This document shows positions 1 through 32,211 of a stretch of 32,211 bases of DNA, in pieces. How positions within the stretch are numbered: position 1 is the stretch's first letter; every line of letters begins with the position of its first letter. A model generated the notes under the pieces. That model saw only the letters and a list, made by a program, of their open reading frames with translations, had not been told where the DNA came from and searched no databases. The DNA lies in NCBI GenBank assembly GCA_022592445.1, contig JABYQR010000456.1:1-32211 (forward strand). The letters are read 5' to 3'. Position numbers and translations under genes: made by a program. The stretch is from Cytidiella melzeri. Lineage: Eukaryota > Basidiomycota > Agaricomycetes > Polyporales > Irpicaceae.

Positions 1-191
1 CTCACTGCCCACCAGTTGATGAGCTCTGATCCCACTGATCAGCCTCAACCTCGTCGTTCTACGCGCGAACGACACCAAACCAATTTCTTCGAGGCACTAT
101 CCCTCGTACCACTCGCAGGAGATGTACCCTGGTCTTCACTCCTACTCCAACTCCTCCTCCTGCTCCTACTCCTCCTACTCAACAACTCACA

Positions 192-3100
192 ATGTCTTCC
201 GCTTCTCGCGCTGGTACTCCAGGTCCTGCACCTTCTGCTGGACCTTCTGACAATGTCCCTACTACCTCAGCTGTTGCCGACCATCCCACTGCCCACAACA
301 CGGCATCACGACGAGTCTCAGCACCCCCTTCTGATTGCCGTCGCACTCCATTCAACACTCTCCGCAACGACTTCGCTCGCTGTCACACCACTAAGCCATC
401 GTCGGACGATAGCGACAATCCTATGGACGACAACGAGGCGCACGAAAGGCGAAGGGGCAAACTGCCCAGAGCCCGTCGTGCACCGTCCCCCTCACCATCT
501 GGCCCCACTGACTCTGCGCGAGCAGTGTTGTCCCTCCTTTCCGTGCCTCCAAAGCACAATGTGGAGTATACTATGTCACTTAGCGACGTCCACAAAGCCT
601 TCACAGACGTTGGCAAACTTACAGGTCCTGATACCTGGCCGATGTGGAAATTCCGCGTCGATACTGCAATGTCGACCATCGTCGACTTCTACAACTATAG
701 GGGTGGTCTGACCATTCCTCAAGAGGTCCAACGGGCCGTCTTCAATGTCCTGGCGGGACACATCACAGACTCTGTGATGGCAAACTATCTCAACGAGACC
801 GCGCCCCACAGACTCATGGAGAAACTCTCCGAATGGTTCAAGCCGACTTCCACTATGTCGGATGCGAATGAAAATTTCCAACTCTTCTCCCTCCGCCGCC
901 CTGTCCACGAAATGGACAAACTACTTGACGACGCGCACAATCTCTACTCGAAGATTCTGTCCAAGGGTATTGAATTCCCTCAACATATCTTCTACTCCGC
1001 CCTCGTTGGCATCATTCCCCCCGCCTATGCGCACACTCGCGCTAGCTACGAGGCTGGCGTGCGTTCTCGTACTCCTGCGGGCAAGAAGTACGACTACAAT
1101 CCTATCTTGCTGAGTGTCGAGGTCCGCCGTGACTTCCATAGTTGACGACTCGCTCATCCACTTGACCGCTCTCGGTCCAAGGGTTCGTCAACCCTCGTCC
1201 CTCGCGATAGGCCCGATGGTGGTTCATCCGCCGCGTCGCCAGCAGTTGACAAACGTGTCGAACGTCCGGCAAAAGCCACTTCCTCCGCTCGTGCGGCCGC
1301 TGCTCCTTACTCTAAGGAGAAGTCCGTTCGTGACACTTCAAAGATGAAGTGTTACAACTGCAACGAGACAGGCCACACGACGCCTACTTGCCCTTCACCC
1401 TGGACAGAGAAGTCCAAGGAGGCAATGAAGAGGAAGGGTATCACCCGGAAGTCCGTCGCTGCTGGTGTCAAGGGCAAAGCTGCCACTGCTGCCGCTGTTG
1501 TCACTACTCCCGCTGTCGCTGGTCCGTCGACCACTACTCCTCGTCGCAACCAGAGCACGTGGGTGTCGGCTCTCTCTGAGTCCGACGTCACTATGCACGT
1601 GAGTACTTCACTTACTACTACTACTTTTCCTACTCTACTTCCACTGTATGCGACTTCGTCAACAGATGAGTCGATACACATTCTTGATACTGGCGCAACT
1701 ATACACTGTACGCCGTATCGAGACTTACTTTTCAATGTCCACTCTGTACCAACTATCGTACTGACTGTTGACAACTCAGAACAACTAGTTTTGAAACTCG
1801 CCGGTGACATGGTACTCGAGGTGGAGCAGGAAAGTGGTAAGCTTACTGAACTCTTGCTAAAGAACGTCTACTTCAACTCAACACTACCTTTCACTTTAAT
1901 CAGCATTGGAAAATTGGACTCTGATTATCGGTTTATGTTCTATCATGGACTTTGTACTATATATGACTCAAACTCGACTTGTGTGGCTGTTGTTAGAAAA
2001 TCAAATGATTTATACACGCTATCATCAACTCGAGTGACTTCTTTAGCAAGCGTGCATAGAACTGGCATTACTTTACTTGAACTACATAAAAAACTCGGTC
2101 ATCTTAGTTACTTCATGATCAAGAAACTACTTCAAACTTCGTCAATCATTACTGATCATATAACTGACCATACTGAAACTCCGTGTGAGGATTGTTTACT
2201 TAACAATATCCATCGCAATACTGTACCTAAACTTTGTTCTTCATTGTTAGCTGAAGCTTTCGGAGATCACTTTCATATCGACATCTTTGGGCCTCTACCC
2301 ACAGCGTCGATTACTGGTAAACATTAATACTGGTTGACTATTGTCGACGATGCTACTAGATGGTTAATACTTGCACCACTAGTTACTAAAGATGACGCCT
2401 ATACTCAATGGGTCATTTTCTCTACTGAACTTTTGACGCAATATGGTATTCGTGTCAAGATACTTCAAGCCGATAACGACGGTGTCTTTACCAGTAAAGC
2501 TATGACTGCTTACTTGAAAACTCAAGGAACTATACTATGTCTTACTGTACACGATACTCCTCAGCAAAACGGTGTTGCTGAGCGTGTACATCAAACTATT
2601 ATGAACTTGATTCGAGTAAACCTGCATACTGCATCTTTACCAAATCGACTATGGTGGTATGCTGCGTTATACGCAATGTATGTGTACAATTGTTCTCCTC
2701 GTACTATACTTAACTACAAAACTCCTTACTTTAAGCGATATGGCACTGATGCTAACCTTGATGGACTTCAAGTCTTTGGTCAGCCGTGCATCGTATACGA
2801 CGAATATCGCACAAATAAACTAGCATCTAAGGGTAAAAGGGGAGTCTGGATAGGCTTTGCTGAACACTCTAAAGGTCACTACGTTTACTTTGGACAACGT
2901 GTCGGAGTTGAACGTAACTTGCAATCTGTTGACTCTACGATACAAATTGAAGGGGAGAAAGAACCAAATGTCGAAAAACTTACTACTGAAAAACAACTTG
3001 AACTTGAGGACAACCCTCACATAGAACCAATGGAAATCGACGAGCCTGACCCTACTGGTCCAAGGCGTTCCAACAGAACTCCTCAACTATCGCGTAAAGC

Positions 3101-5154
3101 TCGTGGTCTAAACTACGACGAAGTAGACACTAACATTGCTTTCTACTTAACTGAGTTTAACGCTTACTATGCTGAGGACGTCGGTGATCCTGTCACTTTC
3201 AAAGATGTACTTAATCACCCTCTCAAAGACGATTGGTTTAAGTCTATGAAACTTGATGTTGATACACTAGAACAACTCAGCACTTGGGAATACTGTATCC
3301 TGCCGCCAAATGCCAACATTACTGGTTCTCGCTTTGTCTACAAGACCAAGTACGAACATGGCAAAGTTACTAAACTCAAGTCAAGACTTGTTGCGCAAGG
3401 ATACTCTCAGCACGATGGTATTGATTACTATGCAAACGACTTGTTCGCTCCAGTCGCGCACATGAGTTCTATGCGACTCATACTTACACTTGCGGCTTCA
3501 CTACACTTCGAGATTAACCAACTCGATGTTAAGTCTGCTTACTTATACGGTAAAATTAACGATGATGAAGATCTTTATCTTCGTCCGCCGCCTGGCGACT
3601 TACTGCCCAACTTGCCTAAGGGCTGGGTACTTAAACTACGCAAAACTATCTATGGCCTTAAACAAGCCGGACGTCGCTGGTACAAGGTACTATGCGATAT
3701 ACTTTTCCAACTTGGACTTAAGCATTCAGACTACGATAACGCTGTCTTCTACCTTTACAGGGGAGACAAACTAATACTTATACTCGCTGTTCATGTCGAC
3801 GATATTACTCTCTGTACTATTACTTCTGTTGTCGCTGAACAAATCGAGATAGCACTTAGACAACATGTCGAAGTAACAAACGGTGGTACTATCCACTGGA
3901 TGCTTGGCATGGAGATTGATTACGACAAAGCTTCTGGTGTTATCAAGCTTCGTCAACGCGATTATATTCAAACTACTGTACCGGCATGACCTAACGTTCG
4001 CGGCTTGTGACCGTGACCCTCAGATGTTCGAAGATTCGGATGTTTGAGAAGTGTTGTGACCCTGTGACCAATGTTCGAACATATCAATAGGCGCCTGTGG
4101 CCACTCGATGAAGGCGCGCGTCGGTCAAGGCGTGTGTCGCTAGCGTCGCTACTTGACAACAGCAGGCACCAGTCATATAAAATCATATCCTTGCGCACAC
4201 AGAGCGCCCCCCTCCAAAAAATTGCGCTAATTACGTAAGCACCCGCGGTCACACAATCAGCAGGATGTTCGCGACGGTCTGCGACCTGTGACCAACGTTC
4301 AAAATGGCGATGTTCGGAGGCCTTGTGACCGTGACGCGAACATTAGGTCATGCCGGTACAGTATACTTAAACGAAACAACTTTGACCATGATCATACACG
4401 CCGTACGCCTATGATACACGAGCACAACTTAGCCCCCTGTGACTCGAAAGAACCTCGTCAGGACGCTGACGCTATTTAACAATACATGTCTTTAGTCAGT
4501 GGTTTACGATACGTCGCTGACTGTACTCGACCAGACGTTGCATACTGCACTGGTCAACTTGCACGATACTTAGCTGACCCTTCTAAGGAACACTTCGCTG
4601 CAGCTAAACAGTGTTACCTATACTTGAAGGGAACGTGCGATTACTGGCTTGTCCTAGGAAACCAAGCAACTACTACTAATACTTCACTTGTCGGATACGC
4701 TGATTCTGACGGTATGACTACATACGGCAATAAACCAATAATGGGCTACACCTTCACATACAATGACTTGCTTATCTCTTGGTCAAGTAAGCGCGGTTCA
4801 CTCGTAACACTTTTGGTCACCGAAGCCGAATTATATGCCTTAGCGCATGCGTCAACTGAAGCTATATATCTAAAAGCACTCATTGACGAACTACTTAACT
4901 TTACTATGGATCCTGTCAAAATGTATACTGACAGTGCATCAACTATTGCCATTGTTAGCTCACCTGACAAGCAACATTTGCAACGAACTAAGCACTTCGA
5001 AATTCGTAAGAATTTCATCAGCGATCGTGTACTCAAGAAGTATATAACTATTCATCACATATCTTCTAACGATCAACGTGCTGATACACTTACTAAAGCA
5101 CTACCTCTCGAAAAACTCAAGCACTTCAATGAACTACTTCATATTTGTGCTTGA
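192..5154 (+). pseudogene. copia gag-pol polyprotein, interrupted
   Basis: One frame runs from ATG 192 to TGA 5152-5154 once the MITE at 3976-4361 and one TA are disregarded. Seen in order: a gag domain with the pattern TGPDTWPMWKFRV; a CCHC knuckle, CYNCNETGHTTPTC (from 1350); a protease motif, DTGAT (about 1687); an integrase HHCC finger, then a D,D,E core (D near 2280, D in ADNDG near 2470, E in VAERVHQ near 2580) and a KGKRGVWIGF motif; RT with DVKSAYLYG and HVDD in place of the common YVDD; and RNase H with YADSDG, TEAELYAL, YTDSAS and a final ADTLTKAL. Defects are TGA 1143-1145, TAA 2325-2327, TAA 4477-4479 and the MITE. The stops look like CGA or CAA codons changed by C to T. Domain calls are firm; loss of function is inferred from the stops. 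Confidence 0.92.
3976..4361. mobile_element. 386-bp MITE with TA target duplication, inside copia pol
   Basis: The ends are inverted repeats of 27 bp with one mismatch, starting CTGTACCGGCATGACCTAA. Both sides are flanked by TA (3974-3975 and 4362-4363). Removing the element with one TA rejoins the copia frame exactly, so the boundaries are well supported. It has no coding capacity. The inside holds several copies of GTGACC and ATGTTCG, including a CTTGTGACCGTGAC direct repeat near both ends, which could be subterminal transposase sites. A TA duplication fits the Tc1/mariner/pogo group; that assignment is inference. Confidence 0.88.
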
Positions 5155-5161
5155 AGGGGAG
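5154..5161 (+). other. copia polypurine tract
   Basis: AAGGGGAG lies between the pol stop codon and the TGTT start of the LTR. This is the usual place and composition for the plus-strand priming site in copia elements. Confidence 0.75.
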
Positions 5162-5331
5162 TGTTCGACTATATTAATTAGACGCTTAACGTACGAGCGC
5201 CGTAGTTACCGTATATATGACTTACTCTGATCAATGCAACGACACGCACTTTTGATCCCCAACTCCCACTGTGTGATCCTCCTCAGTCTTACTCTCTCAA
5301 CGCTGTCCTCTACTTGCATAGCCTTCTAACA
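5162..5331 (+). repeat. copia 3' LTR (170 bp)
   Basis: It starts TGTTCGAC just after the polypurine tract and ends CTAACA, giving the TGTT...AACA inverted ends expected of an LTR. The right boundary is confirmed independently, because the sequence from 5332 onward aligns to 15486 onward (the 3' LTR of element G). The partner 5' LTR is outside the window. Confidence 0.85.
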
Positions 5332-5944
5332 TCGCCTCCGTTCAACACGGACAATCATGTCATTGGTTGTCTTCTTGTGTCCATTCAAACCTCGGACCTA
5401 ACTCCGATTGGTTACCATTGTCTTCGTGCAACCCTTGGCCTTTGCATACCTCCGTTATCACTCCATTGGGTTTAACCCCAACTATGCCCTGTTTTGGGTT
5501 CAACCCTGTCTATCCCCTGTTTTGGGTTCAACCCCGTCTATCCCCTGTTTCAGGTTCAACCCCTTCTCTATTGATCTTTGCCTCATGGCTCACCTTTATA
5601 TTGTCCCTTGCTTCCGCACCTTGAGGGTCTTTTCCCCAATTGGCTTTCCAAGGCAGCTATTGTTCTCTGTGTATTTTTCTTCCTTTCTATTCCTCCAATT
5701 CGCTACCACTACTTTGGACTGGTCCAAAAGTAGTTGGGTCAACATGTATATATAGCCACCAGACATGGGGCTAGAGCCTCAGTCTATCCACTTCGTATCA
5801 ATATTCCTTCTATCAAACCATCATCTGTCTGCCTCTGTGCTTGACAGCGACTATGCGGCCTAGACCATCATTCGACCTTGTGTGTAGCTACACCAAGGGG
5901 TTCTGACTTGACAACTTGTCCCTTGATGATAGTCGGTCTTAACA
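5332..5944 (+). repeat. 5' LTR of element G, first ~127 bp cut off by copia
   Basis: Matches 15486-16041 in order, ending in the shared CTTAACA. Position 5332 aligns to 15486, so about 127 bp of LTR start should lie left of the copia element, outside the window. A TATATATAG box lies at 5746-5754 (TATAAG in the 3' copy). The homology contains a tandem GGGTTCAACCC(C/T)GTCTATCCCCTGTTT motif near 5500-5550 that is present fewer times in the 3' copy. Many differences between the copies are C/T changes at CpG. Confidence 0.85.
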
Positions 5945-6093
5945 TTTGGATAGACTCTTCTGGGTCTACCCCACGCACCAAGGAGATCAACTCGATTGGC
6001 AACAACTGCGGTCTTGCTGCAATCCCTTATCATCCTCGCTAGCCTTACCCTGGATGGGAAGCAGCAGCTATACACATCAGACATCAGAAACAT
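5945..6093 (+). other. leader between 5' LTR and gag of element G
   Basis: 150 bp between the end of the LTR and the first gag ATG. A primer-binding site would be expected here. TGGATAGACTC at 5947 is in the right place and starts TGG, but I cannot match it to a tRNA by eye. Confidence 0.4.
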
Positions 6094-7086
6094 ATGACAG
6101 TAGGAGCTGAAATGTTCCTCCCCTCCTACAAAAAGCCACACTTTTTCTACAAGAAGAAACGAGATGTCTATCTTGACCACAACAACGAGTGGGAACATTG
6201 CACAGCTGATATTTGTCCCAATTGTGAACTAGCAAACCAAACAGTAAGACCGCCACACCCAGACTTTGAAGTTGTGGACATTGCCCAAGTTGAGCGACAC
6301 TTGCGAGAAGCCAGAAGATGCAACAAGAGACAAGCAGAAGTACCATCTGTTAGCAACACACCACCACTATTGTTAGAAGAACTTACAGTAGCACCAAAGC
6401 CAACAATGAGTACCCCTGAAGAAGCAACACAAACCAAAGGTACTGGGAAAACAGCAGGTACCCAAGCACCAAGGACTGAAAGAGAACAAAGGCCATTCAC
6501 ACCATTCACTACCCCTGATGACAACAACTCTTCAGTCCCAGACCCACATCAACCCCTCTTTCAACCCTATGATGAGAAAGGTCATGAGAAGAGGAGACAA
6601 TTAGACCCTTTCGACCCCAAGTACCCCTTTGACAGATACTCCGACGCCCCAACCAATGACCGAGCACCACCTGAAAGCGAGTGGGAGAAGCTCAAACTCC
6701 GTGATCCCCAAGACTTTGACGGCAGGGCTGAAAAGTTTGACAAATAGTGGACCAACATGTTGATGTACATCAGGATGCAGCCCAACCGATTTGCTCTAGC
6801 CATACACAAGATTGTTTGCGTACTCAGCTACATAAACAGAGGGACGGCTGGACCATGGGCTATGCTGAAGAAGAAACAATACCTGATGGAAGAATTCCCA
6901 CACTGGAGAGAATTTTGCAATGAAGTGTTGATTTTCTTCCAAGACAAAGGACTGAGAACGAGCATTATCCAAGCTTGAAAGGGCAAATCAGGGTTTGAGA
7001 ACAATCCAAGAATACAACAATGATTTTTCCGTATTGCTGGGCCAGTACAGCGAGAACCGAGATGAAACAGCAGTGATGGCTTGGTA
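6094..7086 (+). pseudogene. Ty3-type gag of element G, 5' part
   Basis: The ATG at 6094 opens a frame of 217 codons to TAG 6745-6747. The frame continues straight on with the conserved capsid-like part (DPQDFDGRAEKFDK, then WTNMLMYIRMQPNRFAL and GTAGPWAMLKKKQYL). By family comparison the TAG stands where a Trp would be (KWWTNM in relatives). A second defect near 6955 shifts the frame; the following codons still read as gag (LERANQGLRTIQEYNNDF, then a YSENRDETAVMAWY stretch) up to the insertion point. The coding part resumes at 13184. No zinc knuckle is visible in what remains. Confidence 0.8.
7078..7086 (+). repeat. 9-bp target site duplication, left copy
   Basis: GGCTTGGTA lies directly left of the transposon end and again directly right of it at 13175-13183. 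Joining the flanks through one copy restores the gag reading MAWYKRGLKW, so the duplication and both ends are well supported. Confidence 0.93.
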
Positions 7087-7337
7087 CAGACTCCTACCCA
7101 GTCGCCGTCGGTCGGGAGAGCAGAGATATGCTGGGTCTCGAGGGATGTTTGGTTGTGTTTAGTGTGATACTGTATATAGAAATTGATCAATATTCCCAAC
7201 CTTATTTCTGCTTCCCTCCCTCCGACGACTGGCACTTAACAAGTGTAAACAATGATTGGCGCCCCGGCCGGCGCACGCGGACTTTCAAGTTAACTCGAAA
7301 AATAACTCGCATTTCGGATTATCACAATAATTGTGAC
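7087..7337 (+). repeat. left TIR of the RecQ/DUF6589 transposon
   Basis: Aligned by eye to the reverse complement of 12920-13174. Apart from scattered substitutions there are two indels: about 13-14 bp after GATCAAT (extra in the right copy) and about 9 bp after GGATTAT (extra in the left copy). A TATATA box lies at 7173-7178, about 190 bp upstream of the helicase ATG, so the TIR probably also acts as promoter. Confidence 0.92.
7173..7178 (+). promoter_or_regulatory. TATA-like box in left TIR
   Basis: TGTATATAGAAA lies about 190 bp upstream of the helicase start, and its mirror copy at 13083-13088 is similarly placed for the DUF6589 gene. Being inside the TIR, the same promoter would drive both genes inward. 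Position and sequence only; no transcript data. Confidence 0.4.
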
Positions 7338-7369
7338 GTAGACCGATTCACTAATATCCATCCACAACA

Positions 7370-10282
7370 ATGGAACATCGGTCCGAATCCTCTGGCTTTA
7401 CTCTACCTACGACTAGTAATACATTGCAGCAAATACCGACTATCGAAGAAATTCGTTCAGCATGCCAGGCCGTTTTTGGACTGAGGGCTTGCCGGCTGCA
7501 GTGTCTGTTCGCACAGGGTTTGCTTGGCCGGAAGGATGTACTCTTCGAGGTTGGCACCGGGGTCGGAAAGACTCTGGCGTTTTGGCTGCCTCTGCTATTT
7601 CGCCCACATGGTGTTCAGATAGTCGTGACTGCTCTGAATGTTCTCGGCGAGCAGAATGTTACCCAACTGGCTAAGGCTGGAATCAAAGCTGTCACGGTCA
7701 ACAGTGAATCCGCAACAGCTGCTAATTTCCAGGTGAGTCATTCAACGTCTCATATTACTCTGGCTTGTATCTGATAGATATCACGAGGCTATTGAAGATG
7801 GGATATATCGGGTGGTGATAGTCAGCCCCGAGCAGCTGATGAAGCGTGGCGGAGGTTTTGAGAGGCTATTGAAGAAGCCGGAGTTCGTCGGACGCATCAT
7901 TGGCGTCGTTTTTGATGAGGCACATTGCATTAGCACATGGGGTGCTTTTCGACCGGAATACAAAGCTCTTGAGCAGCTACGGCATGTGGTACTGAAAGAT
8001 ATACCTATCGCTGCTGCGTCCGCCACGCTACCTCACGCCGTGAAGGAGGATGTCATTAAAATATTGCATTTCCGTTCTGACAGATTGGTCCGAATATCTC
8101 GTCCCACAGACCGGCCGAACGTGCACTTGGCTGTGCGAAAGATTCAACACCCACTCTCCAGCTACCTCGATCTGGCATTTGTCCTCCCCTCGGATCCACA
8201 CAATCCCCCCTCTAAATTCATCATTTTTTTCGATAGTGTGGCAGAGGCAGTTGGTGCGGGAAAAATGCTACGGAGCCGCCTTCCAGCAGAACATGTTAAC
8301 AAGGTTTTTTGGTTTCACTCGGAGATGTCAGAGACATTCAAGAGGGATGCGGTCGAGAGGTTGAAGAGGGGAGAGTTGTGGGGCATATGCGCGACAGACG
8401 CGTTTGGCATGGTTAGTTCCCAATTATGTATGCATCTTTGTATTCTCAAGCTCATTCTATTCTAGGGGGTGGATATACCGGATATTTGTCTCGTAGTACA
8501 ATGGAGAGCTAAATGCAGCATGTGCGCGCTGTGGCAACGATTTGGGCGCGGGGCACGAGGTTCGGGTACAGAGGCAGTCGCAGTGTTCTACGTGGAGGCA
8601 AAACACTTTGACGAGGAGAGACGGAAGGCAGAGGCAAGAAGGCAAGCAAGACGGGCGAAGAACAAAAAGTGCGAGAAGGTGAAAGTGCTTACACCAAATC
8701 CAGCGGTCAATAACATGTCACCACAGCCTCCCTTTCCTGTAGCGGCAGCTCCTGCTCTTCGAGGTGACACTGAAGACAACCAGGCGATGGAGGATGATCA
8801 GCCGGAGGAAGTAAGTGACAACGAGGACGACGGCCCAAGCGTGACAGTAACTGTCCACGCCGAGACGTCGAACATCGCCGTTGATGAGGATCTCCGCGCT
8901 CGCTACAGCCAGGTCAAGCTAAGCACGCCAGGTCACAGTGGTAGGAAGAGGCCTGGTACTCACCTGGACCTCGAGAACGCCATGGACGACCTGATCAACG
9001 CCGACACGCGCAAGGACGTGAATTGCCGAAGAAAACCTATAACAATATATTTTAGCGGTGGTAAAGGTGGTAAGTGATTCTTACCTGATGGTGTGTTATC
9101 CACAAGCTGAGCAGACGTCAGACTCAGACCATCTGCTCTGCGACACGACGAGGGAACACGGTTGTTCGCGCTGTGCTATCAAGACGCCAAGACTGTGCTG
9201 CGATTTGCACGGCGCCAAAGCGCTGATCGACTCTCTGCATCCTCCCACCACCGTCGAGCGATTGGCTGGTGACTCGAAACGGTCTCGACTCAAGACATAC
9301 ACGACTGCGCCGGCCGATATGGAGTTGAAGGAGTCGCTACACCAGTGGAGAACCGCCAAGACTATACAGAAGTACGGGCGGGGCGGTCTGGCTGACTTTG
9401 GCCCTGGGGTTGTCATCCCCGACGCTATGCTCGCGCGAATCGTCGACTGCGCTCACCACGGCAAGATCGAGAGTACGGAAGACCTCGTGCGTGAGACGAA
9501 GTGGGCAGGAGTGGAGGTCTACGGTGACGAGGTTTTGCAGTTAATCCGGCAAGTACATCCGCCTGCTCGACCCCCTGCTTTCACCACAGTCGAACTCCGA
9601 GATTCTCGCACCTCCGACTCGACGCCTGAGGTCACGGCGTTGGCTCCAAAGGCTCAACGCAAGTGTGGTGCATGTAGGCAGCCCGGACATACCCGTAAGT
9701 CGCTATCGCTATAGATTTCGAACGCTAACTACTACTAATAGCTTGCCGCAGAACGAAGCAAAAAATGTCCCATGTGGACTACAACAACGCAGTCCAAAGC
9801 CGCAAAATCGAAAGAAAACATACCTCCCTCCCTCCCGCCATCCCATATCAATATCCCTCTTCGCTCGCCCGCCGAACTTGTCGTTTCAAGTAGCTCTACC
9901 GTGACCAATGTTGCTCGTGACGACGCTGCGTCTGCTTCTGCTCACACCGCCAACAACCCCCTCGACTCTCTACTGGCCTCCTTAACGGCGACTCCTCCTC
10001 AACGCGTGCTGACAGCTGATGGATCACTGGCCTATCGGCAACCCTCCCCCACCGCCTCGACAGCTTCCAACTCCATGAATACAGGTATGTTTTATCTGTC
10101 AACATCTAGTTATTGTGTGTCGCTCAACTACAATAGACTCGCTCACGTCCTCTATATCATCACACCCCTATACTCCAATCTCGACGGTCACATCTGCTAG
10201 TGTGACCTCAGCATCTTCTTCGGCGGTGGTCTCATCGGCATCCATGGCTTCGGGTCCTTCAGAAGCGAGAAGCGCGAACTGA
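7370..10282 (+). CDS. RecQ-like superfamily 2 DNA helicase, transposon-borne
   Basis: Model: 7370-7732, 7788-8411, 8466-9069, 9107-9694, 9752-10084, 10137-10282; five GT-AG introns (37-57 bp), all phases agree, 885 aa, no internal stop. RecQ-family enzymes unwind DNA 3'-5' using ATP. Visible motifs: a Q-like region, Walker A GTGVGKT (62-68), DEAH (164-167) within VFDEAHCISTWG, SAT (199-201), FGMGVDIPD (motif V, around residue 330), and QRFGRGARG (353-361, motif VI). After the helicase core come a Lys/Arg-rich stretch, an acidic stretch, a Cys-rich segment (CSRCAIKTPRLCCDLH) and a knuckle-like CGACRQPGHTQRSKKC formed across the exon 4/5 junction; the tail is Ser/Thr/Pro-rich. I see no HRDC domain. 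The final exon overlaps the DUF6589 gene antisense. The start is the first in-frame ATG after the TIR. Probably assists transposition, but this is inferred from context. Confidence 0.9.
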
Positions 10283-12847
10283 CCTTCATCCATCAAATTC
10301 GGGATGGAGTGCTTGCTCTCGCGACCGGGAACAATCTCGTGAGGCCGTGCCTTCTGTAGGTTCTGCATCACGGCCTCAAATGTTTGGGTCATGTCGGGCT
10401 CCGCATGTTTGGTTGTGAGATGACCAAGTGCGAGATTTCTTTCGAAGGTTAGATGGAGGTCACGGTAGATCTGTATCAACACACTGTCGTCGATGATGCG
10501 CTGTTCCGTGTAATTTACTCCCGTACCGCCATACTTTGTCTATGAAATAGTTTATTGCACTTTTCTTTGCGCTCAGGTCGCTAACTTACCTTTGTATACA
10601 GGTTGTTTAATTCAAGACACCAGTCCGGTGCCCTGAAACACCCTGGCTTTCCGGACGGATTGATTAGAATGCTGTAGCGGACAGCCCTTCTAGATTTACA
10701 ACACAGAGGAGTGTTAGTGTCATCTCCGTTAACATCTATTGTGCCATCTTTTGACTTACCTCAAACCCGGTGGATAAACGAAGTGGACATTTGATAGGTA
10801 TTTCATCATATGTTTCACGTATTTATGCTTCCCTGTGGCCTTGAAAATCCAGATCCATGGCATGAAGCAAGACTCCACACGGCCGACGTCTCCGTGGTTC
10901 ATTGCAAATGCCAGCTCTTCATAGAGACAGAAGTACTCGTTGAGGAGCAATCCGTTCTCGAATTGCTTATCGCGGACACTGGACGGCTTGCTTCGTAAGT
11001 CAAAAATTCGGCTCTTTTCTTTCCGAGAGGTGTAGTTCATTGCGAGATGGTTTGCTAATGCCTTCAGATAGTCTAGTGACGGTTTTGATGCCGCAAACAG
11101 CTTCAATGAGCTGTGGGTGGGCTCTCGCTTCTGTACCTCCACTCGCCAGCAGTCGAGCCGGCGACATATGCCAGCATGTTGTATTATCTGATGCATCCTC
11201 CGGAACCCTGGCTTCGACGCAACACTCCCGGTCTCTCGCGGACGCAAGATACTTACATCCTTCATCAGGCAAGTCTCGTCCTCCTGTACAGAGCGTGGCT
11301 GAATGAACACTTTCCACAGTGCATCAACACAAGCCATCTTGAGATGGAAAAGGCCAAGCACAAATACCGCAAACTGCAGCCGAAGCCATGGTGTTTCTTC
11401 AATTGCTCGCCTCTCGAGTGATGCGTCAATTTTTTCACCGGTCCCAAGATCGCCGTAGAAAAGAACGACATGATTGGTCACGTCAACAACTGCTTGGCTC
11501 CCACCAGAATCTGCATGCGCCACACGAGGATCTCCAACACCAACCTGGGCAAGGATATGAGTCATGGCACTGATATTCCCAGCAACTTGTGAGTTATTGT
11601 CTGTGGTCGTTCTCAATGGTATGATTGGCGTTTTTGTTAAAGGGATTTTCTCGATAGGCTCTGGCTCACCAATACTTGCGGCAAAACACCGGAACTCTTC
11701 GGGGCCATGGTGGCAAAGATCGTGCAGGAATTTCCAAGCGTTGAAGCGATCTCTAGCAGTCATGTTGTTTTCATCCAGCTCTCGTGTATGAGGATGAATG
11801 AGCATTAGGTCCTGAGAGGTTCGCCTTGGCGGAAGGAGATCTCGTAACACACGAGCATTGAGCTGTGATCGTTCCCATAGATATTGAGAACAGCGTAAAT
11901 CATTCGCGGTGATGCCGTGCTGCAGCGGAAAGACCATGGATGTTGTGAAGTGTTTCAATGTCTCGCCTGGCTTCTCCACGGTTGGCACTGATGACTTGAA
12001 CTCGATGTCTAGATTGTCGTACGCATATGCTGCTGAAAGTGTTTGCCCAACTTCTTTCGCATCGGAAGTGATATGTATACCAAGGGAGTGCAGCGAGCGG
12101 TGGATTGCTGTTTGTGAGATAGAGATACCCATGTGAGCCAGTGAGTCCACGAGCTTCTGCGGTGCGTGTATGGCATGCAGGAATATACCACACATGCTCT
12201 GCAGCCAGTTGGCCTTCTGGCTGCGCCCTTGCATGAGAATGCTACTAATCAAAACCTTTTTCTTTACTCATAGTCAGCTATTCCAATCCGCCTTCAAATA
12301 GTGGAGAACATACACTGATGATTGTAGCACGACGTCTCCTCCGCGCAGCTGCTGTCGGCCGCTTTCGCTTTCTCGTAAATGTGGCAGGCGCATCTCCAAG
12401 AGTGTTTGCCATCTCCTCTTCATCACTTTCATCTGACTCCAAATCCTCATCACCCTTTGTGCCTTTCTTGAGCCATGCATCCAACATCTCCCACAGGTTT
12501 GGTGCTGTCGAGCCCATCTCCTGCGCCATGTCTACGAGATCAAACTCCTGCAACTGATAAGGCTCCGCACGTCCTGCCCCAAAATGCCACCCTGCGCCCT
12601 CTGATGCCAGCTTGTCAATCTCCTCACAGATAATCCCCAATATCTTATCCCTGTTCCAGCTGTGCATGGCTGCGCAGGTCTCCTGATGCTGGGAGATGGC
12701 TGTGACAATGTCCTTCCATGCCACACAGATATCACGCACCAGGGGGTGGTATGAGGCCTCCTGTTGTAATGCATATAGGATCAATGAGGATATAGTGATC
12801 TGATGAGAGAGTAGTATGCCGTGGATTTCTTCGAAGATGGTATACAT
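10168..12847 (-). CDS. DUF6589-family protein, candidate transposase
   Basis: Model in minus-strand order: 12847-12314, 12255-10760, 10689-10590, 10539-10168; three introns (58, 70, 50 bp), phases agree, 833 aa, intact. I recognise the fungal DUF6589 family by stretches such as SILMQGRSQ, AYAYDNLDIEFK, FPLQHGIT, GLFHLKMACVDALW, HGDVGRVESC, YVKHMMKYLSNVHFVYPP, INPSGKPGCF and LGHLTTKHAEPDM. The N-terminal part has an acidic run followed by RKRKRPTAAARRRRR (about 162-176), a likely nuclear signal. Conserved acids that could form a DDE-like centre are GD (446-447), D in FHLKMACVD (about 489) and E in GRVES (about 639); this is a suggestion, since the family has no experimentally established activity that I know of. 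It is the only other gene of the transposon, so it is the best transposase candidate. Confidence 0.88.
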
Positions 12848-12919
12848 GGTGGTGGTTGCTCGACACAGATACTGTCGTCGCGATCGTATCTAACCATCTT
12901 TTCGTCCGGAATTTTACCG

Positions 12920-13174
12920 CGTCACAATAATCCGAAATGCGAGTTATTTTTCGAGTTAACTTGAAAGTCCGCGTGCGCCGGCCGGGGCGCCAATCATTGT
13001 TTACACTTGTTAAGTGCCAGTCGTCGGAGGGAGGGAAGCAGAAATAAGGTTGGGAATAGCACGTGTTGGATTGATCAATTTCTATATACAGTATTACACT
13101 AAACACAACCAAACACCCCTCGAGACCCAGCATATCTCTGCTCTCCCGACCGACGGCGACTGGGTAGGAGTCTG
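12920..13174 (-). repeat. right TIR of the RecQ/DUF6589 transposon
   Basis: Reverse complement of the left TIR with only a few substitutions and two short indels. It contains a TATATA box (13083-13088) reading toward the DUF6589 gene, whose ATG lies about 70 bp inside the TIR. Confidence 0.92.
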
Positions 13175-13183
13175 GGCTTGGTA
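13175..13183 (+). repeat. 9-bp target site duplication, right copy
   Basis: GGCTTGGTA, identical to 7078-7086; the gag of element G resumes immediately after it. Confidence 0.93.
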
Positions 13184-13463
13184 CAAGCGTGGACTCAAGT
13201 GGAACCTCCTTAACGCCCTCCACAATCTCCACCACCAGCCGGAGAACCTCGGAGAATTAATGATAGAAGCACTCCGGCTCAAAACAAACTGGCAACTCTG
13301 TGACACCACAACTCTCTCTGTTTGTACAAAACCGTGACCAGTTGAATCAGATCCATTGGGATCACAAGCAACACCTTATAGGCACCTCCCTCACCCCCTA
13401 CCAACAAGACATCCTCCTTGAAACTGACCTCCAAGATCCACACGACAATTGATTCCAATTTCC
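13184..13463 (+). pseudogene. Ty3-type gag of element G, 3' part
   Basis: Continues the capsid frame across the transposon: KRGLKWNLLNALHNLHHQPE, then LGELMIEALRLKTNWQLC. A frameshift near 13320 follows, after which NRDQLNQIHWDHKQHL and LTPYQQDILLETDLQDPHDN read on in another frame to TGA. These patterns are familiar from gag of basidiomycete Ty3 elements. No protease or RT follows, so the downstream pol is missing. Confidence 0.8.
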
Positions 13464-14249
13464 ACTGACATGGATAGTCCAACAGAGAGCGGATTTTTCA
13501 TCACAGTCACCAGTTTACAGCATCAGGCGCCTATTTAGAGCACTTATTTTCCAGCTAGGACTATTACCAGACCTAACCCTAACACGGGTCATGTGACATA
13601 CTGCCTTATTTATCAATAGTCCAGACCCAAGCCCTAGACTCAATCTGGAGCGGTTCCAGATCACCCTAGGCTATTGTTCTATTGTTCCCCTTCTATTGTC
13701 AGGGATTCCCCAGGGATTCCCCCAGTTCTTATTGTCCTATTGTCTTCCGTCTATTGTTTTCTGTCTATTGTTAGGGATTCCCCAGGGATCCCCCCAGTTT
13801 CTATTGTTCTATTGTCTATTGTTCTGGTTCTATTATTCTATGTACCCTGGGCCCTGATTGTTATCCTGGTCCCTTATGGTTCTATTGCTACTCCAGCCCC
13901 ACAGTTACTCCAGTCCCTAGTGTGGGAACTTGCACACAGACCACCCAGCAACAGTATATATAGTAGACCTTACCCTCCCTAGCTCTGCATCTTGACCTCT
14001 CTGTCATTTGCATTGCTAGGTGAGTTACTGCATGTAACTTAGTATTATCCCTATTAACTCTGTCATTTGCACTGCTAGTATCCGGCCTCTGTGCCTGCTT
14101 GCCTGCTTATCATTGACTTTGACCTTGTTGTTGTCATTGTCCCTTTCCACTTCCACTACCATCAATCCACCCTTGTTTAGGGTTTATCAGCATAGCAGCA
14201 GTTGCTCCGCGACATCCACCTCCTTCTTCAGAATAATCATCCCTTCTCC
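13464..14249 (+). other. non-coding, LTR- or promoter-like stretch inside element G
   Basis: No credible gene. It is rich in CTATTGT words and holds two copies of a GGGATTCCCCAGGGAT(T/C)CCCC block (about 13690-13730 and 13770-13800). Downstream are TATATATAG (13955-13962), then two TCTGTCATTTGCA(T/C)TGCTAG words (near 14000 and 14060). This resembles the promoter half of a fungal LTR or a 5' leader, perhaps a remnant of another element. It has no second copy in the window, so its nature is unproven. Confidence 0.45.
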
Positions 14250-15347
14250 ATGTCTTTCCTAACTCCTTTTCTTTCATACCCCAACTTATCTTTTGGTCAT
14301 GGCAGCGCCTTTATTCATTTTCTTTACAATTATACTCGTCTTTCAACTTTCAACAACTCCCCTATCGCCGATGATGCACCTGGTAGTGCTGCACACTTCC
14401 CTAACCTTCTATTCTCGTCTATGGCAGTCATCATGGAGTTATTCCGACATGTCATGGAGGCATATGAATACGATGAGGTCTATACTATCCAGATCAACAC
14501 AGGGGACTTCACACGCAATCTTACGTATCGGAGTCCCAGATGCCGTAGGGCCTTCTGCCAAATGGCGCATTTGCAGCTTGTTTGGGAGCACCCCGGCCAC
14601 GATGGCTTCATTAATCAATGGGTTGACATCCCTGACCCCATCAACCATGCTCGCACATTTACACCCTTGACAATTGTTGAATACACCACCATGCCCGGAG
14701 ATTGACCTGACTGGGCCAATGCTACCATTCAGAATAGCACCCAGACATTTCTCATGCAACTTCCCCCCGTCTTTGGCAACCAAGCAGATGAACTGGACTG
14801 TGAAGGGCAATGGCTACGGGCAGTACAAGATTGAGAATTTCTCCGTGCTAGGACAATCACTACTCCACGTCTTCCACTCGAGATAGCTGCCACCAAACGA
14901 ATGGTTCAACAGCTTGTTGCCTCACAGGACCAACGAGTACTGCGGTCGCACTTTGAGCTCATCTTGTGGGAATGGTTGGTATGGCTGGAGCAACTTCAAA
15001 GGGATCGGGATCTTCGTCTTTGCACTACAGTCATACAACGCAAAGCAGCATATATCAATGCCCGGGCCAACACTCATTACTACCAAGTCCCATGTCCTCC
15101 TCTTGCTTGGTCCAGAGCAGAAAATGAGCAGTAGGTTGAACACCCTTGTCAACAACGTCGCATGACTCAACCCACTCCCACACCACCTCCGAGACCACCA
15201 GCTCCTACTCCTGCCAACGCTCCATTGACCAGACTAAGGATAGTGCCTGCCCTTGTTGAAGACAATGACACCACACCAGAGTCTCCTCCTTCACCTTTGA
15301 CTCCAATTAGTGACAATAATGCAACACTTGCAAACAACAAGTCTTAA
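14250..15347 (+). pseudogene. unrecognised ORF of element G, with three internal stops
   Basis: One frame runs from ATG 14250 to TAA 15345-15347 (365 codons), broken only by TGA 14703-14705, TGA 14832-14834 and TAG 15132-15134. I do not recognise the product. The N-terminal half is globular-looking. The middle is a Trp/Arg-rich amphipathic stretch (LILWEWLVWLEQLQRDRDLR). The end is Pro/Thr-rich (TPTPPPRPPAPTP). The frame stops right at the polypurine tract, so it belongs to the 3' end of element G, where pol or an extra ORF would be expected. It shows no RT, integrase or envelope hallmark. The preserved frame across three point stops argues that it once coded for a protein. Confidence 0.6.
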
Positions 15348-15358
15348 AGGGGAGGTAA
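15346..15358 (+). other. polypurine tract of element G
   Basis: AAAGGGGAGG, directly between the stop of the last ORF and the presumed TGCTAC start of the 3' LTR. Confidence 0.7.
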
Positions 15359-16041
15359 TGCTACAAACAGTCTTCACACCCTATTATTTTTCTTCACTTC
15401 TTCAATTATCATGATAACTAGTCATCTTCTTTACACTTGCCTTGATGATCCAACTCGTCCTTCCTCCCTCATTTCCTGATCCACATTGTCTCTGTTCAAC
15501 ACGGACTATTATTTCATTGGTTGTCTTCTTGTGTCCATTCAAACCTTGGACCTAACTCTGATTGGTTACCATTGCCTTGGTGCAACCCTCGGCCTTTCCA
15601 TACCTCCGTTACCACTCCATTGGGTCCAACCCCGTCTATCCCCTGTTTCGGGTTTAGCCCCTTCTCTATTGATCTTTGCCTCATGACTCACCTTTCTATT
15701 GTCCCTTGCTTCTGCACCTTGACATTCTTTTCCCCCATTGGCTTTCCAAGGCAGCTATTGTTCTCTGTGTATTGTTCTTCCTTTCTATTCCTCTGATTCG
15801 CTACCACTACTTCGGACTGGTCCAAAAGTAGTTAGGTCAACATGTATAAGTAGCCACTAGACATGGGGCTAGAGCCTCAGTCTATCCACTTCGTATCAAT
15901 ATTCCTTCTAAAAACCATCATCTGTCTGCCACTGTGCTTGACAGCGACTGCACGGCCTAGACCATCATTCAACCTTGTGTGTAGCTACACCAAGTGGTTC
16001 TGACTTGACAACTTGTTCCTTGATGATAGTCAGTCTTAACA
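15359..16041 (+). repeat. 3' LTR of element G (~683 bp)
   Basis: Starts TGCTAC after the polypurine tract and ends CTTAACA, the point where similarity with the 5' copy stops. From 15486 on it is collinear with 5332-5944. The 5' copy is CG where this copy has TG at several sites, so this copy has lost CpGs. Confidence 0.82.
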
Positions 16042-17173
16042 TCATCCAAAATTCCATTTACTAGGACAACAGTCCCCCGTGCACCCGCTAAAGCTACGGT
16101 GCTTGCGTACGTACATGGCACTCTGCACTCTCTACTTGCAGCCACATTCCATAAGTATGGGTGGGTTGTGAGAAGTTACGCGTAGTCTAGGGTTCCGTTG
16201 GTAAGTCAATATTAACAAACACGTGTCAGTAAATGGTGTCAGAAACATGTAAGTAACACCGAGGGCACGGACCGGCAAAAATGTCACGGATATAAATGTT
16301 GGAAAATGTTGGAAATGCAACAGATTCTGAGAGGTCTGTGTATACAACAACAAGCCCTCAGTGCAAGGGCTGAATGGACTTTATCACCCCAGAAGTAGTG
16401 CTTAGCAAATACCATTGAATATTTCAACTGGGGTGTATTTGATGGTTACCATTGGATACCAATATCCTCCCTTCATGACATGTAGTCAAGAGTCACTTAC
16501 TAGCTTGAAGATTTCTCTTTGCCTAGAACTGGAGCGTTTATGTCTGAAGAGGACTGGGTGCTGGCATTCAGGTGGCTGCAGAAGCTGGTGTGAACAATAT
16601 CAATGATTTAGAAGCCTGTGGCAGAAACAAATCATCATGGACAGATTGATCTCGCTGCTAGTTTCAAACACTTCAATCACTGAAATAATGTCAGAACTGA
16701 CCAGAAGAGAATAGACAGTAACATTTACACACAGATTATCAACTCATTCACCCAATGCACCTTGAATGCTGTCAGATATTGACCATCATATTTCTCTGGA
16801 CCAGGTTGTTGTGCAACACACACTGCACGTTAGCCCTGAATTCCCATCGTGGATATCGCGTGTATATTAGTGATATCCATCTGATATCCACCCTATATCC
16901 ATTCACACTTATTTCCATGCAATAAAAATGTAATATCCATATAAGCGCCCATAACTATAATCCAGACCCGCAAGGAGCGCCCGTCGGCAGTACTCGTAAG
17001 CACGATTATATCCTGCGGCCGACTCATCAGCAATTGGCGCATCAGGAGCGTCCAAATCGAGCAGGCGTCGGCCGCTTCTGATTACATTACACTTCGGTGA
17101 TGGCAACTGAACCGGATGGCGCAGCTGAGAACAACGGCTGCATTGCTTTCAACATCGCACCAAGACACTCACA
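16042..17173. other. intergenic stretch, no supported gene
   Basis: Short frames only, none with conserved-looking residues or splice structure. At 16850-16945 there is a cluster of (G)ATATCCA words in both orientations (GTGGATATC, GATATCCATCTGATATCC, TATATCCATTC, TAATATCCATAT), which looks like the eroded end of a MITE or satellite. I see no RNA gene. Confidence 0.5.
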
Positions 17174-17947
17174 ATGTCAGAAGAACCACTGGAATCTCGG
17201 CTCGCTTGGAACAAGGTTGAGCCAGTCATTCAGGGCGATCCGGACTCGCACGCTGCCCTTAAGCAAGTGATTTCGTTGGCGGAATCTTTCGTCGCGCTCA
17301 AAGATGGCTTCAATGGCGACGATAACATGTCCGCCAACATTGTCGATTTCGCCTGCACGGTAGAGATGTGTATCACTCAGGCATGCATGATAACCAGTGC
17401 GCAAGAGCTTTCCTTTGCATACCGGAAGCTTGTGAAGTCTGTCGAGCTTCTTTGGCAGCGGCGCACCGAGCATATATGCATGCAATCGTAAGTACAAATG
17501 TATCTGCAGTTAACGAAATAACTGATGTTCGTGTTGTTAATGTCAAGAACCTCCCTGACTCTGCCGGAAACTGTCAATATCTGTGGTTCGCCTGCGCAGC
17601 GCTCTCTCGCTCGCTACAAGTGAGTATCATGAATTTGGTATGCGCTCTCATGTCTGAAGATCAACAGACAAACTACTCTCAATGACTACTTCACTGTGAC
17701 ACAAAAACTGCCACATAATCAGCGCCGTGCCATTTATCCGCAGGCTCAACGGTCAGTGTCTCACCTCCAAACTGCTCGGTATGAACAGCTCTCACACATT
17801 CATTCACAGACTCCCCTCGTTTCGCCAACTCCCAATTGACATTTACTTTTACATTGTCGCTCCAGTTTTGAGATCCAAGTATCCGGCCTTGGACGTGTTG
17901 TCGGCGCCGTCTGGATATCATACGAGCACGCAAGCTGGAATGTATGA
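17174..17947 (+). CDS. small hypothetical protein with a PIP-box-like motif
   Basis: Best model by eye: 17174-17487, 17548-17619, 17668-17778, 17866-17947 (introns 60, 48 and 87 bp, phases agree), 192 aa. The first exon is a helical, moderately acidic region (MSEEPLESRLAWNKVEPVIQ at the start) with no family that I recognise. Exon 3 encodes QTTLNDYF, a full match to the PCNA-interacting consensus QxxLxx(F/Y)(F/Y), with basic residues before and after. The last exon reads as a compact hydrophobic tail (FEIQVSGLGRVVGAVWISYE). If the third intron is not removed, the protein ends instead at TGA 17837-17839 (185 aa). It lies between transposons and may be a host gene. Function by motif is DNA replication or repair binding, but this rests on eight residues. 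Confidence 0.55.
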
Positions 17948-18293
17948 TCTCAATTCACTGTAATAGCCATTATACGCACAACAAAGTATAGCATGATTTT
18001 GAGTGCACTCTGTTGCGGCGGAGGACTTAGAAATTGGCTCACCAGGCATCGAATAAGTTCCATTTTACGTATACACTCTGCGCGTGACTGGATAGAATGG
18101 GCACATACCAATAGCGACAGTCAGCAAAGACCATATTGCCATGTCTGAACAGAGTGCGAAGCCCCACTGCACTCAGCGTACCAGCGCGCAATCCTGACAT
18201 TCCAGTCTACTGATTAGCATACGTTTCCGAAATATATGACAGTCCCAGCGTAGAAAAGAGACAACATGGAGGACATGACGATGAAGCGCGAAG
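17948..18293. other. intergenic between convergent genes
   Basis: About 345 bp between the stop of the PIP-box gene and the stop of the minus-strand gene. Nothing recognisable; it should hold both 3' ends. Confidence 0.5.
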
Positions 18294-21272
18294 TTACATT
18301 GCAGCGGGTAAGGCACGACCTGAGAGTTCACCAATGTTCGTCAGCACGTTCGTCTTTGCAGCCTTCCTATGAGGCAACGTCCGGTGCCATTCTTGAGCGG
18401 TTTTGGGCTGGACTTTACCGTCCAGTATCGCCTTGCGATGGTTCACGAAGAACTGCTCATTCCTGGCACTCCAGTAGTCGAGGTCCACCCCCGATTGCGA
18501 CCATGTCGTTACAGTTGGCCACCACGACCGATACGCAGTACCCGAAGGGCCATTCTTGGGGTGTTCTGAGATATAATCAGCATTGTAATTTGTCCAAGAA
18601 ACATGGTACTTACCCGGCATGACCCTGTACACTCCGCAGATCACATCCTCTTGATGTGGCGATAATACATCGTCCACATAGTCCAAGCCGTCTAGTATAC
18701 AATGGTTACACCGTGTTTGGAACCCACTCGGACCGTCGTATACCGCTGAATCGTCTGCATAGGCGTCACGGGCCAGTCGCCACAGCAAGCCGCCCCGTAA
18801 CAAGGCAGCGCGACCCTGAACACTTTTGATGACCTCCTCTCAATATTCGAGGTAGTCCTCATAGTCCGCAATCGTGAACTTGTGACAATGCTCGATGAGT
18901 CCGAGCCCTAACGGTACCAGGTTGAAATAAGAGGGCATCGGGGGAGCTGGCTGAAGCACCGTTAGGTCCGCGATTGACTGAAGTGTGTTGAAGGGCACTC
19001 CCCATCTGAGCAATGCGCCAGTCACATCATCCAACGAGGGACCAACCCCGGATCGTAGGAGGTGGTTCACGGTGACAGGGTCGGCCAGGCAAAGGGAGTA
19101 TGACACATCATTGGCCTGTGGATCCCGAGCGTACACAAAGTACCGATGGTGTTGCTCGTTGTCCATTACAGTCCGAACAATCAGGTTGTTCTGACGGTGC
19201 AGCGGATGTCCTAGGGCAGTACCGGGCACAAGATCCGTGAGTGTGGGTGGCGGCGTTACAAAGTCGCTTGGTTTGGCCTCGAGGTGTGAAAAGAGTTCAC
19301 ACATTGGTGTGCGATACCCAGGACCAACCTTCTCGTTGATGATCCCCATGAACTTGTAGATCTCTTTTTCTCGCGGCGTTGCCTCTTCATCCACGTCGAC
19401 CGTCACCGCTGCGGATGTGAGTATGCCGTAGCGATAGCTCAGAGCCTGGTCGAATGCAATGCCTTTCCTCTGCAACAACTCGTGTGCACCAGACTGGGGC
19501 ATTTGAGTGGATGAGGATGTACTTCCACTGGTGGAAGCAATCGGCTGCGGAGCCAGGGGAGGGGTGCGAGGTTGACGTCAAGGCGAGCGAGAACGACGTC
19601 GAGGCGAGCGAGGGCGACAAGGAGGAGAACGAGAGCGACGAGGAGGAGAACAAGAGCGACGAGGAGGAGAACAAGAGCAACGAGGAGGAGAGGGAGAAGA
19701 AGGCGACTCAGGCGATGTCTCAGCCTGAGGACTCACAGCCATGCGCAGATTCTGTAATCGCGGTGCGTTGTCAAAGTAGTCCCAACTTTCCACCAATTCC
19801 TGATCCTCGGTCGTAGCAGATGGGTCCAGCTCCTCCCAAATGTCGAATTCGTTGAACACCGCATTGTACCTGCGTTGCAACCGAGCAGTGTTGGCCCACA
19901 AGTCGCGCCAGCGAGGCTTTCCAACAAGAACTCTGTTCCAGGTGCCGCTACTGTCGTCTGACTCTTCCCATCTGAAGACTTGGCAGTTGTGGCTCTTGTT
20001 TGGGAGTTCGAGATTGGCATGCAGCACCTCCCTTGCTTGCACACGAGCCTTCTGCGCCGGATTCATTTGGGCGAGTTTTGCTGCACTAACCTTCTCTCTC
20101 CTCGCAAAGAACTGCTGGGGTGTTTCACCCAGTGCCTGACCAGTGGTCGAACTTTGCCCTCGCGTGGCGACATAAAGAGGGCCAGGTGGGCGTGTCACGT
20201 TGCTCACTTGCGACGAGGTGGCAGGGGGCACATGGACAATGTTTGTGCCTTCAACTGAGGACGGCCAATGAGTTTCAAGTGAGCCCCAAGCAGAAGACGA
20301 GGATGGTGCTGAAGACGACGAGGGGCTGCCCAAGGACTCCACGCCTACAACATCACGAGCCTCTGCGACTTCTTCGTCCCATTCATCCCTAGCGAAACGC
20401 GCTGCAGGCTGTCGAAGTGAGGCTTCCAACTCAACTGCTGAGGCCAGATACTCGGTGGACCAAGGGTGCTCAGAAACTGCTGGGCGCGGTCCGAAGTACA
20501 GCCAGACAGGCAATTGAAAGTGGTTTATGAGATCCTTGAGGTTCTCAAGTGTTGACCCCATTGCTCCGACGGTGACGTCGACGACAAGCCCCAATCTATC
20601 AGTGGTTGACTGGTCAGCCTTGTCGCCGACCAGGCAAATTGTAGACCTGCACAACATGCGTGCCTCGTGTTCCGAAACCAGCTTCCTATGTTGCAATGTG
20701 TCCAACCAATGTTTAGGCAATACATGTCCCGCGTATGTCACCTTCGAAACGTTAATCCTGAAGACTCCTCGCACAAGGCCCAGGAACGATTTGGCTTGTT
20801 TTTTCGTTGGGCAGCTGCAATCGTAGTTATAATCTTGTGGCCAGGGAAACATGTTGCGATCTATCTGGACGAGGAGAGGCGTATACGATCCTAAGGGGAA
20901 AGTTCGCTTCATCGCGTCGAGGACTCTGCGTAGGAAATCCTCCAAGTCGCGCCACTCTTGTACATTCTCCAGCCTCCACTGGTTGTTGTTGCCTTGGACT
21001 ACCTTTATTCCCGCCAGCGGTTGCAGCAGACCGGTATACTGTGTCTCTCTCGGCGTGACCGCGGTCCAATAGTGTAATTGGTTGGCCAGTCTCGTGTAGA
21101 GCCATGGCCAGGGCAGCGGAAGGCGACCAATGTTTTTTGTGAGGTTTTCCGGCGCAAGCTTCGGGAGAGTGGACATGTTGGGAGAGACATAGAGGCCAGG
21201 GTAGCGGGCGATATCGGTGTCAGAAGCCCATAATACCGAGGGCTTGGGCAGGGTTTGGGGGAGGGTCGACAT
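18294..21272 (-). pseudogene. large mushroom-family hypothetical protein with two in-frame TGA codons
   Basis: ATG 21272 to TAA 18294, one 48-bp intron (18566-18613, phase 1), 976 codons. I recall this as a large, unnamed, repeatedly duplicated Agaricomycete family, by LYVSPNMSTLPKL, LPLPWPWLYTRLANQLHYWT, GLLQPLAGIK, NVQEWRDLEDF, PVWLYFGPRP, GRAALLRGGLLWRLA, ICGVYRVMP and YRSWWP. No enzyme motif is visible. A Ser/Arg/Pro repeat (RRSCSPPRRSRSPP-like) lies before the first stop. TGA at 19580-19578 and TGA at 18842-18840 interrupt an otherwise continuous frame, and conserved-looking sequence continues after both. Each stop would be CGA (Arg) before a single C to T change. Either it is a recently dead copy or only N-terminal forms are made; readthrough is possible but less likely. 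Confidence 0.75.
18566..18613 (-). other. intron in the mushroom-family gene
   Basis: GTAAGT...CTGATTATATCTCAG on the minus strand, with a TGCTGAT branch-like word. It is 48 bp, so the frame also stays open if retained, but removing it brings the flanking conserved parts together (RVMPE followed by HPKNGPSGTAYRSWWP). Confidence 0.7.
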
Positions 21273-21589
21273 ATCGGCGCTGCAGGGATATTAGTTTGGA
21301 GGCACAACCTGATCAGGGTAGGACACTTACGAGTTGTGATGGGGTCGGTGAGTGGCAAGTGTCTACGGCACAGGATGTAGGGGGAACTTGGCAACTATCA
21401 GCAACGAGCGAAAGCGTAGCAAAAATTTGTACTTACGAGCAGAACAGTTTACGAAAAGACCTTTTCAAACGTTGGCCTTCTTCAAGAGGCGGCGCGTCCT
21501 TGCGAAAGCTTGGCTGTTGCGAGCAGACAAGTCCAGGCAGAAACTTGGCTGCAGGCTCTGATGCTACGGTGGTGACAAGTGACGTGGAC
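21273..21589. other. upstream region of the minus-strand gene
   Basis: About 320 bp likely containing its promoter and 5' UTR. I see no clear TATA box and no gene. Confidence 0.4.
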
Positions 21590-21880
21590 AGACAGATGCT
21601 CCGCTGTCTAGACAGTCAAGGGTGAAGACTCCGGTAGCAGATACTCCGCTACCGTGAGTTTATGGAGAGGAGGAAGTGGTACAGCTGGTGGTGGTGGACT
21701 CCGGTAGCAGATGCTCCGCTACTGTGTCTGAGGACGTGTGTTAAAGGTCGTCGTCGAGATGTAGGTGCTGGGCGAAGACTCCGGTAGCAGATTCTCTGCT
21801 ACCGTGAGTGTATGGATGGGAGGAGGAGGTACAGCTGGCGTGAGGGACTCCGGTAGCAGATGCTCCGCTACCAAAAGTTG
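21590..21880. repeat. tandem hairpin repeats, core GGTAGCAGATGCTCCGCTACC
   Basis: Four units of the pattern CGGTAGC-N9-GCTACCG (near 21632, 21702, 21782 and 21851), spaced 69-80 bp within a ~150-bp higher-order unit that also contains GTACAGCTGG. Each can fold into a 6-7 bp stem. The stem arms vary (ACTG, ACCAAAA at the ends of copies 2 and 4) and the loop changes slightly. A degenerate fifth copy lies at about 21595-21620. Confidence 0.8.
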
Positions 21881-21885
21881 GAATG

Positions 21886-22110
21886 TGGGTGGTGGTTGTG
21901 GTGGTGAAGGAGGAAGACTTGTGGGTGGTGGTTGTGGTGGTGAAGGAGGAAGACGTGTGGGTGGTGGTGATATTGGTGGTGGTGATGTTGACGGTGGTGG
22001 GATTGACGGTGGTGAGAGCAAATGAGATGGAGGCTGAGGAGGTGGTGGAGGAGGAGGAGGTGGTGGTGGTGGTGGTGGTGGGAGGGCGTTGCAGGAGGAG
22101 GAGGTGGTGT
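21886..22110. repeat. GGT-rich low-complexity tract
   Basis: Long runs of GGT/GGTGGT/GAGGAGG with almost no C. It includes a pair of about 30-bp repeats (GTGGGTGGTGGTTGTGGTGG, 21889 and 21919). The plus strand has ample G-runs for quadruplex formation. Frames here (Pro-rich on minus, Val-rich on plus) are composition effects. Confidence 0.75.
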
Positions 22111-22269
22111 GGTTGTTGTGGCAGTGAGAGTGGTTTGGGCGCTTGAGATTGAACCTAGATCTATGGGCGCTCGGCGTTATAGATTAGATTGCCGACAACT
22201 TGCCAGCGCATTGTCGGGTTGCTTTTGCGCCCTCAACCTCCGACGACGACCACGACCACGACATCCAAT

Positions 22270-22690
22270 ACCACGTCAACCACAACCCGCCGCCTCGTAC
22301 ACCATCGCAGCGGAGCATCTGCTGCAATGGGTCGTATGATCACCACCTTCTTTTCCTCACCACATACCTGTGACCACTACCACTACCACGACCACTACCA
22401 CTACCACTGCCACGTCGACCACAACCGCCGCCTCGTACACCATCACAGCGGAGCATCCGCTGCGATGGGTCGTATGATCACCACCTTCTTTTCCTCACCA
22501 CATACCTGCAACCACGACCACAACCACAACGTCCACTACCACCACCACAACCGCCGCCTCGTACACTGTCGCAGCGGAGCATCTGCTGCGATGTGTCGTT
22601 GTCCTCTACCTGCGACCACAACCACGACCACCAGGACAGCCACTACTACGACTACAACCACCGCCCTGTACACTGTCGCAAGAACCGCTA
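22270..22690. repeat. 126-138 bp minisatellite (3-4 copies)
   Basis: CGCCGCCTCGTACAC starts at about 22291, 22429 and 22555, with a fragment near 22661. Each unit contains GCGGAGCATC(T/C)GCTGC and ends in a variable ACCAC/ACTACC tract. Copies 1 and 2 share a block from GGGTCGTATGATCACC to CACATACCTG that copy 3 has lost. The GCGGAGCATCTGCT core is the reverse complement of the core of the hairpin repeats at 21632-21872. Confidence 0.8.
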
Positions 22691-22796
22691 TCTTCACGGA
22701 TCCGCATGCCTTCGAGCACATTGCTACAAGACACTCCCCGAAGCTGCTTACTGGGACCCTTCGTTTCCTACCGGCAACAACGCCAGGGTCAATATC

Positions 22797-22865
22797 CTGT
22801 CGGCTTAACCGTCGACGGATATCGGACACTGCCCTGTCGGCTTGACCGTTGATGGATTTCGGCTG
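22797..22865. repeat. 36-bp tandem duplication
   Basis: CCTGTCGGCTTAACCGTCGA and CCTGTCGGCTTGACCGTTGA begin two adjacent units. The differences include CG to TG changes in the second unit. Confidence 0.65.
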
Positions 22866-23117
22866 AGCACTCACGGGAGGTCTGAAGGGGGCGAGCTGCA
22901 AAACACTCCTTCTCCCTCGCATTCATTTGCAGATTTCTGGATTTGTACTGGAGGTTGTAATTACTCATTCATGGTCAATCACGCTTTGTCGCGCGAGCGC
23001 TTCTATGTCACGTGTCTCCTGCCTTGTTAGGTAAGTCAGCCCAGACGTTGCGCAAGTCAAGACGTCTCATTGACTGTATGCTGCCACCACTCGCCGCCAT
23101 TGATCACATTTTCTCTG
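22866..23117. other. stretch before the Plavaka-like transposase
   Basis: About 250 bp with no gene. The left end and promoter of the transposon should be here, but I could not pair any sequence with the far side (29210-29400) as terminal inverted repeats. Confidence 0.35.
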
Positions 23118-24305
23118 ATGCCACACAAGACTCTCTGCCCATGTCAGGAATGTCAGATTGCAGGTGGCCAATTTCACACCACCAAGCAGATTTGACGACA
23201 TCTCAAGCGTGAGCAGCTCTTGCAGCGAGAGATTGAGCAATCTTTGGATGAGGAACCCAAGAGAAAAGCCAAGACAGCCCATGCTGTCGTCTCCGAAGCG
23301 CATACGCAACCTGCAGATCATATGACGCAGCAGAGAGAGTGGGAGGACATGGGCAATCCCGCAGGGGACTATGCACCACCGCCTGTGAGTTACCATCATT
23401 TGTTGTGCAGCAAACTCAATGTACTCAATGCAAGTAGACTTGTTCAGACTCAAATGAAGCTGATGGTGAAGATCCGTACCTGGATGAATTGTACCTGGAT
23501 CCATCTAGGGCTTCTGGTAATGTCAATCCCCGTGATCACTGTGCGCAATGTTTCTGATGCTTCCAATCTGGCAGATTCCAATCGCTGGAATGACCATGAG
23601 CATTTCTCTCGATCGCCTTCTCTTCCGGACTGGCAGTCCTCTTGAAGCCAGTCCCTTGAGACAGAACAAGATGATGAAGACGACACCACCTCTGACAATG
23701 CTGGGCTCAACCTAGAGCAGGACCCTCTCTATGTCGACCTTGAAAATATTTTTGACGAGTTACACCAACCGCCAGATGACATGTTTGCCCGGGGGGTCGA
23801 TCAGGATTTACCATCAGCTTTCTACGAGGATCCCATCATTCGCAATATCTACCTTCGCGTCTTTCTGGACGTAACATTCAACCACGCCACCCACAAATCT
23901 GTTCAATCTCAGCTCGACGCTCACCACCAGACACTTAAAGCCTGTCAGGAACGCGGTTTGGTCATTGCGGGGCTCGACACAATGGCGCAAACCATTCGCA
24001 CTGTTGAACGACGACTAGGCGTTGACCCTGATTGTTATCTGGTATACTATTTTGTCTGCGATGTTTGCTGGGATTGTCACCACCCTGATGAACTCAGCAC
24101 ACTAGCCTCACCAGCATGCCAACGAGACGACTGCGATGGCCGTCTCTATACCGTCAAGCATCTTGAGAAACAAGTGAAACGCGTGCCCAATAAAGTCCTA
24201 GCCACTTGCCCCATCATTCCACAAATCTAACGCATGATGCTGCGTCCAGGAAAGTACGAAGAATTTCAACACTGGCGTACCGCAGACAATGAGCCAGGAC
24301 CGTGT

Positions 24306-24395
24306 GCACCGGATCGCCGAGAGGGATTGGATGCTTTTCCCGATCCAGATGCACCGGATCGCCGAGAGGGATTGGATGCTTTTCCCGATCCAGAT
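24306..24395 (+). repeat. 45-bp exact tandem duplication in the transposase
   Basis: Two identical 45-bp copies (24306-24350, 24351-24395) code for APDRREGLDAFPDPD twice, so the frame is kept. Exact identity suggests a recent slip or duplication. Confidence 0.95.
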
Positions 24396-26941
24396 GCACC
24401 TCTGCGAGACATCTACGATGGATGGGCTTGGCGTGCTGCGCAAGCAGGGCTATCACGTAGGCAAGGTGGTGAATGGGGCGTTCAGGACGTGGACACCACA
24501 CAAATCAACCAGCAGTTTGTCTCGTTGCCCAATGGGCTACTCATCATGATCAACATTGACTGGTATGCCACCTCTTGCTGCGCTCTATGGTGGTCAATTT
24601 TAATTGATGCCACAGGTTTACTCCCATGAAGACCAACAATTTTGCGAGCAAGTACTCGTGCGGGGCCATGTACGCTACCATCTTAAACAATCCAAGGCAA
24701 AAGCGGTTTCATCGCGATGAAACCGTGCTCCTTTGCGTCATACCAGGACCTGGCGAGCCCTCAATTGAGCAGCTTAATGCCATCATTGAGCCATTCGTGG
24801 CTGACATGTTACAGCTTGGTGATGGTACACCCTTCATCTCAGTCTCATTTGCAGCCATCTGATTGAATGGCAGGTGTTCCGCTGAGAGCCCACAGTGTAA
24901 ACGAGCGCGTGCTTACTCACGCGTCCGTGTTCATAAATTCTTCAGATTTACCTGCAAGTCACAAGGTAACCGGGCTCCGATCGTGTACCAGCAAATACTT
25001 CATGTGTCCGTGGTGCTGTCAAACGGTGGCATCGCTCACACACGAGGACTGTTTCACTCCACAAAGTGAGTCAATCTATAAATTGATTGACCTTTGTCAG
25101 ATGTACATTTGCGGCCTATAGAGTTTCAACCGCGTAAGGACTGGCGATACCTGAAGTACGCATTCTTAGCTCGAAACAAGGACGCTGCAGAGCGCGAGGA
25201 GATTGCTCGAATGAAAGGTATACGATGGTCAGCACTTGACGAGCTGCCCGGTTGGCTGCCAGCACGAAACTCTCCACTAGAGTTCATGCATGCCACATTT
25301 CTTGGTAAGATGTTTGTATTCGTGGATGCAGGCTTACTGTACTTACTCTTTGCTACAGGGGAGGTGCATCACGTCATGCAGGAAATTATAGTGGGTGGAG
25401 GAATGCTCAATGCACGCAATCGCCACAATAAGCCAAAGGAGAAGTTCACTGCTTTTTTGGCATCAATAGAGTGGCCTGGGTCCATTGGCCGGATACCTGC
25501 CAAGGTGAGTCACCGGGATGTAATCATATCAGCATTTAATCGACCCATTGTGTACTGAGGTTGATGAGGGAACCCTGAAAGCAGATCAGTGGCAAAATTT
25601 TGCCAATGTTCTGCCTGTGGCTCTGTATTGTGCCTGGCAGATTGACGGCAAGATCCCAAACACTGATGCACCCAGGTCCAAAGCGTCAACAAAGGCAGGC
25701 CAAGCTGAAGCCCGAAAAGAATCTCTACTGGCAGGCCGCCGCCGCGAAGTGCGTGCACTTGATCAGAATGTAACAGTCGAAGACTTGCAAGACAGCGACG
25801 ACGAGGGGGCCCTACGTGAGGATCAAATCAAGATGAGTCGTAGCCACAGTGACCATTACGAGAACATCCTCAACCACTGCACTGCTGTACGGATCTACGC
25901 GTCTCGGTCTATTACACCGAGAGAGGTAATGCGCGCTGGCAAAAACCACAGTCGCGCGTGTGCCTCGTGGGCACAAATGGGGTGTCATTTGACACCCAAC
26001 TTTCACCTTTCTGAACACAATCCTGACTTTCTACTAGCATACGGCCCTCCATACGGATACTGGGGCTATCCAATGGAGCAGCACAACGGGTTTCTCAAGC
26101 AGTTTCGCCACAACAGACATTCTGGTGGAGAGCTCGAAGCAACCCTGATGCGTGGCTGGATCAAATATGGCCTCATCTCTGATCTGGTTACACACCCCTG
26201 CCTACGTGTATACATGTGTCTGATGATTTATAGGTGAACCACCTTCAATCGCTAGAAGACCCGACAGACTGCGACCGCCAAATGATCTAAACGCTGGAGA
26301 ATTACCAGGGGGGGGCATAAAGGCACGCAACGCAACACGCTCATGAATGCGATGGCTGCCAGAGTAAACACAGCTGAGGGTAAGATTGAATGCATTTGAG
26401 GGTATCTTGCTCAGTTGATTGGATGTAGGTTCTATCGAATATCCGTCCCGCTCTCACCCCATCAACCTCAAAACTGATGTTGCCGTGGCGCCAGGCCACA
26501 ATCTCTATGCCCTCATGCTAATCTATTTGCAGAACCTTTGGCATGCCGAGTTAGCCCTTGTGCCAGACACGGCACCTGCAAACATGGGCGAACCCTTTGT
26601 TTGTTCTTCCGTTAGGATGTACAGTCATGTCTCATTCAACGGCATAAAGTATGGCTCTGGTGCCAAGCACAGGGGTAAAGCATATCACCATGCGTACATT
26701 GACGGACGACAGCCAGTTGGCATCGCAGCTGTACTGCATGTGAAGCATCTCCGAGCAGATGCCCGTTTAGCACCACTGGAACATACTTGCGCGGTAGTGC
26801 AGCGATTCATATCAGATCCTCATACACCTGGCATGCCCTGGGATTTACAGTGAGTATGTCTTCCCTTTAATATACGGATCTCACTCGTCATTGCTAGTGC
26901 GATAGATCTAGGGCTGGCCATATGGAAGGCCAACTGTTTAG

Positions 26942-26958
26942 CCCCCCCCCCCCCCCCC
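26942..26958 (+). repeat. C17 homopolymer in exon 11 of the transposase
   Basis: Seventeen C in a row code for Pro in the frame that continues correctly on both sides (KANCLA, then ELVPITRMC). The length is easily misread by sequencing, so the true count is uncertain. Confidence 0.8.
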
Positions 26959-27170
26959 GAGCTCGTGCCAATCACTCGAATGTGTGCACAATTTGCGTGT
27001 GGAACACTCACTTACAGGACACAGCGTGAGTTTTGGGTCACAATGTCTGTATGTCATGTAGGTCAATTCATGCTACGTACTTGACAATTGGTTATCACAA
27101 AGTTGCTATTACTACAGGACGCACAAGAGCCGGATCTCGCTCTTGGAGGAGACGCAGAAGACAATCTTGA

Positions 27171-29207
27171 CTAAGCTGACGCGTACATGTCATCGTCTTG
27201 ACTGCCATCCTGAGAGTATGTGTAGTGCGGACTACCTTCGTCGACGTCACGATCGGCGTGCAAGTTGTCACCTAGGCCTCTGTCCCACACTCCCGTATGC
27301 TGGCCACTTCTGAAGTGCGCTCTCCCATCAGCCCAATTACCTTCACTGTGCCTGTCGCTAAACTCCTCTCTGTCTCTCGCTCTGTTGTCACCAAATTCCT
27401 CGTGCTCGTTACCCATGGCTCCACCAAACTGACTCTCCATGCCACTTCTGAAGTGCGCTCTCCCATCAGCCCAATTACCTTCACTGTGCCTGTCGCCAAA
27501 CTCCTCTCTGTCTCTCGCTCTGTCGTCACCAAATGCCTCGTGCTCGTTACCCATGGCTCCACCAGACTGACTTTCCATGTGTTGACCTCGAAGGTCATCC
27601 ACGTGCGTACCATTTTGTTCTTCATTGTAAACAACAGGCTGGTTCGATGGATGCGTTGAGCCTCGCATCTCATTGGCTGCGACACTTGCTAATCTTGGAC
27701 GGATGTAGGTATCGTTGTCCTGGTTGGAATTCTCACGTAGCACTAGCCAATCAGCATCAATGTGAGTACGATCAATGCTATCTGCCGCGTTTGCTCGACC
27801 TCGCTTTGGCAGCGGAATGTCGATTGGTTCGCCCAAGATGTGTGCATGTCTACTACCTGAGTGTGAGTGCAAATCCAGCTTGTTGAAGAGTGCATTGATC
27901 TGACAGAGAAGTTAGAGTTGGCTTGAACGCATGGTTGTGTGTTTGCTCACCTCTTGCGTACGGTACGTAGGCTGCCTTCTGACCCACGGTTGGGAAGAAG
28001 GCTTCTTCTTTGATCCAGTGTTCTGGATACGACCAGCAACTGCCTGCGATGCTTGAGGATCATCACTATCAGGCGACAGCCGGTTGTTGTTGCCACGGGT
28101 AGGTGAATCATCTTCTGCTGCTGAGTACTCATCTGACTGGTATTTGGCTAGGGACATCCAGTTGTAATCTGGTCCCGCAATCTCTGGAACCTTGTCGTGG
28201 TTTTGAATCCTAGCTTTGACTTTCTACAGGTAGCTTGACTTGTCAAACACGGTGTATATGGAAAAGCTGAGTACACACCGTCACCCTGCGCTGTTTCACG
28301 CGAGCCTCGCCAGCTAATTTCTCTTTCTCCTGTGCAGATTTGCAATCCTTGAGCCATTTGTGGTGCAGACTCGTCCAATAAGTCTGGGTTGCATTCTGCA
28401 ATTCTACTACGGTGAGAGATGCAAAGAATTGCTCGGCGTCAACCCCGCATGTACAGCTGCTTCCCTTGATTCTTGGCTTTTTCAACAACCTCGTCTCACC
28501 AGGATATCTCATTTGGCAGCCAGGCAGACCAGATTGGACGCAGGCGGCGAGAGTGATCAAGAGGATCATCGCTGGTCCAGACTCTTCCATCAGGAAGATG
28601 CGGCATTGTTTCATTCGAGCTGATGACGGTTCCCATCAATGTCCTCATGACAGCGCGAATGAGTCCCTGCAGCAGACGTAAGACACGGTACGTCTGCAGA
28701 TGGCATTGGCGATTACATGGTACTCACATTTATCATTGGCTCTCTAGTTCTCAATACTCCTCCTGACACAGATGCCGCAGAACCAGACGCAGACATTGCA
28801 CTACTGTCCCCACCAGCCGCAATGTAGGCACGTATCTCATTCATTTCACAGCGTAACAAGGTGAGCTCTTGCCGTGTCAACTCCTCCGTCTCTCTTGAGC
28901 CTTGATAGAAAGCATACAATTCATTTGTGGTACGCCGGAGCTCTGCCAAGTCCAACGAGGTCTCCCTACACTGCTTTGCAAGCTTGCCAATATCTGTCGT
29001 GTTGAGATTTCCTGTTGTTTGTAAGTGTCTCAACAAATCCTCGAGGGACTTCATTCTATCACTGATAGCTTTCACGGTATTGGCCGTATTGGCAGAGCTA
29101 GACAGTGGGCGAGGTTGCGGATCTACGGCTCCGAAGGTCATGGCCATGGGCTGTCGGCTGCTGGCACGTGCGCGAGAAGACATAGGTGAGTTATTAGGCA
29201 ATGCCAT
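27171..29207 (-). CDS. partner gene of the Plavaka-like element, intact
   Basis: Minus-strand exons: 29207-28728, 28666-28500, 28456-28279, 28223-27951, 27899-27171; introns 61, 43, 55 and 51 bp, phases agree, 608 aa (652 aa if the upstream ATG at 29339 is used). Residues 35-130 look coiled-coil-like with many Leu/Glu/Arg (ISDRMKSLEDLLRHL, then LAELRRTTNELYAFYQGSRE). The middle has a basic helical part (TSLHHKWLKDCKSAQEKEKL) and WMSLAKYQSDEYS. The tail is acidic and contains a 46-residue duplication with GDRHSEGNWADGRAHFRSG. Similar proteins accompany mushroom CACTA-type elements as far as I recall, with no known function. DNA binding or transposase help is a guess. Confidence 0.8.
27303..27578 (-). 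repeat. 138-bp tandem duplication in the partner gene
   Basis: Two adjacent copies of 138 bp (46 codons) differ at a handful of sites and keep the frame (EFGDDRARDREEFGDRHSEG and EFGDNRARDREEFSDRHSEG are matching parts). Confidence 0.9.
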
Positions 29208-29349
29208 CGCGGAAACAACGAGACCAGACGGCTCAATCGAGGGAGTGTGACACGGAGACAAGGCTCGACGTGACAGACAGGGACACGAAGTGGATATCGA
29301 CGAGGAGGTGGTGGCAGGCGTGTAGCACAATGCTCTCACCAGCTATCAG

Positions 29350-30004
29350 ACTTTATACAAGTTATCTAGCCCAGTAAAGACCAAGTTAGATTGATACTAC
29401 CCGCTATGTAGTACAAGAGGAGTTTGCTTACCTAGCCCAGTAAAGACCAAGAGGTCGAGATGGGGGCTAGGAGCGTACATGCAGCTGCTTATATAGACTT
29501 CAGGGACCTGCGCACAGACCATGTTGAGGGCAGGCTTTGCAAGAAGCCGTGTGAACGAAGAACAAAAGAACTACCTAAAGGAGAACAATAGCTATTGTCT
29601 AGACCTTGCCAAGAACTCTACTCGTGAGAGAATCTATCTAAAAGGAGACCAACTATTGTATTCCGTTCCCACACCTGTGAGAACATCCTTCCATAAAGAG
29701 AACAATAAGGAAAGAACAAAAGGAGTCCATGTGGACGTCATTTATGACATCAAGCCCTAGCTATGGGCTGAGCCATGTGTCTGTAGCCATGTGGTCTTAC
29801 TTAAGCTAAGTCACATGCCAGTGTGACGTAGTAGCAAGTAATGTGACCGTGTGGAGCGTCTAAGCCACGTGATACGGGCGCTTAATAGACGTGAAAAGAG
29901 AGTTTATGCAGAGAAGGTTGCAACTGAGCTGCAGCCCGGAGTTTTACAGATAAAAACAAGAGGTAAATTGCGAAAATTAAGGGCTAGTCAGGCCATCCAT
30001 GACA
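29350..30004 (-). repeat. 3' LTR of the chromovirus (start fixed, end approximate)
   Basis: On the minus strand an AGGAGGGGGG polypurine tract (30008-30017) is followed by TGTCATGGATGGCC at 30004. A TATATAAGC box lies near 29493, then a GGTCTTTACTGGGCTAG word occurs twice 67 bp apart (29371-29390, 29438-29455). The LTR end is somewhere between about 29340 and 29480. The plus-strand ORF at 29521-29760 falls in this LTR and is not considered a gene. Confidence 0.7.
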
Positions 30005-30007
30005 TTA

Positions 30008-30017
30008 CCCCCCTCCT
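30008..30017 (-). other. polypurine tract of the chromovirus
   Basis: AGGAGGGGGG on the minus strand, four bases before the TG of the LTR and about 150 bp after the pol stop. Confidence 0.75.
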
Positions 30018-30169
30018 AAAATCGAGTGTCCTCGCGAAGCATCACTGTGCTGTGGTGATAGAGGTCTTCTACCCGTCTACAGGGATTCAGCAGAATTGCC
30101 CCGATTGTCTAGTCAGAAGGATGCTAGGAAGTTTCTCCCCTTCTGGTGTTGTTGACTCGGCGTTACCCG

Positions 30170-31645
30170 TCAGTGTGATGTTCTTGAGATATCCAGACCA
30201 ATGTGTTTGCCTTCATCCCAGCTAAGATCGTATGTAGATGGATAGATCGTGCGAAGGAAAGCGGGGTCGGTCTGGGTATTGAATTCCCGAAAGTGCGAGC
30301 GGAGATCCGCGAAGAGTGAAGCTTTGATGACCCGGGGCGCTCCGGGGTTCGCTTTGTAGAAATCGTCAATCGCTTCTTGACTATTCTCGAGGTTTTCAAC
30401 CGGTTCCCAGCTATTGTGTCCGTCTGAATACCCTTCCCATTTGACTAGGAATTGTAGCTTCTTCCATCTTCCGTGTAGCCTGCTGTCTAGCACTTTCTCG
30501 ACGACGTACTGCTCTTCTCCTTCTATGACGATAGGATCAGGAGGTGGAGGTACGTCTTTGCCGTTGTCGTGCCAGGGACTTAGACGGTTGATATGGAAGA
30601 CGGGGTGGATTCGGAGATAGCTGGGTAGATCAAGTTTGTAATCGAGATCGCCAATGCGTTCGATGACCTTGTATGGGCCGAGCTGTCGAGGACCGAGTTT
30701 AGGGGTAGCCTGATGAATCTGGACGTTCTTAGCGTTTAGCCAGACCATGTCCCCTACTTGGAAGACGCGTGGAGAACGCTTCTCAGACTCATAAAGTTGC
30801 TTCATCTTTTCTTTGCTTAGACAAAGAGCTGCTTCGGTCTCTTTGCGTACTCGAGCCATGTTGTCAAGGCGCTCATCGAGTGACGGGATATTGCTTCGCT
30901 TGCCGACTGGTACGGTGAAGTCGGGGCGATATCCGTAGATGACCTCAAACGGTGTTTGTGAATTACCCGCATGTACTCGCGCGTTGAGTGCAAACTCAGC
31001 CGCCGGCAGATGATCGACCCAGTCGTCTTGTCGTTGCTGACAGAATAGACGCAGATACTGTTCGATATCCTGGTTTTTGCGTTCGACTTTGCCATTTCCT
31101 TGCGGATGATAGGCGGTCGTAAAACCAGTCTCTATGCCTAGGCGGTGATAGAGCGCACGCATGAAGCGTGCTGCAAACTGGGGTCCTCGGTCAGAGAACA
31201 CCTTCTTGGGAATTCCGTGAAGTCGGAATACTTCTTTGTAGTGTAGATCGGCAATCCCCTCAGCGATAACCTTAGTAGTAGTGGGGATGATGTGGGTTTG
31301 ATCGGAGTAATGGTCGACGTAGACCGCGATCGAATCAAATCCCTTAGAAGGCGGTAGCTGAGTGATGAGATCTACTCCGACGTGTTCCCAAGGTCCGGCC
31401 GGAGTTTCCTGAGGCTGTAGTACTGCTTTAGGGTGCGGAGCTGACTTATAGCGTTGACAGCGATCACAACCTAGTACGTAAGTCTCGACGAAGGCATTCA
31501 TCTTTGGCCACCAATAGTGTCGTGAGACTAGCTCTATGGTGCCGTGTTTGCCTGGATGACCAGCCGCGGGTGTGTCATGGCAAGATTTGACAATTTCATG
31601 ACGGAGCTCTTTGTCGTTAGGGATATAGAGTTTTCCCTTGTATAG
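30170..31645 (-). pseudogene. chromovirus integrase with GPY/F and chromodomain
   Basis: An open stretch of pol in one frame from about 31645 (YKGKLYIPND) to stop 30170. An HHCC finger (HEIVKSCHDTPAAGHPGKH, then CDRCQ) is followed by the D,D-35-E core: D in VDLITQLPPS, D in SDRGPQF, E in GKVERKNQDIEQYLR. Then come GPRQLGPYKVIERIG (GPY/F) and LRIHPVFHINRLSPW. The chromodomain is YVVEKVLDSRLHGRWKKLQF, then VKWEGYSDGHNSWEPVENL, whose aromatic residues would bind methylated histone and direct insertion to heterochromatin. This part is undamaged, but upstream it is separated from RNase H by two frameshifts near 31640-31660, so the polyprotein is broken. Confidence 0.9.
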
Positions 31646-32211
31646 ATGAGTCCGTCACTCTCTTCCATTCGAATAATCCGCCGACAAGTTTGCGAGGACC
31701 CTTCTTTTGAAGGGTAGCCAGAGCTTGTGCGACTTCTGCTTCTTGCTCCGTGCATTCTCGGATCTTTGATTCGAGCGGAGAAGCAGTGGCAAGTGCACTG
31801 GTGGCGAGGATGCAGAAGTGTTCCGGTTTCAGTACCACCTGATCCTTGTTGTCTTCTTCGTCCGTGACAGCGTGAGAGTGAAGACGAGAGAGAGGATCAG
31901 CGTGTATCATGGTACTACCGGGCTTGTGTACCAACACGAAGTCGAAGTCAGCCAAAAGTAATGACCAACGTGCTTGACGTCGAGTGAGGTGTTGCGCAGT
32001 CTTCCAGTACTGCAGGTTTGCGTGATCTGTCCAGATCTCAAACGGTTCCTTGAGCCCCTCAAGGTGTGGCGCCAATCTTTGAGAGCTTCGGTGATGGCTA
32101 ACATTTCCCGATCAAAGATTTCGTAGTTACGTTCTGCTTCAGTCATAGATGCGGACCGGTAGGCGATAGGGTGGTAGAATCCATCTTCCTTCAATTTCTG
32201 GGAGATGATTC
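31646..32211 (-). pseudogene. chromovirus RNase H and connection region, frameshifted
   Basis: FYHPIAYRSASMTEAERNYE and IFDREMLAITEALKDWRH, then, after a one-base shift near 32075, FEIWTDHANLQYW and LTRRQARWSLLLADFDFV, are RNase H hallmarks (E in the EREM-like helix, D in WTDH). A linker follows, with a Lys/Glu-rich part and a frame change near 31660. The region runs off the window at 32211. One-base indels rather than stop codons are the main damage here. Confidence 0.82.

What the first reader, a model, noticed from the sequence alone, without database searches (positions are those of the whole stretch)
7087..13174. An apparently intact transposon that pairs a RecQ-like helicase with a DUF6589 protein
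A 6.1-kb unit with ~250-bp TIRs and an exact target duplication holds only two genes, both open over all predicted exons (885 and 833 aa). DUF6589 is widespread in mushroom genomes without an assigned role that I know of. Its placement here as the sole partner of a helicase inside clean TIRs points to it being a transposase. A RecQ-type helicase as a transposon component is unusual and could unwind ends or restart replication during transposition.
Basis: partly seen in the sequence, partly recalled or inferred. Interest (0 to 1): 0.88.

Follow-up and report, generated by a model that had tools for sequence, protein, structure and literature searches.

The report
Fungal transposon pairing transposase with RecQ
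A 6.1-kb mobile DNA element in the fungus Cytidiella melzeri, found in two letter-identical copies at different sites, carries a RecQ-type helicase gene and a gene of the uncharacterised DUF6589 family whose protein is predicted to be the cutting enzyme (a DDE transposase); the element is likely a member of the known AcademH kind, and the prediction would give a role to a large family of mushroom proteins now labelled 'unknown function'.

The parts
7078..7086 (.). left copy of the 9-bp target-site duplication GGCTTGGTA
   Evidence: sequence; joined flanks with one copy match related empty sites
7087..7322 (+). left terminal inverted repeat (236 bp), starts CAGACTCCTACCCAG
   Evidence: first 9 bases CAGACTCCT identical in the 27 of 27 family ends compared
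7370..10282 (+). gene 1, RecQ-type helicase, 885 aa; exons 7370-7732, 7788-8411, 8466-9069, 9107-9694, 9752-10084, 10137-10282 (stop included). Walker A K67, DEAH 164-167, motif VI 353-361, a cysteine cluster 516-561 that resembles a RecQ Zn site by eye, CCHC knuckle near 717
   Evidence: splicing; Pfam; RecQ structures by sequence; dN/dS
10168..12847 (-). gene 2, DUF6589 protein, 833 aa (835 with the acceptor in relatives' gene models); exons 12847-12314, 12255(or 12261)-10760, 10689-10590, 10539-10168; predicted DDE transposase
12016..12018 (-). codon of D258, predicted first catalytic Asp, on the first core strand
   Evidence: conserved in 65 of 67 relatives; model; codon
11449..11451 (-). 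codon of D447, predicted second catalytic Asp, after the fourth core strand (GDLGTGE)
   Evidence: 66 of 66 relatives
10611..10613 (-). codon of E703, predicted catalytic Glu, in a helix after an all-helical stretch
   Evidence: 56 of 58 relatives; end-offset with four DDE enzymes; codon
12927..13174 (-). right terminal inverted repeat (248 bp, a 12-bp indel longer than the left)
13175..13183 (.). right copy of the 9-bp target-site duplication GGCTTGGTA

Best explanation
This is a DNA transposon, likely of the known AcademH kind, whose DUF6589 protein is predicted to be its DDE transposase and whose RecQ-type helicase would assist it. Shown here: the long TIRs, the 9-bp target duplications, a letter-identical second copy at another site, related empty sites, the recurring convergent pairing of the two genes, and dN/dS well below 1 for both. 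Predicted from structure: the DUF6589 protein has an RNase H-like catalytic core with an all-helical insertion between the second Asp and the Glu (D258, D447, E703), as in hAT, P and RAG1 enzymes. Inferred: it would bind the TIRs, cut at the element ends, and join them to target strands staggered by 9 bp, which the host would fill in to give the duplication. Inferred and untested: the helicase, a RecQ-type core with a CCHC knuckle, would open transposon-end or strand-transfer intermediates for the transposase. I rate the transposon-plus-transposase part at about 0.9 and the specific helicase step at about 0.4.
Confidence: 0.85

Rival explanations
1. The element is a MULE-like (Mutator) transposon. 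Long TIRs and 9-bp duplications would be typical, and DUF6589 would be a divergent MULE transposase.
Against: Pfam finds only DUF6589 in the protein at E <= 0.01 and no transposase family besides it in nine relatives at E <= 1. The recurrent partner is a helicase, as described for AcademH.
Confidence: 0.08
2. The element is KolobokH, the other fungal DNA transposon lineage with a RecQ helicase.
For: KolobokH encodes a RecQ helicase and is known only from fungi (passage).
Against: [quoted passage not shown] Kolobok duplications are TTAA by recall, whereas here they are varied 9-mers.
Confidence: 0.03
3. The helicase is a captured passenger or anti-silencing gene that plays no part in the transposition reaction.
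For: The helicase protein is less constrained outside its core (C-terminal dN/dS 0.229, core 0.068, against C290).
Against: The pairing recurs in two divergent lineages of this genome and in other species, and the core has low dN/dS. [quoted passage not shown]
Confidence: 0.2
4. DUF6589 is not the transposase but a structural or DNA-binding partner, and another protein in trans does the cutting.
For: Foldseek gives no E <= 0.001 match; no cutting was shown.
Against: I found no other gene in the element that could encode a nuclease, the fold matches are DDE enzymes throughout the top 27 rows, and the three predicted acids are conserved in 65/67, 66/66 and 56/58 relatives.
Confidence: 0.07

Closest known systems
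AcademH (Kojima 2020, Mob DNA 11:15; paper not held, known here from passages of PMC10045372 and PMC10799480)
   Same: DNA transposon with a helicase and 9 or 10-bp target duplications, found in Basidiomycota
   Different: Not described under the name DUF6589 in the papers searched. Described as low copy, while 82 DUF6589 loci were counted in this 49.7-Mb genome. Sequence homology of the transposases was not testable here.
KolobokH (passages of PMC9587614)
   Same: Fungal DNA transposon with a RecQ helicase
   Different: There the helicase lies downstream of the transposase domain; here it is a separate convergent gene and the duplications are varied 9-mers
hAT transposases (Hermes)
   Different: No hAT Pfam match, 9-bp rather than the usual 8-bp duplications (hAT length from a passage of PMC12730594), partner helicase
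Cellular RecQ helicases (E. coli RecQ, WRN, BLM)
   Same: Helicase core by sequence
   Different: No RQC or HRDC Pfam match, a low-confidence stretch in the relative's model at 417-473 and a C-terminal CCHC knuckle

Membership tests
AcademH | 9 or 10-bp target-site duplications | tested here: met
   9 bp exact in 9 of 10 fetched copies with both ends read; 3 of 4 in a second lineage; defining value from a passage
AcademH | encodes a helicase | tested here: met
   DEAD plus Helicase_C, RecQ by sequence
AcademH | transposase homologous to the Academ DDE transposase | not testable with these tools
   no Academ sequence on hand; founding paper not held
AcademH | occurs in fungi including Basidiomycota | tested here: met
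   host Cytidiella melzeri by protein names and contig lengths (that it is a basidiomycete is recalled); range from a passage
DDE transposase (RNase H-like) | RNase H-like core matching solved DDE transposases | tested here: met
DDE transposase (RNase H-like) | three conserved acids at the core positions | tested here: met
   D200 65/67, D389 66/66, E645 56/58 in P0002 numbering = D258, D447, E703; the Glu is placed only roughly, by end-offsets with Hermes, P, RAG1 and Tn5 (their catalytic residue numbers recalled)
DDE transposase (RNase H-like) | cuts and joins DNA ends | not testable with these tools
   needs biochemistry
KolobokH | TTAA target duplications (recalled) | tested here: not met
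   ten different 9-mers, no TTAA duplication
[quoted passage not shown]
   two separate convergent genes; definition from a passage
MULE | MULE transposase domain | tested here: not met
   only DUF6589 found in the protein at E <= 0.01; no MULE match in nine relatives at E <= 1
RecQ helicase | RecQ helicase core | tested here: met
   E. coli RecQ 3.3e-29 and WRN 2.4e-28, RNA helicases only at 5.9e-7 and weaker
RecQ helicase | RecQ Zn-binding subdomain | tested here: inconclusive
RecQ helicase | RQC and HRDC domains of cellular RecQ | tested here: not met
   no Pfam match at E <= 0.01 in the window protein or in 7 of 7 scanned relatives

The most novel reading that the evidence does not exclude
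DUF6589 (PF20231) as a whole is an unrecognised DDE transposase family that works only as one half of a transposase-RecQ pair. In a sister lineage of the same genome the transposon ends are long, sequence-variable but complementary hairpins, and the RecQ partner unwinds them during transposition: a helicase-dependent cut-and-paste mechanism.
Probability: 0.25. Interest if true: 0.75.

Novelty: new member of a known kind. Interest (0 to 1): 0.5.

Why it matters
Many proteins of mushroom-forming fungi carry the label DUF6589 with no assigned role; DUF6589 occurs in no paper of the library searched, and PF20231 only in the listing of one photonics paper, apparently by coincidence. Reading the family as a transposase would let annotators separate transposon genes from host genes in these genomes. 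The identical copies offer a recent, apparently intact element for a direct test of why a transposon keeps a RecQ helicase.

Tried and rejected
Relatives of DUF6589 in viral contigs: 26 pattern matches, none a relative. A sequence relative of DUF6589 in the PDB: none convincing (best E 0.47). Viral fold library: no match at E <= 0.001, best a hAT-domain protein of a pandoravirus at 0.078. Profile search for distant relatives: the 120 listed of 298 all carry PF20231, and the named organisms are basidiomycetes by recall, so animal members were not reached. TIR hairpins in the window's own lineage: not above shuffles (z +0.77, +0.26, -0.20, +0.53, -0.86, +0.49), so the hairpin idea is kept for the sister lineage only. 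A C491/C586 arrangement that looked like a composite transposon is a large inverted duplication with 1.6-kb arms and was dropped. Rows dropped before the count of duplications: C45 (one end not terminal), C491 and C586 (ends of different elements), single-ended hits, and C299/C704, which look like one insertion split at contig ends and also match by 9 bp. Whether the helicase relative's model proves a RecQ Zn domain: not decided, since eIF4A rows reach as far.

Full report
Observation. The element runs from 7087 to 13174. Its TIRs are 236 and 248 bp and differ by two substitutions and a 12-bp indel. A 9-bp duplication, GGCTTGGTA, flanks it. It holds two convergent spliced genes whose tails overlap by 115 bp: an 885-aa helicase on the plus strand and an 833-aa DUF6589 protein on the minus strand. 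Gene models of relatives in the same species imply a splice acceptor 6 bases earlier, which would give 835 aa. The element interrupts a repeated gag-like reading frame; the flanks joined with one copy of the duplication match 40 listed places across the junction, best 96%. 'Gag-like' is my reading by eye; Pfam found nothing in the two flanking frames.

Host. The same-species protein records are from Cytidiella melzeri, and their contig lengths equal those of contigs in the window's genome (C568, C290, C712, C236 and C177).

Mobility. The TIR finds 43 matches in the 49.7-Mb genome, a lower bound. The copy on contig C405 is identical over all 6,088 bp, with unrelated flanks and its own duplication, AGCAGCGAG. 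Of ten copies with both ends read (the window's and nine from the regions fetched), nine have an exact 9-bp duplication and C177 has none. Seven of the ten carry both genes over most of their length (helicase 747-885 of 885 residues, DUF6589 822-833 of 833). Three of the ten (C237, C20, C468) keep only scraps of both and look like internal-deletion derivatives moved in trans.

Linkage. PF20231 gives 120 matches in the genome, which cluster to 82 loci. A helicase-core search gives 125 matches, which cluster to 72 loci. Forty-nine of the 82 DUF6589 loci have a helicase hit within 8 kb in convergent orientation, one in divergent and one in tandem orientation, and 31 have none; about 2.5% would be expected within 8 kb in any orientation. 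Twenty-two of the 72 helicase loci have no DUF6589 hit within 8 kb, among them short copies and contig ends. The loci include copies of the same families, so they are not independent. A second helicase query adds convergent C-terminal hits at three of the 31 (C39, C63, C704). Of the seven unpaired loci among the 30 fetched, five carry minus-strand reading frames matching those beside other DUF6589 loci, one of them (C39) already counted; for the other four, that these frames are the helicase's tail is inferred, since the direct comparison with the two helicase query files did not hit them. In other species, 35 fungal helicase relatives precede a sharp drop to bacterial RecQ (E 7.6e-82, then 2.2e-31). 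Eleven of the 35 share species and contig length with a listed DUF6589 protein, and in four of these the gene numbers are one or two apart (Phlebia, Coprinellus, Rhodofomes, Bondarzewia); that equal length means the same contig is inferred. The DUF6589 lists were cut at 120 rows each.

A second lineage. Elements on C151 and C22 carry DUF6589 and a helicase only 29-30% identical to the window's in the matched stretch, and end in TAGTCTC instead of CAGACTC. With two short copies of their TIRs on C154 and C169, whose genes were not examined, they give exact 9-bp duplications in 3 of 4; C169 matches at 8 of 9. The 9-bp stagger therefore likely belongs to the DUF6589-RecQ group, not to one family.

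Selection. Against the C290 copy, dN/dS is 0.151 for the helicase (core 0.068, rest 0.229) and 0.097 for DUF6589, with non-coding positions 36.6% different. Against C568 it is 0.217 and 0.086; against the partly broken C712, 0.326 and 0.365. Against C236 and C177 synonymous sites are saturated or the value is undefined. No significance test was made. I read this as both proteins having been kept working across rounds of transposition.

Known kinds. AcademH is described as a helicase-bearing Academ lineage with 9 or 10-bp duplications (passages of PMC10045372), found in Basidiomycota, Ascomycota and Mucoromycota at low copy (passages of PMC10799480). I saw passages only; the founding paper is not held. 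KolobokH also has a RecQ helicase but in another layout (passages of PMC9587614). The element meets the AcademH features that could be tested; transposase homology to Academ could not be tested. DUF6589 is not mentioned in the library.

Mechanism. I take the DUF6589 protein to be the transposase that cuts at CAGACTCC ends and joins to 9-bp staggered targets (predicted), with the helicase opening end or strand-transfer DNA (inferred, about 0.4). The helicase could instead serve replication restart or be a kept accessory; the K67 test would decide.

Noticed in passing
L029:46-146, L030:46-155, L033:25-144, L063:25-134(-), L059:90-199, L061:83-192, L064:105-214: TIR ends of the second DUF6589-RecQ lineage fold as single strands into long subterminal hairpins closed by ACCAG...CTGGT, with stems that differ but stay complementary by eye (z -2.8 to -5.5 in six of six ends; C151 end -5.12, C154 end only -2.00 over a slightly shorter stretch). 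Covariation was not counted. The window's own lineage does not show it.
   Followed up: partly
window 39-5154: A Ty1/copia-type LTR retrotransposon (RVT_2, integrase core in 2328-3986) just upstream.
   Followed up: partly
window 30170-32111: A Ty3/gypsy-type pol fragment with integrase and chromodomain on the minus strand.
   Followed up: partly
window 13678-13799: Short direct repeat, two 50-bp copies with starts 72 bp apart, beyond the right flank.
   Followed up: no
L013:201-567: At C236 a partial second TIR of the same family lies directly outside the left end of a full copy.
   Followed up: no
L021 and L022: C491 and C586 share a large inverted duplication (1.6-kb arms, 94%) whose edges are marked by outward copies of this TIR.
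   Followed up: partly
P0013, P0029: Annotated DUF6589 proteins with extra Pfam domains (PF12937; PF14743 and PF01068, recalled as F-box and DNA ligase), perhaps gene-model fusions, perhaps real.
   Followed up: no
G000 C111, C130, C353: Three similar DUF6589 matches with 782-aa open frames (one TAG inside the matched stretch) and no helicase hit within 8 kb; possibly a lineage with another partner.
   Followed up: no
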